From assembly GCF_010550245.1 (NCBI RefSeq), contig NZ_JAAGLU010000025.1, positions 62,001 to 126,000 on the forward strand: a DNA stretch of 64,000 bases, in the 5' to 3' direction. The notes beneath the pieces are model-generated. The model was not told the origin of the DNA, ran no database searches, and worked only from the letters and a program-made list of their open reading frames with translations. Source of the DNA: Streptomyces sp. SID12501 (GTDB lineage: Bacteria; Actinomycetota; Actinomycetes; Streptomycetales; Streptomycetaceae). This document shows, piece after piece, positions 1 to 64,000 of the stretch (its first letter is position 1; the number at the start of each line of letters is the position of its first letter). Made by a program: the position numbers and the translations under genes.

Positions 1-730
1 CGGCGTGATTGGCCTCGCCCCGGAAATCGAACCGCCACCGCCCGTGCGGCCAGATGGCACTGGCGATGCCGACGCGGTCGCCGCTCAGGTCGAGAGCCCG
101 CCCCTGCTCGACGTGCAGCTCGACGAAGGCGCCGATACGGGCGAGCCGCTCGGGGTCCGGCCCGATGGCGTCCGGGTCGTACCCGGCGGCCTCCATGGCC
201 CGCGGGAGGGTGATCCCGCCCCCGTCGGTCAACAGCCGGGCCTGCTCGACGGTGACGGCCCCGGCGGTGAGCCGCGACCCGACACAGGCGAGCCCGAACC
301 GCGCGCCTTCCTCGTCCCCGAAGTTGACGATGGCGAGGGGCTTGCCGAACTGCGCACCCCGGCCCCGGAGTTCATCAAGCGCGGCAAAGGAGGAGACGAC
401 ACCGAGGGGCCCGTCAAAAGCCCCGCCATCGGGCACGGAGTCAAGATGCGACCCGGTGACAACGGCATCCCCGGCGCCGGGATCGCCGAGCCAGGCCCAC
501 TGGTTGCCGTTCCGGTCGACCTCGTAGGCCAGCCCTCGGCTCTCGGCCTGTTCCTTGAACCAGGCCCGGCATTCGAGATCGATGCCTGTCCAGGCGTAAC
601 GGCGATAGCCGCGTGAGTCGGCGTGCCGCCCGATGGGGGCAAGCTCGCGCCACATCTCCTGGAACGAGGTGCCGCCGACAGGCGAACCGGCAGGTGAACC
701 GGCAGTCGGCAACGAATCACCCGCCCTCAC
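1..730 (-). CDS. allC: allantoate amidohydrolase (M20 family), 3' part cut off by window edge
   Basis: This is the N-terminal part of an M20-family metal-dependent amidohydrolase; the C-terminus lies outside the window. Visible family features are GSHLDSVPDGGAFDGPLG (first metal-binding His/Asp region), FGDEEGARFG (catalytic and metal-binding acidic residues) and VELHVEQGRALD (metal-ligand His in HVEQG). In this family the enzyme hydrolyses allantoate, or a related N-carbamoyl amino acid, in purine or pyrimidine nitrogen salvage. The start is placed at the GTG at 730, 35 bp after the hutU stop. That gives MRAGDSLPTAG, then the conserved FQEMWRELAPIGRH segment. Being downstream of hutU on the same strand suggests a nitrogen-catabolism operon. 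N-carbamoyl-L-amino-acid hydrolase is an alternative assignment. Confidence 0.85.
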   Translation of the reverse strand, partial: MRAGDSLPTAGSPAGSPVGGTSFQEMWRELAPIGRHADSRGYRRYAWTGIDLECRAWFKEQAESRGLAYEVDRNGNQWAWLGDPGAGDAVVTGSHLDSVPDGGAFDGPLGVVSSFAALDELRGRGAQFGKPLAIVNFGDEEGARFGLACVGSRLTAGAVTVEQARLLTDGGGITLPRAMEAAGYDPDAIGPDPERLARIGAFVELHVEQGRALDLSGDRVGIASAIWPHGRWRFDFRGEANHA

Positions 731-765
731 CGAAGAGTCGCCGTCCCGCCCGCCGGAAAGACGCC

Positions 766-2463
766 TCACGCGTCGTCCCCCTCACGCATGGGCACCCGCA
801 CACCCCGCTCGTCCGCGACGGACTCCGCGATGTCGTACCCCGCGTCCACGTGCCGGATCACACCCATCCCGGGGTCGTTGGTGAGCACCCGGCGGATCTT
901 CTCCCCCGCCAGCTTCGTGCCGTCGGCCACCGTCACCTGACCGGCGTGGATGGACCGCCCCATGCCGACACCGCCGCCGTGGTGGATGGAGACCCACGAC
1001 GCTCCGGATGCCACGTTCACCATCGCGTTGAGCAGCGGCCAGTCGGCGATCGCGTCGGAGCCGTCGAGCATCGCCTCCGTCTCCCGGTAGGGAGACGCGA
1101 CGGACCCGCTGTCCAGGTGGTCGCGGCCGATCACCAGCGGCGCGGCCAGCTCGCCGCTCGCCACCATGTCGTTGAAGCGCTCGCCCGCCTTGTCCCGCTC
1201 GCCGTAGCCGAGCCAGCAGATCCGGGCCGGCAGCCCCTGGAAGTGGACCCGCTCCCCCGCCATCTTGATCCAGCGGTGCAGGGACGCGTTCTGAAGGGAA
1301 TCGGACTCCGGGAACAGCTCCAGCATCGCCTTGTCGGTCTTCGCGATGTCGGACGCCTCGCCCGACAGGGCCGCCCAGCGGAAGGGGCCCCTGCCCTCGC
1401 AGAAGAGCGGGCGGATGTACGCGGGCACGAAGCCGGGGAAGGCGAACGCCCGCTCGTATCCGGCCAGTTGGGCCTCCCCGCGAATCGAGTTGCCGTAGTC
1501 GAAGACCTCGGCACCGGCGTCCATGAAGCCGACCATCGCCTCCACGTGCCGGGCCATGGACTCGCGCGCCCGGGTCGTGAAGCCGGCCGGGTCCTTCGCC
1601 GCGTAGGACGCCAGGTCGTCGAAGTCGACGCCGACCGGCAGGTAGGCCAGCGGGTCGTGGGCCGACGTCTGGTCGGTGACGATGTCGATGGGGGCGCTCT
1701 CGGCGAGCATGCGCGGGAGCAGCTCGGCCGCGTTGCCCAGCAGGCCGATGGAGAGCGGGCGGCGGGCGTCACGTGCCTCCACCGCGAGCTGGAGGGCGTG
1801 CTCCAGGGAGTCGGCCCTCACGTCGAGGTACCGGTGCTCGATGCGGCGCTCGATCGCGCGCGGGTCGACGTCGATACAGATCGCGACGCCGTCGTTCATC
1901 GTCACGGCGAGCGGCTGGGCGCCGCCCATCCCGCCGAGGCCGGCGGTGAGGGTGATCGTCCCGGCGAGGGTGCCGCCGACCCCTTTACCCAATGAATGCA
2001 GCTTCGCGGCGACGGCGGCGAAGGTCTCGTAGGTGCCCTGGAGGATGCCCTGGGTGCCGATGTAGATCCACGAGCCGGCCGTCATCTGGCCGTACATGGT
2101 CAGGCCGAGGGCCTCCAGGCGGCGGAACTCCTCCCAGTTGGCCCAGTCGCCGACCAGGTTGGAGTTGGCGATCAGGACACGCGGGGCCCACTCGTGGGTC
2201 TGCATGACACCGACCGGGCGGCCCGACTGGACGAGCATCGTCTCGTCCTGCTTCAGGGTCCGCAGGGTGCGGACCATGGCGTCGAAGGAGCGCCAGTCAC
2301 GGGCGGCCTTGCCGGTGCCTCCGTACACGACGAGCTTGTCGGGGTGTTCGGCGACCTCGGGGTCCAGGTTGTTCTGCAGCATCCGCAGGGCGGCCTCCTG
2401 CTGCCATCCCAGGGCACTCAGTTCCGTACCGCGCGGGGCTCGTACGGGGCGGGGTCCTGACAT
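766..2463 (-). CDS. hutU: urocanate hydratase
   Basis: Urocanase, 565 aa, converts urocanate to imidazolonepropionate in histidine degradation, using tightly bound NAD+. The urocanase signature [17 protein letters not shown] is present, including the conserved Cys, together with the glycine-rich NAD-binding stretch [16 protein letters not shown] and the N-terminal [14 protein letters not shown] segment. Length matches the family (about 550 aa). The ATG at 2463 starts [12 protein letters not shown]. It is followed downstream, same strand, by the allantoate amidohydrolase. A divergent decarboxylase gene begins 167 bp upstream, so its promoter lies in 2464-2630. Confidence 0.97.
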
Positions 2464-2547
2464 GGTCTGCCTCCCAGCGGACTGACAGCGGGCTATTGCA
2501 GTGGATATTCACATCCTGGACTTTTGAATAGAACTAGTCAATACCTT

Positions 2548-2566
2548 CTTGCGCAAGCACGCGTGC
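2548..2566. promoter_or_regulatory. two abutting palindromes in the hutU/decarboxylase divergent intergenic region
   Basis: The 167-bp divergent region holds two perfect 10-bp palindromes sharing one base: CTTGCGCAAG (2548-2557) and GCACGCGTGC (2557-2566). Their position between divergent genes fits an operator, but no regulator can be named from the sequence. Confidence 0.35.
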
Positions 2567-2630
2567 GCCACGGATGTTTGGCTTGACCCATCGACACCGA
2601 TCCACAGGGATCGACACCACGGGGGACGTA

Positions 2631-4025
2631 ATGGAGAACAACGGTTCCGATCGCACGGGCCGCCGGGACGAAGCCGTACGCGCCGCCGTGGAGCAGGGAC
2701 TGCTCCGCGCCGACGCACCCATCGTCGGACTTCTCGACGTCATCGGCATCCGCGAGTCCGCCGCCGAGCTGCGGGCCGCCTTCGACGCGGTCGTGGCACC
2801 CGGCACGCCCGTCCTGCACGCCTTCGCGGTGAAGGCGACGCCACTGGTGCCCGTACTGCGGCTGCTGCGCGAGGAGGGGATCGGGGCCGAGGTGGCGAGC
2901 CCGGGCGAGCTGGCACTGGCGCGGGCGGCGGGGGTGCCGCCGAACCGGACAGTGCTCGACTCGCCCGCCAAGACGCCCACCGAGCTGCGCGAGGCGCTGG
3001 CGCTGGGCATCGCCGTGAACGTCGACAACCCGCAGGAGCTGGACCGGATCGACGCACTGATGCGGTCCGCGACCAGCCGGTCCCCGATCGGGATCCGGGT
3101 GAATCCGCAGATCGGCGGAGGGTCGATCGGGGCCACGTCCACCGCCACCGCGACCTCGAAGTTCGGGGTCGCACTGCTGGACGAAGGGGCGCGCGAGTGG
3201 ATCGTGGGGGCGTACGCCGAGCGCCCGTGGCTGACCAGGCTGCATGCGCACACCGGGTCGCAGGGCATCCCCCTGTCGCTGATGGTTCGGGGCGTGGCGG
3301 AGACGTACGCGCTCGCCGAGGAGATCAACCGGCGCGTCGGGCGGCGGCAGGTCGACACCATCGACATCGGCGGCGGACTGCCGGTCAACTTCGCGTCGGA
3401 CGCGACGAGTCCGACGTACGCGCAGTACGCGCGGCTGCTGAGCGACGCGGTGCCGGGGCTGTTCGGGGGCCGGTACGGACTGGTGACCGAATTCGGGCGG
3501 TCGCTCCTGGCCAAGCACGGCACGGTCGTGGCGCGCGTCGAGTACGCGAAGAGCGCCGGCGGGCGACCGGTCGCGGTCACCCACGCGGGCGTGCAGGTCG
3601 CGACGCGGACGGTGTACGCGCCTGCGTCGTGGCCGCTGAGGATCGCCGCGTACGACGGGAAGGGGCTCCCCAAGTCCGGGGCGGACGTGCTGCAGGACGT
3701 GGCCGGTCCCGCCTGTTTCTCGGGCGACCTGCTCGCCGAGGGGCGTGCGCTGCCGCTGCTCGAACAGGGTGACTACGCGGCGGCGCTGGACACGGGCGCG
3801 TACTACTTCGCGCACCACTACGCGTACAACTCCCTCGCCCGGCCCGGGATCTACGGTTTCGTGCCGCGCGGGAGCGCCGGCGGCGACGGCAGGGTCGGGG
3901 AGGTCGCCTTCGCGGTCGTACGGGAGCCGCAGACCGTCGCGGAGATCGTGGCCGAATCCGGAGGGGCGCACGCCTCAGCGCTCACCACCCTCGCCCCCAC
4001 CGCCTCCCCCTCCGCACGCCCTTGA
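2631..4025 (+). CDS. fold-III PLP-dependent decarboxylase (DAP/ornithine/arginine decarboxylase family 2)
   Basis: A 464-aa member of the alanine-racemase-fold decarboxylases. Visible features are HAFAVKA (PLP-lysine in AVKA), GAEVASPGELALA, the glycine loop IDIGGGLP that binds PLP phosphate, VTEFGRSLLA, the partner-subunit motif ACFSGD (CxSGD) and DTGAYYFAHHYAYNSL near the C-terminus. The family decarboxylates meso-diaminopimelate, ornithine or arginine; the substrate cannot be fixed here. The ATG at 2631 is chosen over an upstream in-frame ATG at 2574 because GGGGGAC precedes it by a few bases. It is divergent from hutU. It is probably not the housekeeping lysA, because the usual argS-lysA-thrA context is absent. 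Confidence 0.8.
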   Translation: MENNGSDRTGRRDEAVRAAVEQGLLRADAPIVGLLDVIGIRESAAELRAAFDAVVAPGTPVLHAFAVKATPLVPVLRLLREEGIGAEVASPGELALARAAGVPPNRTVLDSPAKTPTELREALALGIAVNVDNPQELDRIDALMRSATSRSPIGIRVNPQIGGGSIGATSTATATSKFGVALLDEGAREWIVGAYAERPWLTRLHAHTGSQGIPLSLMVRGVAETYALAEEINRRVGRRQVDTIDIGGGLPVNFASDATSPTYAQYARLLSDAVPGLFGGRYGLVTEFGRSLLAKHGTVVARVEYAKSAGGRPVAVTHAGVQVATRTVYAPASWPLRIAAYDGKGLPKSGADVLQDVAGPACFSGDLLAEGRALPLLEQGDYAAALDTGAYYFAHHYAYNSLARPGIYGFVPRGSAGGDGRVGEVAFAVVREPQTVAEIVAESGGAHASALTTLAPTASPSARP

Positions 4026-4161
4026 CGGACTCCGGGGAACATGCAGGTCAACTGCCCTTAAAACGGGGTCAGTCGACCTACCTTAGTCATCCGCCGCATG
4101 TTCCACCGGAAAATGCCAGATCTCTCACTCCTCGCGCACACGTTGCGTAGCGTCTGCGTCA

Positions 4162-4206
4162 CTCAGCCGAACGCCGGTCGGCCGAACATCCGTCGGCCGA
4201 ACACCA
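4162..4206 (+). repeat. three ~15-bp direct repeats upstream of the Roadblock operon
   Basis: Three consecutive units around a GCCGAACA core follow each other (ctcAGCCGAACgccg, gtCGGCCGAACAtcc, gtCGGCCGAACAcc). They lie 60-105 bp before the GTG start of the Roadblock cluster. The roughly 15-bp spacing of half-site-like direct repeats looks like a regulator-binding array rather than coding sequence. Confidence 0.45.
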
Positions 4207-4266
4207 GGCGGGGCGGCCGAGGACCGGCCGGACAGACGCGAGCGGGACAGGTGGGAGGGGCCAAGG

Positions 4267-4695
4267 GTGCCCGGAATCGACGAGTGCTTACTGGAAGCCA
4301 TGCGGCTGCCCGGTGCCCGGGGCGCCGCGCTGGTCGACTGGACCAGCGGGCTGGCACTGGGCACCGTCGGGGAGTCCCCGGGCGGTGATCCGGAGACGAT
4401 GGCGGCCGAGGCGGCCGAGCTGGCCCGGCTGGCCGTCGAACACCGGGCGTTCGCCCCCGAGGAGGAGGACTACAACGCCGACGCCGACGAGTTCGCCGGC
4501 GGCACGCCGGGACAGGATCCTCCGGTCGAGGACCTGATCATCAGCAACCGCGACAGCTACCACGTCCTGCGGTTCGTCACCACGAGCTTCGACAGCAGTG
4601 TGTTCCTGCACCTGTGGCTGGCCCGCGCGGACGGCAACCTCGCGCTGGCCCGCATCCGGCTCGGCGAGATGGCCGGACGGCTGGTGCTGGGATGA
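4267..4695 (+). CDS. Roadblock/LC7-type protein with a TTA codon
   Basis: 142-aa Roadblock/LC7 (MglB-like) protein. The opening segment GARGAALVDWTSGLALGT and the later DSYHVLRFV...VFLHLWLARADGNLALARIRL match the beta-strand/helix layout also seen in the 124-aa protein at 6162-6536. In bacteria such proteins form dimers that regulate small GTPases or act as scaffolds. An acidic insertion (roughly residues 58-80) separates the two halves. The GTG at 4267 follows GGGAGGGG. Codon 8 (4288-4290) is TTA, so translation needs the bldA tRNA encoded at 20046-20129. Its stop overlaps the next start (ATGA), so the cluster is probably translationally coupled and the TTA may control downstream genes as well. 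Confidence 0.75.
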   Translation: MPGIDECLLEAMRLPGARGAALVDWTSGLALGTVGESPGGDPETMAAEAAELARLAVEHRAFAPEEEDYNADADEFAGGTPGQDPPVEDLIISNRDSYHVLRFVTTSFDSSVFLHLWLARADGNLALARIRLGEMAGRLVLG

Positions 4696-5570
4696 CGACT
4701 CTGCACACCGATCTGACGACCCCGCCGCCGCGCCTGCCGGTGCGGGACAAGGCGGCGGGCCGCCAGCGGGCGTGGGGCGGGGTCTCGCCGATGCTCGGCC
4801 GCCTCGCCACCGAGCGGGCCACCGGCGTCCTGGTCCGCGAGCGCGGCTCGCTCTACCTCGCCGACGGCCAGGTCGTGCACGCCGAGAGCCCGGCCGTACC
4901 GGGCCTCGACGTGCTGCTCACGGCGCGCGGCACGCTGGACGCGGAGGGCTGGCGGGACGCGGTCGGCGCGGCCGGCAAGCTGCACCGGGTCGGGCGGTTC
5001 CTGGTCGAGAGCGGCCGGATCGGCGCGGGCGCCCTGGAGGTGTGCCACCTGGGGACGCTGTACGACGCGGCGTACTTCGCCCTCGCGCCCAGCGGGACGC
5101 CGGGGCACTTCAAGTACGGGGACACGCACTGGCTCGGTCCGGTGCGCCCGGTGCCGGTGGCGGCCGTCGAGCACGAGACCCTGCGCCGACGGGCTCTGCT
5201 GCACCGCATCTGGCCCGACCCTGCCCCCGACAGCGCCCCGCTGCTCCTCTCGGGGAGCCCGGCCGCGCCGACGGTCACCGCCCGCCAGCACGCCGTACTG
5301 GCCCTGGTGGACGGTGTCCGTACGGCGGCGGACATCGCCCTGGCGCTGGCCCGTCCCGCCTTCCACACCCTTGTGGACGTACGGCGCCTGGCAGCCGCCG
5401 GGGTCATAGCCCCGGAGGCCACGCCGACCCCGGCGCCGGCTCCCGTCGTCCCTCCACCACCGTCGGAGTCCTCGGCTCCCCCGGCTCCCCCCGGGACACT
5501 GCCGCCGTCGTTCGCCGACCCCAACATCACGCTGCTGAAGAGGCTCAGGGATGCGCTGGAGGCCCTTTGA
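4692..5570 (+). CDS. DUF4388-like protein with C-terminal winged-helix-like segment
   Basis: 292-aa protein starting at an ATG that overlaps the upstream stop by four bases. The N-terminal half (GRLATERATGVLVRERGSLY, LADGQVVHAESP, then VGRFLVESGRI) resembles the DUF4388/PATAN-like fold often found beside Roadblock and MglB proteins. The segment around residues 195-235 (ARQHAVLALVDGVRTAADIA) looks like a small winged helix. A Pro/Ala-rich linker follows, then a short helix NITLLKRLRDALEAL. Being second in a Roadblock cluster suggests a partner in the same signalling complex. Domain assignment is by pattern only. Confidence 0.6.
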   Translation: MTTLHTDLTTPPPRLPVRDKAAGRQRAWGGVSPMLGRLATERATGVLVRERGSLYLADGQVVHAESPAVPGLDVLLTARGTLDAEGWRDAVGAAGKLHRVGRFLVESGRIGAGALEVCHLGTLYDAAYFALAPSGTPGHFKYGDTHWLGPVRPVPVAAVEHETLRRRALLHRIWPDPAPDSAPLLLSGSPAAPTVTARQHAVLALVDGVRTAADIALALARPAFHTLVDVRRLAAAGVIAPEATPTPAPAPVVPPPPSESSAPPAPPGTLPPSFADPNITLLKRLRDALEAL

Positions 5571-5607
5571 AAAGCAGCGCCCGCGTGCCGAGAGGAGGCA
5601 ACAACTC

Positions 5608-6135
5608 ATGGCAGCCGAGGCCGAAGTCATGGACGAACTGCGCCGGTTGCGGGCCCGCGTCCCCCAGCTCACCGGCGCACTCGCGGCCAGCGTCGACGGT
5701 CTCGTCCTCGTCCAGGACACCCCGGGTATCGAACCGGAGACGGTCGCGGCACTCACCGCCACCGCGCTCAGCGTCGCCGTGCGCATGGCGGACGCGACCG
5801 GCCAGGGCGACTTCCGCGAACTGCTGATCCGCGGGGTGTACGGCTATGTGGCGACGTACGCGGCAGGCCGTACCGCCGTCCTGACGCTGCTCGCCCAGGA
5901 CCGCGTCAACGTCGGCCGACTCCATCTGGAGGGCCGCCGGGCCGGCCTCCGTATCGGCGAGCTGGTGGACGCGGCGGCCGAGGCGGAGCAGGCATCCGCA
6001 CCGGCGAAACCGGCCGCCGCACCCGAACCCACGCCCGCAGCCGCACCCGAACCGATGCCCACCCGAACCAGAACCCCGCGCGCGCCACGCACAACGACAA
6101 CCACGCCCAACGCGCGCACCACCACGGAAAACTGA
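5608..6135 (+). CDS. Roadblock/LC7-type protein with disordered C-terminal tail
   Basis: 175-aa protein. Residues 1-115 have a Roadblock-like pattern (RVPQLTGALAASVDGLVLVQD, AVRMADATGQGDFRELLIRG, VYGYVATYAAGRTAVLTLLA). The remainder is an Ala/Pro- and Thr/Arg-rich tail, probably disordered. The ATG at 5608 has AGGAGG ten bases upstream; an in-frame ATG at 5551 has no such site. It is third in the cluster, 37 bp after the DUF4388-like gene. No GTPase, kinase or DUF742 protein is present, so the set differs from the classical conservon (cvnA-D) arrangement. Confidence 0.7.
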   Translation: MAAEAEVMDELRRLRARVPQLTGALAASVDGLVLVQDTPGIEPETVAALTATALSVAVRMADATGQGDFRELLIRGVYGYVATYAAGRTAVLTLLAQDRVNVGRLHLEGRRAGLRIGELVDAAAEAEQASAPAKPAAAPEPTPAAAPEPMPTRTRTPRAPRTTTTTPNARTTTEN

Positions 6136-6161
6136 ACCGGAAGCAGGAGAGGAACACCGTC

Positions 6162-6536
6162 ATGGCCACCACAGAGACCGCGTTGAAAGAGGCGCTGACC
6201 TCGATCGAGGGCGCCACCGGAGTCGCACTCGTCGACTACACCAGCGGCATGGCCCTGGGCACGATGGGCGGCAGCAAGACGTTCGACCTGAACGTCGCCG
6301 CCGCCGGCAACACCGACGTCGTACGCGCCAAGATGCGCACCATGGAGCACCTGGGCCTGAAGGGCGAGATCGAGGACATCCTGATCACGCTCTCCAGCCA
6401 GTACCACCTGATCCGCATGATGAAGGGGCGCGGCGGCAACGGCCTCTTCCTCTACCTGGTGCTGGACATCAACCGCTCCAACCTGGCGATGGCCCGCCAC
6501 CAGCTGAAGCGGATCGAGGCGGAGATCGAGGTCTGA
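6162..6536 (+). CDS. Roadblock/LC7 domain protein
   Basis: 124-aa single-domain protein with the pattern GATGVALVDYTSGMALGTMG at the N-terminus and SQYHLIRMMKGRGGNGLFLYLVLDINRSNLAMARHQL at the C-terminus. It resembles the first gene of the cluster (same VDxTSGxALGT and YHxxR spacing) without the acidic insertion. Family members dimerise and modulate small Ras-like GTPases or polar scaffolds. The ATG at 6162 follows GCAGGAGAGG. It is last of four co-directional genes. With no GTPase beside it, the partner must be encoded elsewhere or the cluster works without one. Confidence 0.8.
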   Translation: MATTETALKEALTSIEGATGVALVDYTSGMALGTMGGSKTFDLNVAAAGNTDVVRAKMRTMEHLGLKGEIEDILITLSSQYHLIRMMKGRGGNGLFLYLVLDINRSNLAMARHQLKRIEAEIEV

Positions 6537-6549
6537 GAGGACCGACGGG

Positions 6550-6957
6550 CTAGACCAGTACGTCGCCGCGGCGGCGCGCCCCGCCCGGGGTGGCGTCGCC
6601 GGCGGCGATTCCCGTGGCGCGGTAGGCCTTGACCGGCCTGCCCGCCGGGGCACCGGAGCGGGGGTCGAGCCAGTCCACCCGTACCCACAGCAGTACGTCG
6701 TCGGCTCGCTCGCGGCGGCCCAGCCAGGCGGCCTTCAGCCGCAGCCCGGTACCGGCCCCGGCGAGCAGCATTCCGCCCGCCGCGGGCACCGCGAGGGAGC
6801 TGCCCAGCGCGGCGACGAAGGCGAGCAGCAGCCACCAGCGGTGGCCACGGCGCCAGTTGCGCACGGTCACCGCGCGGTCCTGGAGCACGTCGTGCCTGCC
6901 GGCCCGGGCGGGACCGGCGGCGAGCGCGGTGTAGCGCCGACGCCGCAGGTCCGCCAT
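6550..6957 (-). CDS. small membrane protein of unknown function
   Basis: About 135 aa, with a basic N-terminus, two short hydrophobic stretches (WWLLLAFVAALGSSLAVPAA, then GGMLLAGAGTGL, roughly residues 40-75) and a hydrophilic C-terminal half with DDVLLWVRVDWLDPRSG. It converges on the Roadblock cluster. The ATG at 6957 is taken as the start; a GTG at 6990 in the same frame is possible, and neither has a strong ribosome site. The family is not recognised. Confidence 0.5.
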   Translation of the reverse strand: MADLRRRRYTALAAGPARAGRHDVLQDRAVTVRNWRRGHRWWLLLAFVAALGSSLAVPAAGGMLLAGAGTGLRLKAAWLGRRERADDVLLWVRVDWLDPRSGAPAGRPVKAYRATGIAAGDATPGGARRRGDVLV

Positions 6958-7020
6958 GACCCCGACCCGGCGGCCGGTAATCACCGGCACAGTTCTGGCG
7001 GAGCGGGAGATTGACGCCCT

Positions 7021-7290
7021 CTCCTGCCCGCCGAGGGCGGGAGATTCCGGTCCGCACCGCTACGCGGTACCACCTTGGGTTCCTGCTTCACTGGCCCTTG
7101 CCGGTCTCCGAGGAGCTCGGTCTTACAGGGGCCTCCACAGGCGTCACTTCCCGCCCGTCCGGCGGTAGATCCGACAACTTCGTCGTCAGATGAGGCGATC
7201 TTAGCCATGCCGCTGCGGCCCTCGGGGCCGCAATGGACAGGATGCCCTGCACCTCCACCCTGAAGGATGGAGCACTGGGCAAGCGTTCGG
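7021..7290 (-). mobile_element. decayed 3' end of an IS200/IS605 TnpB element (TnpB tail plus right end)
   Basis: On the minus strand this stretch reads as the degraded tail of a TnpB protein; PVKQEPKV resembles the lysine/proline tail I associate with Streptomyces TnpBs. It runs into GGAATCTCCCG, a CAGGAGA-containing hairpin and TCAA (7021-7024). The intact IS605 element here has the same succession after its tnpB (gaatctcccgg, ccaggaga, TTCAA at 51508-51540). No transposase gene remains. A second hairpin of the same style (cTCCatccttcagggtGGAg) lies near 7254-7272. The right end plus the preceding bases is where the TnpB guide (omega) RNA scaffold would lie in an intact element. Confidence 0.6.
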
Positions 7291-7349
7291 TAGCGAGCGA
7301 ACGTGAGACGAGTCTGAGAGCCCAGCCGAGGGTTCCCGACGGCCGGTGG

Positions 7350-8315
7350 CTACTCGACGAACAGCCCCCGGGTCGCCGCCCGCGTGTCGAACTCCTCCAG
7401 ACGGGCCTGGGCGTCCGGCAGGTCGTCGCACATGGCCTCCAGCAGCACCCGGCCGAGCAGCATCGGCGCGCAGGCGGTGTCGAAGGCGAGCCCGGTGCCG
7501 ACGGCGGCCGGCAGCAGCAGGTCGGAGACCTTCGCGACCGGCGCGAACGCCGAGTCGGCGACGGTGACGACGGTCAGCCCCGCCGCCCTGGCGTAGGCGA
7601 GGGTGTCGACGACCTCGCGTGGATGCCGGGGCAGCGCGAAGCACAGCAGGGTCGTGGCGCCCGCCCGTACGGCGGCGTCGATACGGTCGTGGATCATCGT
7701 GCCGCCCTCGTTGAGCAGCCGTACGTCCGGGTGGACCTTGGCGGCGAAGTACGCGAAGCCGTACGCCTGGGAGGCGGCGGCGCGCAGCCCGAGGACGGGC
7801 AGGGGGCGGGACGCGGCGAGCAGCCGGCCCGCCCGCCTCACCGGGCGCGGGTCGGCGAGCACCTCGGCCAGGTGCCTGAGGTTCTCGATCTCGGCCTCGA
7901 CGGCCTGCTGGTACTCGTTGTACGAGCCCTGCTGGGCGCTCTGGTCGGTGGGGGCGACCTCGCGCAGGTGCTTGCGCAGCGCCGGGTAGCCGTCGAAGCC
8001 GAGGGCGACGGCGAAGCGGGTGACGGACGGCTGGCTGACGCCGGCCAGTTCGGCCAGTTCGACGCTGGAGAGGAAGGGCACCTCGGAGGCCCGGCGCACC
8101 ATGCTGTGCGCGATGCGCCGCTGCGTCGGGGTGAGCCGGTGCCCTTCGAAGAGTGCCTGGAGCCGGACGGCGGGGCTGTCGGGCATGTGTCCGCTCGCGC
8201 CCGCCTCCCTCTCAGCTCCCGTGGCCACCCCCACACCCGTCCCCACACCCGTCCCCACACCCGTACCCGTACCCGTACCGGCGCCCCTGTTGTCGTCCGC
8301 ACTCGGCGTGCTCAT
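7350..8315 (-). CDS. MurR/RpiR-family regulator with SIS domain
   Basis: 321 aa. After a Gly/Thr-repeat N-terminus comes the RpiR helix-turn-helix (LTPTQRRIAHSMV ... AELAGVSQPSVTRFAVALGF, roughly residues 60-120). A C-terminal SIS sugar-phosphate-binding domain follows (RPLPVLGLRAAASQAYGFAY, then MIHDRIDAAVRAGATTLLCF, then VTVADSAFAPVA). Such regulators usually sense phosphosugars or metabolites and control neighbouring catabolic genes. The ATG at 8315 overlaps the stop of the upstream ammonia-lyase-like gene by four bases (ATGA), so the pair is translationally coupled. MPDSPAVRLQ at about residue 44 would be an alternative start if the repeat were not translated. Confidence 0.88.
   Translation of the reverse strand: MSTPSADDNRGAGTGTGTGVGTGVGTGVGVATGAEREAGASGHMPDSPAVRLQALFEGHRLTPTQRRIAHSMVRRASEVPFLSSVELAELAGVSQPSVTRFAVALGFDGYPALRKHLREVAPTDQSAQQGSYNEYQQAVEAEIENLRHLAEVLADPRPVRRAGRLLAASRPLPVLGLRAAASQAYGFAYFAAKVHPDVRLLNEGGTMIHDRIDAAVRAGATTLLCFALPRHPREVVDTLAYARAAGLTVVTVADSAFAPVAKVSDLLLPAAVGTGLAFDTACAPMLLGRVLLEAMCDDLPDAQARLEEFDTRAATRGLFVE
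8229..8276 (-). repeat. 12-bp tandem repeat encoding a Gly-Thr/Val tract
   Basis: Three exact copies of CCCCACACCCGT (plus strand) are followed by two copies of ACCCGT. They lie inside the RpiR regulator gene and encode its alternating GTGVGTGV N-terminus. Units are multiples of three, so copy-number change would keep the frame and only vary linker length. Confidence 0.8.
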
Positions 8316-9865
8316 GCCCCGCTCCCCCTCCAGATCTCCGTGAACCGGTCCAGCAGTGCCGCCGCCGCGGTCACGTCGTCCGTGAGCGGCCGGTCGGCCG
8401 ATTCGGCGTCGAGGACCGACTCGGCCAGCTCCAGCGCCCGTCCGGCCGGCAGTTCCGGGTCGGGCCGCAGGTCGCGCTGGCGCAGCGCCCGTACGGCGGC
8501 GACCAGCTCGCAGCCGACGACGAGACGGTACGCGTCGCAGGCGCGCAGTGTCTGGCGGGCGGCGAGCGAGGCGAAGCTGGCCTGTTCCTCGACGCCCCGG
8601 GAGAGTACAGCGTGCCCGAGCGAGGCGGGCGCGGAGAAGGCCCGCAGGTCACCGAGGGCGGCGCCGGCGGCGTACTCCAGGATCATCACCCCGGAGGCGG
8701 CGGGCTCGTGGTCGGCGAGGAAGGGGCGCAGGCGGGTGAAGGCGGGCTCGTTGAGGGTGGACAGGCGGGAGGTGGACAGCCGTGCCACCTGGGTGACGGC
8801 CAGCCTGAAGTGGTCGAGGGCGAGGGCCAGTTGGGCCTGGTAGAAGCCGCCGTGGTGGTAGGCGGTGAAGTCCTCGGGGGAGATGAGCGGGTTCTCGGCG
8901 GCAGCGTTGATCTCGATGGCGAGCACCCCCTCCAGCGCGTCCGCCGCGTCGTGCGCGGGCCCGTGGATCTGCGGCAGACACCGGAAGCCGTACGGGTCCT
9001 GGATGCGCCCGAGGGGAGGGGTGGGCCGGGCCGCGGAACCGATCAACTCCCGCATCCGGCGAGCGACTTCGACCGACCCCCGGTGCGGACGGGCGGCGTG
9101 CACGGGCGCGGCGTACGCCTCGTGGGAACCGTCGACGGCGTACAGCGAGAGCGCGGCGACGACCTGGGTGGCGGCGATGAGCCCGCGCAGCTCGTGCAGG
9201 GCGAGCGCGGCCTGCCCGAGGGTGAGCGCGTTGCTGCTGATCAGGGCGAGGGCGTCGTTGTTGTCGAGGGCCTGGGGCTCGGGGGCTCCGGCGACGCTCC
9301 ACCCCCGGGAAGCCGGTCCCCCCGCTGGCGTCCCCGCCGCGATCCACTCGTGCTCCCCCGCCAGGGCGAGCCCCATCTGCGCCAGCGCCGCGATGTCCCC
9401 GGTGCCCACCGATCCGAACTCGTTGATCACGGGGTGGACGCCGTTCTCCAGCGCCTCGCACAGGGCGGTGACCACCCCGGGGCGGAGTCCGGCGCCCCCG
9501 GCGAGGAGCTGGTTGGCGCGGACGGCGAGCATCGCCCGCACCTGCCGGGCCGGCAGTTCCGCGCCGATGGCCCCGGCGTGGCTGCGCAGCAGGCGCAGTC
9601 CGTGGTCGGCGGCGGCCTCGGTCGGGACGGCCTCGTTGCGGTTGGCGCCGACGCCGGTGGAACGCCCGTAGACGCGGCCGGTCGCGGCGATGCGGCGGGC
9701 GACGTCCCAGACTTCTTCGACGCGCTTCATCGCGTCGGTGCCGGCGACCGGCCGCGCGACCCCGTCGGCGAGGCGTACGACGTCCTCGACGCCGAGGCCG
9801 ACACCGTCCAGGACGACGATGCCGGTGGACATCGGAGGCGGCGTGTTCACGGTCCGGGACGGCAT
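8312..9865 (-). CDS. HAL/PAL-family ammonia-lyase homologue lacking the Ala-Ser-Gly MIO triad
   Basis: 517 aa from the ATG at 9865, which follows GAGGGGAG; upstream in-frame starts extend to 9925. Family features are present: VYGRSTGVGANR (catalytic Tyr loop, usually YGVxTGFG), GVHPVINEFGSVG, IQDPYGFRCLPQ (Arg of the active site) and EINAAAENPLIS. True histidine or phenylalanine ammonia-lyases have GSVGASGDLAPLAH, where Ala-Ser-Gly cyclises to the MIO cofactor. Here the stretch reads GSVGTGDIAALAQ, one residue shorter, with Gly-Thr-Gly. It may therefore be catalytically altered, use a different mechanism or act as a binding protein. It is coupled to the RpiR/SIS regulator downstream. I do not call it hutH, although the histidine gene hutU is 6 kb away. 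Confidence 0.8.
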   Translation of the reverse strand: MPSRTVNTPPPMSTGIVVLDGVGLGVEDVVRLADGVARPVAGTDAMKRVEEVWDVARRIAATGRVYGRSTGVGANRNEAVPTEAAADHGLRLLRSHAGAIGAELPARQVRAMLAVRANQLLAGGAGLRPGVVTALCEALENGVHPVINEFGSVGTGDIAALAQMGLALAGEHEWIAAGTPAGGPASRGWSVAGAPEPQALDNNDALALISSNALTLGQAALALHELRGLIAATQVVAALSLYAVDGSHEAYAAPVHAARPHRGSVEVARRMRELIGSAARPTPPLGRIQDPYGFRCLPQIHGPAHDAADALEGVLAIEINAAAENPLISPEDFTAYHHGGFYQAQLALALDHFRLAVTQVARLSTSRLSTLNEPAFTRLRPFLADHEPAASGVMILEYAAGAALGDLRAFSAPASLGHAVLSRGVEEQASFASLAARQTLRACDAYRLVVGCELVAAVRALRQRDLRPDPELPAGRALELAESVLDAESADRPLTDDVTAAAALLDRFTEIWRGSGA

Positions 9866-10065
9866 AAGGCGCAGACTCCCCTCACATCGGATGGACCGCT
9901 CGATCCTGACAACGTATTCAGACATCGAACACTCTGCATGCCGTTATACAGGCTGGACAAGGGACATCTCACGATGCGGTTCGATGCACCCTAGGGTCCG
10001 GCCCAGGGACAACAGGGGGGCTAACCCCAGTGCTGGGCGGGTCCCGTTTCCCTACCGTGGTGTGC

Positions 10066-10509
10066 ATGACCGGTATGGACACCTCGGGCGCTCACGACGC
10101 CGACCTGAAGAAGGAACTCAGCGCCACCCTGCATGCCCGCAGGGAACTGGGCGACGACTACGAGTCCGCGCTGGTCGACTCGTTCCTGGAGAAGGTCGAC
10201 CAGCGGATAGACGGCACGGTGGAACGCCGGGTACGGCGGCAGCTCGCCGAGCAGCAGATGGTGGTGGCGCGTGACTCGCGCGGCCCGAAGTCCACCGACA
10301 CCTTCGGTGAGCGCTTCGGCTTCGCCATCGTCTCGCTGGTCCTGGCGATACCCCTGTCCGCCATCGGCGGCGGCGTCTCGGGCCTCCCCGGCCTGCTGGT
10401 CACATGGGCCGGCATCGTGGGAGTGAACGCGTTCCAGGCCGCGCGAAGTGCGGCGTGGCTCTTCGGCCGGCACAAGAGGTCCGGCCAGGACAGCGACTGG
10501 GAGGGCTGA
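10066..10509 (+). CDS. small membrane protein with N-terminal coiled coil
   Basis: 147 aa from the ATG at 10066. A charged helical N-terminus (DLKKELSATLHARRELGDDYESALVDSFLEKVDQRI) is followed by a basic stretch and two hydrophobic segments (FAIVSLVLAIPLSAIGGG, GLPGLLVTWAGIVGVNAFQA). It ends in a short cytoplasmic tail. No ribosome site precedes the ATG. Instead TACCGT lies seven bases before it, the spacing expected for a -10 element of a leaderless transcript. The family is a conserved actinobacterial hypothetical type; function unknown. Confidence 0.7.
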   Translation: MTGMDTSGAHDADLKKELSATLHARRELGDDYESALVDSFLEKVDQRIDGTVERRVRRQLAEQQMVVARDSRGPKSTDTFGERFGFAIVSLVLAIPLSAIGGGVSGLPGLLVTWAGIVGVNAFQAARSAAWLFGRHKRSGQDSDWEG

Positions 10510-10938
10510 GGACCGAGGACCGAGGGCTGTCGGCCGAGGTCCCGGAGTCACCACGGGCAGGGGAGTGTCACCGTACGCCGGGTGGAAAAAGCTTTCGCGG
10601 GGACCGCCGCACCCCCGTTGCCGGGGGGCGGGACGACGGCGGTCCCCGCGAGGGACGCGTGCCGGGTCAGGGCCGGGCTGGCGCGTCCTGGGCGTCGGTG
10701 GAGGTCCGGGAGCCGCTCCGGAAGTCCGTGACGCCGTTTCGGTGCCGGCCTGGGCGGGGAGCCGCTCCCGCCCTTGCCGACACCCACTACTCTGCCGGTC
10801 CCGTGTTAAGCGTGTGCTGCGCGGACGTGACACCCTCGTACCACTTCCACGAAGTCTCCGGCCGAAAGGAACCGGAACGGGACATCGCGGCCCACACCGC
10901 AAGTTCCCCTCCGACACGCCCCGTTCACCGGACGTTCG
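10510..10938. other. 429-bp convergent intergenic region
   Basis: The region lies between a rightward gene and the leftward cystathionine beta-synthase gene. Apart from the hairpin at 10595-10651 it contains no open frame with Streptomyces-like codon use, tRNA or recognisable repeat. Confidence 0.6.
10595..10651. terminator. bidirectional hairpin between convergent genes
   Basis: A perfect 15-bp inverted repeat (tcgcggggaccgccg and its complement) with a 27-nt GC-rich loop separates convergent transcription units. There is an A-run (gaaaaagctt) just left of the stem, which gives a U-run for transcripts coming from the right. Confidence 0.7.
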
Positions 10939-12330
10939 CTACTGGCTGCCGCCCTTGGCCAGGAAGGCCAGCAGGTCCTGCCGGCTGACGACTCCGGTCG
11001 GCTTGCCCTCGACGAGCACGATCGCCGCGTCATGGGTACCGAGTACGGACATCAGGTCGCCGACGGGTTCACCGGAGCCGACCTGCGGCAGCGGCGCCGA
11101 CATGTGCTTCTCCAGCGGGTCGTCGAGCGAGGCCCGCTGGGTGAACAGCGCGTCGAGCAGTTCGCGTTCGACGACCGACCCGATGACCTCCGCCGCCATG
11201 ACGTCCGGGTGACCGGCGCCGGGCTTCACGATCGGCATCTGCGAGACGCCGTACTCACGCAGCACCTCGATGGCCTGGCCGACGGTCTCGTCCGGGTGCA
11301 TGTGGAGGAGGGAGGGGATGTGGCCGTGCTCCTTGTAGTCGAGGACGTCGGCGACGCGCGCGGAGGGGCCGGTGTCCTCCAGGAACCCGTAGTCGGCCAT
11401 CCACTCGTCGTTGAAGATCTTGCTGAGGTATCCGCGCCCGCTGTCGGGCAGCAGCACGACGACGACATCGTCCGGCCCGAGCCGCTCCGCGACCCGCAGC
11501 GCGGCGACGACGGCCATCCCGCAGGAGCCGCCCACCAGCAGGCCCTCCTCCTTGGCGAGCCGGCGGGCCATCTGGAAGGAGTCCTTGTCGGACACGGCGA
11601 CGATCTCGTCGGCGACGGTCCGGTCGTAGGCGGTGGGCCAGAAGTCCTCGCCCACCCCCTCCACCAGGTACGGCCGCCCGGACCCCCCGGAGTACACGGA
11701 CCCCTCGGGGTCGGCCCCGACGACCTGGACGCGCCCGTCGCTGGCGTCCTTCAGATAGCGCCCGGTCCCGGAGATGGTCCCGCCGGTGCCGACGCCCGCC
11801 ACGAAGTGGGTGATCCGCCCCTCGGTCTGCTCCCACAGCTCGGGGCCGGTGGAGTGATAGTGCGAGAGGGGGTTGTGCGGGTTGGAGTACTGGTCGGGCT
11901 TCCAGGCACCCGGCGTCTCGCGCACGAGCCGGTCGGACACGTTGTAGTACGAGTCCGGGTGCTCGGGGTCAACGGCGGTGGGGCAGACCACGACGTCGGC
12001 GCCGTAGGCGCGCATCACGTTGATCTTGTCCGTGGACACCTTGTCGGGGCAGACGAAGATGCACTTGTACCCCTTCTGCTGGGCCACGATGGCCAGCCCG
12101 ACCCCGGTGTTTCCGCTGGTCGGCTCGACGATCGTGCCGCCCGGCCGAAGCTCCCCGCTCTCCTCCGCCGCCTCGATCATGCGCAGGGCGATGCGGTCCT
12201 TCACGGACCCGCCGGGGTTGAAGTACTCGACCTTCGCGAGGACGGTCGCCTGAATGCCCGCGGTCACACTGTTGAGCCTCAGCAGCGGGGTGTTGCCGAC
12301 GAGGCTGATCATCGAGTCGTGGAATTGCAC
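10939..12330 (-). CDS. cbs: cystathionine beta-synthase
   Basis: 463-aa PLP enzyme condensing serine and homocysteine to cystathionine (reverse transsulfuration). PLP domain: MISLVGNTPLLRLN, FNPGGSVKDRIA (Schiff-base Lys), EPTSGNTGVGLAI, GVGTGGTISGTGRYLK and GLLVGGSCGMAVVAAL. Two CBS domains follow from about residue 330 (SLLHMHPDETVGQAIEVLREYGVSQMPIV and PTGVVSRQDLLAFLAKGG). Unlike animal enzymes there is no N-terminal haem segment. The GTG at 12330 (MQFHDSM) is chosen because CCGGAGA lies six bases upstream; an in-frame GTG exists at 12351. It is monocistronic, divergent from the SGNH hydrolase. O-phosphoserine/cysteine synthase with CBS domains is the only serious alternative. Confidence 0.93.
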   Translation of the reverse strand: MQFHDSMISLVGNTPLLRLNSVTAGIQATVLAKVEYFNPGGSVKDRIALRMIEAAEESGELRPGGTIVEPTSGNTGVGLAIVAQQKGYKCIFVCPDKVSTDKINVMRAYGADVVVCPTAVDPEHPDSYYNVSDRLVRETPGAWKPDQYSNPHNPLSHYHSTGPELWEQTEGRITHFVAGVGTGGTISGTGRYLKDASDGRVQVVGADPEGSVYSGGSGRPYLVEGVGEDFWPTAYDRTVADEIVAVSDKDSFQMARRLAKEEGLLVGGSCGMAVVAALRVAERLGPDDVVVVLLPDSGRGYLSKIFNDEWMADYGFLEDTGPSARVADVLDYKEHGHIPSLLHMHPDETVGQAIEVLREYGVSQMPIVKPGAGHPDVMAAEVIGSVVERELLDALFTQRASLDDPLEKHMSAPLPQVGSGEPVGDLMSVLGTHDAAIVLVEGKPTGVVSRQDLLAFLAKGGSQ

Positions 12331-12480
12331 CGTTGTCTCCGGTTGCCGCACATAAATGTGGTTGTCATTGGTGCGGCCAGCCTAAGGCTCCGCCTCGGCA
12401 TTCACCTCACGTCACGATTGGCGGACCGCCGGTTCGGGGCAAGGAGTGGGTGTACGGCTACGAGGAGGTGGCGGCGACGC

Positions 12481-13524
12481 ATGACGAGCATGTCAAGGGC
12501 AAGGGTGGCCCGGCGGATCGCGGCCGGTGCCGCGTACGGCGGTGGCGGGGTCGGCCTGATGAGCGCGGCGGCCATGGGAGTGGTGCTGGCCGAGGTCCGG
12601 ATGGCGAGACGCCAGGTGGGAAACGGCCGCGGTCCACACGCGCCGAGCGCGGACGGCCTGTACGGACGCGGGTACGCCACCCCCGGTGAGCCCCCGCTCA
12701 GACTCGTCCTGCTGGGCGACTCCACGGCGGCCGGCCAGGGCGTCCACCGGGCCCGCCAGACCCCGGGCGCGCTGCTCGCGTCCGGCCTGTCGGCGTTCGC
12801 GGAACGTCCGGTGGAAATGCGCAACGTGGCGCTGGTCGGCGCCCAGTCGGACGATCTGGACCGCCAGGTGGGGCTGACCGTCTCGGCGTCCGACTGGATC
12901 CCGGACATCTGCGTGATCATGGTCGGCGCGAACGACGTCACGCACCGCATGCCCCCGACCCGCTCGGTCCGCCACCTTTCCTCGGCGGTACGACGCCTCC
13001 GTACGGCGGGTGCGGAGGTGGTCGTGGGCACCTGTCCCGACCTGGGCACCGTCGAGCACGTCCAGCAGCCGCTGCGCTGGCTGGCCCGGCGGGCGTCCCG
13101 CCAGCTGGCGGCGGCACAGACGATCGGGGTCGTGGAACAGGGGGGCCGCACGGTGTCGCTGGGCGACCTGCTCGGCCCCGAGTTCGAGGCCAACCCGCGC
13201 GAACTGTTCGGCCCGGACAACTACCACCCCTCGGCGGAGGGCTACGCGACGGCGGCGATGGCGGTCCTCCCGACGGTGTGCGCGGCGCTGGGCCTGTGGC
13301 CTGCGGACGAGGATCGCCCGGACGTGTCCCGCCGCGAGGGCTTCCTGCCGGTGGCACGGGCGGCGGCGGAGGCGGCATCGGAGCCGGGCACGGAGGTCAC
13401 GGCGGCGATGCCCACGGGCCCCAGAGGCCCCTGGGCCCTGATGAAGCGCAGGCGCAGGCGCCGGGTACCGGCAACGGACCCGTCCCCCACCCCGACCACA
13501 CCGAGGGGAGTGTCGAGCGGCTGA
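12481..13524 (+). CDS. SGNH/GDSL-family hydrolase with N-terminal membrane segment
   Basis: 347 aa. The N-terminal hydrophobic stretch (AAGAAYGGGGVGLMSAAAMGVVLAEV) probably anchors or exports the protein. The SGNH esterase blocks follow: LRLVLLGDSTAAGQG (nucleophile Ser), GAQSDDL, VGANDVTHR (oxyanion Asn), and DNYHPSAEGY (Asp-His pair). The family hydrolyses lipid or acetyl esters; the substrate is unknown. The C-terminus is very basic and Pro-rich (RRRRRRVPATDPSPTPT), probably disordered. The ATG at 12481 follows GAGGAGG; ATG at 12490 is also possible. Divergent from cbs. Confidence 0.85.
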   Translation: MTSMSRARVARRIAAGAAYGGGGVGLMSAAAMGVVLAEVRMARRQVGNGRGPHAPSADGLYGRGYATPGEPPLRLVLLGDSTAAGQGVHRARQTPGALLASGLSAFAERPVEMRNVALVGAQSDDLDRQVGLTVSASDWIPDICVIMVGANDVTHRMPPTRSVRHLSSAVRRLRTAGAEVVVGTCPDLGTVEHVQQPLRWLARRASRQLAAAQTIGVVEQGGRTVSLGDLLGPEFEANPRELFGPDNYHPSAEGYATAAMAVLPTVCAALGLWPADEDRPDVSRREGFLPVARAAAEAASEPGTEVTAAMPTGPRGPWALMKRRRRRRVPATDPSPTPTTPRGVSSG

Positions 13525-13557
13525 GGCCGGCGAGGGCGTGGAAGCACCGAAGCCCCG

Positions 13558-13602
13558 AAGCCCCGAAAGGGGCGCGGGGAACTGCGCGACCAGCCCTCAC
13601 CG
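13558..13602 (+). repeat. Streptomyces intergenic repeat (GGGGCGCGGGGAACTGCGCG type)
   Basis: The stretch gccccgaaagg, ggcgcggggaactgcgcgac, cagccc is a sequence I recognise from many Streptomyces intergenic regions. It contains a short hairpin (gcccc-gaaa-gggg c) and sits between two co-directional genes. Function is unknown; it is not coding. Confidence 0.6.
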
Positions 13603-13653
13603 GCCCGCAGGTGCATCACCGCGCTCCCCGCGGAGCGGATAGCGTCGGGTCCC

Positions 13654-14175
13654 ATGATCGTATGGCTCAACGGCACCCACGGCGCGGGCAAGACGACGAC
13701 CAGTGCGCTCGTGCAGCAACTGATCCCCGATTCAAGGGTGTTCGACGCCGAGAAGGTCGGCGAGACGCTCATGGACATCAAGCCGGGGCTGCCCGATACC
13801 GACAACTTCCAGCACTGGCCGCCGTGGCGGCCTCTCGTCGTCGAGACCGCCCGCCGCGTGCTCGACTACACCGGCGGCACTCTGGTGATGCCCATGACCG
13901 TCCTGGTCGAGCAGTACTGGCGCGAGATCAGCGCGGGCCTCGCCCACCACGCCATCCCGGTACGGCACTTCGTCCTCCACGCCGACCAGGACACCCTCCG
14001 CGGACGCATCGAGGGGGACGCCGTCATGGGCCCCTCCCCGTTCCGCCTCGAATACCTGGAGCCCTACGCCGAGGCGGCCCGCACCTGGCTGCACGCCGAG
14101 GCCGAGGTCGTCGACACCACGCACCTCACGCCCGCCGAGGCCGCCCTGCGGATCGCGGAGGCCGTCAGCAGGTGA
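13654..14175 (+). CDS. TmrB-like P-loop ATPase
   Basis: 173 aa with an N-terminal Walker A (WLNGTHGAGKTTTSAL, residues 4-19) and a mononucleotide-kinase-like layout: DAEKVGETLM, PMTVLVEQYW, then HFVLHADQDTLRGRIEGD. The start MIVWLNG resembles TmrB, the tunicamycin-resistance ATP-binding protein, and related small kinases. A phosphotransferase acting on a small molecule or nucleotide is plausible. The ATG at 13654 begins right at the P-loop strand, as usual in this family. It stands alone between a repeat and the thiolase promoter. Confidence 0.75.
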   Translation: MIVWLNGTHGAGKTTTSALVQQLIPDSRVFDAEKVGETLMDIKPGLPDTDNFQHWPPWRPLVVETARRVLDYTGGTLVMPMTVLVEQYWREISAGLAHHAIPVRHFVLHADQDTLRGRIEGDAVMGPSPFRLEYLEPYAEAARTWLHAEAEVVDTTHLTPAEAALRIAEAVSR

Positions 14176-14200
14176 GGTCCGCCCGCATGATCCCGACCTC

Positions 14201-14216
14201 CTGAGCAAGCGCTTAG
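14201..14216. promoter_or_regulatory. TetR-type operator upstream of thiolase
   Basis: CTGAGCAAGCGCTTAG is an imperfect palindrome with half sites CTGAGC/GCTTAG and centre AAGC. Sites built around AGCAAGCGCTT are, from memory, typical of TetR-family regulators of acyl-CoA metabolism in actinobacteria. It lies about 105 bp before the thiolase start. Confidence 0.5.
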
Positions 14217-14319
14217 AAAAGTGCGGCCCGAGTCACACCGCCACACCCGTGACCGAGGCCATACGTACGGGTAACTTCGCAAGCAGGTCCGCTTACCCTC
14301 GTACGCCAATGGAGCCGTC

Positions 14320-15540
14320 ATGCCGGAAGCCGTCATCGTCTCGACCGCCCGCTCCCCCATCGGACGCGCCTTCAAGGGCTCCCTCAAGGAGCTGCGCGCC
14401 GACGATCTCACCGCCACGATCATCCAGGCCGCGCTGGCCAAGGTCCCCGAGCTGGATCCGCGGGACATCGACGACCTGATGCTCGGCTGCGGTCTGCCCG
14501 GTGGCGAGCAGGGCAACAACCTCGGGCGGATCGTCGCCGTACAGATGGGCATGGACTACCTGCCGGGCTGCACGATCACCCGCTACTGTTCCTCGTCCCT
14601 CCAGACGTCCCGGATGGCACTGCACGCCATCAAGGCGGGCGAGGGCGACGTCTTCATCTCGGCCGGTGTCGAGATGGTCTCCCGGTTCACGAAGGGCAAC
14701 TCGGACTCGCTGCCCGACACGCGCAACCCGCTCTTCGCCGAGGCCGAGGCCCGTACCGCCGCCGTCGCCCAGCAGGAGGGCACCTCCTGGCACGACCCCC
14801 GCGAGGACGGCCTCGTACCGGACGCCTACATCTCGATGGGCCAGACCGCCGAGAACCTCGCCCGGGTGAAGGGCGTGACCCGTCAGGACATGGACGAGTT
14901 CGGCGTCCGTTCGCAGAACCTCGCCGAGGAAGCCATCAAGAACGGCTTCTGGGAGCGCGAGATCACCCCGGTGACGCTGCCCGACGGCACGGTCGTCAGC
15001 AAGGACGACGGTCCGCGTGCGGGCGTGACGCTGGAGGGCACCCAGGGGCTCAAGCCGGTGTTCCGTCCGGACGGACTCGTCACCGCCGGCAACTGCTGCC
15101 CGCTGAACGACGGCGCCGCGGCCGTCGTGATCATGAGCGACGCGAAGGCCGCCGAGCTGGGGCTGACCCCGCTGGCCCGGATCGTGTCGACCGGCGTCTC
15201 CGGCCTCTCCCCCGAGATCATGGGCCTCGGCCCGGTCGAGGCGAGCCGCCAGGCGCTGCGCCGCGCCGGTCTCACCGCCGACGACATCGACCTGGCCGAG
15301 ATCAACGAGGCGTTCGCCGCCCAGGTGATCCCCTCCTACCGCGACCTCGGCATCCCCCTGGAGAAGGTGAACGTCAACGGCGGCGCCATCGCCGTCGGCC
15401 ACCCCTTCGGCATGACGGGCGCCCGGATCACCGGCACGCTCATCAACTCCCTCCAGTTCCACGACAAGCAGTTCGGCCTGGAGACGATGTGCGTCGGCGG
15501 CGGCCAGGGCATGGCGATGGTCATCGAGCGCCTGAGCTGA
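14320..15540 (+). CDS. acetyl-CoA C-acetyltransferase (thiolase)
   Basis: 406 aa, reversibly condensing two acetyl-CoA or cleaving 3-ketoacyl-CoA. Thiolase signatures: [17 protein letters not shown] with the acyl-enzyme Cys near residue 89, [33 protein letters not shown] (catalytic His) and [13 protein letters not shown] with the second Cys. No FadB-type partner gene is adjacent, so it is a stand-alone biosynthetic/degradative thiolase. The ATG at 14320 ([15 protein letters not shown]) is the family's normal start; GGAGCC precedes it. A TetR-type site at 14201-14216 suggests acyl-CoA-responsive control, and a strong terminator follows. Confidence 0.95.
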
Positions 15541-15625
15541 GCCCCGAGCGCCCGAGGCGAAACCGCCGCGATCCCCAACTGGCGGAATCGTTTCGGTAGT
15601 CGAGCGGATGCGCTGCGTGAGAAAG

Positions 15626-15666
15626 CGGCCCGGAACCCAGTAACCACCGGGGTTCTGGGCCGTTTT
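15626..15666 (+). terminator. rho-independent terminator of the thiolase gene
   Basis: 13-bp stem (cggcccggaaccc pairing with gggttctgggccg, one G-U) with an 11-nt loop followed by TTTT, 86 bp after the thiolase stop. Confidence 0.85.
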
Positions 15667-15859
15667 GTGATCCAATCTCCCTCAGGATGTGACCTATCTC
15701 GCTTTGGTGAGGTATTTACGCAGGTCAGGAGTGGTTCACTACCGAACCCCGGGCCCAAAGTCCTGTCCGATTCGTGACGTTACGCACTGACAGGTGGTTA
15801 GTCCACCCTTCAAGCTGATGTAGGAAGTCGGGGGTCGACTTTGAACCGGGAGTACGTCA
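15667..15859. other. upstream region of the 15860 gene
   Basis: 193 bp without an open frame of Streptomyces type. It is less GC-rich than its surroundings and presumably carries the promoter of the next gene. No convincing -35/-10 pair or operator can be picked out. Confidence 0.4.
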
Positions 15860-16657
15860 GTGAGCGCTACGCCTCTTGCTCTGCTGCTCGCCACAGCCAC
15901 CGTCACCACGGCTGTGGGCGTCGCCGTTCTGCGCACCCTGTTGGGGCTGCGTCGACAGATCGCGGCGTTGCACGCGGAGCTCGCCGCCCAGAGTCTCGCC
16001 GTCGGCGCGCACGGTCTCGTGCCGCAGGCCCGCACAGCCGGTGACACCGACCGGATACGCGCCGCCGTGGCCGAGGCGCTCGCCGAGGAGCGGGAGCGGG
16101 AGCTCGCCGAGGCGCGTGCCTTCTGGGCCGCCCAGGAGGCCCGTGACGCCTCCGACGCGCCCTCCCTGCTCGGCCTCCCCGACAGCGAGCTGTTCCTGCC
16201 GCGTGCGGCGGACTTCGCGGGCCTGGAGTCCCTGGAGCCGGTGACCGAGTCCAGCACGGACACCGACGAGTTCGCGGGAGAGTCCGCCGAACTGGCCGCC
16301 GCCCGTCGCCGGCACCCCTCGCACCCCGACTTCGTACCGGCCCAGTCGCCCATCGTGAACGACCACGAACGCACGGTCGCCTGCCTGGAGGACCTCGCCG
16401 AGTCCCGTACCGCCCTGGCCGACGTCCGCCCCGGTCCGCTGGGAACCCTCGACGTCTACGTCTTCACCGACGGCACGACCCTCTGTATGACCCCGGGCCA
16501 CCGCGAGACGGCCGAACGTCTCTCCGCGGCTCTGCGCACGGGCGAGGCCCCCGTCCTCCTCGGCGGCTCGGGCATCTCGGGCGCCTACGCCCTGACCTTC
16601 GAATGCGGCGAGGAAACGGTGTACGTACTGGCGGACAGGGTCATAGCGTCCCTGTAG
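15860..16657 (+). CDS. membrane-anchored protein of unknown function
   Basis: 265 aa. One N-terminal hydrophobic helix (ATPLALLLATATVTTAVGVAVL) is followed by a short coiled coil (LLGLRRQIAALHAELAAQ) and a second charged helical stretch (AAVAEALAEERERELAEARAFWAAQEAR). The C-terminal half is globular (GTLDVYVFTDGTTLCMTPGHRETAERLSA, YALTFECGEETVYVLADRVIASL). The GTG at 15860 follows CGGGAG. A strong terminator separates it from the thiolase upstream. No known family is recognised. Confidence 0.65.
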   Translation: MSATPLALLLATATVTTAVGVAVLRTLLGLRRQIAALHAELAAQSLAVGAHGLVPQARTAGDTDRIRAAVAEALAEERERELAEARAFWAAQEARDASDAPSLLGLPDSELFLPRAADFAGLESLEPVTESSTDTDEFAGESAELAAARRRHPSHPDFVPAQSPIVNDHERTVACLEDLAESRTALADVRPGPLGTLDVYVFTDGTTLCMTPGHRETAERLSAALRTGEAPVLLGGSGISGAYALTFECGEETVYVLADRVIASL

Positions 16658-16730
16658 TCGTGGGACGCGGCGGCGGGTTCGCGGTCACCCCCCGAACCCT
16701 TCTGAACCGCCTCTGGACTCCCGCCCGCCG

Positions 16731-17042
16731 CTAGACCCCCGCCCGCTGCTGAGCCTCCGCCACCAGAGTCAGCGCCGCGGCCAGTTCCCCTTCGCTTTTC
16801 AGAACGAGCGCCAGATCATGCGCGGCAACAGTCACCTGATCCGCGGCAGCGAACATACCGACATCGGGCATGACCCGAGGCTCGACCCCGGGCGACTCCA
16901 GAAGCTGGGCACGCCGTGCCAACTCCCTGGCCAACCCCAACGCCTCCGCCGCGGCCCCCCTTTGCAACCGACTCTGCGGCGCCGCCCGCAACCGGTCGGC
17001 AAAGTGATCCACTGCAAGCGTCAAAGGCTCGGTATCCAGCAC
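16731..17042 (-). CDS. small helical hypothetical protein
   Basis: 103 aa, almost wholly alpha-helical by pattern (LAVDHFADRLRAAP, AAAEALGLARELARRAQLL, VAAHDLALVLKSEGELAAALTLVAEAQQR). There is no signal peptide or membrane segment. Codon use is Streptomyces-like. The GTG at 17042 is the likely start. It converges on the 15860 gene and is divergent from the DUF4287 gene. Function unknown. Confidence 0.55.
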   Translation of the reverse strand: MLDTEPLTLAVDHFADRLRAAPQSRLQRGAAAEALGLARELARRAQLLESPGVEPRVMPDVGMFAAADQVTVAAHDLALVLKSEGELAAALTLVAEAQQRAGV

Positions 17043-17146
17043 GCCGTGAGACTAACCGTCGCAACCGGACTGTTGCCAACGACCCAACCCTCAGGCACCG
17101 TGGCGTGAAGGACCGGCTTACATCCCCTTTGCGTCCGGAGGCGCCG

Positions 17147-17377
17147 ATGTCCCACGTCCTCTCCGAGGAGACCCACCGCAACATGCTCGCCCGCATCCCT
17201 CAATGCACCGGTCGTGAAGTCGCCGACTGGTTGCGCACCGTCGACGAAGGCCCCTCCCTCTTCCGCTTCGAGGAGAAGGTCAGCTGGCTCCGGCACGAAC
17301 ACGATCTCGCGTACGGCCACGCCAAGGCGATCATTCACGAGTACGACCTGAGGAGGGCCGCGCGCAAGCTTCTCTGA
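17147..17377 (+). CDS. DUF4287-type small protein
   Basis: 76 aa (LSEETHRNMLARIPQCTGREV, then FEEKVSWLRHEHDLAYGHAKAIIHEYDLRRAARKLL). The second half, with WLRxEHxLxxGHAxAI, is the conserved core of DUF4287 proteins, whose function is unknown. The ATG at 17147 is the only sensible start in frame; GTCCGGAGG precedes it. A strong hairpin follows at 17428. Confidence 0.75.
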   Translation: MSHVLSEETHRNMLARIPQCTGREVADWLRTVDEGPSLFRFEEKVSWLRHEHDLAYGHAKAIIHEYDLRRAARKLL

Positions 17378-17427
17378 GTGCACAGCCCTCCGAGAGACCG
17401 AGGCGCGCACCGACACCACGACGTGAC

Positions 17428-17462
17428 GAAGGGCCCCGGGAATGCTTCCCGGGGCCCTTCTC
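17428..17462. terminator. bidirectional terminator
   Basis: Perfect 15-bp stem (gaagggccccgggaa and complement) with a 3-nt TGC loop between convergent genes, 50 bp from each stop. Confidence 0.9.
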
Positions 17463-17513
17463 CTGTACTACCGACCGCCGACGACCCACCGCCGACCGCC
17501 GTCGTACCGGCTG

Positions 17514-18422
17514 CTAGTCGTTGCCCTGCAGGATGGCGATCAGCCGCAGGAACTCCAGGTAGATCCAGACCAGCGTCATCGTGAGGCCGAAGGCGGCGAG
17601 CCAGGCCTCCTCGCGCGGCGCGCCGTAGGCGATGCCGTCCTCGACCTGCTTGAAGTCGAGGGCGAGGAAGCACGCACCGAGCAGGATGCCGATGATGCCG
17701 AACATGATGCCGAGGCCGCCGCTGCGGAAGCCGAGGCCGTCACCGCCGCCGAACACCGCGAACAGCAGGTTCACGGCCATCAGCAGCACGAAGCCGAGCG
17801 CCGCCGCCATCACGAAACCGTAGAAGCGGCGGTTGACGCGGATCCAGCCCGCCTTGTACGCCACGAGTACGGCGGTGAAGACCGCCAGCGTGCCGATCAC
17901 GGCCTGCATGGCCGCACCGCTGGCGATGCGGTTGTCGACGACGCTGGAGACGACGCCGAGGAAGACACCCTCGAGCGCCGCGTACGTCACGATCAGCGCG
18001 GGCGAGGCCTTGCGCTTGAAGGACTGGACGAGGCCCAGGACCATCGCGACCAGACCGGCGCCGATGGCGATGCCGTAGGACCGGCTGATGTTCGCGTCGT
18101 CGACCGGCAGCAGCGCCCAGGCGAGCGCCGCCGTGACGACCAGCACACCGAGTGTGGTGGCTGTCCGCATGACGACGTCGTCCATCGTCATCCGGCCGGT
18201 GGAGACCGGGGCCTGCGGCGGTGCGCCGTGCTGAAGGTCCTGCTGGGCGTAGGGGTTGGTCGCGTACGGGTTGCCGCCCTGCTGGGCCTGCTGGTCCGCA
18301 TAGGGGTTGCCCGACTGCGTACCGACACCGGCTCCCCCGGCCTGCGGCGCGGTGTTGAAGCCCGCGTAGCCGTTGTCGCGGCTGAACCCCCGTCGCGAGA
18401 AGACCGGGTTGCTGCTCCTCAT
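17514..18422 (-). CDS. Bax inhibitor-1/YccA-like membrane protein
   Basis: 302 aa. A roughly 75-residue Gly/Gln/Tyr-rich cytoplasmic tail (GNPYADQQAQQGGNPYATNP) precedes about seven membrane segments, for example TTLGVLVVTAALAWALL, YGIAIGAGLVAMVLGLV and FVMAAALGFVLLMAVNLLFAV. It ends with LDFKQVEDGIAYGAPREEAW, a BI-1/YccA hallmark. The aspartates of this motif form the pH-sensitive latch in the characterised family member from Bacillus. The ATG at 18422 follows GGAGGAGTG. The gene is monocistronic. Its role in Streptomyces is unknown; a calcium/proton leak channel is the family-based guess. Confidence 0.88.
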   Translation of the reverse strand: MRSSNPVFSRRGFSRDNGYAGFNTAPQAGGAGVGTQSGNPYADQQAQQGGNPYATNPYAQQDLQHGAPPQAPVSTGRMTMDDVVMRTATTLGVLVVTAALAWALLPVDDANISRSYGIAIGAGLVAMVLGLVQSFKRKASPALIVTYAALEGVFLGVVSSVVDNRIASGAAMQAVIGTLAVFTAVLVAYKAGWIRVNRRFYGFVMAAALGFVLLMAVNLLFAVFGGGDGLGFRSGGLGIMFGIIGILLGACFLALDFKQVEDGIAYGAPREEAWLAAFGLTMTLVWIYLEFLRLIAILQGND

Positions 18423-18663
18423 TTCACTCCTCCATGGCCACAGTGCGTGGCCTTGGGCTCAAGGGTAATAGGTGGGCAAAGGATTGACCCTAGTGCTTGG
18501 GGAGGATCTTTCCCTTGTCCTGTCGCGAACACGCTACGCGCCGCCCTGATTCCCGGCTACGGAGCCCCAGGACCATGACCAACCCGGTACAGACCCGAGA
18601 CCGCCCCCTGATCAGGCCGGTCGGCGGGCCCTTCACCCCACCGTCGTCCGCTGTCACCCACCG

Positions 18664-19866
18664 TCACTCCAGGGGGAAACCCGTGTAACCCTCGGCGAGA
18701 TCGGTCTCCGCCGAACGGGCGCCCGCGATCCGCTCCAGCCGGGCCAGCTGGAGCCGGTCCTCGAAGGGAGTGGCGTCCGGGGTCCGGTGCAGGAGGGTCG
18801 TCATGTCGTACGAGAACCGCTCGGCCTGCCAGACGCGGCGCAGACAGGTCTCGGAGTAGGCGTCCAGCAGCTCCGCCGACCCCGTCTCCTTCTCGTACGT
18901 CAGTGCGCGGGCGAAGGTCACGACGTCCCCGACGGCGAGGTTGAGCCCCTTGGCGCCGGTGGGCGGCACGATGTGCGCGGCGTCCCCGGCCAGGAACAGC
19001 CGTCCGTACCGCATCGGCTCGTGGACGTAGCTCCGCATCGGTGTCACGGACTTCTGGGTGACGGGCCCCCGGTCGAGCTTCCAGCCGTCGGCGGTCTCGA
19101 AGCGCCGCTCCAGCTCGTCCCAGATCTCCTCGTCGCTCCACTCCTCGGCGTCGGTGCCGTCCGGCACCTGGAGGTAGAGGCGGGAGACGGACGGGGAGCG
19201 CATGGACAGGAGGGCGAAGCCGCGGTCGTGGCGGGCGTAGACCAGCTCGTCGTGCGAGGGCGCCACGTCGGCGAGGATGCCGAGCCAGCCGAAGGGGTAC
19301 GACCGTTCGAAGACGCGGGTGAGTTCCGCGGGGATCGCCGTACGGGCCACCCCCCAGAAGCCGTCGCACCCGACGACGTACTCGCACTCCAGTACGTCCT
19401 CGCGCCCTTCGTGCCGGAACCGCACCCGGGGGCCACCACTCCCGGCGCCTTCGACTCCCTCCGCTCCCTCCACTCCTTGCACGGCGAGTGCCTCCGCCTC
19501 GAAGAGCAGCGGGCCACCCTCCGCCAGTTGGAGGGCGATGAGGTCCTTGCAGACCTCGGTCTGCGCGTACACCATCACGGACCGGCCACCGGTGAGGGCG
19601 GGGAAGTCGACGCGGTGGCGCTTCCTGTCGTAGCGCAGCTCGATGCCGTCGTGGCGCAGGCCCTCGCGGTCCATACGGGCGCCGGCCCCGGCCGCGCGCA
19701 GTACGTCGACGGTGCCCTGCTCCAGGATCCCGGCCCGCTGCCGCCGCTCCACGTACTCCCGGTCGCGGCTCTCCAGGACGACCGAGTCGATACCGGCGTT
19801 GTGGAGCAGCCGGGCGAGCAGGAGCCCGGCGGGGCCGGCTCCGATGATGCCGACGGTGGTACGCAT
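18664..19866 (-). CDS. pobA: 4-hydroxybenzoate 3-monooxygenase
   Basis: 400-aa FAD monooxygenase converting 4-hydroxybenzoate to protocatechuate with NAD(P)H and O2. FAD-binding GxGxxG is IIGAGPAGLLLARLL (residues 7-21), followed by RQRAGILEQGTVD characteristic of PHBH, the DG motif VVGCDGFWGVAR and the GD motif LFLAGDAAHIVPPTGAKGLNLA. A Glu/Gly-rich insertion (VEGAEGVEGAGSGG) near residue 140 lengthens one loop. No beta-ketoadipate genes or pobR are adjacent; an inverted repeat at 19919-19940 may be the operator. The ATG at 19866 follows GAAGGGA. Confidence 0.93.
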   Translation of the reverse strand: MRTTVGIIGAGPAGLLLARLLHNAGIDSVVLESRDREYVERRQRAGILEQGTVDVLRAAGAGARMDREGLRHDGIELRYDRKRHRVDFPALTGGRSVMVYAQTEVCKDLIALQLAEGGPLLFEAEALAVQGVEGAEGVEGAGSGGPRVRFRHEGREDVLECEYVVGCDGFWGVARTAIPAELTRVFERSYPFGWLGILADVAPSHDELVYARHDRGFALLSMRSPSVSRLYLQVPDGTDAEEWSDEEIWDELERRFETADGWKLDRGPVTQKSVTPMRSYVHEPMRYGRLFLAGDAAHIVPPTGAKGLNLAVGDVVTFARALTYEKETGSAELLDAYSETCLRRVWQAERFSYDMTTLLHRTPDATPFEDRLQLARLERIAGARSAETDLAEGYTGFPLE

Positions 19867-19918
19867 CGGTCGTTCCCTTCATACGGGCGGTACGGTCATC
19901 CAGCGCATGTGCGTTCGC

Positions 19919-19940
19919 TTGGTGAAACTTTCTTCACGAA
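19919..19940. promoter_or_regulatory. candidate operator upstream of pobA
   Basis: A 22-bp near-palindrome with arms TTGGTGAA and TTCACGAA (7 of 8 complementary) separated by 6 bp lies about 55-75 bp before the pobA start. That placement fits a regulator controlling the gene. Confidence 0.4.
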
Positions 19941-20045
19941 CTCTCGGTGATGAGTCTCTGTCCGCAAACGTCCGCTGTCAACGGTTCCGCGATGAAGTCC
20001 TCAATGAACACAGCACCGACAAATCCGGCGTACAACAGTCGGAAG

Positions 20046-20129
20046 TGCCCGGAGCCGGACTTGAACCGGCACGCCCGCGAAGGGGCAGCGAGGTTTAAGC
20101 TCGCCGTGTCTGCATTCCACCATCCGGGC
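20046..20129 (-). tRNA. bldA: tRNA-Leu(UAA), the bldA tRNA
   Basis: On the minus strand the 84-nt sequence begins GCCCGGA and ends TCCGGGC plus A, forming a 7-bp acceptor stem. The anticodon stem is GCGAG/CTCGC around loop CTTAAAC, giving anticodon TAA (plus-strand 20095-20097). A long variable arm (tgccccttcgcgggcg) and T-arm GCCGGTTCAAGTCCGGC are as expected for a class II leucine tRNA. CCA is not encoded. In Streptomyces this tRNA alone reads the rare UUA codon and controls development and antibiotic production. Genes needing it in this window are those at 4267 and 60065. Confidence 0.97.
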
Positions 20130-20149
20130 AGGCCCTGGGCTCCGCATCG

Positions 20150-20190
20150 AGATTCCGAGCCTATCGGGACGCCCCACCCGAACTGCGGGT
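20150..20190 (-). promoter_or_regulatory. probable bldA promoter
   Basis: TAGGCT (minus strand, 20163-20158) is a good -10 hexamer placing the start about 20 nt before the mature tRNA. The -35 region (around GCAGTT) is weak. The same TAGGCT occurs upstream of eno (35548-35543). Confidence 0.4.
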
Positions 20191-20575
20191 GAGGGCCCCG
20201 ATGTTGTCTTATTTTATTGACTTCTGAGGGTGCATCAGCACCTGGAACGAGCCATCCGCACTTGCCAACAGCCTTTCGCGAGGCGGTTCGGCGCACATGC
20301 GGAATGACGGAATTTCACCGTTCGAACAAGGGGGCTCCACCTGTTCTTGACATCTCCCCGCCCGAAGGGCCTAGGGGACGACCGTCATCCCCAGGTATGA
20401 GACGGGCGCCCCGGGTCCGTCCCGGGTCTGCCTTCGGAACCGGAACAACGGCTGACTACACGGCGGCCCCGGGCCATGACGATGGGTACACGAGCTTCGG
20501 ACCTCGCAGCCGAACCCGAACTCGTCACACCTCTGGCCCATCGCCGCGCACCGCTGTCCGACAGGAGCCCCATCC
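20191..20575. other. intergenic region between bldA and ABC exporter
   Basis: About 385 bp. It includes an AT-rich patch (ttgtcttattttattgacttc, near 20204-20225) close behind the bldA promoter and a perfect short palindrome ggtgcatcagcacc. The rest is without open frames and presumably holds the exporter promoter. Confidence 0.4.
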
Positions 20576-21352
20576 GTGACCACCACTCCCCTCGCCGACC
20601 GGACCACCACCTCGGTGGCCGCCCGCGCCACGGAACTGTCCAAGGTCTACGGGCAGGGAGAGACGCAGGTCGTCGCCCTCGACCGGGTCTCCGTCGACTT
20701 CAAGCAGGCCGAGTTCACCGCGATCATGGGCCCGTCCGGCTCCGGCAAGTCCACGCTGATGCACTGCGTGGCGGGGCTGGACTCCTTCTCGTCCGGCTCC
20801 GTGCGCATCGGCGACACCGAGCTGGGCTCGCTCAAGGACAAGCAGCTCACCAAGCTCCGCCGGGACAAGATCGGCTTCATCTTCCAGGCGTTCAACCTGC
20901 TGCCGACGCTGACCGCCCTGGAGAACATCACCCTCCCGATGGACATCGCGGGCCGGAAGCCTGACAAGGAGTGGCTGGATTCGGTCATCACGATGATCGG
21001 CCTCGCCGACCGGCTCCGTCACCGCCCGTCCCAGCTCTCCGGCGGCCAGCAGCAGCGTGTCGCCGTGGCCCGGGCCCTGGCCTCCCGCCCCGACATCATC
21101 TTCGGCGACGAGCCGACCGGGAACCTCGACTCCCGCGCGGGCGCCGAGGTACTGGGCTTCCTGCGCAACTCCGTACGGGAGTTGGGGCAGACGGTCGTGA
21201 TGGTCACCCACGACCCGGTGGCCGCGGCGTACGCGGACCGGGTGGTCTTCCTCGCGGACGGCAGGATCGTGGACGAGCTGTACGGCCCGACGGCGGACAG
21301 CGTCCTGGACCGCATGAAGCGGCTCGACACCGGGGCGATCCGCACCAGCTGA
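20576..21352 (+). CDS. MacB/LolD-type ABC transporter ATP-binding protein
   Basis: 258 aa. Walker A is GPSGSGKSTLMH (about residue 52), Q-loop FQAFNLLPTLTALENI, signature LSGGQQQRVAVARALA, Walker B IIFGDEPTGNLDS and H-loop VTHD. FQAFNLLPTL and GNLDSRAG are typical of the MacB/LolD/FtsE clade that partners FtsX-like permeases. The GTG at 20576 is preceded by ACAGGAG. It is followed 116 bp later by its permease. These exporters move antibiotics, peptides or lipoproteins by a mechanotransmission mechanism; the substrate here is unknown. Confidence 0.95.
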   Translation: MTTTPLADRTTTSVAARATELSKVYGQGETQVVALDRVSVDFKQAEFTAIMGPSGSGKSTLMHCVAGLDSFSSGSVRIGDTELGSLKDKQLTKLRRDKIGFIFQAFNLLPTLTALENITLPMDIAGRKPDKEWLDSVITMIGLADRLRHRPSQLSGGQQQRVAVARALASRPDIIFGDEPTGNLDSRAGAEVLGFLRNSVRELGQTVVMVTHDPVAAAYADRVVFLADGRIVDELYGPTADSVLDRMKRLDTGAIRTS

Positions 21353-21468
21353 CGCACCGACGCACCGCCACCGCACGAGCCGAGAGTTGACGCTCCATCA
21401 ATTCCCGTACGCCTGCCCTGACTTCAGCACGACTTCGATCTCGACCTCGACGGACTGAGACGACACCC

Positions 21469-24015
21469 ATGTTCCGTACCGCCCTGCGCAACGTACTCGC
21501 GCACAAGGCCAGACTCCTGATGACCGTGCTCGCCGTGATGCTCGGCGTCGCCTTCGTGTCCGGGACCCTGGTCTTCACCAACACCCTCTCGAACGCCCTC
21601 CAGAACAGCTCCGCCAAGGGCTTCGACCAGGTCGACGTCGCCGTGCGGCCGGGCGTCGGGGACGTTGGGAACGACGGGGGCGACACGATCGCCAGGCCTC
21701 CGGAGCTGACGCAGGCCCTGCTCGACGAGAGCGCGAAGGTTCCGGGCGCCGCGTCCGTCATCGGGGTCGTGAACGGCTTCACGGCCATCGCCGACAAGGA
21801 CGGCAAGCTCATCGGCGGCGGTTTCCAGTCGCAGGGCGCGAACTACTGGGGCGACAAGGACGCCCGGTACCCGCTGACGGACGGCACCGCGCCCAAGAAC
21901 GCCGGCCAGGTCGCCCTCGACGCGAAGACCGCCGAACGGGCCGGGTACAAGGTCGGGGACACCGTGCGCCTGTCGGTGGACGGGCCGGTGCTCTCCCCCA
22001 CCGTCTCCGGCATCTTCACCACGGACGACGGCAACGTGACGGCCGGCGGCAGCCTCGCCCTCTTCGACACGGCGACCGCGCAGCGGCTGTTCGGCAAGGT
22101 GGGCGCGTACGACGAGATCGACGTCAAGGCGGCGGCCGGGACGAGCCAGGCCGCACTCAAGGCGGCGCTCGACAAGGCGCTGCCGCGGAACGCCGTCGAG
22201 ACGACGACGGCCACCCAACTCGCCGACGACCAGGCGAAGACGATCGCCGCCGGGATGAGCGGCCTGAAGCAGGGCCTGCTGGTCTTCGCGGGCATCGCGC
22301 TCTTCGTCGGTACGTTCATCATCGCCAACACCTTCACCATGCTGGTCGCCCAGCGCACCAAGGAACTGGCGCTGATGCGGGCCGTCGGCGCCTCGCGCCG
22401 GCAGGTCACGCGGTCCGTGCTGGTCGAGGCGTTCGTGGTCGGCGCTGTGGCGGCGGTGACCGGGCTGGTCGCGGGCATCGGCATCGGAGCCGGGCTGAAG
22501 GCACTGCTGGGCATGCTCGGCGCGACCGTGCCCGACGGGCCGCTGGTCGTCACGCCCGGCACGGTCGGCGCGGCCCTCGCGGTCGGCATCCTCATCACCA
22601 TGCTGGCGGCCTGGCTGCCCGGCCGCCGCGCCGCGAAGATCCCCCCGGTGGCCGCCATGAGCAGCGTCCACGCCACCGCGACCACCAAGTCGCTGGTGCT
22701 GCGCAACACGCTGGGCGCGCTCTTCTCGGGCGTGGGCATCGCCGTGGTCCTGGCCGCGACGTCGATGAGCGGCTCGGACGGCCAGGCCCCCATGGGTATC
22801 GGCGCGGTACTGCTCATCATCGGCGTCTTCATCCTCACCCCCCTCCTCTCGCGCCCGCTGATCGCCGCCGCCGGCCCGTTCATGCGCGTGTTCGGCGTCT
22901 CCGGGAAGCTGGCCCGCCAGAACTCGGTCCGCAACCCCCGCCGTACGGCCGCCACGGCCTCCGCGCTGATGATCGGGCTCACCCTCATCACCGGTATGAC
23001 GGTGATGGCGGGCAGCCTCCAGCAGGCGATCGACAAGATGGCGTCGGCCTCGATCAGCGCGGACTACATCGTCTCGATGGCCAACGGCCAGCGCCTCTCC
23101 TCAGACGTCGCCGAGAAGCTGTCGAAGACGCCCGGAGTGACCGCCGTCAGCCCCCTGAGCGACGCCCCCGTCCTCATCGACGGCACGACCGAGTACATGA
23201 CCGGCGTCACCGGCGCCACGATCGGCAAGCTGACGAAGCTGACGGTCGACGACGGCACGTTCAAGGTCGGCGGCACCCAGGTCGTCGTGGACGAGCGCAC
23301 GGCCAAGTCCCTCGACTGGAAGGCGGGTTCGACCTTCACGGTCGGCTACGAGGACGGGCAGAAGCAGCTGCTGACCGTGGCGGGCGTGTACGAGGGCAAC
23401 GAGGTGGTGAGCGGCATCATGGTCGACAACGCCCTGCTGGCCCCGCACCGGACGGACGCGGCCGACCCCGCCGACATGCAGGTCATGGTCAAAACGTCGG
23501 ACGGCGCGACGAGCGCGACGAAGGACAAGCTGGAGAAGGCCCTGGGCGCCAACCCTGCCATCAAGATCCAGGACAAGAAGGACATCTCCAACGAGATCGC
23601 GCAGATGTTCACGCTGATGCTGAACATGCTCTACGGCCTGCTGGCCATGGCGGTCCTGGTCGCGGTCCTCGGGGTCATCAACACCCTGGCCATGTCGGTC
23701 TTCGAACGCTCCCAGGAGATCGGCATGCTCCGCGCGATCGGCCTCGACCGCAAGGGCATCAAGCGGATGGTCCGTCTGGAGTCCCTGGTCATCTCCCTCT
23801 TCGGCGGCGTCCTGGGCATCGGCCTGGGCGTGTTCTTCGGCTGGGCGGCCGGCGAACTGCTCGGCACGAGCATGCCGACGTACGAACTCGTCCTGCCCTG
23901 GGCCAGGATGGCGCTCTTCCTGCTCCTCGCGGCCACGGTGGGCATCCTGGCGGCCCTGTGGCCGGCCCGTCGCGCGGCCCGCATGAACATGCTGGCGGCG
24001 ATCAAGTCGGAGTAG
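21469..24015 (+). CDS. FtsX/MacB-like ABC transporter permease
   Basis: 848 aa with duplicated FtsX modules. After an N-terminal helix (ARLLMTVLAVMLGVAFVSGTLV) comes an extracytoplasmic domain of about 220 residues. A three-helix FtsX block follows (GLLVFAGIALFVGTFIIANT, TMLVAQRTKELALMRAVGAS, AVAAVTGLVAGIGIG). Then come a middle pair of helices, a second extracytoplasmic domain and a final FtsX block (LYGLLAMAVLVAVLGVINTL, FERSQEIGMLRAIGLDRKGI). Together with the ATPase at 20576 it makes a complete exporter. The gene at 61645 encodes a close paralogue. The ATG at 21469 is the first in frame. Confidence 0.95.
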   Translation: MFRTALRNVLAHKARLLMTVLAVMLGVAFVSGTLVFTNTLSNALQNSSAKGFDQVDVAVRPGVGDVGNDGGDTIARPPELTQALLDESAKVPGAASVIGVVNGFTAIADKDGKLIGGGFQSQGANYWGDKDARYPLTDGTAPKNAGQVALDAKTAERAGYKVGDTVRLSVDGPVLSPTVSGIFTTDDGNVTAGGSLALFDTATAQRLFGKVGAYDEIDVKAAAGTSQAALKAALDKALPRNAVETTTATQLADDQAKTIAAGMSGLKQGLLVFAGIALFVGTFIIANTFTMLVAQRTKELALMRAVGASRRQVTRSVLVEAFVVGAVAAVTGLVAGIGIGAGLKALLGMLGATVPDGPLVVTPGTVGAALAVGILITMLAAWLPGRRAAKIPPVAAMSSVHATATTKSLVLRNTLGALFSGVGIAVVLAATSMSGSDGQAPMGIGAVLLIIGVFILTPLLSRPLIAAAGPFMRVFGVSGKLARQNSVRNPRRTAATASALMIGLTLITGMTVMAGSLQQAIDKMASASISADYIVSMANGQRLSSDVAEKLSKTPGVTAVSPLSDAPVLIDGTTEYMTGVTGATIGKLTKLTVDDGTFKVGGTQVVVDERTAKSLDWKAGSTFTVGYEDGQKQLLTVAGVYEGNEVVSGIMVDNALLAPHRTDAADPADMQVMVKTSDGATSATKDKLEKALGANPAIKIQDKKDISNEIAQMFTLMLNMLYGLLAMAVLVAVLGVINTLAMSVFERSQEIGMLRAIGLDRKGIKRMVRLESLVISLFGGVLGIGLGVFFGWAAGELLGTSMPTYELVLPWARMALFLLLAATVGILAALWPARRAARMNMLAAIKSE

Positions 24016-24033
24016 GGGTTCAGCAGTATCCGT

Positions 24034-24079
24034 AAGGGAGTTGGGTTCCGCCGTCACAACGACGGAACCCAACTCCCTT
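24034..24079. terminator. bidirectional terminator
   Basis: 17-bp perfect stem (aagggagttgggttccg and complement) with a 12-nt loop between the rightward permease and the leftward methyltransferase gene. Confidence 0.9.
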
Positions 24080-24104
24080 CTCGTTGCCGTCCCTTCCAGG
24101 TAGG

Positions 24105-25403
24105 TCAGTTCCAGGTACGGGCCCGCAGGGGCATCCCGGAGGCACCGGATCCGGAGGTCCGCACGGCGAGGACCTGGTTGACGCCGAGCCGGTTGTGTTC
24201 GAAGGCGAGGGCACAGGCGGCCATGTACAGGCGCCAGACGCGGGCCCGCCCCGGGCTGGTGAGCCGCAGCGCCAGCGGCCAGTCGGCCTCCAGGTTGGCG
24301 ACCCAGCGACGCAGGGTCAGCGCGTAGTGCTCCCGGATCGACTCGACGTCACGCACCTCGAACCCGGCCCGTTCGAGCTGGGTGACGGTGGTGCCGAGGG
24401 GCGCGAGTTCGCCGTCCGGGAAGACGTACGCGTCGATGAACCCGTCGAGGCTGTACGCGCCCTCGTCCGTCTGCGGCCGACGGGCGATCTGGTGGTTGAG
24501 CAGCCGGCCGCCCGGCTTGAGCAGGGCGTACAGATCGCGCGCGTACGTCAGATACCGCTCGCTCCCGACATGTTCGGCCATCCCCACGGAGGAGACGGCG
24601 TCGAAGGGCCCGTCGGTGACATCCCGGTAGTCCTGCACCCGGATCTCGACCCGGTCCGCGAGCCCCTCTTCCGCGACGCGCTTACGGGCGTACGCGGCCT
24701 GTTCCTGCGAGAGGGTGACGCCGACGACCCGAACGCCATGCTCGCGGGCGGCATGCACGGCGAGGGAGCCCCAGCCGCAGCCGACGTCGAGGAGCCGCAG
24801 GCCCGGCGCCAGGGCGAGCTTGCGGCAGATGAGTTCGAGCTTGTCGCGCTGGGCGTCCTCAAGGCCGGTAGCTCCGCCGGGGGCGTCCCAGTAGGCGCAG
24901 GAGTACACCATGGACGGGCCGAGGACGACCTCGTAGAAGTCGTTGCCGACGTCGTAGTGGTGACTGACGGCGCGTTTGTCGGTGCGCTTGGTGTGGAGGC
25001 GTCGGCGGCGCCGCGGAACCTCTTCACGGGGCGGGGCGGGAGGGACGGGGAGCCCGGCCATCTTCACGAGCCCGCGCACCGCGGCCCGCACCCCGGGTTC
25101 GCGCAGTGCCTCGGCGAGACTCCGGGTGTCCTCCCCGCGCTCCCAGAGCAACCCGGACAGGTGATCGAGGGCGGCGTAGAAATCGCCCTCGATGTCCAGG
25201 TCGCCGGCGACCCAGGCCCGGGCGAGCCCCAGTTCGCCGGGTTTCCACAGCAGCCGGCGCAGGGCGCGGCGGTTACGGACGACCAGTGCGGGGGCGCCGG
25301 GCGGACCGGCCTGCGAACCGTCCCAGGCGCGGATACGCATCGGGAGCGGGGCCCCCAGCAACTGTTCGGCGAAGCTCTGGAGCCGCGGCGCGGCTTCGGG
25401 CAT
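24105..25403 (-). CDS. cyclopropane-fatty-acyl-phospholipid synthase family methyltransferase
   Basis: 432 aa. An N-terminal region of about 150 residues (LRRLLWKPGELGLARAWVAG, DLDIEGDFYAALD) precedes the CFAS SAM domain: HYDVGNDFY, YSCAYWD, then LLDVGCGWGSLAVHAA (SAM motif I), VVGVTLSQEQAAYA, and SVGMAEHVG. The HYDVGN and E(H)VG residues are the catalytic signature. The enzyme methylates unsaturated phospholipid acyl chains using SAM. The ATG at 25403 (MPEAAPRLQSF) is preceded by ACGGAGGTG; an upstream in-frame start at 25445 lacks this. Monocistronic and convergent with the ABC exporter. Confidence 0.93.
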   Translation of the reverse strand: MPEAAPRLQSFAEQLLGAPLPMRIRAWDGSQAGPPGAPALVVRNRRALRRLLWKPGELGLARAWVAGDLDIEGDFYAALDHLSGLLWERGEDTRSLAEALREPGVRAAVRGLVKMAGLPVPPAPPREEVPRRRRRLHTKRTDKRAVSHHYDVGNDFYEVVLGPSMVYSCAYWDAPGGATGLEDAQRDKLELICRKLALAPGLRLLDVGCGWGSLAVHAAREHGVRVVGVTLSQEQAAYARKRVAEEGLADRVEIRVQDYRDVTDGPFDAVSSVGMAEHVGSERYLTYARDLYALLKPGGRLLNHQIARRPQTDEGAYSLDGFIDAYVFPDGELAPLGTTVTQLERAGFEVRDVESIREHYALTLRRWVANLEADWPLALRLTSPGRARVWRLYMAACALAFEHNRLGVNQVLAVRTSGSGASGMPLRARTWN

Positions 25404-25574
25404 GACGCACACCTCCGTGACGACATCACCGGGAATGTCCAACACTCACGAAAACACCAACGGGTCGGGCTCGCAGTCCCCAGGGCTGATCACAACTGGG
25501 CAAAAGGGTGAGATGAGCGGCGAAGCTTTTGCAGCCAAGACGGTGAGTACCCACCCACTCGTTTGCCGCCCCCA

Positions 25575-25645
25575 CCCAGCCCGTCCGGCGTTTGAGGACG
25601 AGGCCCCTTCAGGGCCGACAGCGGGGGTCTGGGTGCGCAGCCCCC
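25575..25645 (+). repeat. Streptomyces intergenic repeat, copy A
   Basis: The stretch cccagcccgtccggcgtttg, aggacgaggcccc, ttcagggccg, ggggtctggg, gcagccccc closely matches the sequence at 52664-52734. Both lie in non-coding DNA. I recognise it as a very common Streptomyces intergenic element of unknown function. Confidence 0.7.
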
Positions 25646-25684
25646 GGAGACAGGACGGGACGGGTAAGGGCGGCGGAGGCAAGG

Positions 25685-25742
25685 AAACGCCTGAAGGGGC
25701 CCCTCGCACCACGGATGGCGAGCGGCCCCTTCAGGGGTGTTT
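25685..25742 (-). terminator. terminator of ndh
   Basis: Long imperfect hairpin: ctgaaggggcccctcgc pairs with gcgagcggccccttcag around a 10-nt loop. It is flanked by aaac/gttt, 42 bp beyond the ndh stop. Confidence 0.8.
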
Positions 25743-25783
25743 CAGTGACCGGAGGTCAGAGGGAGGAGGTCAGAGGGGGGAGA

Positions 25784-27196
25784 TCAGGAGGCCTTGGCCT
25801 CTGTCTTCTCCTCGACCTTCTCCTCGACCTTCTCCTCGGCCTTCTTCGCCGCAGCGACAGGCGCCGGCTTCGCAGCCTCGTAGAACTCCTCACGAGGAGT
25901 CTCCAGCGCCCCCAGCGCCACAACCTCACGCTTCAGGAACATCGCCAGCGTCCAGTCCGCGAACACCCGGATCTTCCGGTTCCACGTCGGCATCGCCAGA
26001 CCGTGGTAGCCGCGGTGCATGTACCACGCCAGCCGGCCCTTGAGCGTGATCTTGAGCTTGCCGATGACGATCATCGCGACGCCCTTGTGCAGGCCGAGAC
26101 CCGCGACGGCGCCCTTGTTGGAGTGCGCGTACTCCTTCTGCGGGAAGCCCCGCATACCGGAGATCACGTTGTCGCCGAGCACCTTCGACTGCCGCAGCGC
26201 GTGCTGCGCGTTCGGCGGGCACCAGGCGTTCTCCACGCCGGCCTTGCGGGCGGCCACGTCCGGCACCTGGGCGTTGTCGCCCGCGGCCCAGATGTAGTCC
26301 GTACCCGTGACCTGGAGCGTCGGCTGCGCGTCCACGTGACCGCGCGGACCCAGCGGAAGGCCGAACCTCGACAGGACCGGGTTGGGCTTGACGCCCGCGG
26401 TCCACACGATGGTGTTGGAGTCGACCTCGAGGCCGTTCTTCAGCACCACGTGACCGTCGACGCAGGAGTCCATCGACGTCGAGAGGTAGATCTCGACCCC
26501 GCGGCTCTCCAGGTGCTCCTTGCCGTACTGGCCCAGCTTCGGGCCCACCTCGGGAAGGATCTTGTCGGCGGCGTCGACGAGAATGAACCGCATGTCCTCG
26601 CGGGACACGCTGGTGTAGTACTTCGCCGCGTCGCGCGCCATGTCCTCGACCTCACCGATGGTCTCCGCACCCGCGAAGCCACCGCCGACGAAGACGAAGG
26701 TGAGCGCCTTGCGGCGGATCTCCTCGTCGGTCGTGGAGTCGGCCTTGTCCAGCTGCTCGAGGACGTGGTTCCGCAGGCCGATGGCCTCCTCGATGCCCTT
26801 CATGCCGATGCCCTGTTCGGCGAGGCCGGGGATCGGGAAGGTGCGGGAGACCGCGCCCATGGCGATGACGAGGTAGTCGAAAGGCAGCTCGTACGCCTCA
26901 CCCACGAGGGGGGCGATCGTGGCGACCTTGCGGTCCTGGTCGATGGTGGTGACCCGACCGGTGAGAACTTCCGCCTTGGGCAGCACACGTCGCAGCGGTA
27001 CGACGACGTGGCGCGGCGAAATGCTGCCGGCGGCGGTTTCGGGGAGGAAGGGCTGGTAGGTCATGTACGACCGGGGGTCGACGACCGTGACGGTCGCCTC
27101 GCCGTAGCGCATCTTCTTGAGGATGCGCCGAGCTGCGTACAGGCCTACGTACCCACCGCCTACTACGAGGATCCTGGGACGCTCCGTGGTGCTCAT
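25784..27196 (-). CDS. ndh: type II NADH dehydrogenase
   Basis: 470-aa FAD-dependent NADH:menaquinone oxidoreductase, non-proton-pumping, membrane-peripheral. First Rossmann motif is ILVVGGGYVGLYAARRIL, second NADH-binding motif FVFVGGGFAGAETIGEVEDMA, and the FAD Asp motif DYIWAAGDNAQVP. A C-terminal amphipathic region (MHRGYHGLAMPTWNRKIRVFADWTLAMFLKRE) for membrane attachment is followed by an Ala/Glu/Lys repeat tail (KAEEKVEEKVEEKTEAKAS). The ATG at 27196 starts MSTTERPRI. A near-perfect Rex operator 309-326 bp upstream suggests repression at low NADH/NAD+. Confidence 0.95.
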   Translation of the reverse strand: MSTTERPRILVVGGGYVGLYAARRILKKMRYGEATVTVVDPRSYMTYQPFLPETAAGSISPRHVVVPLRRVLPKAEVLTGRVTTIDQDRKVATIAPLVGEAYELPFDYLVIAMGAVSRTFPIPGLAEQGIGMKGIEEAIGLRNHVLEQLDKADSTTDEEIRRKALTFVFVGGGFAGAETIGEVEDMARDAAKYYTSVSREDMRFILVDAADKILPEVGPKLGQYGKEHLESRGVEIYLSTSMDSCVDGHVVLKNGLEVDSNTIVWTAGVKPNPVLSRFGLPLGPRGHVDAQPTLQVTGTDYIWAAGDNAQVPDVAARKAGVENAWCPPNAQHALRQSKVLGDNVISGMRGFPQKEYAHSNKGAVAGLGLHKGVAMIVIGKLKITLKGRLAWYMHRGYHGLAMPTWNRKIRVFADWTLAMFLKREVVALGALETPREEFYEAAKPAPVAAAKKAEEKVEEKVEEKTEAKAS

Positions 27197-27637
27197 GCCA
27201 TCGAGTATCCACCCGCTCAGGGGGGGTCGCTCGTGCGCCCCTTCACAAGCTTATGCGGACCCTCTGCTACACTGCGCGCCCCGCTTGACCGAGACCCTGC
27301 CACGCGAGAGGTACCAGCGGGCGGTACGCCCCGATGTCAATGCCGCGTGAACTGCCCTTCCGGGCCGCCGGAGCGACTGGACCAGCCTCCGGCAACACCC
27401 CCTGGAAACACCGCCGAAACGCTCCCCCGAGCACGCTCCCACCCCAGGTGAGCCCCCGATAGGGCCCTCTGGACCATGTTCCTCGCCCAACAGGACCGAA
27501 TTCCTTGTGAAGAACTTCACGAAGTTTCCCGAGGGGGTGTCCCCGGGGGGCCGCAAACAGCCCCCCAGGTGCGCTCATACGTTGTCCGACCTGCTCAGGG
27601 GAGGCTGATCCCGGGGTCCCGGATGGGGTCCCAGGGC
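27197..27637. other. ndh upstream region
   Basis: 441 bp between the ndh start and the stop of the STAND gene. It contains the Rex site at 27505-27522 and otherwise no open frame of Streptomyces type. The distance implies a long ndh leader or a second promoter nearer the gene. Confidence 0.5.
27505..27522. promoter_or_regulatory. Rex operator (ROP)
   Basis: TTGTGAAGAACTTCACGA matches the Rex consensus TTGTGAA-N4-TTCACAA at 13 of 14 defined positions. Rex is the NADH/NAD+-sensing repressor of respiratory genes in Streptomyces; ndh lies directly downstream on the minus strand. Confidence 0.8.
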
Positions 27638-30600
27638 TCAGCACACGTCGCGGTAGGGCACGTCGGGGAGATAGCTCTTCCAGTCGGCACGCGACAGTCC
27701 GCCGCCCGCCCGTTCGCACACCGTGGCGGCGACGTGCTCGGGGTCGAGGTCGTAGGAACGTGAGCGGCGGTGCGTGCTCGCGGCGTACAGGGTTCCCCCG
27801 TCGGGGCTGAAGGCCACGGACTGCACGCGCCCGCCCAGGGAGGGGAACACCGCGGCCTGGAGGTGGGGCGCCTCTGTCTGCCAGATCTGCAGCGTTCCGC
27901 CTGCGGTGCCCACGGCGAGATACCGGGCGTCCGGCGAGAAGGCCAACGTCGTGACGAACTGGTTGTCGAGCTGCTTGTCGTCGAGCGTGACACCGTTGCC
28001 GCCGGCCGGCGGTGCCGAACCGTCGGGAGTCGCGGGCAGGTTCGCCAGGCGTCGTCGGGCACTGCCGTCCCAGATCGTGACCCCGCCCCTGCCGCCCACC
28101 GCGAGATAGCGGCCGTCGGGGCTGAAGACCACGGACGACTGCGGGTCCGAGGTGTTGCGGTGGGTCATGCGGTAGGCCCTGCTGTCGGCGAGCAGTTCGA
28201 CGTAGTCGCCGCCCGAGGTGGCCAGCAGGCGTCCGTCGGGCCTGACGACCGGGTTGTTCCGCACGCCGTGGAGCACCCTGGTCCTGGTCCGGCTGTGGAC
28301 GTCCCAGAGTTCGATCGCTCCGCTTCCCTTGATCCTGGAAACCAGCAAGGTCTTCCCGTCCGGGCTGAGCCCGATGCCCTCGACGTCCGCCGGAAAGGAC
28401 AGCGAGGTGATCTGGCGGCGGGTGCGGGTGTCCCAGACGTAGAGGGTGATCCTGGGATAGCGGCCGGCCGGCGGCTCGGCGCCGTAGGCGAAAGTCCCTC
28501 CGTCGGCGCTGAACGCGGTGTGGTTCTCGCAGCCGGGATCCGGCAGGCAGAACATCTGCGGGTTGGGCAGATCGGCCAGGACCTCGGCGGTGGCCGCGTC
28601 CAGGAGCTGGAAGCGGGTCGCGCCGTCGAGACGCCGTACGGCGGCGAGGGTCCGGCCGTCCGGACTGTAGGTGGCCGCCCGGACCGGGCCGACCGGGTAG
28701 GCGGAGTCCAGTGCCTCGTCGAGGGCCAGCGACGCCACCGAGGTACTGCTCTCCCAGCCGCGCACCTCCAGGTACCGGATCCTGCGCTGGGCCAGGTCCA
28801 GCCTGAGTGCCGAGGTCTCGTCCAGATCGTAGGAGCCCGTGGAGCTCAGCGGATGCCGGAACACGGCCACGTCCGGGTCGGCGGTGCGCCACAGCAGGAT
28901 CTCGTCATCGCTTTCCACCGCGACGAAACCGCCGTCCGCGCTGAACGTCATGCGGGTACCGGCGCCTTCCGGCAAGGAGTACTCGATCTTCATCCGCCGC
29001 TTTCCCGACGCCAGGTCCCAGGCGCGCACCCCGGAGCCGTCCGGGAAGTCACCCACGACGGCGAGGGCGCGGCTGTCCGGGGTGAACAGCAGCCGGCCCT
29101 CATACGGACCGCCTACCGCCGAACCGAACCGGGACTGATGGGTCGGGCAGAGATCCCGGTTCGCGGTCGCCCACGGAGTCGGCAGTTTCCGCCGTTCCGC
29201 TGTGTCCCACACCTGCACCGGTCCGCCGCGCGGGCAGATCGCCAGCAGTCGTCCGTCCGGGCTGGCGACGCTGTCGGCGGTCGGCTCCTCCCTGAGGTCC
29301 TGTTCGAAGACCGAGCGGCCGAGCACGGTGTCCCATATAAGGAAGCGGACGCCGGACCCTCCGGGGTAGCGGCTGGAGAGGAGTATCCGCGTATCGGTGA
29401 CGAACGAACCGGTCGTACCGGCGGAGGAGTCGTCGGCCGATCCGATGCGCGCGCCGACCTGCCGGCCGGCCTCGATGTCCCACAGCCTCAGCCCGCCCTC
29501 CGTCCAGTTCATGAGCGTGTTTCCGTCGGGACTGATGCCCTCGACGCCGGGGAACTCCAGGCCTCCCGGGCCGGGGAACGAGCCGATGCGCCACTCTGTG
29601 GAGGTGTTCCAGCGCTCCACACGGCCCTCCGTGACCTTGGTCAGGAGGCGACCGTCGCGGCTCAGGAACCGGCGCTCCGCGCTGTCGCTGTCGCTGTCGC
29701 CGGTCGAAGCCGGACCCTGCCCGGGATCGAACCGGTCCTGCCCGGGATCGAACCGGTCCTGCTCGGTCTGGGCGAGCGAGTCGAGGAGGGCCGAGCGACT
29801 GTCGGGCAGGTCGGCGAGCCCGTAGGCCGCCGCGCTGAGCCGCATGGCCGTCCTCGGGTCGGAGGAGCGGATGCTGTCGGCCATCGCGGCGATACGGCGG
29901 GCCTCGGCCTGCAGATGCTGCCGGGTACCGGTCGTGTTCTGGTTCCAGGCGGTCAGGCCCACCACGGTCGCGAGGGCGACGAGGATCGTCAGCGCCGTGG
30001 TCAGGACGCGCAGCCGACGGCTGTTACGCGTGGCCTGGCGCTGTTCGTGGTGGCGGGCGTCGAGGCTCGCGGTGAGGAAGGACCGCTCCAACGGCGTCAG
30101 CGGGTCGGGACCGGCGAGCGGGAGGAAGGCCTCGGTGGCCGCGGTCAACCGGGCTCCCCGGTACAGAACGCCGGCGTCGCGGTCGAACTGGTTCCAGGCG
30201 GTGGCGGCCTCGGTGAGGAGCCGGTGCCTGCGCAGCAGGTCGCGGTCACGTTCGATCCAGTCACGCAGCCGGGGCCAGGCGGTTATCAGTGCCTCGTGAG
30301 CGAGGTCGACGGTGTCGTCGTCGAGGGTGATCAGACGGGCGCCGGCCAGCAGGTCGAGCACGGCGTCGGTGTCGGTGTCGGCCGAGCCGGCGGCGAGTTC
30401 GGCGCGGCGGGCGGGACGGCTGGTGTCGTCCGTCCCCTCCCCCGGGGCGATCAGCCGCAGCATCACCTGGCGGGCCAACGTCGACTCGTGCGCGGACAGT
30501 TGGTTGTAGCACTCCTCCGCGGTGCGGGCGATCGCGCCGTGTACACCGCCGACGGCCTGATAGCCCTTGACGGTCAGCGCCCCGCCTCGGCGCCGCCGCC

Positions 30601-31552
30601 AGGTCTCCATCAACGCGTGGGACATCAGCGGCAGCCCGCCGGGCTGGTCGGCGACGTCCGCGATGATCCGCGCGGTCAGGGCCCGCTCGACGACCAGCCC
30701 CTCGGCCGCGGCGGGCTTGACGATGGCCTCGCGCAGTTCGTCCGCGCTCATCGGGCCGACGAGCAGACCGGCGCCGCGCAGGGCGGCGGCGAGGTCACGG
30801 TGTTCGCCGCAGCGGCCGTAGAAGTCCGCACGTACGGCGATCACCACACGCAGCCGGCTGTCCGGCCGTACGGCGGCGAGCAGCAGCTCGATGAAGCGGC
30901 CACGCTCGGCGGGGTCCCGGCAGAGGGTGAAGACCTCCTCGAACTGGTCCACCACGACCCAGGTGTCCCCGGCGCCGTCCACGGGGGCCAGCGCGCGGGC
31001 GTGCGTGTGGGCCGGCCGCACGCCCGGGGTGAGGATCCGGATGGCCGCCGGACGCTCGCCCGGCCGGTCCTCGCCACGCAGCAGTGGGATCAGACCGGCC
31101 CGCAGCAGCGACGACTTCCCGCTGCCGGACGTGCCCACAACGGCCACGAACCGGCTGTCCAGCACCAGCTCCGCCAGGTCGGCCACCAACTGTTCCCGGC
31201 CGAAGAAGAAGCCGCTGTCCCCCGGCTCGAACCGCGCGAGCCCCCGGTACGGCGACGCGCTCCCGTCGGCCTCGGGCGGCTGTCCGGCCTCGTCCTCGGC
31301 GGCCTGCTGCCAGCGCCGCTCCCAGTCGTCGGCATCCCCGCCGCAGGCCCGCACATACGCCAGAGCCACCGGCAGGGACGGAAGCCGCTCCCCGGCCGCC
31401 GCCTCCGACAGCGTCGCCGCCGTATAGCCGGCACTCTCCGCCATGGCCCGGTAGGTCACCCCACCGGACTGGCGCCGCAACTCACGCAACTCGAAGGCAA
31501 ACCGTTCGACCGGCCCGGCCTCCGGATCCAACGGACTTTCAGGGCGCCCCAT
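27638..31552 (-). CDS. XRE-nSTAND NTPase-WD40 propeller protein
   Basis: 1304 aa. An N-terminal XRE-like helix-turn-helix (residues 16-75; RAMAESAGYTAATLSEAAAGERLPSL) precedes a STAND NTPase: FFFGREQL, Walker A GTSGSGKSS (140-148), Walker B WVVVDQFEEVF, and VVIAVRADFYGRC. A winged helix/superhelix follows (LLDDDTVDLAHEALITAWPRL region), then one membrane-like helix (VLTTALTILVALATVVGLTAW, about 515-537). The rest is a WD40 beta-propeller with repeated FSPDGRYLAVG-type blades. STAND-WD40 proteins are signal-activated switches, some in defence or cell death. The ATG at 31552 follows GGGGAGGGG and overlaps the end of a 92-aa frame upstream. A 21-bp tandem duplication lies in the linker. Confidence 0.88.
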   Translation of the reverse strand: MGRPESPLDPEAGPVERFAFELRELRRQSGGVTYRAMAESAGYTAATLSEAAAGERLPSLPVALAYVRACGGDADDWERRWQQAAEDEAGQPPEADGSASPYRGLARFEPGDSGFFFGREQLVADLAELVLDSRFVAVVGTSGSGKSSLLRAGLIPLLRGEDRPGERPAAIRILTPGVRPAHTHARALAPVDGAGDTWVVVDQFEEVFTLCRDPAERGRFIELLLAAVRPDSRLRVVIAVRADFYGRCGEHRDLAAALRGAGLLVGPMSADELREAIVKPAAAEGLVVERALTARIIADVADQPGGLPLMSHALMETWRRRRGGALTVKGYQAVGGVHGAIARTAEECYNQLSAHESTLARQVMLRLIAPGEGTDDTSRPARRAELAAGSADTDTDAVLDLLAGARLITLDDDTVDLAHEALITAWPRLRDWIERDRDLLRRHRLLTEAATAWNQFDRDAGVLYRGARLTAATEAFLPLAGPDPLTPLERSFLTASLDARHHEQRQATRNSRRLRVLTTALTILVALATVVGLTAWNQNTTGTRQHLQAEARRIAAMADSIRSSDPRTAMRLSAAAYGLADLPDSRSALLDSLAQTEQDRFDPGQDRFDPGQGPASTGDSDSDSAERRFLSRDGRLLTKVTEGRVERWNTSTEWRIGSFPGPGGLEFPGVEGISPDGNTLMNWTEGGLRLWDIEAGRQVGARIGSADDSSAGTTGSFVTDTRILLSSRYPGGSGVRFLIWDTVLGRSVFEQDLREEPTADSVASPDGRLLAICPRGGPVQVWDTAERRKLPTPWATANRDLCPTHQSRFGSAVGGPYEGRLLFTPDSRALAVVGDFPDGSGVRAWDLASGKRRMKIEYSLPEGAGTRMTFSADGGFVAVESDDEILLWRTADPDVAVFRHPLSSTGSYDLDETSALRLDLAQRRIRYLEVRGWESSTSVASLALDEALDSAYPVGPVRAATYSPDGRTLAAVRRLDGATRFQLLDAATAEVLADLPNPQMFCLPDPGCENHTAFSADGGTFAYGAEPPAGRYPRITLYVWDTRTRRQITSLSFPADVEGIGLSPDGKTLLVSRIKGSGAIELWDVHSRTRTRVLHGVRNNPVVRPDGRLLATSGGDYVELLADSRAYRMTHRNTSDPQSSVVFSPDGRYLAVGGRGGVTIWDGSARRRLANLPATPDGSAPPAGGNGVTLDDKQLDNQFVTTLAFSPDARYLAVGTAGGTLQIWQTEAPHLQAAVFPSLGGRVQSVAFSPDGGTLYAASTHRRSRSYDLDPEHVAATVCERAGGGLSRADWKSYLPDVPYRDVC
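29717..29758 (-). repeat. 21-bp perfect tandem duplication in the STAND gene
   Basis: Two adjacent identical 21-bp units, starting CTGCCCGGGATCGAACC on the plus strand, encode DRFDPGQ twice in the linker between the membrane helix and the propeller. The frame is kept. Confidence 0.9.
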
Positions 31553-31817
31553 TCGGCTTCCCCTCCCCTACCAACCCTACGAAGACGACGCCGCCGAACT
31601 CGTCGAGCGGCCCGATCCACTGGAGGCATCCCGCCCGGGTGTCCCACGTTCCCTCCCCTGTGCGGAACGTGGGACACCGCCCCCGGTGCTCCTCAAGTCC
31701 ACTGGTCAGGATGTTGATTGGCAGCCCGTTCCCGGCCCACCAATCAATCGCGGACTTCACGAACGACGGCTCCGCGTCCCACCCGGTCGCGCCGGCATCA
31801 GTCGCCGCGGTGTGCAC
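31539..31817 (-). CDS. small protein overlapping the STAND gene start
   Basis: 92 aa from the GTG at 31817; Streptomyces-like third-position GC supports coding. Visible are SFVKSAIDWWAGNGLPINIL, RCPTFRTGEGTWDTRAGCLQ (two Cys), and FGGVVFVGLVGEG. There is no signal peptide. The last 14 bp overlap the STAND gene start, and the STAND ribosome site GGGGAGGGG lies inside this frame, so the two are probably co-translated. The family is not recognised. A perfect 14-bp inverted repeat sits inside the gene (31639-31677), which is unusual for coding DNA. Confidence 0.5.
   Translation of the reverse strand: MHTAATDAGATGWDAEPSFVKSAIDWWAGNGLPINILTSGLEEHRGRCPTFRTGEGTWDTRAGCLQWIGPLDEFGGVVFVGLVGEGKPNGAP
31639..31677. 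promoter_or_regulatory. perfect 14-bp inverted repeat upstream of the STAND gene
   Basis: gtgtcccacgttcc and its exact complement are separated by 11 nt, 87-125 bp before the STAND start codon. It could be an operator for the XRE domain of the STAND protein or an RNA hairpin attenuating the pair. Confidence 0.45.
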
Positions 31818-31932
31818 GGACGCCTACCAGACCGGCTCCACCGGATACATCAAGAACTACGGCTACGGCTGGATCTGGATCTGGATCTGGCAGAGCTTCC
31901 GCGACTTTGAAGGCGATCCCGTCGAGGAACGC

Positions 31933-32889
31933 CTACGAACGCGACTCGGCCGCGCAACTGTGCGCGATCCCGTCGAGGATGTCGTGCTCGCTCACCACGA
32001 CCTCCGACGCCCCGATCCGCTCCATGATCGAGAGCAGTACGAGCGCCCCCGCTCCGATCACGTCGACGCGCCCCTGATGCATGGAGGGGATCGCCGCACG
32101 CTCGGCATGGGTGGACCGGAGAAGGGTCTCGGTGATCTCGCGGACGCGGTCGTAGGAGACCCGGGAGTGGTGGATGGCCTCGGGGTCGTACGCGGACAGG
32201 TTCTGCGCGATCGCCGACACCGTGGTGACCGACCCCGCGAGCCCGACCAGCGTGCGCGCCTCGCCCAGCGGGACCGTCTCCGCCGCCAGGTCCAGGGCCG
32301 CCTCGATGTCCGAGCGGATCGCCGCGATCTGCTCCTCGGCGGGCGGATCGGTGACGGCGCCGTCCCGCACCAGGTGCCGCTCCGTCATCCGTACGCACCC
32401 GATGTCCACGGACCGTGCCCCGCGCACCTGGTCGTCCCCGACCACGAACTCGGTCGAGCCGCCGCCGATGTCCACGACCAGGTAGGGCTTGGCGAGGTCG
32501 TCGCGCCCCGTCAGTTCCCTGGTGGCGCCGGTGAAGGAGAACTCGGCCTCCTGCTCACCCGAGATGACCTCGGGCTCGACACCCAGGATGTCCAGCACAC
32601 CCCGTACGAACTCGTCCCGGTTCTCCGCGTCCCGGGAGGCGGACGTCGCGACGAAGCGGAGCCGTTCGGCGCCGTGCTCCTTGATGACCGCGGCGTACTC
32701 CCGGCAGGCCGCGAAGGTCCGCTCCAGCGCCTCGGGGGCCAGCCGTCCCGTACGGTCGACGCCCTGACCGAGGCGCACGATGGTCATCCGCCGGTCCAGG
32801 TCGACGAGTTGACCGGTCTCCGGGTCCGCGTCGGCGACCAGGAGGCGGATCGAGTTCGTACCGCAGTCGATGGCGGCGACACGGGTCAC
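31933..32889 (-). CDS. ppx: Ppx/GppA phosphatase family protein (exopolyphosphatase)
   Basis: 318 aa of the ASKHA fold: AAIDCGTNSIRLLVADAD (phosphate-1), LRFVATSASRDAENRDEFV, EVISGEQEAEFSFTGA, DIGGGSTEFVVGDDQV (phosphate-2) and VGLAGSVTTVSAIA. The family hydrolyses polyphosphate and/or pppGpp. The GTG at 32889 overlaps the upstream DUF501 stop (GTGA), a usual arrangement in actinobacteria. It is last in the eno-divIC-like-DUF501-ppx string. It is shorter than E. coli Ppx, like the short actinobacterial Ppx1/2 type. Confidence 0.92.
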   Translation of the reverse strand: MTRVAAIDCGTNSIRLLVADADPETGQLVDLDRRMTIVRLGQGVDRTGRLAPEALERTFAACREYAAVIKEHGAERLRFVATSASRDAENRDEFVRGVLDILGVEPEVISGEQEAEFSFTGATRELTGRDDLAKPYLVVDIGGGSTEFVVGDDQVRGARSVDIGCVRMTERHLVRDGAVTDPPAEEQIAAIRSDIEAALDLAAETVPLGEARTLVGLAGSVTTVSAIAQNLSAYDPEAIHHSRVSYDRVREITETLLRSTHAERAAIPSMHQGRVDVIGAGALVLLSIMERIGASEVVVSEHDILDGIAHSCAAESRS

Positions 32890-33509
32890 TTGCCGCCCTC
32901 CCCGGACTCCACCGAATCCGCTGCCTCCACCGGCTTGAACGCGAAGTGCCCGGACTCGCTCTCGTGCACCACCCGGCCGTCCCCCTCCGGAGACGTCGAG
33001 CGCGTCACGCACGCCCCCTTCGCCCACCACTCCGGCAGCATCGCGATCGCCTCGTCGCCCAGCGGGTTCACCCCGGGGCCGGCGGCCAGCGAGTGGCCCA
33101 CGAGGACGTGCAGGCACTTCACGCGGTCCGGCATGCCGCCCGCGCTCGGGAAACCCTCCAGGACCTCGATGGCGTCACGGCGCGCGATGTAGTCCTCGTG
33201 CGCGGCCCGGTACGCGGCGGCGAGCTCCGGGTCCGTCGACAGACGTTCCGTCATCTCCTTCATCACGCCGTTCGCCTCCAGCGTGCCGATCGCCGAGGCG
33301 GCGCGCGGGCACGTCAGGTAGTACGTCGTGGGGAAGGGCGTGCCGTCCGGCAGCCGCGGAGCGGTCTCCACGACGTCGGGCTGACCGCAGGGGCAGCGGT
33401 GCGCGATGGCGCGCAGCCCGCGCGGCGGGCGGCCAAGCTGCTGCTGGAAGGCCTCGACGTCCGCGTCGGTCGGCTCGGTGCGCGGGGTGGGAGGCGGGGG
33501 CGTGTCCAT
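32886..33509 (-). CDS. DUF501 domain protein
   Basis: 207 aa. Conserved elements are GRPPRGLRAIAHRCPCGQPDVVETAPRLPDGTPFPT, YYLTCPRAASAIGTLEANGVM, and DRVKCLHVLVGHSLAAGPGVNPLGDEA, the DUF501 hallmarks (function unknown; Cys/His pattern may bind metal). The ATG at 33509 (MDTPPPPTPRT) is chosen because ACAGAGAAGACAGG precedes it; an ATG at 33551 is also in frame. It is 38 bp after the divIC-like gene and overlaps ppx by four bases. Confidence 0.88.
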   Translation of the reverse strand: MDTPPPPTPRTEPTDADVEAFQQQLGRPPRGLRAIAHRCPCGQPDVVETAPRLPDGTPFPTTYYLTCPRAASAIGTLEANGVMKEMTERLSTDPELAAAYRAAHEDYIARRDAIEVLEGFPSAGGMPDRVKCLHVLVGHSLAAGPGVNPLGDEAIAMLPEWWAKGACVTRSTSPEGDGRVVHESESGHFAFKPVEAADSVESGEGGK

Positions 33510-33547
33510 ACCTGTCTTCTCTGTTCCGTTCAGTTCACTGCTTGACG

Positions 33548-34024
33548 TCACTGGTTCGCGGCGTCGGCCTTGTCCACGCCGTCCCAGACGTTCGCATACC
33601 AGGGGCGATCGGCCGCGCCGAGGTCGGCGCGCGACTGCTTCGCCGCGTCCGGGTCGATCACGATGAACCCGGTCTCACCCGGCAGCACGAAGTGCAGCCG
33701 CTGCCGGATCTGCTGCTCCGCGTACGCGTCGTCCTGCCAGCGCGCCTTCAGGTCGCGGAGCTGCTCGACCCGCCGGCTGGTCCGGTCGCGTTCGCGTTCC
33801 ATGGCGGCGATGTCGGCGCGCTGGGAGACGTACTGCCTTATCGGGTAGGCGAGGGCCACGATCAGCGTGCAGAGGACCAGGACGAGCAGGGCCGCCCGCC
33901 CGGTCAGGCGGGAGCGGCGGGCCTGGCGCTTGGTCTGGGATCGGTAGACGCGGGCCGCCGTCTGCTCGCCGAGCAGCTTGATCCTGGTCGCGGTGGAGAA
34001 CCGGTCCCGGTCCTTCACGGCCAT
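33548..34024 (-). CDS. septum formation initiator family protein (DivIC/FtsB-like)
   Basis: 158 aa. A basic cytoplasmic N-terminus (RSQTKRQARRSRLTGRAALL) is followed by one membrane helix (AALLVLVLCTLIVALAYPI, about residues 45-63). Then comes a coiled coil (RADIAAMERERDRTSRRVEQLRDLKARWQ) and the short FtsB/DivIC C-terminal motif (EQQIRQRLHFVLPGETGFIVID). It is a bitopic divisome component linking FtsL/FtsQ. Its position just downstream of eno is the standard actinobacterial arrangement. The ATG at 34024 follows GAGGCGGGGAAC. Confidence 0.92.
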   Translation of the reverse strand: MAVKDRDRFSTATRIKLLGEQTAARVYRSQTKRQARRSRLTGRAALLVLVLCTLIVALAYPIRQYVSQRADIAAMERERDRTSRRVEQLRDLKARWQDDAYAEQQIRQRLHFVLPGETGFIVIDPDAAKQSRADLGAADRPWYANVWDGVDKADAANQ

Positions 34025-34049
34025 GTTCCCCGCCTCCCGTTCACACGCG

Positions 34050-34094
34050 CGTACGTCCCCGCACACGGTACGGGACCGAGTACGGGGACGTACG
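34050..34094. terminator. hairpin between eno and the divIC-like gene
   Basis: 12-bp perfect stem (cgtacgtccccg and complement) in the 149-bp gap downstream of eno. No U-run follows in either direction, so partial termination or RNA processing is as likely as full termination. Confidence 0.55.
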
Positions 34095-34173
34095 TACGAC
34101 TGGCTATGCCTTGACTCTGGTTGGCTCAGCCCTTGCTGTGCCCGTGGTCCGCGGGGCGGACGTGCGGGAAGGC

Positions 34174-35721
<1,548 letters not shown>

Positions 35722-35832
35722 TCACTATGGAAGGCACGGCTGTGAGAGCCCTGTGGTTCACCTACGAGCCGGCCAGGATCTGGGGGAAGTTCCGGCCCGC
35801 CGGTGACCGGGGTCGGCCGCGGTACAGCCGCG

Positions 35833-36740
<908 letters not shown>

Positions 36741-36912
36741 GTACGGCCGTTGGCAGGACTCGGCGTTACGACCGGCGGGGCCCACTGTGGCGGGCGATGA
36801 CGACCGTAAACAGCTGATCCTCTGAAATACAAAGACGATCAGGGCTTCTGAGACCTTTGTCTCACCGCATCGATAACGGACATTCAGCTCGAAACCGGGA
36901 CGTGAACTCCGG

Positions 36913-37911
36913 TTAGTTTTGCCCTGGTTCGCTACCTACCGCAAGGGTCTGACCGGGAAGGATAAGGCCCGAGTCAGCGTCAAGGAAGGACGCGGTTCCG
37001 GCGGGGGTTCCGGACTCTCCGCCCACAAGGTCAAGAGAGTCGGTGACACCCCAGAGGGCGTCCCCGATGCTGCCGGTGTACGAGCCCTCGGCCTCACCAC
37101 GATGACGGCCGGTACCGGCAGCGGTTTCGGCGCCGCTCACCTTGTCCTTATTTTCCGCAATCTGCCCGTAGTTGCCCTGCTCTCCACTCCCTGAGGCGCC
37201 TATGGGCGAACTGTCGCTTCCCTCCGAACCGCCCACGCCGGGCGACAGGGAGGAAGCCGCCGGCGAGGTGACCGACCCGGCGGAGCCGACAGGGTCGGTC
37301 GTCGCCCCTACGGACGACGCGGGCGGCGGCGACGAGTCGGAGGCCCCGGTCGGGGCCGAGGAGCCGGTGGAGGGGGACGGCGAGGGCGTGGGCGACACCG
37401 ATGGCGAGGAGGAGGCGGAGGGAGAGGAGTCCGAGCCCGGGGTCAAGCCCAGGCCAAGGCCCAGGCCCGAGACGTCGCCCTCGGTCGCGCCGGTGTCACC
37501 CTCGACGACGCCCGTGTCGACATCGGCCGAACCGGTGTCCTTGCCGAGCCCGGAGAGCAGCGCGCAGTCCTCCCAGGCCCCCACCCCCTGGTCGGCGAGT
37601 ATCTTCTCGCCGACGGCGATCTGCTGCGAACGGCTGGCCTGGTCGGCGCTCACGGCGTACGCGAGGCCGCCGTACTTCGCCCAGTCCGCCTGGGTCAACT
37701 GGAGCCCGCCGTACAACCCGTTGCCGCCGTCGGCGCTCCAGGAGCCGCCGCTCTCGCACTCCGCGACCTTGTCCCAGGTGGTACCACTGGCCGCACTGGC
37801 GCCGGACGCGGCGAGCAGTGGGATGGCGATGGCGGAGCCTGTCACGCCGGCTGCGACAAGCAGAGCCGGGGCCTGACGGGGGCGACGGTGACGACCGTTC
37901 CCGGAGAGCAT
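36913..37911 (-). CDS. rpfC: resuscitation-promoting factor C-type protein
   Basis: 332 aa. A signal peptide (APALLVAAGVTGSAIAIPLLAASGASA) and Rpf domain (WDKVAECESGGSWSADGGNG, LYGGLQLTQADWAKYGG, AWEDC) occupy the N-terminus. A long low-complexity linker rich in Ser/Pro/Thr/Gly/Asp follows. The last residues GLILPGQTLAVG look like the end of a degenerate LysM (compare [11 protein letters not shown] in rpfA). The catalytic Glu of CESGG is present. The ATG at 37911 follows GAAAGG. No riboswitch is visible in its upstream region. Confidence 0.88.
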   Translation of the reverse strand: MLSGNGRHRRPRQAPALLVAAGVTGSAIAIPLLAASGASAASGTTWDKVAECESGGSWSADGGNGLYGGLQLTQADWAKYGGLAYAVSADQASRSQQIAVGEKILADQGVGAWEDCALLSGLGKDTGSADVDTGVVEGDTGATEGDVSGLGLGLGLTPGSDSSPSASSSPSVSPTPSPSPSTGSSAPTGASDSSPPPASSVGATTDPVGSAGSVTSPAASSLSPGVGGSEGSDSSPIGASGSGEQGNYGQIAENKDKVSGAETAAGTGRHRGEAEGSYTGSIGDALWGVTDSLDLVGGESGTPAGTASFLDADSGLILPGQTLAVGSEPGQN

Positions 37912-38084
37912 GCGGTGCCTTTCACGAGACAACTGGGGGCAGTGCGACCAGTGATGCAAGGCATCGCACTGGTGCACGAACGTATCGACAGACGAACACT
38001 TGTCACAAGTTAATGCCGCACAGATCACGTGAAGATCACATTGCTGAGGGAGTGTCACCTTCTCCCGGTCTTCTACGCCCTCGC

Positions 38085-38196
38085 CTACGACCCCACCGGC
38101 GACGCCCGCCCGACCTCGCGCACCGGCGTGAACTCGACGGGCAGGGTACGCAGTCCACGCATGATGAGCCCGCCCCGCCATCTCAACTCGGCGGGA
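38085..38196 (-). pseudogene. cytochrome P450 3'-end relic
   Basis: On the minus strand AELRWRGGLIMRGLRTLPVEF ends a frame that stops at 38085-38087. It matches the last residues of the intact P450 at 40462-41718 (DLRWRGGLIMRGLRNLPVEF) at all but two positions. The rest of the P450 (haem Cys loop, I helix) is absent: upstream of AVPAEL the sequence runs straight into a 21-bp palindrome. It is thus only about 35 codons of a second, oppositely oriented P450. Confidence 0.8.
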
Positions 38197-38221
38197 ACTG
38201 CGCCGAGTTGAGATGGCGGGG
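38173..38221. repeat. 21-bp perfect palindrome made of P450 3'-end sequence
   Basis: ccccgccatctcaactcggc plus g, its exact complement, and a 7-nt loop (ggaactg). The left arm on the minus strand encodes AELRWRG of the P450 relic; the right arm carries the same codons on the plus strand. It may act as a terminator for the recombinase gene. Confidence 0.85.
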
Positions 38222-38289
38222 GGCGGGTGAGGAGGGTGCCTCCGCGGAGTGTCACGAATCCGTCGGCCGTAGACCCGTCACCGGATCGG

Positions 38290-40263
38290 CTACCGCTGCT
38301 TGTCGCGGTCCCCGGCAACCGCACCCCGGACCTCGCCGAGCAGCCCGGACCGGAACCGACCGGTCACAGTGAGCTGCGGCAAGGTCGGCCGCCTGTACGC
38401 ACCGACTCCCGTGACGTCGGCGTCCAGAATCTTCATGACCTCCGGCCAGGCGCCCTTTTGCCACCAGGAGAGCTGGCGCTCGCGAATCGGATCGACGGGT
38501 CCCCAGGTAAGGGGCATATCGCACCACGAGAGGCCATGGCGAAGCCGGTGAAGCATCCCCTCCAACTGGAGACGGATGTCGTACCTGCTCATGAAGTGAC
38601 GCTTGGTGAAGTACGGCCGTAGCACCTCCAGCACCTTCCCCCATTGCTCGTCGTCGGGGTCTGGCGGCACCTTCGTGCCGGTTGTCCAGTGCCAGTCGCT
38701 GACGGCACACCTCCCGCCAGGCTTGCCAAGGATGGCCAGATCGCCGGGGACGACCTTGAGGTCGAACCTGTCGAAGACTTCCTTGCACTCCCCCAGAGTC
38801 AGTTTCTGCAGCCGCTCCTCAATACTGCTCGCGATGTCGACGAGATTGCCCGCCCGGCGTTCGTGATCGGTGTACGCCTCCAACCACTGCTGGGCGAACC
38901 TGCGCTGTTTCCGGAAATCAGCCAGTTCGGTCTCAAGCACCGCGATGGAGGCCTTGAGTACCGCTGGGTCGACACCGGCGCGTACGTACTCGGGGATGCG
39001 CACCTCGATCAGGTGCTCCTGTTCGGCGATTCTGGTCGTGAACTCGGAGACGCGCTTCTCGTACTTCTCCTTGTCTCCGGAGAGACCGCCCACTCGCTCG
39101 GCAGCCAAGCCCCCTGGACAGCCTTCGGCTTCGAGGAGCATGGCCAGCTCCTTCCGGACGGCGCCTTCGATGTCGTCGGCCTCAAAGTGGGGCTCACGGC
39201 ACGAGGGGTCCTTGAGAAGTCCCTTGCAGCGGTACGACCGGCCCGTGCCCCGGCCTGCTCCGGTGTACACCTCGCCGCACAAACCGTGAATCCGTCCGGT
39301 GAGGGGATAGACGGCGTTCCCGCGCCGACCGTTCTGGAAGCCGAGCCTCTTCAGGGCGGCCATGAGCTGTGCGGCCCGTTCCACGGAGAAGATGGGCGGG
39401 ACACCGATTTTGACCGGGTCACCATGGACGGGTGTGCCGTCGTCGCCACGGCGGGTGTGGTTCTTTCCGTTACCGCGGTCGGTCTTTCGGTAGACGACAT
39501 AGCCGTCGTGGATGGTTTCGCTGTAGAGGCGGCTGCGGAGGTTGGCAACGCTCCAACGGACACCGCTGCGGGCGAAGAGCCTGCGGTTGTTGAGCTCTTC
39601 GCAAGCCTCGGTGAGGTTCATACCCTGGTCGATGATGAGATCCGCCGCGACAGCGAGGACCATGGATTCATCGACGTCGGTGACCAGAACTGAGAAGCGC
39701 TTACGGCGTCCTCCGACGTCCTTGGCGTCCTTCTCGATCCTGTAGCCGTAGGGAGCCGGGCCACCGGGCCAGCCGCCGTAACTGATCTTCAGCTCTCGGC
39801 CGGCGACGGTGCGCTCCTTGATGCGTCGCCAATCCCTTTCGGAGAAGGTGACGTATCGCATGAACTGCTGCCAGCCCTCTTCGGTGCTGGTGTCGATCCC
39901 TTCGGTGACCGAGATGAAGTGGATACCGAGGTCAGCCATGTTCCACGCCCACTGATAGGCGGCTCGGGCCGTTCGCCCAATGCGGTCGACCTTGGGGACG
40001 AGGATGCGATTGAAGTGCTGCTGCCGTGCATCGACAACGAGACGGTCCATCTCAGGTCGGCTCTCCAGAGCCCCGGACACGGCTTCGTCCACGTAGGAGT
40101 CGTAGACGGTGACTTCAGGGTGACGGCCGAGCCATCCGTTGGAGACCTTGTCCTGGTCTTCGAGCCCGAAGCCGTCAAGCTGGTCGAGAGTGGAAACGCG
40201 CGCGTACTTGGCAACGATGACGGCCGCAGGGGCCGCATGGCATGGGCGTGCCACAATGGGCAT
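38290..40263 (-). CDS. large serine recombinase fused to an IS5-type (DUF4096) transposase N-terminal domain
   Basis: 657 aa. The resolvase catalytic domain starts with AKYARVSTLDQ (nucleophile Ser24) and includes ILVPKVDRIGRTAR. A recombinase domain follows (GGWPGGPAPYGYRIE, LNNRRLFARSGVRWSVANLR). Next are a Cys-rich stretch (LTGRIHGLCGE ... YRCKG ... SCREPHF) and a coiled coil (EFTTRIAEQEHLIEVRIPEY onward). The normal end of such integrases would be near residue 530. Here about 125 further residues match the DUF4096 domain of IS5-type transposases (DDEQWGKVLEVLRPYF, LEGMLHRLRHGLSWCDMP, QLSWWQKGAWPEVMKIL). The ATG at 40263 follows TTGGAGGA. It points away from the P450. Confidence 0.85.
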   Translation of the reverse strand: MPIVARPCHAAPAAVIVAKYARVSTLDQLDGFGLEDQDKVSNGWLGRHPEVTVYDSYVDEAVSGALESRPEMDRLVVDARQQHFNRILVPKVDRIGRTARAAYQWAWNMADLGIHFISVTEGIDTSTEEGWQQFMRYVTFSERDWRRIKERTVAGRELKISYGGWPGGPAPYGYRIEKDAKDVGGRRKRFSVLVTDVDESMVLAVAADLIIDQGMNLTEACEELNNRRLFARSGVRWSVANLRSRLYSETIHDGYVVYRKTDRGNGKNHTRRGDDGTPVHGDPVKIGVPPIFSVERAAQLMAALKRLGFQNGRRGNAVYPLTGRIHGLCGEVYTGAGRGTGRSYRCKGLLKDPSCREPHFEADDIEGAVRKELAMLLEAEGCPGGLAAERVGGLSGDKEKYEKRVSEFTTRIAEQEHLIEVRIPEYVRAGVDPAVLKASIAVLETELADFRKQRRFAQQWLEAYTDHERRAGNLVDIASSIEERLQKLTLGECKEVFDRFDLKVVPGDLAILGKPGGRCAVSDWHWTTGTKVPPDPDDEQWGKVLEVLRPYFTKRHFMSRYDIRLQLEGMLHRLRHGLSWCDMPLTWGPVDPIRERQLSWWQKGAWPEVMKILDADVTGVGAYRRPTLPQLTVTGRFRSGLLGEVRGAVAGDRDKQR

Positions 40264-40461
40264 GTTCAGTCCTCCAAGACTGTTCCGTCCCCGGAGTGTT
40301 CGCTCACTGCCGGGAGGGTTCCGGCTCCTTTGCGCTGCTGCAAGCGCTCTGGAGCCGGTGCCGTTTTGGGGAACTTTACCTGTCACTCTGTGCAGTTGAA
40401 GGGGAATTGCGCAGGTCGGTGTCCTCACCTACGCAATACGGCTCCCGGTACCGTCACCCCC

Positions 40462-41718
40462 GTGAACGCTCCACATATCGAACCTGAACTCTTCACCTGG
40501 GAATTCGCCACCAACCCCTACCCTGCCTACGCGTGGCTCCGCGAGCACTCGCCTGTGCACCGCACCACGCTCCCCAGCGGCGTGGAGGCCTGGCTGGTCA
40601 CCCGGTACACGGACGCCAAGCAGGCGCTCGCCGACCAGCGCCTGTCCAAGAATCCCGTCCACCATTCCGAAGGCGCCCAGGGCAAGAGCAAGACGGGCAT
40701 CCCTGGCGAGCGCAGCGCCAACCTCATGACCCATCTTCTCAACATCGATCCGCCGGACCACACACGGCTCCGCCGCCTTGTCTCCAAAGCGTTCACTCCC
40801 CGTCGAGTGGCCGAGTTCGCGCCCCGCGTCCAAGAGTTGACCGATCATCTCATCGACCAGTTCGCGCATACCGGAAGCGCCGACCTCATCCACGACTTCG
40901 CGTTCCCTCTCCCCATCTACGCCATCTGCGACCTGCTCGGAGTCCCCCGCGAGGACCAGGACGACTTCCGGGACTGGGCGGGGATGATGATCCGGCACGG
41001 GGGCGGGCCGAGGGGCGGCGTCGCACGGTCCGTGAAGAAGATGCGCGGGTATCTCGCTGAACTGATCCACCGCAAACGGGAGTCGCTCCCGGACTGTCCC
41101 GGTCCCGACGAGGACCTCATTTCCGGGCTCATTCGCTCCTCCGACCACGGCGAACACCTCACCGAAAACGAGGCCGCAGCCATGTGTTTCGTACTACTGT
41201 TCGCTGGTTTTGAGACTGTTATCAACTTGATCGGCAACGGCACATACGCGCTGCTGCGCAACCCACAACAGCGGGCACAACTGCAGAAGTCGATCGACCG
41301 TGGCGAACAGGAACTGCTCGCCACCGCAGTCGAAGAGCTTCTCCGTTACGACGGCGCCGTCGAGCTGGCCACCTGGCGCTACGCAACCGAACCCCTCGAA
41401 GTGGGCGACCAACGGATCGCCTCAGGTGATCCTGTGCTCGTGGTCCTTGCTGCTGCCGACCGTGATCCTGCCCGCTTCGACGAGCCGGACACGCTCGACC
41501 TCTCCCGCAGGGACAACCAGCATCTCGGCTACGGACACGGCATCCACTACTGCATCGGCGCCCCGCTCGCCCGCCTCGAAGGCCGCACTGCGCTGGCTAC
41601 TTTGCTGCGCCGTCTGCCCGATATGCGACTTGCCGCTGACCCTGCGGACCTGCGCTGGCGAGGCGGCCTGATCATGCGCGGGCTGCGGAACCTCCCGGTG
41701 GAGTTCACGGCCGATTGA
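40462..41718 (+). CDS. cytochrome P450
   Basis: 418 aa, soluble class I bacterial P450 (CYP107-like in style). I helix FVLLFAGFETVINLIG; here the usual AGxET(T/S) reads AGFETV. ExxR is EELLR, and the haem loop is LGYGHGIHYCIGAPLARLEG with the proximal Cys. It starts at GTG 40462 without a ribosome site. TACCGT lies seven bases before the GTG, as expected for a leaderless transcript. No ferredoxin or reductase gene is adjacent. The haem signature has LGYGHGIH instead of the common FGxGxH, which is tolerated in the family. Divergent from the recombinase gene. Confidence 0.93.
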   Translation: MNAPHIEPELFTWEFATNPYPAYAWLREHSPVHRTTLPSGVEAWLVTRYTDAKQALADQRLSKNPVHHSEGAQGKSKTGIPGERSANLMTHLLNIDPPDHTRLRRLVSKAFTPRRVAEFAPRVQELTDHLIDQFAHTGSADLIHDFAFPLPIYAICDLLGVPREDQDDFRDWAGMMIRHGGGPRGGVARSVKKMRGYLAELIHRKRESLPDCPGPDEDLISGLIRSSDHGEHLTENEAAAMCFVLLFAGFETVINLIGNGTYALLRNPQQRAQLQKSIDRGEQELLATAVEELLRYDGAVELATWRYATEPLEVGDQRIASGDPVLVVLAAADRDPARFDEPDTLDLSRRDNQHLGYGHGIHYCIGAPLARLEGRTALATLLRRLPDMRLAADPADLRWRGGLIMRGLRNLPVEFTAD

Positions 41719-41782
41719 GGGGTGTGGATCAGGACGTCGTCCAAGTCCTCGCGTGGGATACCTGGGAGGACACAGCTCACGC

Positions 41783-41965
41783 TCCTTGACCTCCTCCGGC
41801 ATGGACGCGTTCTCGTCGCCGGAGCCGTGTGGGTGGCGGTGGATCAGTTCGGTGATGATGCTGGCCGCCACGTCGTCGATGGAGAACGGGGTTTCCGTGT
41901 CCTCATCAGCGATGCGCGACGGCGTCGCGGTGGGCTGATGGTGGCGTGGAAGAGCGGTCCTCCAG
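41783..41965 (-). pseudogene. decayed fragment of a second mazG
   Basis: The minus strand encodes PFSIDDVAASIITELIHRHP followed by HGSGDENASMPEEVKE. This aligns without gaps to PFSIDDVAAGIVTKLIHRHP and HVFGDETASTPEDVKE in the intact mazG at 44081-45118. Upstream, CTTCCACGC and GCGCATCGC, adjacent in the intact gene, are separated by about 25 foreign bases. The frame breaks at both ends and the C-terminal part is missing. Divergence from the intact copy shows it is not a recent duplication. Confidence 0.85.
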
Positions 41966-42118
41966 CCCAAGTTCGCCATGGCACCGGTATCGGTTGCCCC
42001 ACTTTGATGCGCACGCCCGGGAGATCCTCGTCTCGGCTGCGACGTGGGCGATCGGTCTCGTGCGGCAGCGCTCGATGGGGCGACGTCGCCCCTCCACAGA
42101 GGGGTGTGTCCTTGTGCG

Positions 42119-42628
42119 TCACGCAGGAGAACCGGGTGCAGATGCTCGCCGTGCGCGGTCCCGTCCGGCGATGGCCTCGGCGACCTCTTGGATGGCGCCA
42201 CGAAGCAGGTCACCGTAGGGATCCTCAGGAAGGTTGGGGGCCTGCGCTTTGGCGGCGGTGATGTGCTCGGTGGCGGCTTCGAAGGAGCCGAGTCGGCGGT
42301 AGTTGTCGGCAAGGTTGAGGTGCAGGGAGGGGTAGAAGCCGGCGATGTGGAGGCTGGCGTGGTGCTTTTGGACGCGCTGCTCGGTCACCGCGTCGGCAGC
42401 ATCCAGGGCCCTGACGTCCCAGGCCAGCGCCTGGGCGGGATCTTCGTAGAAATCTGCGAGGTAGTGAGCGAGCGAGCAACGGTGCAGCGGGTCGCCGGTG
42501 ACACCGAGCACGGCCCACAGATTCAGGAGTTTTTGGCGGGCGGAAGCGATATCGCCAGCTCGGCCTTTGGTGACGGCTTCGCCGATGGCTTCCATGGTCG
42601 AGTCGGGGCTGGCGGGTGCGGCGGTCAT
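42119..42628 (-). CDS. TPR-like helical protein downstream of the MerR/clamp regulator
   Basis: 169 aa, all-helical, with TPR-type spacing: GDIASARQKLLNLWAVLGVTGD, RCSLAHYLADFYEDPAQALAWDVRALDAAD, SLHLNLADNYRRLGSFEAATEHITAAKAQAP, YGDLLRGAIQEVAEAIAGRDR. It probably binds peptides or proteins. The ATG at 42628 follows GACGAGGAA. It lies 22 bp after the regulator gene at 42651 on the same strand, so the two form an operon. The family is seen in Streptomyces but its role is unknown to me. Confidence 0.75.
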   Translation of the reverse strand: MTAAPASPDSTMEAIGEAVTKGRAGDIASARQKLLNLWAVLGVTGDPLHRCSLAHYLADFYEDPAQALAWDVRALDAADAVTEQRVQKHHASLHIAGFYPSLHLNLADNYRRLGSFEAATEHITAAKAQAPNLPEDPYGDLLRGAIQEVAEAIAGRDRARRASAPGSPA

Positions 42629-42650
42629 AGAACATTCCTCGTCGTCGTGT

Positions 42651-43706
42651 TCAGACGGAACGGTGGTCGGATTTGATGGGCATGGCCAAGGTGGTGAGAT
42701 CGCCGCGATCGGCGGAGCGGATCGTGACGGGCTGGTCGTGCCCTCTCAGGTCGAGCATCACGTCGGGGCCGATCGCGGTGCTCACGGCGGGATAGAGCGT
42801 CGTCAGCTCGAACCAGGTCTGTAGGGACTGCCCTGTCGCGGTGGCCGGGAGCGGGATGTCCGGGTGTTCGTCATCCGCTGACCGGACGTTCATTCCGTGG
42901 TCGGTAACGTGCAGCGCGATGCGATCGCCGGGGTGGTCTTCCAGGGCCCGCAGGAGCAGCTCCTTCGAGACTGTCACACGGGTGGTGACCTCGCTAAGTG
43001 ACGCGAGCATCAGCCGGTAGTCGGGAAACTCCTCGGACAGCAACCGGCAATACCGGTCCTCCCGGTCTTCCATTCGGAGCCAGATTCCGTGCACCACCGC
43101 TTCGAGTCGCACCAGCGCGCTGCGGCGGATTTCGGCGATCGCGGCCCGCAGCTCGTCGCCGTCGACCGTGCCGACCCACGTCTGCCTCGGTGGTTCAGCC
43201 GGTACCAGGGTTCGTGTGGAGAGCCGGTATCGGTCAGTAGCGGTCAGGGTGACCGCCTCATGACTCGCCTCGATGCACAGGCCGGCGAGTACCGGCATCC
43301 CCGGCTCACGTGCGGTCGCGGTCAGGACCTGTTCGACCGCATTCGCCAGCACAGGACCCTTCAGCACAACAATCGGCAGACTTGACACGTCGCCGAGTAC
43401 GGACTTGATGACTGCAGCCTTCTGCTGCGCCGCTACCGCGTCCCCAACGACCTTCGCGACATGCTCGTCCAGGAGCCGGGATGCCTCGTCAGCCCTGGCT
43501 TCGAGGACAGCCTCGACAACAGCGAGGGGCATAGCGATCTCGCGGAGCTGACGCAGCATGGTCGCCCGCGCCACCTGGTCAGCGCTGTAGTAGCGGTAGC
43601 CCGAGACCGGGTCGACCTCGGTGGGATTCAGCAGCCCGGAGTCTGCGTAGAACCGCAACGCGCTTGAGGTCAAGCCACTGCGTTGGGCGAAGACCCCGAT
43701 CGGCAT
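42651..43706 (-). CDS. MerR-family regulator fused to a DNA polymerase III beta-clamp-like domain
   Basis: 351 aa. The N-terminal MerR winged helix is clear (MPIGVFAQRSGLTSSALRFY, ADSGLLNPTEVDPVSGYRYY, then MLRQLREIAMPLAVVEAVLE). From about residue 112 the protein resembles the bacterial sliding clamp: VLKGPVLANAVEQVLTATAR, CIEASHEAVTLTATDRYRLS, LLSEEFPDYRLML, and the end SADRGDLTTLAMPIK (compare the clamp's closing MPMR strand). A MerR head on a clamp-like sensor or scaffold is unusual. Start choice is uncertain: ATG 43706, GTG 43724 or TTG 43745. Operonic with the TPR-like gene. Confidence 0.75.
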   Translation of the reverse strand: MPIGVFAQRSGLTSSALRFYADSGLLNPTEVDPVSGYRYYSADQVARATMLRQLREIAMPLAVVEAVLEARADEASRLLDEHVAKVVGDAVAAQQKAAVIKSVLGDVSSLPIVVLKGPVLANAVEQVLTATAREPGMPVLAGLCIEASHEAVTLTATDRYRLSTRTLVPAEPPRQTWVGTVDGDELRAAIAEIRRSALVRLEAVVHGIWLRMEDREDRYCRLLSEEFPDYRLMLASLSEVTTRVTVSKELLLRALEDHPGDRIALHVTDHGMNVRSADDEHPDIPLPATATGQSLQTWFELTTLYPAVSTAIGPDVMLDLRGHDQPVTIRSADRGDLTTLAMPIKSDHRSV

Positions 43707-43785
43707 CAGCTCAGAATTTGGCACCTCGCCATCATTGAGCTTCAACCAACTCGAAGGTCAACACCGGCGAGCAGCGCCACCAACC

Positions 43786-44034
43786 TCATGGCCGGCAACA
43801 CCTAGCTCTCAGCTTTTCGGTGCATCCGATGCGATCCGCGCCCTGGCCTATCGGCCCTGGCAGACGCTTGAGGTCATGGACGCAGTCGTCCTGCCCACGC
43901 AACGCGAACCACTCCACGAACCGGTACCGTACCCGCGCCCACTCCGCCGACTTGAGCCCGTTGACCAGCGTCCTGGCACCCTCGGCCGCCAGCTGATCCA
44001 ACTTCTGTTCCAGGCACGCTGCACGCCTCAGCAC
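43786..44034 (-). pseudogene. possible remnant gene, unknown
   Basis: The minus frame encodes LEQKLDQLAAEGARTLVNGLKSAEWARVRYRFVEWFAL, a helical pattern found at the ends of many Streptomyces small proteins. It lacks a ribosome site and its second half has poor codon bias. The rest of 43707-44080 shows nothing recognisable. Confidence 0.25.
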
Positions 44035-44080
44035 TAGCTAGCCCTGGGACAACGGTACTGAGCCCCGGACCCGGCTCAGC

Positions 44081-45118
44081 TCAGCGCCCCTCCCCAGCCA
44101 CCTCCGCCGTCCCCTCCTTCACCCGCACCGCATCCCGATAAGCCCGCGCGGCGGCCCGCAGTGCCGCCTCCGGGTCCACGCCCTCGCGCTCCGCCCGTAC
44201 CGCCATCTCCAGCAGTTCGTATCCGATGCCCTCGCCCTGCGGCAGCGGGACGTGCAGGCCCGCCGTGTGTACCCGGGACGCCAGCTTCGCGGCCAGTGCG
44301 AGGCCCGGCTGGCCCAGGGGCACGCCGTCCGTCACCGACTCCCGCTGCTTCTCGACCGCCTTGGTGCGCAGCCAGTGCTCCTTGACGTCCTCCGGTGTGG
44401 ACGCCGTCTCGTCGCCGAAGACGTGCGGGTGGCGGTGGATCAGCTTCGTGACGATGCCGGCCGCCACGTCGTCGATCGAGAACGGGGCTGTGCCCTCCTC
44501 GCCGTCCTCCTCGCTGCCCTCCTCGGCGATGCGCGCGTGGAAGACGACCTGGAGCAGGACGTCCCCCAGCTCCTCGCGCAGTTCGTCCCGGTCGCCCTCC
44601 TCGATCGCCTCGACGAGTTCGTACGCCTCCTCAAGCCCGTACTTCGCCAGGCCCTTGTGGGTCTGTCTGGACGACCACGGGCACTCCAGGCGGATGCGGT
44701 CCATGACCTGCACGAGGTCGAGGAGGCGGGCGCCGGGCAGGTCGTAGGAGGCGGGGAGGAGTTCCAGGTCAGGCATCCGTACGCGGCCTGAACCGGCGAG
44801 GCGTGACAGGCCGTCGGTGAGTGCCGGGTCGCCCTCGCCGGTCGTCACGACCACGGCCGTCCGGCCGCCGGCGCAGGTGCCGATCAGGTCCTCGGCGGTC
44901 GGGGAGGTCTCCTCGACAGTTATGCCGGCGTCCCGCAGATACGGCAGCTGCGGATGCGTACCGTCCGCGCACAGCACCCGGTCGGCCGTGTGCAGCACCT
45001 GCCAGGCGGGCCAGGACAGCAGGCCGGGCGCGACGCGGTGGCTGGTGGTGAGCAGGACGACACGACCGGGGTCGGTCTCCGTCTCCGGAGCGGTCTCGAA
45101 GCCGCTGGTTGCGTTCAC
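44081..45118 (-). CDS. mazG: nucleoside triphosphate pyrophosphohydrolase
   Basis: 345 aa. The N-terminal 110 residues (GRVVLLTTSHRVAPGLLSW, ADRVLCADGTHPQLPYL, TAVVVTTGEGDPALTDGL) resemble a degenerate tetrapyrrole/SAM-methylase-like domain. A MazG domain follows: DRIRLECPWSSRQTHKGLAK, LEEAYELVEAIEEGDRDELREELGDVLLQ with the EExxE...ExxD metal ligands, and FSIDDVAAGIVTKLIHRHPH. The enzyme hydrolyses non-canonical or excess NTPs. The GTG at 45118 (MNATSGFET) is preferred; a GTG at 45136 is in frame. It lies downstream of the SurA-like lipoprotein gene on the same strand. Confidence 0.9.
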   Translation of the reverse strand: MNATSGFETAPETETDPGRVVLLTTSHRVAPGLLSWPAWQVLHTADRVLCADGTHPQLPYLRDAGITVEETSPTAEDLIGTCAGGRTAVVVTTGEGDPALTDGLSRLAGSGRVRMPDLELLPASYDLPGARLLDLVQVMDRIRLECPWSSRQTHKGLAKYGLEEAYELVEAIEEGDRDELREELGDVLLQVVFHARIAEEGSEEDGEEGTAPFSIDDVAAGIVTKLIHRHPHVFGDETASTPEDVKEHWLRTKAVEKQRESVTDGVPLGQPGLALAAKLASRVHTAGLHVPLPQGEGIGYELLEMAVRAEREGVDPEAALRAAARAYRDAVRVKEGTAEVAGEGR

Positions 45119-45253
45119 CCTTCGAACGTAACCCACACCACCGACAGCCCCACCGGTTGTCCACAGGCCAGCACGCCCCTGTGCACACAGGCGCCCGTAA
45201 ACCCGGACACCCGTGCGGACAACCGTTACGCCGTGGCTGCTACGCCCTGGCCG

Positions 45254-45916
45254 TTACGCCGTCCCCTCGGCCGTCTGCGACGCCGTGATCTCCCGTACCC
45301 AGGGTGTCTTGGCGTCGACGCGGCTGCTCTTCTGGACGTCCCAGCTGCCGTAGCGCGGGTTGAGGTCGACGTCGAGGGTCTTCGAGGCGTCGGACATCGC
45401 CTTCCAGAACGTTGCCTGGCCGTCGGGTGTGTTCATGTCGGCGCCGAGCGCGGCTGCCAGTTTCTGGGCCACGATCTCGGTGTGCAGGCTGTCGTCGAGG
45501 CGGGCCGGGGCGACGCCGTACTGCTGGAGCCAGGCGTCCGCCAGCGCCTTCGCGCTGCCCGCCTGCTGTTCCAGGGAGGCACGCAGGGTCTGGACGTCCT
45601 TGCGGGTCACGGTCACGCCCGCGTCCTTCGCGGCCTGGTTCAGGACGCGGTCGAGGACCAGCGTGTGCAGGGTGTCGCGGGTGAGGCTGGCCGTTCTGGC
45701 GACGGTCTGCGCGTACTGGGCCTGGTCCGGGGTGGCCGCCCGCTGCGCCGCGCGTACCTCGTTCACCCTGCTCTCCAGTTGCGCGACCGTGATCCGCTGC
45801 CCGCCGACGACGGCCGCCGCGCCGGGATGCGCGTCGTTTCCGCAGGCGGTGAGGAGAGGGGCCGCCGCGACGATCGCGGCGGACAGGAACAGCGCGGTGC
45901 GACGACGGCGGTGCAA
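45254..45916 (-). CDS. SurA N-terminal domain lipoprotein
   Basis: 220 aa. A basic start (LHRRRRTALFLSAAIVAAAP) precedes lipobox LLTAC, the lipidated Cys being near residue 24. The mature part has the SurA/trigger-factor-like helical domain (VVGGQRITVAQLESRVNEV, LTRDTLHTLVLDRVLNQAAK, VTVTRKDVQTLRASLEQQAG). The C-terminus RYGSWDVQKSSRVDAKTPWV lacks an obvious parvulin domain. It is an extracytoplasmic chaperone by family. The TTG at 45916 is the start: AGGAGG lies five bases upstream and no ATG/GTG fits. Confidence 0.88.
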   Translation of the reverse strand: MHRRRRTALFLSAAIVAAAPLLTACGNDAHPGAAAVVGGQRITVAQLESRVNEVRAAQRAATPDQAQYAQTVARTASLTRDTLHTLVLDRVLNQAAKDAGVTVTRKDVQTLRASLEQQAGSAKALADAWLQQYGVAPARLDDSLHTEIVAQKLAAALGADMNTPDGQATFWKAMSDASKTLDVDLNPRYGSWDVQKSSRVDAKTPWVREITASQTAEGTA

Positions 45917-46128
45917 GGAAGCCTCCTGAGGAGATTGTGCAGACCAGCTGGTGCGGCGCGAAGCGCCTCGTTGAGGGGCGGTGGTCGGGCGACGGGCGGG
46001 CGCACAAAGTCTTGCGATGATCGATGGTAGGCAGTGGCCTGGCTCCGGCCAAGCCATTCGACCAACGATTCACCGGGACTTCGGGCACCGCCATGCCCGC
46101 CGTGCCCGCCATGCCCGGCCTGGCGGCC

Positions 46129-46962
46129 TCAGCCGGTGATGGCCACCGGTGCGTCCCACGCGTTGCGGTCCACGGTGATCGTGTAACCGCCGCGCTTCTC
46201 CTTGCTGTTGACCATGTACTGGTGGGCCCGGCTGTGGTTGGTCCACTGAGTGGCGGCGAAGGGCCAGTCCGCGGTGGTGGTGTTCTGCTGGTCCCACAGC
46301 GCGTACCACATGTTGCCCGGCAGGTTGGTGCGGTCGGTGGCCTCGGCTATCGCCTTCGCGCTGGAGCTGGTGAAGCCGTAGTAACCGGTGCGGTACGTCT
46401 TGGCCTGGAGGGCCTTGCCGAAGGCGCGTACGTACGTCAGTACGGCGTCGTTGCACGCCTTGTTCGTGATGTCGTACGACTCCATGTCGAGGTAGACCGG
46501 GCTGCCGGCCTTCATCCCGAGCGCCGACGCCTTGGTCACCGCGTCCGCCGCGTCCTTCGCGCCGAGGGAGGCGGCCGTGGCGGCGGTGAGCTTCTCGGGG
46601 CTGGAGCCGGTCTGGCAGAACGGCTGGGCGCCGACGTACAGGGGGATGAGTTTCCAGCCCTGCGTGCTGACCGACTTCACCCAGGACGCGGTGAGGTTGG
46701 GCTGGGCGCAGCCGCGGTTCTTGCCGCCTATGTAGACGGCGGCGGCGCCGTAGAAGTTGTTGGTGCGCCAGGCCTTCATCGCAGCGAGGGAGGGCGCGGT
46801 GCAGGTGTCGAACGCGCGACCGGTGTAGGTGCGCTGGGCGGGCCAGGTGGTGGCGGCCATCGAGGACTGCGCGGCGAGCCCGGCCCCGGCGACGACGGCC
46901 GTCCCGGCCACCGCCCAGGTGATGTACCTGCGCTTCTTGGACTGCCGGTGACTGGACACCAC
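46129..46962 (-). CDS. secreted DUF1906 glycoside-hydrolase-like protein
   Basis: 277 aa. The N-terminus KKRRYITWAVAGTAVVAGAG is a signal peptide. The mature domain begins RAFDTCTAPSLAAMKAWRTN and contains YIGGKNRGCAQPNLTASWVK, GWKLIPLYVGAQPFCQ, and PVYLDMESYDIT. It ends with WDQQNTTTADWPFAATQWTN and YTITVDRNAWDAPVAITG. This is the DUF1906 TIM-barrel layout (GH25-like; acidic residues in YLDMESY). It is presumed to act on cell-wall polysaccharide. GTG at 46962 (MVSSHRQSKKRR) follows GGGGGAGAG. Monocistronic. Confidence 0.85.
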   Translation of the reverse strand: MVSSHRQSKKRRYITWAVAGTAVVAGAGLAAQSSMAATTWPAQRTYTGRAFDTCTAPSLAAMKAWRTNNFYGAAAVYIGGKNRGCAQPNLTASWVKSVSTQGWKLIPLYVGAQPFCQTGSSPEKLTAATAASLGAKDAADAVTKASALGMKAGSPVYLDMESYDITNKACNDAVLTYVRAFGKALQAKTYRTGYYGFTSSSAKAIAEATDRTNLPGNMWYALWDQQNTTTADWPFAATQWTNHSRAHQYMVNSKEKRGGYTITVDRNAWDAPVAITG

Positions 46963-47082
46963 GTAGCTCTCCCCCTTGGTTCGGTGACACGGAAGCAGGT
47001 CGCAACGGAGCCGGTGCCGTTCCCGTGTTCGGGAAACATCGGCCCCGGAGACCCACAAGATTCCCTCAAGCCACCGCAAACA

Positions 47083-48606
47083 CTAGCCGCGCACCTGTCC
47101 CAGCCACTCCAGGGTCCGTCGGATCTCCGCCGCCAGCGGGTGCCCGGGGCCGCGCAGGCGGTCCACGTCGTGGAGGAGGCGGGCGAGGGTGTCCCGGGCG
47201 GCGGTGCGGTCGCCGAGGGCGAGGAGGAGGTGGCCGATGCGGCGGCGGACGTCGAGGGCGAGTTCGGGGTCGCCGGCGACGTACTGGTTCTCGTAGTACG
47301 GCAGCAGGGCGCGGTACTCGGCGAGGGCCGCCGCGGGTTCGCCGAGTTGTTCGAGGCACTGGGCGGCCTCGTAGCGGAAGCGCAGTGCCTGGGGGTCGGC
47401 CTGGCCGGACCCGGTGGCGCGTTCGTCGGCGAGGCGGCGCAGTTCGGGCAGGGCGCGGCGGTACTGGCCGTCGTCCATGAGGGTGGCCGCGTACTGCTTG
47501 CGGAGGGTGCGGACGACCGGGGAGTGCTCGCCGTGCTGTTCGGCGGCGGCGGGCAGGATCCCGCCGAGGATGTCGACGGCCTGGGTGATCCGGCCCTCGC
47601 CGAGGAGGCGTTTGACCTCGTCGACAGCTCTGGCGACGTCGGGTCTCTCGACCACCGGGGCTGCCGTCGGCTGGGCTGCGGGGGTGCGGGCGCGGTCCGG
47701 CCAGGGGGCGTGCGGGCGCAGGAAGGGGCGCGTGGGGTCCAGGGGCGCCCCCGTGGGCATCCCACGTTCCGGGAGGAGCAGCGCCAGGTGCTCGTACACC
47801 TCCTGCGCGGAGGCGGGCCGGTGCTGCGGGTCCTTGGCGAGCAGCCGCAGGACGAGCGCTTCCAGCGACTCGGGCACCTCGGGTCTGAGGCGGCGCACGG
47901 GCAGCGGGGGCTCGTACAGGTGCCGGTGCAGCACGCCGAGGGCCGTCGAGCCGGAGAACGGCACGTCCCCGCTGAGGAGTTCGTGGAGGAGTACGCCGAG
48001 TGCGTACAGGTCCGTGTATGGGCCGACCGCGCCGCCCATCGCCTGCTCGGGCGCCATGTAGGCGGGCGAGCCGATGGGCGAACCGGTGTGCGTGAGGCGG
48101 GTCGTGTCCGTGTCCATGACGGAGGCGACGCCCAGGTCGAGGACGGTGACCGTGCCGTCCTGCTTCACCATCACGTTGCGCGGCTTGAGGTCGCGGTGGA
48201 CGATCGGCACGGCGTGCACGGCGCTCAGCACGGCGCACAGTTGCGCGGCTACGGCGACCGCCCACTGCCAGGGGTAGGGGTCGTGTTCGGCGAGGTGGTC
48301 GGAGAGGTCGGCGCCGTCGACGTACTGCATGACGAGGAACAGCTCCTCGCCCTCGCTGCCCGCGTCGTGGACCGTGACGAGCCCGGGGTGGTCGACCTGC
48401 GCGGTCACCCGGCACTCGCGCACGAAGCGGCGGCGCAGTTCGTCCGCCTCCTGGCCGGCGACCTTGTCCGGGCGCAGCAGCTTGACCGCGACGCGCCGGT
48501 CGAGCCGTTGGTCGTACGCCGTCCACACCTGGCCCATGCCGCCCTGTCCGATGAGCGTGGACAGTTCGTACCGGTCGGCGATGACGCGGCCCGTCGCCAC
48601 ACTCAC
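47083..48606 (-). CDS. Ser/Thr protein kinase with C-terminal TPR-like region
   Basis: 507 aa. Kinase domain residues about 10-275: IGQGGMGQVWTAYDQRLDRR (P-loop), VAVKLLR (Lys), HRDLKPRNVMV (catalytic loop), VTVLDLGVAS (DLG in place of DFG), then GSPAYMAPEQA. The C-terminal 180 residues are TPR-like (VKRLLGEGRITQAVDILGGI, YRRALPELRRLADERA, GEPAAALAEYRALLPYYENQ). It has no membrane helix itself, but the upstream gene, overlapping by four bases, encodes a membrane protein. Start GTG 48606 (MSVATGRV) lies within GTGA of that gene's stop. Confidence 0.92.
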   Translation of the reverse strand: MSVATGRVIADRYELSTLIGQGGMGQVWTAYDQRLDRRVAVKLLRPDKVAGQEADELRRRFVRECRVTAQVDHPGLVTVHDAGSEGEELFLVMQYVDGADLSDHLAEHDPYPWQWAVAVAAQLCAVLSAVHAVPIVHRDLKPRNVMVKQDGTVTVLDLGVASVMDTDTTRLTHTGSPIGSPAYMAPEQAMGGAVGPYTDLYALGVLLHELLSGDVPFSGSTALGVLHRHLYEPPLPVRRLRPEVPESLEALVLRLLAKDPQHRPASAQEVYEHLALLLPERGMPTGAPLDPTRPFLRPHAPWPDRARTPAAQPTAAPVVERPDVARAVDEVKRLLGEGRITQAVDILGGILPAAAEQHGEHSPVVRTLRKQYAATLMDDGQYRRALPELRRLADERATGSGQADPQALRFRYEAAQCLEQLGEPAAALAEYRALLPYYENQYVAGDPELALDVRRRIGHLLLALGDRTAARDTLARLLHDVDRLRGPGHPLAAEIRRTLEWLGQVRG

Positions 48607-49262
48607 CGTCCGCCCTCGTGGCTGCTGTTGGGGTTGGGGTTGGGGGTGCCGTTGCCGCTGCCGTTGCTGTCGTGCTTGCGCAGGTAGTCGCTGAGCTCGT
48701 CGAGTTCGGCGCGCACCTGGTCGATACGGGCGGGCGCGGGGCGCTGCGGCGGGGTCGGTACGGAGCTCTGGGCCGCGGGTGGCCGGGGTACCTGATCCTG
48801 GGGCTGGGGTATCGGCGTGTGAGGCATGGGGGGCTGCTGGGGCCCGGTCCGCATGTTCGCGTACGGCGACGGGGGCGGATAACCGTACCCGGGGGGCACG
48901 GTCGCGGCCCGGTCCGGCGCGTAACCGGCGTACTGGCGTTGGGGGTTGTCCTGCCGTATGTCCATGACCAGGAAGTAGGCGCTGCTCAGGGCGCCCAGGA
49001 TCATCACGGTGCCGAGGGCGTAGTCGCCTTTGACGTTGTTCTCCGCCACCGCGCCGACCACCGCGAAGCACGTGATGGACAGCGGCAGACTCACCCAGGC
49101 GGCCACCCAGTTGAACCACCGGCCGCGCAGGAAGGCGACCCGGAACAGTGGCAGGCACGCGAAGAGGCCGCACGAGAGGAACCCGGCGGCGGCGATCAGC
49201 ACGCGCAGGGTGATGACGGTGCCCGCGTTGCTGGTGGGCGGCGGCGCGCCGGGGCCGTACAT
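48603..49262 (-). CDS. four-helix membrane protein coupled to the kinase gene
   Basis: 219 aa. Four hydrophobic segments (TVITLRVLIAAAGFLSCGLF, FNWVAAWVSLPLSITCFAVV, YALGTVMILGALSSAYFLV and the partial segment ACLPLFRVAFL) occupy residues 15-110. A Pro/Tyr/Gln-rich tail follows, then a coiled coil (ARIDQVRAELDELSDYLRKH) and an Asn/Gly-rich end. The ATG at 49262 follows CAGGAGCAG. The four-base overlap with the kinase gene suggests the two act together; the tail might be a kinase substrate or membrane tether. Family not recognised. Confidence 0.75.
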   Translation of the reverse strand: MYGPGAPPPTSNAGTVITLRVLIAAAGFLSCGLFACLPLFRVAFLRGRWFNWVAAWVSLPLSITCFAVVGAVAENNVKGDYALGTVMILGALSSAYFLVMDIRQDNPQRQYAGYAPDRAATVPPGYGYPPPSPYANMRTGPQQPPMPHTPIPQPQDQVPRPPAAQSSVPTPPQRPAPARIDQVRAELDELSDYLRKHDSNGSGNGTPNPNPNSSHEGGR

Positions 49263-49389
49263 GACTGCTCCTGGACCGGGTTGTGCCGACGGGGACGGAC
49301 GTACGAGTGACAGGTTCGGTGTCGGGGTTCGAGCGTATAGGCCGACACCGACAACGGGTCCGGGTTGTACCGAACCGTTGTCGTGCTCA

Positions 49390-49725
49390 TCACTTGATAC
49401 GTAGTTGCACGCAGCCGCACCCGCCCCCGTGCACTCGGATACGCACCCTCGGCCCCAAGTCAACCGCTGAGCGCCGTACAGCGCTCAGGTGTTCGCCATC
49501 GCCCTCGGTGGCGGGCGGGAGATGGTGAGCCGGGGCGAGGTCGACGTCGTCGAGGAGTTCGATGACCGGCACCGAGCTCGCCAGCCCCGGCTGCCCGGCC
49601 GCGGTACCGGCCCGCTCGAAGGGCCGCCAGGCGTCGAGGACGGCGGTGCGCACGGCCTCCCGGTCGAGCCCGTCGCGCCCGGTGTGTTCGGCGACGGTTC
49701 CGGCATCGACGAGCAGCACCTTCCC
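49390..49725 (-). pseudogene. C-terminal part of a gene truncated at the IS605 left end
   Basis: The minus frame encodes GKVLLVDAGTVAEHTGRDGL, then VLDAWRPFERAGTAAGQPGL, VPVIELLDDVDLAPAHHLPP and RVHGGGCGCVQLRIK, with strong GC bias at third positions. It therefore looks like real coding sequence. It has no convincing start and begins immediately at the tnpA stop, so its 5' part was lost when the IS arrived. The family is not recognised. Confidence 0.5.
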
Positions 49726-49727
49726 GT

Positions 49728-50156
49728 CTACACGGGGCGCTGCTGGTTTTCGATGTACTGGCGCACGGTGGTGAGTGGCGCGCCGCCACAGGACCCGGCG
49801 AAGTAGGAGCCGGACCAGAAGTGGCCGCTCCACAGGTGCCGACGGACATGTGCGCTGTACTCCTTCCGAAGGTAGCGGGAGCTGACGCCCTTGAGGGAGT
49901 TGACCAGCTTGGAGAGCTGGACCTTGGGCGGGTACTGCACCAACAGGCGGACATGGTCCTCCTCGCCGCCGAACTGCTTCAGTTCAGCCTCGAAGTCGGC
50001 GCAGACCTCCCGCATGATCTCCTCGCACCTGCTGAGCATGGCCTCGGTGAGCGCTCCATTCCGGTACTTCGTGACAAAAACCAAATGAACATGAAGGTTG
50101 TTGACCACATGACGACCGGTTCTGACATCGCGATTTGGTTCCCACCTGGGTGACAT
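49728..50156 (-). CDS. tnpA: IS200-type Y1 transposase, HUH motif altered
   Basis: 142 aa. NNLHVHLVFVTKYRNG and PPKVQLSKLVNSLKGVSSRY identify TnpA. The single catalytic Tyr is present in TVRQYIENQ. The HUH metal site, normally DHVHLLV, reads DHVRLLV: the second His is encoded CGC (Arg) instead of CAC, a one-base change. Metal binding and so single-strand transposition should be impaired. ATG 50156 is 23 bp from the tnpB start on the other strand. Confidence 0.9.
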   Translation of the reverse strand: MSPRWEPNRDVRTGRHVVNNLHVHLVFVTKYRNGALTEAMLSRCEEIMREVCADFEAELKQFGGEEDHVRLLVQYPPKVQLSKLVNSLKGVSSRYLRKEYSAHVRRHLWSGHFWSGSYFAGSCGGAPLTTVRQYIENQQRPV

Positions 50157-50179
50157 AAACCGAATGCTACGGTGATCGA

Positions 50180-51502
50180 GTGAGCGATGAACTCGTGGAG
50201 GTAAAACGGCAGTTCGGGCATCGTGCCCGGCTGGCGCTGACGCCTACGCAGATCCGGCTCATGGACGACCAGGCGCACGCGGCCCGCACGACGTGGAACC
50301 TGCTGCACGACTGGTGGACGATGCTCGCAAAGGACCGCAGATTCCTCGCCACCGCCGACGCGGCGATCCGTCAGGCCCGAAAGGAGATCGACTGGCTGGC
50401 CGCACTGCCCGCGCAAGCCGCGCAGGCGGTACTCAAGGCGTACTTTCAGGCGTGGAAGAACTGTTGGGACGGCCGCGCCGAGGCTCCGAACTTCAAGTCT
50501 CGTATCCGGTCTCTCATGTCCGTGGACATTCCGCAGGGCCGGGACCTGAACATCACCCGTGTGCACCGTCGGTGGGGCATGGTCAACATCCCCAAGATCG
50601 GCCGTGTCCGGTTCCGCTGGACCAAAGACCTCCCGGTGGGCAAGCAGGCGAACGCCGACAACCGGATCACCGGGGCCCGGCTGGTCAAGGACGCGCTCGG
50701 CTGGCACATCTCCTTTCGCGTCCAGACCCTCGAAACCACCCCCGCGCTGCACACCGGCCCGGAAGTGGGCATCGACGCCGGGGTGAACCTACCCCTCGCC
50801 CTCTCCGACGGTAACCACCAGGACCACAGCCGCCCCGCCTACACCTCCGAGGGGAAAGCCGACCGCGACAAGTGGCTGAACCCCGAGGAGAAGGCCAAAC
50901 TGCTCCGCCTGGAGCAGCGAGCCGCCCAGCGCAAGACGCACCGCAAACCGGGCGAGAAGACCTCACGCCGACTCCGGCATACCTACGACCAGATCAAGCA
51001 ACTCCGCGCAACAGCCACGCGCCGAGCCGTTGACTGGCAGCACAAGACCACCACCGCCATCGCCAAGCAGTACGGCACCGTCGTGGTGGAGCATTTGCAG
51101 ATCACGAACATGGTCAAGTCCGCCAGGGGCACCGTCCAGGAGCCCGGGAGGAACGTCGCCCGAAAGTCCGGTTTGAACCGCTCCATCAGCCAGGAGGCAT
51201 GGGGCCGCACCATGACGATGCTGACGTACAAGACCGCCAGGTACGGCGGCACCCTGCACAAGGTCCCCGCCCCCGGAACCTCCCGGCGCTGCTCGCTGTG
51301 CGGTTTCAGCACCCCCGGCAGCCGGGAGACCCAGGCCCTGTTCGTGTGCAAGAACATCGGCTGCGGATGGTCGGGCAACGCCGACTGGAACGCGGCCCGC
51401 AACATCCATCACCTGTACCGGATGGGCCACGCGCTCATCCCGGCTGCCGGGAGGGCAGTCGTCAGGCGCGCGAAGCGCGTCAAGCCCGCTGCCGCAAGGT
51501 AA
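50180..51502 (+). CDS. tnpB: IS605 TnpB RNA-guided nuclease
   Basis: 440 aa. Helix-rich N-terminus (ARLALTPTQIRLMDDQAHAARTTWN), then the RuvC core: VGIDAGVNLPLALS (first Asp), VVVEHLQITNM (Glu) and GNADWNAARNI (last Asp). The zinc finger CSLCGF ... CKNIGCGWSG lies between the last two. All catalytic residues are intact. The C-terminal tail is basic (AVVRRAKRVKPAAAR). TnpBs cut DNA next to a target motif, guided by an omega RNA from the element's right end, and help retain the element. GTG at 50180 is the start. Confidence 0.95.
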   Translation: MSDELVEVKRQFGHRARLALTPTQIRLMDDQAHAARTTWNLLHDWWTMLAKDRRFLATADAAIRQARKEIDWLAALPAQAAQAVLKAYFQAWKNCWDGRAEAPNFKSRIRSLMSVDIPQGRDLNITRVHRRWGMVNIPKIGRVRFRWTKDLPVGKQANADNRITGARLVKDALGWHISFRVQTLETTPALHTGPEVGIDAGVNLPLALSDGNHQDHSRPAYTSEGKADRDKWLNPEEKAKLLRLEQRAAQRKTHRKPGEKTSRRLRHTYDQIKQLRATATRRAVDWQHKTTTAIAKQYGTVVVEHLQITNMVKSARGTVQEPGRNVARKSGLNRSISQEAWGRTMTMLTYKTARYGGTLHKVPAPGTSRRCSLCGFSTPGSRETQALFVCKNIGCGWSGNADWNAARNIHHLYRMGHALIPAAGRAVVRRAKRVKPAAAR

Positions 51503-51540
51503 GCAGGAATCTCCCGGCCACAGCCAGGAGAACACTTCAA
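51440..51540 (+). ncRNA. putative TnpB omega-RNA scaffold / IS right end
   Basis: The tnpB 3' end and the hairpin before TTCAA (51536-51540) form the region that gives the guide-RNA scaffold in other IS605 elements. The guide would then be the chromosomal sequence just after 51540. Boundaries are inferred by position. Confidence 0.4.
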
Positions 51541-51722
51541 ATGAAGTACGACGAGAAGTTCCTGCGGGCGCAGAGCGAAGCCTCGTCGAAGGCTGTCTCC
51601 TGCGGGTCGACAGCAAGTCCGCGAAAGACCCGGGGAGCATCGTCTTCAGCGACTACGACAAGCCCGTCTCGGCCCGGAAGCCCAGCGGCGAGATCCTCGA
51701 CCTGGACGCGCTGGGCGGCTGA
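51541..51722 (+). pseudogene. frameshifted 3' end of a secreted/lipoprotein-type gene
   Basis: Two good coding stretches in different frames follow the IS: MKYDEKFLRAQSEAS in the first, then VEGCLLRVDSKSAKDPGSIV continuing FSDYDKPVSARKPSGEILDL to a stop at 51722. The latter resembles the C-terminus of LppX/LprG-like lipoproteins. The frameshift lies near 51585-51600. The 5' part, which would lie on the IS side, is missing. Confidence 0.6.
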
Positions 51723-51773
51723 GCCCGGCCGCCGGACACCGGAGGGCCCGACACCGGAGGGCCGGAACGCCGG

Positions 51774-52532
51774 TCACAAGGTATGCCGCATCCACACGTT
51801 GGGCTCGACGTAGACTCCGTACCCGTGTTCCAGGTCGCACCGCACGGGTACCAGCGCACCCGGCACCTCCACCTCGCCGTCGCGATCGAAGGGCAGCCCC
51901 GTCCAGGCGCGCCACTCCTCCAGCGAGGCCGCGACGCACATCGACGCAGGCGCCACGGCGACAATCGTGGCGCCGGCCCGGGCGTGCACGCGCAGCCAGG
52001 GGTCGTGGGGCAGGCCGTCCTCGCGCACCCGGTAGGCGTACTCGGTGATCGGTGTCCGCGGCTCCAGGTGCTTGGCGCTGGGCCGCACCGGGGCGACGAC
52101 CTCGTGGAAACCGTGGGCGGCGGCGTTGTCCCGCATCGCCGCGAGCATACGTCCGGACAGTCCCGTGCCCTGTGCGTGCGGGGAGACGACGATCGAGATC
52201 GCGCTCACCGTGTCCGGACGGGTACCGGCGCGCAGGTCCTGGAACGCCCACACCAGGACCTGGTCCCAGCCACGGGCGGGCAGTTCGCCCCCGCCCCGGC
52301 CGCCCCGCCCCTCGGCGGCGAGCGCGAAGGGCACGCTGTAGGCGTGCGCGACGGCCTCGCCCCGCTCGTCCTCGGCGAACAGGACGTACTCCGGGAGTTC
52401 GGTGGCGATCCGGCCGTAGTGGGCATTGCCTGTGAAGTCGTGCAGCATCAACTCGGGCCAGGTGTCGGGCATTTCGACGACCTGTCGATACATCTCGGGG
52501 CGCTCGGCGAGGGACGAGACCTTCAGCTCCAT
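51774..52532 (-). CDS. GNAT-family N-acetyltransferase
   Basis: 252 aa. The acetyl-CoA pyrophosphate loop is SPHAQGTGLSGRMLAAM (Q-x-x-G-x-G), preceded by beta4 strand VSAISIVV. The N-terminal region (YVLFAEDERGEAVAHAYSVPF) and C-terminal arm (LRVHARAGATIVAVAPASMC) are less conserved. It lacks a signal peptide. The substrate is unknown. ATG at 52532 (MELKVSSLAERPEM) is the first in frame. Monocistronic. Confidence 0.85.
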   Translation of the reverse strand: MELKVSSLAERPEMYRQVVEMPDTWPELMLHDFTGNAHYGRIATELPEYVLFAEDERGEAVAHAYSVPFALAAEGRGGRGGGELPARGWDQVLVWAFQDLRAGTRPDTVSAISIVVSPHAQGTGLSGRMLAAMRDNAAAHGFHEVVAPVRPSAKHLEPRTPITEYAYRVREDGLPHDPWLRVHARAGATIVAVAPASMCVAASLEEWRAWTGLPFDRDGEVEVPGALVPVRCDLEHGYGVYVEPNVWMRHTL

Positions 52533-52663
52533 GGGCGAGACGGTAGCCGGATCGCGCGCCGCACCCCAGCCCCGGGCGGCACCATCACGCCTTGGCCCGC
52601 ATCATCAAGCCCCGGCCGCACCATTTCAGCCCGGCCGACACCCTCCAGGCCGTCCGGCACCCT

Positions 52664-52734
52664 CCAGCCCGTCCGGCGATTGAGGACAAGGCCCGTTCAG
52701 GGCCGGAGCGGAGGTCTGGGCGCGGCAGCCCCCA
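52664..52734 (+). repeat. Streptomyces intergenic repeat, copy B
   Basis: ccagcccgtccggcgattga, ggacaaggcccgttcagggc and ggtctgggcgcggcagcccc correspond block by block to 25575-25645. A partial copy (accctccaggccgtccggc, then accctccagcccgtccggc) precedes it as a 19-bp tandem. Confidence 0.7.
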
Positions 52735-52797
52735 GCAGGCGCCCACACCAACGCCGGTTCACCACCCCCAGGCAACCCGGCAACCCGGCAAAGAAAC

Positions 52798-53544
52798 TCA
52801 GCTCGCGTGGAACCGCGCGGGTGCCTCCGTCGGGTTGCCGCCGGCCGGCAACTTCTGCCCGTCGCACCCCGACAGCACCTTCTTCATCGCGGTCTTCTCC
52901 GCCTCCGTGACCCACAGTTCGTACTTCTTCTTCACGGCGACCTGGTTGGCGACATACGTGCAGCGGTACGCCTTGTTCGGCGGCAGCCAGGTCGCCGTGT
53001 CGCCGTCACCCTTGCTGCGGTTGGTGCTCGCGTCGACGGCGCGGAGGTTGAGCGGGTCGTTGGCCAGCGCTATGCGTTTGCTGGCGTCCCAGTACTTGGC
53101 GCCCTTCTGCCAGGCGTCCGAGAGCGCGACGATGTGGTCTATGTCGACCTCGCTGCGGCCCCGCGTGAACGCCACGTCCTTGCCGCTGTAGGGGTCCGGA
53201 TCCAGTTTCCCCGCCGACACCTTGCAGCCGCCGCTGCGGAACCGCACGTCGACCAGGTCCCGTTTGAGGATGTCGTCGCGGGTGTCGCACTTGTTGGAGT
53301 CGGTGTCCGCCCACGCGGTGCCGAACCGGTCGCGGGCGTATCCCGTCTTGGGCGCCCGCCCTTTCACGGTCAGCGAGTCGACAGCCGCGAGCGCCGCACC
53401 CCCGCCACCGCCTCCCCCGCCTGCCGCGCCGCTCGCGCTCTCCTCGGGCCCGGCCGACCCCAGGCTCTCGCCCTTGCACCCGCCGACGCCGAACACCATC
53501 ACGAGTACGACGGCGGCGACGCCCCCACCCCTCAGACACACCAC
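52798..53544 (-). CDS. secreted HNH/DUF1524-family nuclease lipoprotein
   Basis: 248 aa. The N-terminus AAVVLVMVFGVGGCKG gives a lipobox (VGGC, lipidated Cys at about residue 23). A Gly-rich spacer follows, then the GmrSD/DUF1524-like HNH core: EVDIDHIVALSDAWQKGAK with catalytic D-H, NDPLNLRAVDASTNRSKGDG (Asn), and WLPPNKAYRCTYV. Four Cys outside the lipobox could form disulfides, as in exported nucleases. The GTG at 53544 follows GGGGAGGAA. It probably degrades extracellular DNA or defends against DNA uptake. Confidence 0.9.
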   Translation of the reverse strand: MVCLRGGGVAAVVLVMVFGVGGCKGESLGSAGPEESASGAAGGGGGGGGAALAAVDSLTVKGRAPKTGYARDRFGTAWADTDSNKCDTRDDILKRDLVDVRFRSGGCKVSAGKLDPDPYSGKDVAFTRGRSEVDIDHIVALSDAWQKGAKYWDASKRIALANDPLNLRAVDASTNRSKGDGDTATWLPPNKAYRCTYVANQVAVKKKYELWVTEAEKTAMKKVLSGCDGQKLPAGGNPTEAPARFHAS

Positions 53545-53752
53545 GTTGGGTTCCTCCCCTACTGCCCGTTCACTGCCAGTTCCCGTCCCCGCCCGCTACT
53601 GCCAGTTCCCGCGCCCGCCCGCAATATTCCGCCGGTCGCCAGGCTATCGGCCGGCCTCTCCCCACTACAGGGGCGCCCACCGGCACTCAAGGGGCGTATT
53701 CCGCATACCGGGCGTATCGTCGTTGCAGACTCACCTCCGGAAGGAGCTCTGG

Positions 53753-53941
53753 ATGGGCATCCTCGACAAGTTCAAGGACCAGATGCGCGGCAAGACGGGA
53801 CAGAAGCTCTCCGACACCGCGGAAAAGAAGGTCAACGAGAAGACGGGCGACAAGTACACGAGCCAGGTCGACGACGCGCAGCAGCGGATCGAGGGCGCGA
53901 TGGGCATGGACCGTGATCGCGACAGGCCCGAACAGCCGTAG
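53753..53941 (+). CDS. small antitoxin-like protein (MT0933/Rv0909 type)
   Basis: 62 aa, highly charged: MGILDKFKDQMRGKTGQKLS, DTAEKKVNEKTGDKYTSQVD, DAQQRIEGAMGM. This matches the small MT0933-like antitoxin family of actinobacteria by its GILDKxK...KTGDKYxSQVD pattern. No toxin gene is adjacent, so a role as true antitoxin is unsupported. AAGGAG is well placed before the ATG at 53753, and a terminator follows. Confidence 0.75.
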   Translation: MGILDKFKDQMRGKTGQKLSDTAEKKVNEKTGDKYTSQVDDAQQRIEGAMGMDRDRDRPEQP

Positions 53942-54012
53942 CCCCGGAGGTCCCTGAAGCCTGCGACAAGAACCTGGGACAAGAGCCTGGGCAGAACCTG
54001 GGACAGAAATGA

Positions 54013-54055
54013 GAAGCCGCCCACGACCCCCAACGGGCCGCGGGCGGCTTCGTCT
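54013..54055. terminator. hairpin terminator
   Basis: 10-bp stem (gaagccgccc and gggcggcttc) with a 19-nt loop followed by GTCTT, between the antitoxin-like gene and the convergent mfd gene. Confidence 0.8.
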
Positions 54056-54107
54056 TGTCGCTTCCTGCTTCTCGTTTCCTACTTCCCGCTTCCTACTTCC
54101 TACGCGC

Positions 54108-57100
54108 TCACGATCCCAGGATCGAAGTCAGGAACTCCCCGGTCCAGCCGAGCAACTCCCGCCCGACCACCGGCTTTCCGCCCACCTTCGCCGTCTTGGG
54201 GCGCGGTACGAGGATCTGGTGTGCGGTCGGCTTGATGACCGTGCCCGGGTAGAGGCGCTTGAGCCGCAGCTCCTGGGACTCCCTCAACTCCACCGGCGTG
54301 AAGCGGATGTTGGCGCCCTGGAGCACGATGTCACCGACCCCGCAGGCCCGCGCGAGCATCCGCAGCCCCGCCACCAGCAGCAGGTTCTCGACCGGCTCGG
54401 GCAACTTGCCGTAGCGGTCGACGAGTTCCTCCCGTACGGCCTTGATGTCGGCCTCGGTGTTCGCGGCAGCGATGGCACGGTAGGCCGCGAGGCGCAGGCG
54501 CTCGCCGGGGGCGTAGTCGTGCGGGACGTGGGCGTCGACCGGGAGCTCGATCTTGACCTCCAGCGGCGGCTCCTCCTCCACCCCGCCCTCCAGTGAGGCC
54601 CGGTAGTCCGCGACGGCCTCGCCGACCATCCGTACGTAGAGGTCGAAGCCGACTCCCGCGATGTGGCCGGACTGTTCGCCGCCGAGGAGGTTTCCGGCGC
54701 CGCGGATCTCGAGGTCCTTCATGGCGACGTACATGCCCGCGCCCATCTCGGTGTGCTGGGCGATGGTCGCGAGCCGCTCGTGGGCGGTCTCGGTCAGGGG
54801 CTTCTCCGGGGGATAGAGGAAGTACGCGTAACCGCGCTCCCTGCCACGCCCAACTCGCCCGCGCAGCTGGTGGAGTTGGGAAAGGCCGAAGTTGTCTCCG
54901 CGCTCCACGATGAGGGTGTTGGCGTTGGAGATGTCGATGCCGGACTCGACGATCGTCGTCGACACCAGGACGTCGTACCGCTTCTCCCAGAAGTCGACGA
55001 CGACCTGCTCAAGGGCCTGTTCGGACATCTGGCCGTGGGCGGTCGCGATCCGCGCCTCGGGGACGATCTCCCTCAGCCGTGCCGCCGCCCGGTCGATGGA
55101 CTCGACACGGTTGTGGATGTAGAAGACCTGGCCCTCGCGCAGGAGTTCGCGGCGGATCGCGGCGCCGATCTGCTTCTCCTCGTACGGGCCGACGAAGGTC
55201 AGCACCGGGTGGCGTTCCTCCGGCGGGGTGGTGATCGTCGACATCTCACGGATGCCGGTGACCGCCATTTCGAGCGTACGGGGGATGGGCGTCGCGGACA
55301 TGGTCAGCACGTCGACGTTGGCGCGCAGCTTCTTCAGCTGTTCCTTGTGCTCGACGCCGAACCGCTGTTCCTCGTCGACGATGACGAGCCCGAGGTCCTT
55401 GAACTTGGTCTCGGCGGAGAAGAGTCGGTGGGTGCCGATGACGACGTCGACGGAGCCCTCGCGCAGGCCCTCCAGGGTGGCCTTCGCCTCGGTGTCCGAC
55501 TGGAAACGGCTCAACGCCCTTACGTTGACCGGGAATTGGGAGTAGCGCTCGCCGAAGGTGCCGAAGTGCTGCTGCACGAGGAGAGTTGTGGGGACGAGGA
55601 CGGCGACCTGCTTGCCGTCCTGGACGGCCTTGAAGGCGGCGCGGACGGCGATCTCCGTCTTGCCGTAGCCGACGTCGCCGCAGATCAGGCGGTCCATCGG
55701 GACCGTCTTCTCCATGTCGTCCTTGACCTCGGCGATCGTGGTCAGCTGGTCGGGCGTCTCGACGTACGGGAAGGCGTCCTCCAGCTCGCGCTGCCAGGGC
55801 GTGTCGGGCCCGAAGGCGTGCCCGGGGGCCGCCATGCGCGCGCTGTACAGCTTGATCAGGTCGGCGGCGATCTCCTTGACGGCCTTCTTGGCGCGCGCCT
55901 TGGTCTTCGTCCAGTCGGCGCCGCCGAGCCGGTGGAGGGTGGGTGACTCGCCGCCGACGTACTTGGTGATCTGTTCCAGCTGGTCGGTGGGAATGTAGAG
56001 GCGGTCGCCGGGCTGGCCGCGCTTGGCGGGCGCGTACTCGACGACCAGGTACTCGCGGGTCGCGCCCTGCACGGTCCGCTGGACCATCTCGACGTACCGG
56101 CCCACACCGTGCTGCTCGTGCACGATGTAGTCGCCGGTTTCGAGGGTCAGCGGGTCGATGGTCTTGCGGCGCCGGGCGGGCATACGGGCGCCGTCCTTGC
56201 CGGCGGCCTTCTGTCCGGTGAGGTCGGTCTCGGTCAGCACGGCGAGCTTCAGCTTCGTGTCGACGAACCCGAAGTCGATCGAGCCGCACGCCACCTGCAC
56301 GACAGAGGGGGTCAGGGAGGTCAGGTCGGCTTCCAGGCGGGCCGCGATGCCTTCCCCGCCGAGCACCTCGACCGTACGGGCCGCCGGGCCGTGCGCCTCC
56401 GTGACGAACACCGTGCGCCAGCCGTCCGCGAGCCAGCCCTTGGTGTCGGCGAGCGCCTTCGCGGTGTCCCCGCGGTAGGTCTCGGGCGCGTGCATGCCCA
56501 GCTTGAGCGTGTCCGAGTCCAGTTCCTCGTCGGCGGCGAACGGCGACACCGACCACCACATCATGTCCAGCTCGCGCGCCCGGTCCCGGACGTCGGCGAT
56601 GGACCACAGGGAGGCCGCGCCGACGTCGATGGGCGCCTCACCGCCGCCCGCGGTGGCCGCCCAGGAGGCCTGGAGGAACTCATGGCTGGTCGCCACCAGG
56701 TCGGCGGCCCGTGTCCGCACCCGCTCCGGGTCGCACACGACGGCCATGGACCCCTTGGGCAGGACGTCGAGCAGCAGTTCCATGTCGTCCACGAGCACGG
56801 GAGCGAGGGACTCCATGCCCTCCACCGCGATCCCCTCGGCGATCTTGCCGAGCAGTTCACCCAGCTCAGGATGTGCCTCGGCGAGGGCGGCGGCCCGCTC
56901 CCGCACCTGGTCGGTGAGCAGCAGCTCGCGGCAGGGCGGCGCCCACAGTCCGTGCGCGGCGACTTCGAGGGAGCGCTGGTCGGCGACCTTGAAGTAGCGG
57001 ATCTCCTCGATGTCGTCGCCCCAGAACTCCACCCGGAGGGGGTGCTCCTCGGTGGGCGGGAACACGTCGAGGATGCCGCCGCGTACGGCGAACTCGCCCC

Positions 57101-57638
57101 GCTTCTCGACCAGCTCGACGCGGGAGTACGCGGCGGCGGCCAGCGCCTCGACGACCGCGCCCAGATCGGCGGTCCGACCGGTGCGCAGCGCGACCGGCTC
57201 CAGCTCGCCGAGCCCTTTGACCTGCGGCTGGAGTACGGAACGCACGGGGGCCACGACGACCGACACCGGGCCGGTCTCCGGGTCGTCGGGGCGGGGGTGC
57301 GTCAGGCGGCGCAGTACGGCGAGGCGGCGGCCCACGGTGTCGCTGCGGGGGGACAGACGCTCGTGCGGGAGGGTCTCCCAGGCCGGGTACTCGGCGACCG
57401 TGTCCGGCGGCAGCAGCGTTCTGAGAGCGGCGGCGAGATCCTCGGCCTCACGGCCGGTCGCGGTCACGGCCAGCACCGGGCGCCCGGACTCGCGGGCCAG
57501 CGCGGCCACGGCGAAGGGGCGGGCGGCGGGCGGTCCGACCAGGTCGACGTGCATACGGTTGCCGTCGCCGGCGGCCTTGATCGCTTCCGCGAGGGCGGCG
57601 TCCTTGACTACGACGTCGAGCAGACCGTGCAGGCTCAT
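54108..57638 (-). CDS. mfd: transcription-repair coupling factor
   Basis: 1176 aa. UvrB-like N-terminal region (PAWETLPHERLSPRSDTVGR), RNA-polymerase-interaction (CarD/RID) region EHGVGRYVEM-type stretch (VHEQHGVGRYVEMVQRT), then the RecG-like translocase. The translocase has Walker A CGDVGYGKTEIAVRAAF, Walker B VIVDEEQRFGVEHK, SATPIPRTLEMAV, and the RGRVGRGRERGYAYF TRG segment. A C-terminal TRCF domain follows. It removes stalled RNA polymerase and recruits UvrA. The ATG at 57638 (MSLHGLLDVVVKD) is the conserved start. Confidence 0.97.
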   Translation of the reverse strand: MSLHGLLDVVVKDAALAEAIKAAGDGNRMHVDLVGPPAARPFAVAALARESGRPVLAVTATGREAEDLAAALRTLLPPDTVAEYPAWETLPHERLSPRSDTVGRRLAVLRRLTHPRPDDPETGPVSVVVAPVRSVLQPQVKGLGELEPVALRTGRTADLGAVVEALAAAAYSRVELVEKRGEFAVRGGILDVFPPTEEHPLRVEFWGDDIEEIRYFKVADQRSLEVAAHGLWAPPCRELLLTDQVRERAAALAEAHPELGELLGKIAEGIAVEGMESLAPVLVDDMELLLDVLPKGSMAVVCDPERVRTRAADLVATSHEFLQASWAATAGGGEAPIDVGAASLWSIADVRDRARELDMMWWSVSPFAADEELDSDTLKLGMHAPETYRGDTAKALADTKGWLADGWRTVFVTEAHGPAARTVEVLGGEGIAARLEADLTSLTPSVVQVACGSIDFGFVDTKLKLAVLTETDLTGQKAAGKDGARMPARRRKTIDPLTLETGDYIVHEQHGVGRYVEMVQRTVQGATREYLVVEYAPAKRGQPGDRLYIPTDQLEQITKYVGGESPTLHRLGGADWTKTKARAKKAVKEIAADLIKLYSARMAAPGHAFGPDTPWQRELEDAFPYVETPDQLTTIAEVKDDMEKTVPMDRLICGDVGYGKTEIAVRAAFKAVQDGKQVAVLVPTTLLVQQHFGTFGERYSQFPVNVRALSRFQSDTEAKATLEGLREGSVDVVIGTHRLFSAETKFKDLGLVIVDEEQRFGVEHKEQLKKLRANVDVLTMSATPIPRTLEMAVTGIREMSTITTPPEERHPVLTFVGPYEEKQIGAAIRRELLREGQVFYIHNRVESIDRAAARLREIVPEARIATAHGQMSEQALEQVVVDFWEKRYDVLVSTTIVESGIDISNANTLIVERGDNFGLSQLHQLRGRVGRGRERGYAYFLYPPEKPLTETAHERLATIAQHTEMGAGMYVAMKDLEIRGAGNLLGGEQSGHIAGVGFDLYVRMVGEAVADYRASLEGGVEEEPPLEVKIELPVDAHVPHDYAPGERLRLAAYRAIAAANTEADIKAVREELVDRYGKLPEPVENLLLVAGLRMLARACGVGDIVLQGANIRFTPVELRESQELRLKRLYPGTVIKPTAHQILVPRPKTAKVGGKPVVGRELLGWTGEFLTSILGS

Positions 57639-57835
57639 GAGGGGCGTATCCCGTCCGGGGTGGGCAACACGAACACCCGACCTCGTACGACGGGCCGGGG
57701 AGTCTCCAGCGTACGTCGCCGCGCCCGCCCGCGCCGTGCCTGTGGACAACGCCCGCCCCAGCTGTGTCCGGGGACCGGAAGTATCCCGAAGAGGCCCTCA
57801 GGAAGTGGAAGTGCGGCCCTCGGACGGTGAAGCCG

Positions 57836-59101
57836 TCAGGTGGTGAACTCGTACGGGTCGTACGCGACCATGGCGAGCCTGCCTGGCTCGGTCCACCCCA
57901 GCGCGGAGCCGAGCGGGCTGGTGACCGCGCGGTGGCCGATGACCTCGATTCCGGAGCCGGCCGTCCCCATCCACAGGGCACCTTCCTCCGTGGAGGCGAA
58001 CCAGCACGGCCCGCCGGAATAGGTCCCCCAGACGGTGTTGAAGTTGAAGGCCTGCGGCCGTCCGGTGTCGATGATCAGATTGGCCTGGTCCCTGAGTTCG
58101 AACGTCCACCTCTTCCTGTCGAGCGTGTAGTACCAGAGGTTGGAGTCCGACGGCCCGACTGAACAGTTGGCGACGAGCAGCGATCCGTCCCGCAGGCCGA
58201 GATCGTTGATGCCGCGCTGTGCACGCGGGTTGAAGACTTGCTGGGACAGGACGTCGCCGGACGGGACCTCCACCACGCAGACGTATCCGTCCTCGGAGCC
58301 CGTTACCACCCGGGCCGACCGGGTCGACTCGGTCGCCTTGTCGACGTCGACGGCGTTGATGTCGTGCAGTCCCCACGGGTTCACGGGCTGGGGGTTGCGC
58401 AGGTCCACCACGCGCAGGAAGGTGAGCCGGCGCCGCTCCGGGTGGTAGGCCCACACGGAGAGCCGTCCGGTGCTGTGCCCCACCACCAGAGAGTTGGCGC
58501 CCACCGCACATCCGCTGGTGGCGGCTCCGAGGGAGGGGTCGTACGCATACGTCCCCACCAGAGCGAGGTTGGTCCAGCGGCCACCGAGTGCGTGCCAGAG
58601 CGCCACCGAACCGTCGTCGTTCGACGAGACGAGCGACTTGCCGGGAAGGGCCGCCACCATCCGTACGCCCTGGAACGCCGGGCTGCTGACCGCTTCGCGA
58701 ATGAGCGGGCCTTCAGTGGTGGACGCGGTGAACTCGAAGACGCTCATGCTGCCGTCCCAGCGGCCCACGGCGAAGTGCCCGGAGTCCAGCCAGGCCAGGG
58801 ACTGGGCCATGCTGTAGCGGACGCCACTGGACGTGATGGGCAGGTCGGCTCCGGCTCCCGGCCCGACGAGTTCCTGACGCGAGCGCAGCACGGCCGGTGT
58901 GGGCTGCGCCGCGGGCACTGAGCTCTCCATGAAGACCTCCGGACCTGGTAGGAGTACGGGTGCAGGTCCCGCGGCGGATGCCAGGCCCGACGGAGTCATC
59001 CCCACCAGAACGCCCGCCGCGACGGCTCCCCCCTTGAGAAGCCCTCGCCGCCCGACCTGCCCCGCCGGTTCCCGTGCCCCGTCAACCGCGCTGTCATCCA
59101 T
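57836..59101 (-). CDS. Tat-exported beta-propeller protein
   Basis: 421 aa. A twin-arginine signal (GRRGLLKGGAVAAGVLVGMT) is followed by WD40/YVTN-like blades: AWLDSGHFAVGRWDGSMSVF, ALPGKSLVSSNDDGSVALWH, VGANSLVVGHSTGRLSVWAY, RVVTGSEDGYVCVVEVPSGD, and CWFASTEEGALWMGTAGSGI. There is no catalytic motif. The ATG at 59101 (MDDSAVDGARE) follows CAGGGGGCGACC. It lies 49 bp downstream of the TroA-like gene on the same strand, suggesting an operon. The role is unknown; binding of a secreted partner is likely. Confidence 0.8.
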   Translation of the reverse strand: MDDSAVDGAREPAGQVGRRGLLKGGAVAAGVLVGMTPSGLASAAGPAPVLLPGPEVFMESSVPAAQPTPAVLRSRQELVGPGAGADLPITSSGVRYSMAQSLAWLDSGHFAVGRWDGSMSVFEFTASTTEGPLIREAVSSPAFQGVRMVAALPGKSLVSSNDDGSVALWHALGGRWTNLALVGTYAYDPSLGAATSGCAVGANSLVVGHSTGRLSVWAYHPERRRLTFLRVVDLRNPQPVNPWGLHDINAVDVDKATESTRSARVVTGSEDGYVCVVEVPSGDVLSQQVFNPRAQRGINDLGLRDGSLLVANCSVGPSDSNLWYYTLDRKRWTFELRDQANLIIDTGRPQAFNFNTVWGTYSGGPCWFASTEEGALWMGTAGSGIEVIGHRAVTSPLGSALGWTEPGRLAMVAYDPYEFTT

Positions 59102-59150
59102 GGTCGCCCCCTGATCGCAGAAATGGCCGATAGCCGCAGGGCATATTTCA

Positions 59151-60065
59151 TCACGAACCGGCGTCGAGTATCTCGGATACTTCCCGTACGAAATCCACGA
59201 GGCGGGGTCCCCAGCGCGAGCAGAGATCACCGTTCAGCTCCACGACCTTGCCCTCACGCACAGCACTGATCTTGTGCCAGCCAGCCCGGGCCCGAACCGT
59301 CTCCAGGGTCTGCCCGTCCACCAGGAAGATCATGCCGGGGTCGGCAGATATGATCTCGGCCGCTTTGAGAGTCGGGTAGCCGTTCCCTGCTTCCTCGTAC
59401 TGATCCGCGATATTCTCGAGACCGAAGAGAGAGTATATCGACCCAGCGAACGTCCTGGAGGTGAGGGAGATGTAGTTGCTGTCGACCTCGTGATAGTAAC
59501 TAGATTTCCCATCCCTCCCCCCTTTCCCCTCACCCTCCGCCTCCTTCCGTACCGCATCCGCTTCTGCCACGATCTCGTCGATTTTTGATTTCATCGAACC
59601 GACGACCTTTCGCGCCTCGTTCGAGCGGTCCACTTTGTCTCCCAAATCCTGGATCGCCAAATAGGCGCCTTCGAGGTCTCGCGGGGCGGAGTCGACGAGA
59701 ACGTCGACCTTCCGCTCCCGGAGATCCGTGACAGCCTCCTCCCCCTCCGGCCCTTGGTATCCGGGCACGATCACCAGATCCGGCTCGTACGCCATGACAT
59801 CCTTGACCTCCGGACTCGCTCCATCGAGATCCTGGTCCTTCTTTTTCCGCGCGGCCTCCGGGTAATCAGAATAAGGGTCGACAGCGACCACATCCACGCC
59901 AGCTCCCAGAGAGTACAGAATTTCCGTCGCAGAGGGCGAGAGCGAGACAATGCGCAGCCGGTCCTCGGTTCGAATGAAGTCGATCGATCCAATCCATTCG
60001 AGTACCAGGAAGACAGCGACGCACAATAAAATCGGCACGCCTGCCACTTTAATCAAATGCTTCAT
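59151..60065 (-). CDS. TroA/BtuF-like ligand-binding protein, membrane-anchored, TTA codon
   Basis: 304 aa. The family pattern is clear: RIVSLSPSATEILYSLGAGV, DVVAVDPYSDYPEAARKKKD, PDLVIVPGYQGPEGEEAVTD, ILGLEN-type FGLENIADQYEEAG, and VREGKVVELNGDLCSRWGPR. Such proteins bind cobalamin, haem or siderophores for ABC importers; the long backbone helix is charged (ARKVVGSMKSKIDEIVAEAD). The N-terminal helix (VPILLCVAVFLVLEW) lacks a lipobox, so it is anchored by the helix. No permease or ATPase is adjacent. Codon 13 (60029-60027) is TTA, needing bldA. It is less GC-biased than its neighbours, suggesting acquisition. Confidence 0.82.
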   Translation of the reverse strand: MKHLIKVAGVPILLCVAVFLVLEWIGSIDFIRTEDRLRIVSLSPSATEILYSLGAGVDVVAVDPYSDYPEAARKKKDQDLDGASPEVKDVMAYEPDLVIVPGYQGPEGEEAVTDLRERKVDVLVDSAPRDLEGAYLAIQDLGDKVDRSNEARKVVGSMKSKIDEIVAEADAVRKEAEGEGKGGRDGKSSYYHEVDSNYISLTSRTFAGSIYSLFGLENIADQYEEAGNGYPTLKAAEIISADPGMIFLVDGQTLETVRARAGWHKISAVREGKVVELNGDLCSRWGPRLVDFVREVSEILDAGS

Positions 60066-60102
60066 ACCACTTTCCCTCTCCGCGATGCCCCGGTCCGGTA
60101 GT

Positions 60103-61395
60103 TCAGCGCTCCCGCACTCCGCCCTTCGCCGACCACGTGAACCGCTCGGGCAACTGGGTGTCTCCGGTTATTCGCTTCACCGACTTCAGTTGCTCGATCG
60201 TGAGGCCCTTTGCTCCGGTCAGGTCCGCCCCCGCGAGATCCGCCTGATTGAGCTGGGCCCTGGTGAACGTGGCGAGCTTGAGATTCGCACCTTCCAAGTG
60301 AGCACCGGAAAGTACCGCTCCCGTGAAATCGGCGCGGACGGCCCGCGACTTCTCCAAGTGCGCGTCGTTCAGCTGGGCCCCGACCAGGTGCGCCTTCACC
60401 AGAGTGGCGTCGCGCATGCGGGCGCCGCCGAGCTTGGCGTCCGTCAGATACGCACCCCCGAGGCCGGCCCCGTTGAGCTTCGCCCCGTCGAGAACCGCTC
60501 CGCACAGCACGGCCCGCACCAGCTTGGCCTCGTCCAGAACCGCCTGCTGGAGGCTGGCTCCGGAGAGGTCGGCGCCGTTCAGCACGGTGCCCTTGAAGTG
60601 AACCTTCTTGAGACTCCCGTGGGCGAGCCTGGCACCGGCGAAGTCCGCGCCGTCGAAACGGCGGCCTCCCAGATCCACCCCGGTGAGATTCCTGCCGTGC
60701 ACATCGACGGGATCCTGGGGCTGGGGGTCGTAACGCCTCCCGACGGCCGTCATCGCCGCCTGGACATCGGCGCGCGGCCGGATGCCCCGCGGCTTCTCAC
60801 ATTCCGTCACCGTTGGCTTCGGCTTCGGCTTCGACTTCGGTGCGGCGGGTGCCTCCTGCCGTACGAAGGCTCCCAGGATCTCCAGTACGACTTTCCGGTA
60901 CCGCTGGGCGGGATCGTCCCGCTCTTTGGTGAAGGGTTTCGCTATCTGTTCCAGGGAGTGGATTCCGCCGACCCGCCCGACGACGGAGTCCGAGTCGAGC
61001 TGGGCCACGGCCGCGCTGTAGTGCTCGGAGAGCACCGTCTCCCGGTCCCGTTTCCCTGCTTCCCTGCTGACGTCCAACCCGACCTGCACGGTGAGATACG
61101 AGACCGCCACGGTGGCAAGCCCCAGGACGGCCGCGAAACCCGACAGCATCCTGTCCAACCGCGCACCGGGGACTCGGGCGGCGGGTGGGGATGGAACGGC
61201 GGGACCGGGCGTGGGCGCAGGGGCAGGAGCCGGGCTCGGGATCGGAGCAGGCCCAGGAGGTGTTGCCGGTGACGGACCGGGAGGCGGCGCGGGGCTCGGA
61301 GCCGCCGGGGGCGGGGCCGGAGAAGCCGGCCCCGGCCGCAGCCACCGCCGTACCGCCCTGAACACCCGTAACCGCGACCAGCGGGCCCCCGTCAT
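60103..61395 (-). CDS. membrane-anchored pentapeptide-repeat protein
   Basis: 430 aa. Proline-rich cytoplasmic N-terminus (residues 25-80), one membrane helix (LSGFAAVLGLATVAVSYLTV), then a helical region (REAGKRDRETVLSEHYSAAV, AQLDSDSVVGRVGGIHSLEQ). A right-handed pentapeptide-repeat solenoid follows from about residue 255 (NGADLSGASLQQAVLDEAKL, GAYLTDAKLGGARMRDATLV, ANLKLATFTRAQLNQADLAG). The SVxVRVGGIxxLE segment is common in Streptomyces pentapeptide proteins. The ATG at 61395 follows GGGGAGGGG. It lies 37 bp upstream of the TroA-like gene, same strand. Confidence 0.88.
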   Translation of the reverse strand: MTGARWSRLRVFRAVRRWLRPGPASPAPPPAAPSPAPPPGPSPATPPGPAPIPSPAPAPAPTPGPAVPSPPAARVPGARLDRMLSGFAAVLGLATVAVSYLTVQVGLDVSREAGKRDRETVLSEHYSAAVAQLDSDSVVGRVGGIHSLEQIAKPFTKERDDPAQRYRKVVLEILGAFVRQEAPAAPKSKPKPKPTVTECEKPRGIRPRADVQAAMTAVGRRYDPQPQDPVDVHGRNLTGVDLGGRRFDGADFAGARLAHGSLKKVHFKGTVLNGADLSGASLQQAVLDEAKLVRAVLCGAVLDGAKLNGAGLGGAYLTDAKLGGARMRDATLVKAHLVGAQLNDAHLEKSRAVRADFTGAVLSGAHLEGANLKLATFTRAQLNQADLAGADLTGAKGLTIEQLKSVKRITGDTQLPERFTWSAKGGVRER

Positions 61396-61556
61396 CGTGC
61401 CCCTCCCCTGTATCGGGTAGGCGACATACCCATGAACCACGCCCCGGATTCCGGGCGCCCAGGGGCGCGCGGAGGCTTCCGCACGCGCTTGCCCAGCAGA
61501 ACGCGCGCCCCGTACCCACCCGAAGCGCCCGCCTCGACCCCGCCCAGGACAGGAGG

Positions 61557-61593
61557 CGGCCCCGGTGAGCGTCGAGAACGCTCACCGGGGCCG
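61557..61593. terminator. terminator of the second exporter operon
   Basis: 15-bp perfect stem (cggccccggtgagcg and complement) with loop tcgagaa, 52-88 bp beyond the permease stop. Confidence 0.88.
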
Positions 61594-61644
61594 TCGTTCC
61601 CCCGTCTTCCCTCCTGGTCCCCGGTTCTCCTCGGACCAGTCCGT

Positions 61645-64000
61645 CTAGTCCGTAGCGATAGCGTTCAGCACATTCATCCGCCCCGCCCTGAACGCCGGCA
61701 CCAGTGCCGCGATCAGGCCCACGAAGGCGGACCCGACGAACACCCCGCCGATCGTCATCCAGGGAATCTCCAGGACCTTCAGGCCCTCCAGGGCGAGCAG
61801 TCGCTGGGCCGTCGCGCCCCAGCCCATTCCCAGGCCGAGGCCGAGCAGCGCGCCGAAGAGGGCGATCACCACCGACTCCATGCGGATCATCCGGCGCAGC
61901 TGGCGCCGCGACATTCCGATCGCCCGCATCAGGCCGATCTCCCGCGTCCGCTCCACCACCGACAGGGCCAGGGTGTTGACCACACCCAGGACCGCCACCA
62001 CGATCGCCAGGGCGAGCAGGCCGTAGACCATGTTCAGGAGCTGGCCGATCTGGTCCTTCAGTTCCTGCTTGTAGTCGGTCGTGTCACGGACCTGGTACTG
62101 CGGGTAGGGGTCGAAGGCCTTCTTCAGCGCCGCGTACGCCGCCTTCTCCTCACCCTTCTTCGCCGAGGCGAACATCACGCTGTTCGGCGGGACCTTGTCG
62201 GCCGGCAGGTACTTCTCCATCGTCGCGATGGACAGGTACTGCGAGCCCTTGTCGATCGCCACGTCGTCGTCCGTGATCGCGGCGACCCTGAGCTTCGCCG
62301 TCGAGCCGCCCTTGAAGGCGACGGTCATCGTCTCGCCGACCTTCACCCCGTGGTCCTTGGCGTACCCGGAGCCCACCGACATGGCGTCCTTGCCGTACGC
62401 GGCGCTCAGCGTGCCCGAGATCGTGGTGCGGCGCAGGTCGGAGGCGTACGTCGGGTCGGCGGCCGTCAGCTGGGTCTTCTCGGCCCTGCCGTCGGGCGGG
62501 GTCAGGGTGACCTCGACCTCCTTGTAGCGGGTGACGTGGGTCAGGCCGGGCGTGCGCTGCATCGCCTGTTCCGCCTGCGGCACGATCCGCTGGTTGCCCT
62601 CGACGATGAAGTCCGCGCCGACCGACGCGTCCAGCTCGCTCGTCGCCGAGGCGACCATCGACGAGCCGACCACCGAGAGGCAGGCGACCAGGGCCAGGCC
62701 GATCATCAGGGCGGCGCCGGTGGCACCGGTCCGGCGCGGGTTGCGCAGGGCGTTGCGCTCGGCGAGCCGGCCGACGGGGCCGAAGCCTCGCAGCAGTACG
62801 GCGCTGAGCACCCGTACGACAGCAGCCGCGAGGAGCGGGCCGATGATGACGAAGCCGAGGAGCGTGAGCACGACGCCCGCGCCGAGGACCAGTGAACCGT
62901 CGCTCGCCTTGTCGGCGGTGGCGGCCAGGTAGAGGGCGTAGCCGCCGACGCCTGTCAGAAGCAGGCCGATGAGTCCCCGTACGAGGCCCGCGTGGCCGTC
63001 GGCCGGGGTGCCGGCGTCGCGGAGTGCGGCCATCGGCGAGACCTTGCCGGCGCGGCGGGCGGGGAGGTAGGCGGCGAGGACGGTGACGACTACGCCGAGG
63101 ACCAGGCCGATCACCGGGGTGGCCGCCTTGATGGTGAGGTCGTCGGTGGAGAGGTTCATGCCGGCCATCGACATCAGCTTCATCAGGCCGATCGCGATGC
63201 CGACCCCCGCGCCGACACCGAGGATCGATCCGACGAAGCCGAGCAGCAGCGCCTCCACGAGTACGGACCGGTTGACCTGACCGCGGGAGGAGCCGATCGC
63301 CCGCATCAGGCCGATCTCGCGGGTCCGCTGGGCGACCAGCATCGAGAAGGTGTTGATGATCAGGAAGATGCCGACCAGGAACGCGATCCCGGCGAAGCCG
63401 AGCATGGCGTACTTGATGACGTTCATGAACTCGCCGACGCCCTCACGGTTCTCGTCGGCGAACTCCTTCTGCGTCTGCACCTTGAACGCGCCGCTGTCCG
63501 TGAGGGCCCGCGTGACGTTCTGCTTGAGCCTCGTGTCGGTGACCCCGCTCGCCGCCGTGACGTTGAACTGGGTGAACCGGCCGGTGGCGCCGAGGAGTTC
63601 GCGCTGCGCGGTGGCGGTGTCCAAGTAGACGACGGCGGCACCGGGGTTGGTCACCTTGAAGGTGGCGATGCCGACGATCCGCGCGGTGATGTCACCGGAC
63701 TGCGCGATGGTACGGAGCTCGTCACCCATCTTCAGGTGGTGCTTGTCGGCGGTGTCCGCGTCGACCATCACCTCGGTGGGCCCGCGTGGTGCGTGACCGC
63801 TGGTGATCTCCATCGAACGCAGCTCGTTGCGCGTCCAGTTGCCCGCGATGGTCGGCGCCCCGGTACTGGACCCCATGTTCTTGTTGTCGCTGTCGACGAC
63901 GGTCACGTTCATCGACATGACCGCGCCCTCGGCCGACTTGACGCCCTGAGCCTGCTGCACCTTCGCCAGCACGGAGGCCGGCAGCGACTCCGGAACCCCG
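61645..64000 (-). CDS. FtsX/MacB-like ABC permease, 5' part outside the window
   Basis: At least 785 residues; the N-terminus is cut by the window edge. Two FtsX blocks are seen: AMLGFAGIAFLVGIFLIINT with TREIGLMRAIGSSRGQVNRS, and LLNMVYGLLALAIVVAVLGV with TREIGLMRAIGMSRRQLRRM. Between them are two extracytoplasmic domains and helices (ALVACLSVVGSSMVA). It is a paralogue of the permease at 21469-24015 with the same architecture and ending (PAFRAGRMNVLNAIATD against PARRAARMNMLAAIKSE). Its ATPase gene presumably lies just beyond 64000. Confidence 0.93.
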   Translation of the reverse strand, partial: GVPESLPASVLAKVQQAQGVKSAEGAVMSMNVTVVDSDNKNMGSSTGAPTIAGNWTRNELRSMEITSGHAPRGPTEVMVDADTADKHHLKMGDELRTIAQSGDITARIVGIATFKVTNPGAAVVYLDTATAQRELLGATGRFTQFNVTAASGVTDTRLKQNVTRALTDSGAFKVQTQKEFADENREGVGEFMNVIKYAMLGFAGIAFLVGIFLIINTFSMLVAQRTREIGLMRAIGSSRGQVNRSVLVEALLLGFVGSILGVGAGVGIAIGLMKLMSMAGMNLSTDDLTIKAATPVIGLVLGVVVTVLAAYLPARRAGKVSPMAALRDAGTPADGHAGLVRGLIGLLLTGVGGYALYLAATADKASDGSLVLGAGVVLTLLGFVIIGPLLAAAVVRVLSAVLLRGFGPVGRLAERNALRNPRRTGATGAALMIGLALVACLSVVGSSMVASATSELDASVGADFIVEGNQRIVPQAEQAMQRTPGLTHVTRYKEVEVTLTPPDGRAEKTQLTAADPTYASDLRRTTISGTLSAAYGKDAMSVGSGYAKDHGVKVGETMTVAFKGGSTAKLRVAAITDDDVAIDKGSQYLSIATMEKYLPADKVPPNSVMFASAKKGEEKAAYAALKKAFDPYPQYQVRDTTDYKQELKDQIGQLLNMVYGLLALAIVVAVLGVVNTLALSVVERTREIGLMRAIGMSRRQLRRMIRMESVVIALFGALLGLGLGMGWGATAQRLLALEGLKVLEIPWMTIGGVFVGSAFVGLIAALVPAFRAGRMNVLNAIATD

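Follow-up and report, generated by a model that had tools for sequence, protein, structure and literature searches.

The open reading frame 42651-43724 on the minus strand encodes a MerR head followed by a long helix and by domains II and III of the sliding clamp DnaN. It lies in a window of 64,000 nucleotides from Streptomyces sp. SID12501 (contig NZ_JAAGLU010000025.1, positions 62,001 to 126,000), which is the whole stretch of DNA that was analysed. There is, in our judgment, about an even chance that the protein acts as a self-inducing MerR switch of the TipA type, which would sense, and perhaps sequester, a ligand of the clamp pocket. The features of the locus are collected in Table 1.

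TABLE 1 Features of the MerR-clamp locus in the window
Feature	Positions	Strand	Remarks
mazG-like remnant, 111 nt	41781..41891		87% to 44377-44487 of intact mazG; edge of insertion
TPR-fold partner, 169 aa	42119..42628	-	22 bp downstream of fusion
MerR-clamp fusion regulator	42651..43724	-	357 aa from the most likely start, GTG 43724; 364-aa ORF if from TTG 43745
Sliding-clamp domains II+III, residues 123-360	42666..43379	-	Canonical pocket, subsite II altered
Long helix, residues 85-117	43395..43493	-	33-residue helix in structure model
MerR winged helix-turn-helix	43497..43706	-	Residues 14-83 of 364-aa ORF; Pfam MerR_1 E 1.7e-13
-10-like element AATGAT	43731..43736	-	Followed by six bases (43725-43730), then GTG start
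19-bp spacer with most of imperfect putative operator dyad	43737..43755	-	8+3+8 dyad spans 43739-43757
-35 element TTGACC	43756..43761	-	From upstream alignment

Domain organization and fold of the fusion protein

The N terminus of the fusion carries a winged helix-turn-helix of the MerR family. It is followed in the structure model, which was predicted as a single chain, by the long helix, which we take from knowledge of the family to be the MerR dimerization helix. The C-terminal part was matched by Pfam DNA_pol3_beta_2 (E = 3.1e-8) and, over residues 128 to 358, by the NCBIfam DnaN model (E = 9.9e-12), the latter at 44.5 bits and hence below the model's cut-off of 137.65 bits. With phmmer, residues 127 to 348 aligned with residues 140 to 373 of Mycobacterium smegmatis DnaN (E = 2.8e-11), corresponding to domains II and III. 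Of the three DnaN domains the fusion has only these two, and domain I is absent. The TipAS-type effector domain (PF07739) gave no match in the fusion at E ≤ 1; clamp domains are found there instead.

The structure model had a pLDDT of 84.5 and a pTM of 0.71. Its best VIA-align match was M. tuberculosis DnaN (Z = 26.6, rmsd 2.4, 237 aligned), and Escherichia coli clamp chains containing only approximately residues 118 to 366 (8vat_G and 8vam_G) matched with Z scores of 24.9 and 24.3. The best Foldseek match had an E value of 1.1e-17, and sliding clamps or clamp complexes made up 49 of the 50 rows listed; row 49 (5x06_A) bears the title "DNA replication regulation protein." An earlier note on this DNA had proposed that a MerR head is joined to a clamp fold in the position that a small-molecule domain would have, together with a Foldseek comparison with DnaN that would speak against the idea if clamp similarity was lacking. 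Pfam, phmmer, VIA-align and Foldseek all bear the proposal out.

Clades and distribution

In a tree of the clamp parts, which also held two DnaN sequences, the fusions formed the groups A plus A2 (support 0.98), B (0.97) and C (1.0), and A, A2 and B grouped together with a support of 0.99. The fusion of the window belongs to clade A, and its genome carries a clade C fusion as well. Fusions were present in at least 25 of 61 Streptomyces genomes (9 with clade A, 5 with clade B and 12 with clade C). In the phylum sample, searched at an E value of 1e-25, they were found in at least 11 of 396 genomes and at least 4 of 236 genera, with one of the 11 matches (G519) aligning to residues 6 to 122 only, i.e., the head region. 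These prevalence counts are lower bounds.

Clamp pocket and ring interface

The clamp pocket was mapped by aligning 44 fusion sequences (27 of clade A, 3 of A2, 5 of B and 9 of C) with the DnaN proteins of E. coli and Streptomyces, using the residues given for subsites I and II in the accessible part of PMC11139829. Four residues of subsite I, namely T172, R176, M362 and the arginine at position 174, are kept in all 44 fusions, this arginine being the actinobacterial form of the clamp residue. Position 175 is Y or F in 44 of 44, L155 and P242 are each kept in 43, the L177 position holds L or M, and V247 and V360 are mostly substituted by similar residues. R152 is lost in the fusions. R246 is lost in clades A and B, being L or V in clade A, and is R in clade C. 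In subsite II, P363 is kept in 43 of 44 sequences. The N320 position is mostly E in clade A, D in clade B and N in eight of the nine clade C sequences, Y323 is replaced by T in clade A and V in clade B and is F or Y in clade C, and R365 is mostly K in clade A. Subsite II is changed in clades A and B and largely retained in clade C.

With all clamp columns taken as exchangeable, the conservation of subsite I exceeded that of random clamp columns (P of about 1e-4 for A, A2 and B together and 5e-5 for C). The conservation of subsite II was not above background (P = 0.17 and 0.065, respectively). The conserved pocket positions are partly buried, so that their conservation is favoured in any case. 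According to the accessible part of PMC10817943, griselimycin fills both pocket subsites. Since subsite II is altered in clade A, the ligand in this clade may be something other than griselimycin.

The end of the domain III interface helix is absent from the fusion, as is domain I, and the domain I/III dimer interface of DnaN is therefore missing. The positions of I272 and L273 are gaps in 35 of 35 sequences of A, A2 and B and are not kept in C, and none of the 44 fusions has E at position 304; the alignment is uncertain at I272/L273 and at 298 to 304, with the Streptomyces DnaN row itself gapped at I272, and no weight is placed on the loss of single residues in these places. A ring-forming DNA clamp was ruled out by the absent domain I and the lost end of the interface helix, and the fusion is unlikely to make a standard DnaN ring. 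Judged by these residues, the ligand-binding part of the clamp stayed and the clamp-making part went.

Start codon, promoter and operator

The longest open reading frame of the fusion is 42651-43745(-). All 35 clade A genes have GTG or ATG at codon 8 of this frame, and codon 1 is TTC, TCG or CTG, i.e., not ATG, GTG or TTG, in 3 of the 35, indicating that GTG 43724 is most likely the start, rather than ATG 43706, at which the gene had been ended before. Two plasmid records annotate the start at the same codon 8. A start at TTG 43745 was rejected because the DNA from there on belongs to the operator and the -10 element and because some of the genes have no start codon at codon 1.

Most of the upstream conservation falls within the bases that immediately precede the gene and consists of TTGACC, 19 bp, a hexamer, six or seven bases and GTG or ATG. 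Every one of the 54 upstream sequences compared contains TTGACC (35 of clade A, 3 of A2, 5 of B and 11 of C). The hexamer 19 bp past it takes a form typical of each clade, namely NATGAT or NACGAT in clades A and A2, for the most part GACAAT in clade B and CAGAGT or CAGGGT in clade C, all of which are weak -10 boxes; the 19-bp spacing and the placement of the -10 element were set by eye on the alignment. Clade C has the same promoter plan as clade A. The 35 clade A promoters comprise 16 distinct 25-mers. Among distinct sequences, the mean dyad symmetry was 5.1 of 8 positions in clade A (16 sequences), 6.6 in B (5 sequences) and 6.5 in C (10 sequences), compared to 1.9 to 2.1 in shuffled sequences; the dyad of A2 was weaker (mean of 4.0 of 8, three sequences). 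Over-long spacers of 19 to 20 bp with an internal palindrome are described as typical of MerR targets in the accessible part of PMC9909328, and the fusion promoter, as read from its sequence, has both a spacer of this length and a dyad. The promoter ends six bases before the GTG, which would place +1 at or near the start codon, and the mRNA is thus probably leaderless.

We scanned 21 genomes for the clade A operator pattern, allowing at most three mismatches. Exactly one site with two or fewer mismatches was found in 18 of the genomes, each time within 60 nt upstream of the regulator. Of the three genomes without a site, two (G053 and G038) have broken pairs, and in the third (G438) the system has diverged. 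At three mismatches there were six further sites, compared to two in the backwards control. With the clade C pattern, each of the 12 genomes scanned had a single site with zero or one mismatch, located at the regulator, and one two-mismatch site was found elsewhere (G013); at three mismatches, 36 sites were found, compared to 25 hits in all from the backwards control. A wider clade A regulon was rejected, there being zero sites with two or fewer mismatches beyond the regulator's own promoter. Since the close operator matches come singly in each genome and lie in front of the regulator, the predicted regulon is the operon itself, comprising the regulator gene and, in clade A, the TPR gene. Additional sites that are weak or of a different architecture may exist. 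On sequence grounds alone, this is the layout of a minimal autoregulated system of the TipA class.

Internal start in clade C

An in-frame ATG or GTG at the joint of the MerR and clamp parts, with a Shine-Dalgarno sequence upstream, was present in 15 of 15 clade C genes, including the one in the genome of the window (L002, G000:C243:83140-84219; the others are L020 to L028, L030 and L117 to L120). The Shine-Dalgarno sequence reads AGGGAG, AAGGAG, GGGAG or AGGAG and lies 6 to 9 nt upstream of the start. It uses the codon AGG in 12 of the 15 genes, in which AGG accounts for 32 of 601 arginine codons. This arrangement predicts a clamp-only short protein made beside the long regulator, as TipAS is made beside TipAL.

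In clade A, including the window, the only internal start is a weak GTG inside the invariant KGPV, and a TPR gene is present instead; an internal start is not claimed for this clade. The scan of clade B gave scattered hits in three of five genes.

The TPR partner gene

The predicted structure of the partner protein (pLDDT 85.0) consists of stacked TPR hairpins, its best match being the TPR domain of LGN (Z = 16.9). The profile evidence is weak, with a TPR_2 match at a Pfam E value of 0.0061, below the curated cut-off. No effector domain was found in the partner by Pfam and NCBIfam profile searches. The TPR protein is probably a peptide- or protein-binding helper. A possible clamp-binding motif in the partner, QKLLNL, was rejected, since its Q is not conserved.

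A homologue search of genome contigs yielded 33 loci, 26 with full-length close homologues of the fusion and 7 with broken or partial ones. A TPR match was found just downstream of the fusion in all 26, covering at least 155 residues in 25 of them and residues 1 to 60 in the remaining one (L046). Among the broken or partial loci (L057, L062 to L066 and L068), TPR pieces were detected at L057, L063 and L064. The TPR gene was also present at all eight further clade A loci (L007 to L014). Downstream of another full-length clade A regulator (L112, genome G106), the TPR match was limited to residues 1 to 38, indicating that the TPR gene is not indispensable everywhere.

A TPR search of 121 Streptomyces genomes gave 17 places at E ≤ 1e-50. 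The full fusion lay upstream in 15 of these and only its C terminus in one (L073); the remaining place, without a fusion, was itself split (L085). A short TPR fragment with 69% identity was found in G001. The pairing of fusion and TPR gene persists down to 42% regulator identity in another family (L114 to L116). In clade B, a TPR gene (approximately 31 to 35% identical) follows the fusion in three of five loci (L016 to L018), and at the clade C loci none was detected in the short flanks.

Streptomyces genomes also have a core TPR paralogue (approximately 35 to 52% identical), covered here by the loci L099 to L108 and a survey of 121 genomes. In 105 of these genomes it follows ung on the same strand at a distance of no more than 5.5 kb, and in 93 the distance is within 400 bp, counting the best-ranked ung place per genome and excluding 13 low-ranked TPR fragments. 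When core TPR loci of Streptomyces were sampled, ung was within the flank at 12 of 12. A universal link of the TPR family with ung was rejected, being absent at nine of nine sampled fusion-free loci of other families. Neighbours at the sampled loci (ligA, lipB and others) were named by reading of the sequences.

Locus setting and mobility

The mazG-like remnant is located on the opposite side of the fusion-TPR pair from the intact mazG gene (44081-45136). The duplicated piece is below full identity, and perhaps a foreign mazG was brought in with the insertion. A serine recombinase gene with Resolvase, Recombinase and Zn-ribbon domains is present at 38290-40428. The C terminus of this recombinase runs into an IS4/5-type DUF4096 piece, suggesting an IS insertion. 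Next to the gene, two perfectly matching 21-nt arms around a 7-nt loop form an inverted repeat (38173-38221).

The pair is also found on two Streptomyces linear-plasmid records, annotated as "MerR family transcriptional regulator" and "hypothetical protein." On plasmid pADI95-16b (L179, NZ_CP033583.1, 92492-101574), it lies approximately 3.6 kb from a plasmid-borne dnaE. One clade C MerR-clamp gene (L021, 127-2565) immediately precedes a gene that we read as recA; this arrangement was seen in a single genome, and contexts elsewhere vary. In a coarse neighbour survey, in which the ORF calls missed several TPR genes that tblastn found, no other gene group was common to four or more large loci, except for three groups among the close relatives L058 to L061, one of which also occurred in L046. 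The sole PADLOC match was to the MerR head, as was the one match in phage records.

The earlier note had placed a co-transcribed TPR gene beside the fusion, in an accessory insertion. The gene is adjacent and co-inherited in 26 of 26 full-length close homologues, being truncated in one, and the mazG remnant, the recombinase and the plasmid copies of the pair support an accessory, mobile setting.

Proposed mechanism and alternative explanations

In the proposed mechanism, a MerR-clamp dimer would sit on its own promoter, and a compound or peptide fitting the clamp pocket would bind the C-terminal domain. The ligand-bound MerR head would then distort the over-long spacer and switch on its own operon. 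Induction would yield the TPR protein and more MerR-clamp protein, which could serve as a pocket-bearing decoy that soaks up the ligand. The protein would thus be a sensor plus sponge built from the drug target itself; the sequestration part of this idea is an analogy. The likeliest natural ligands would be actinomycete natural products that bind the clamp pocket, of the griselimycin and mycoplanecin kind or unknown relatives. In the accessible part of PMC10817943, griselimycin and mycoplanecin are described as nanomolar clamp-pocket binders made by actinomycetes, the clamp is presented as a real antibiotic target in these bacteria, and the extra DnaN genes griR and mypR are read as self-resistance genes.

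The clamp fold, the largely kept subsite I, the lost ring parts, the operator at the own promoter and the TipA-like layout of clade C argue for a self-inducing clamp-ligand switch. Against it stand the altered subsite II in clades A and B, the losses of R152 and, in these two clades, R246, the weak internal start in clade A and the lack of a link with second DnaN genes. No enrichment of the latter was detected in the carriers: two or more DnaN matches were found in 2 of 16 known clade A carriers, compared to 34 of 105 other genomes. Overall, 36 of the 121 Streptomyces genomes had two or more DnaN matches (E ≤ 1e-20), the second matches listed being 46 to 54% identical. A more far-reaching version of the switch is possible but on balance somewhat doubtful. 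According to this version, an antibiotic target has been turned into a sensor of clamp antibiotics that induces only its own operon, and decoys together with a TPR helper (clades A and B) would form a portable target-mimic resistance switch, with a clamp-only form in addition in clade C.

The clamp domain may instead read the clamp-binding motifs of polymerases and repair proteins, or free clamp loader, so that the operon would answer when such proteins accumulate, for example after DNA damage. In favour of this, the fold is that of the protein to which such motifs naturally bind, the fusions retain most of subsite I, where the hydrophobic end of the motif is accommodated, and the core TPR paralogue lies downstream of ung in most Streptomyces genomes. 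However, subsite II, the binding place of the motif's Gln, is altered in clades A and B, no operator with two or fewer mismatches occurs beyond the regulator's own promoter, the ung link is missing at all nine sampled fusion-free TPR loci of other families, and the distribution is patchy (at least 11 of the 396 genomes sampled across the phylum, with E ≤ 1e-25 as the limit). Such a replication-stress sensor is considered unlikely. The suggestions of the earlier note that touch on this point fared differently. Recognition of clamp-binding peptides by the fusion is plausible, with subsite I mostly kept and subsite II changed in sequence (N320 to E, Y323 to T). Action of the clamp-like part as a clamp on DNA finds no support, domain I and the interface-helix end being missing, and neither does a wider tie of transcription to replication or damage, operators with two or fewer mismatches having been found only at the regulator's own promoter. 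The interpretation given there is, as a whole, partly supported.

A response to phages would suit an accessory, mobile two-gene module. In this view, the pair would be induced when the clamp domain binds a phage polymerase or a clamp inhibitor encoded by the phage, and the TPR protein would act as the effector. A complex of the clamp with Gp168 (7evp), which we take to be a phage protein, was also among the structural matches. PADLOC, however, gave nothing beyond the hit to the MerR head, and Pfam and NCBIfam found no effector domain in the TPR partner, which makes this explanation improbable. Sliding clamps are natural oligomers and hold DNA, and the clamp domain could accordingly serve only to hold DNA or to scaffold a dimer or oligomer and take no ligand. 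We give this little credence, since the fusions have lost domain I and the interface-helix end, and the conservation of subsite I exceeds that of the remaining clamp part.

Significance and comparison with known systems

If the proposed switch senses through its clamp domain, its promoter should respond to a clamp-pocket ligand and could then serve as a reporter for finding clamp-directed antibiotics. The fusion would also represent a ligand-domain class new to MerR regulators, a resistance route relevant to griselimycin-type drug programmes and a clear example of how the target of an antibiotic can be put to new use in sensing. Plasmid records annotate the protein as a MerR regulator, and Pfam detects the clamp domains. 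No description of a MerR-sliding-clamp fusion was found in the titles and abstract openings that searches of open-licence PMC papers listed.

The fusion shares the domains II and III fold and most of pocket subsite I with DnaN but differs in being without domain I and the interface-helix end and in being fused to a DNA-binding head. GriR and MypR are, like the fusion, clamp-derived actinomycete proteins adjoining mobile elements, with a possible role against clamp drugs. They are described as DnaN genes in the accessible part of PMC10817943, whereas the fusion is a regulator with a partial clamp. It is not a second DnaN gene in a biosynthetic cluster, and its locus has no conserved neighbour except among a few close relatives. 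Regulators of the BmrR/EcmrR type, with GyrI-like domains, resemble it in having a MerR head, a C-terminal ligand domain and spacers of 19 to 20 bp (accessible part of PMC9909328), and the difference lies in the clamp fold of the ligand domain.

There is also a close likeness to the TipA class (TipAL/TipAS and SkgA), which combines a MerR head, a coiled coil and a C-terminal ligand or drug domain under autoregulation. The accessible part of PMC7762955 describes this class as minimal autoregulated drug-resistance systems, with two isoforms made from tipA in S. lividans. Clade C is like TipAL/TipAS in its internal start for a predicted sensor-only short form. In contrast to the TipA class, the sensor has the DnaN clamp fold rather than the TipAS domain, a TPR partner accompanies the clade A fusions and some of those in clade B, and the long form is probably leaderless. 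The fusion is thus a MerR protein by its head and promoter and TipA-like in its logic, with a sensor domain that is, as far as could be seen, new.
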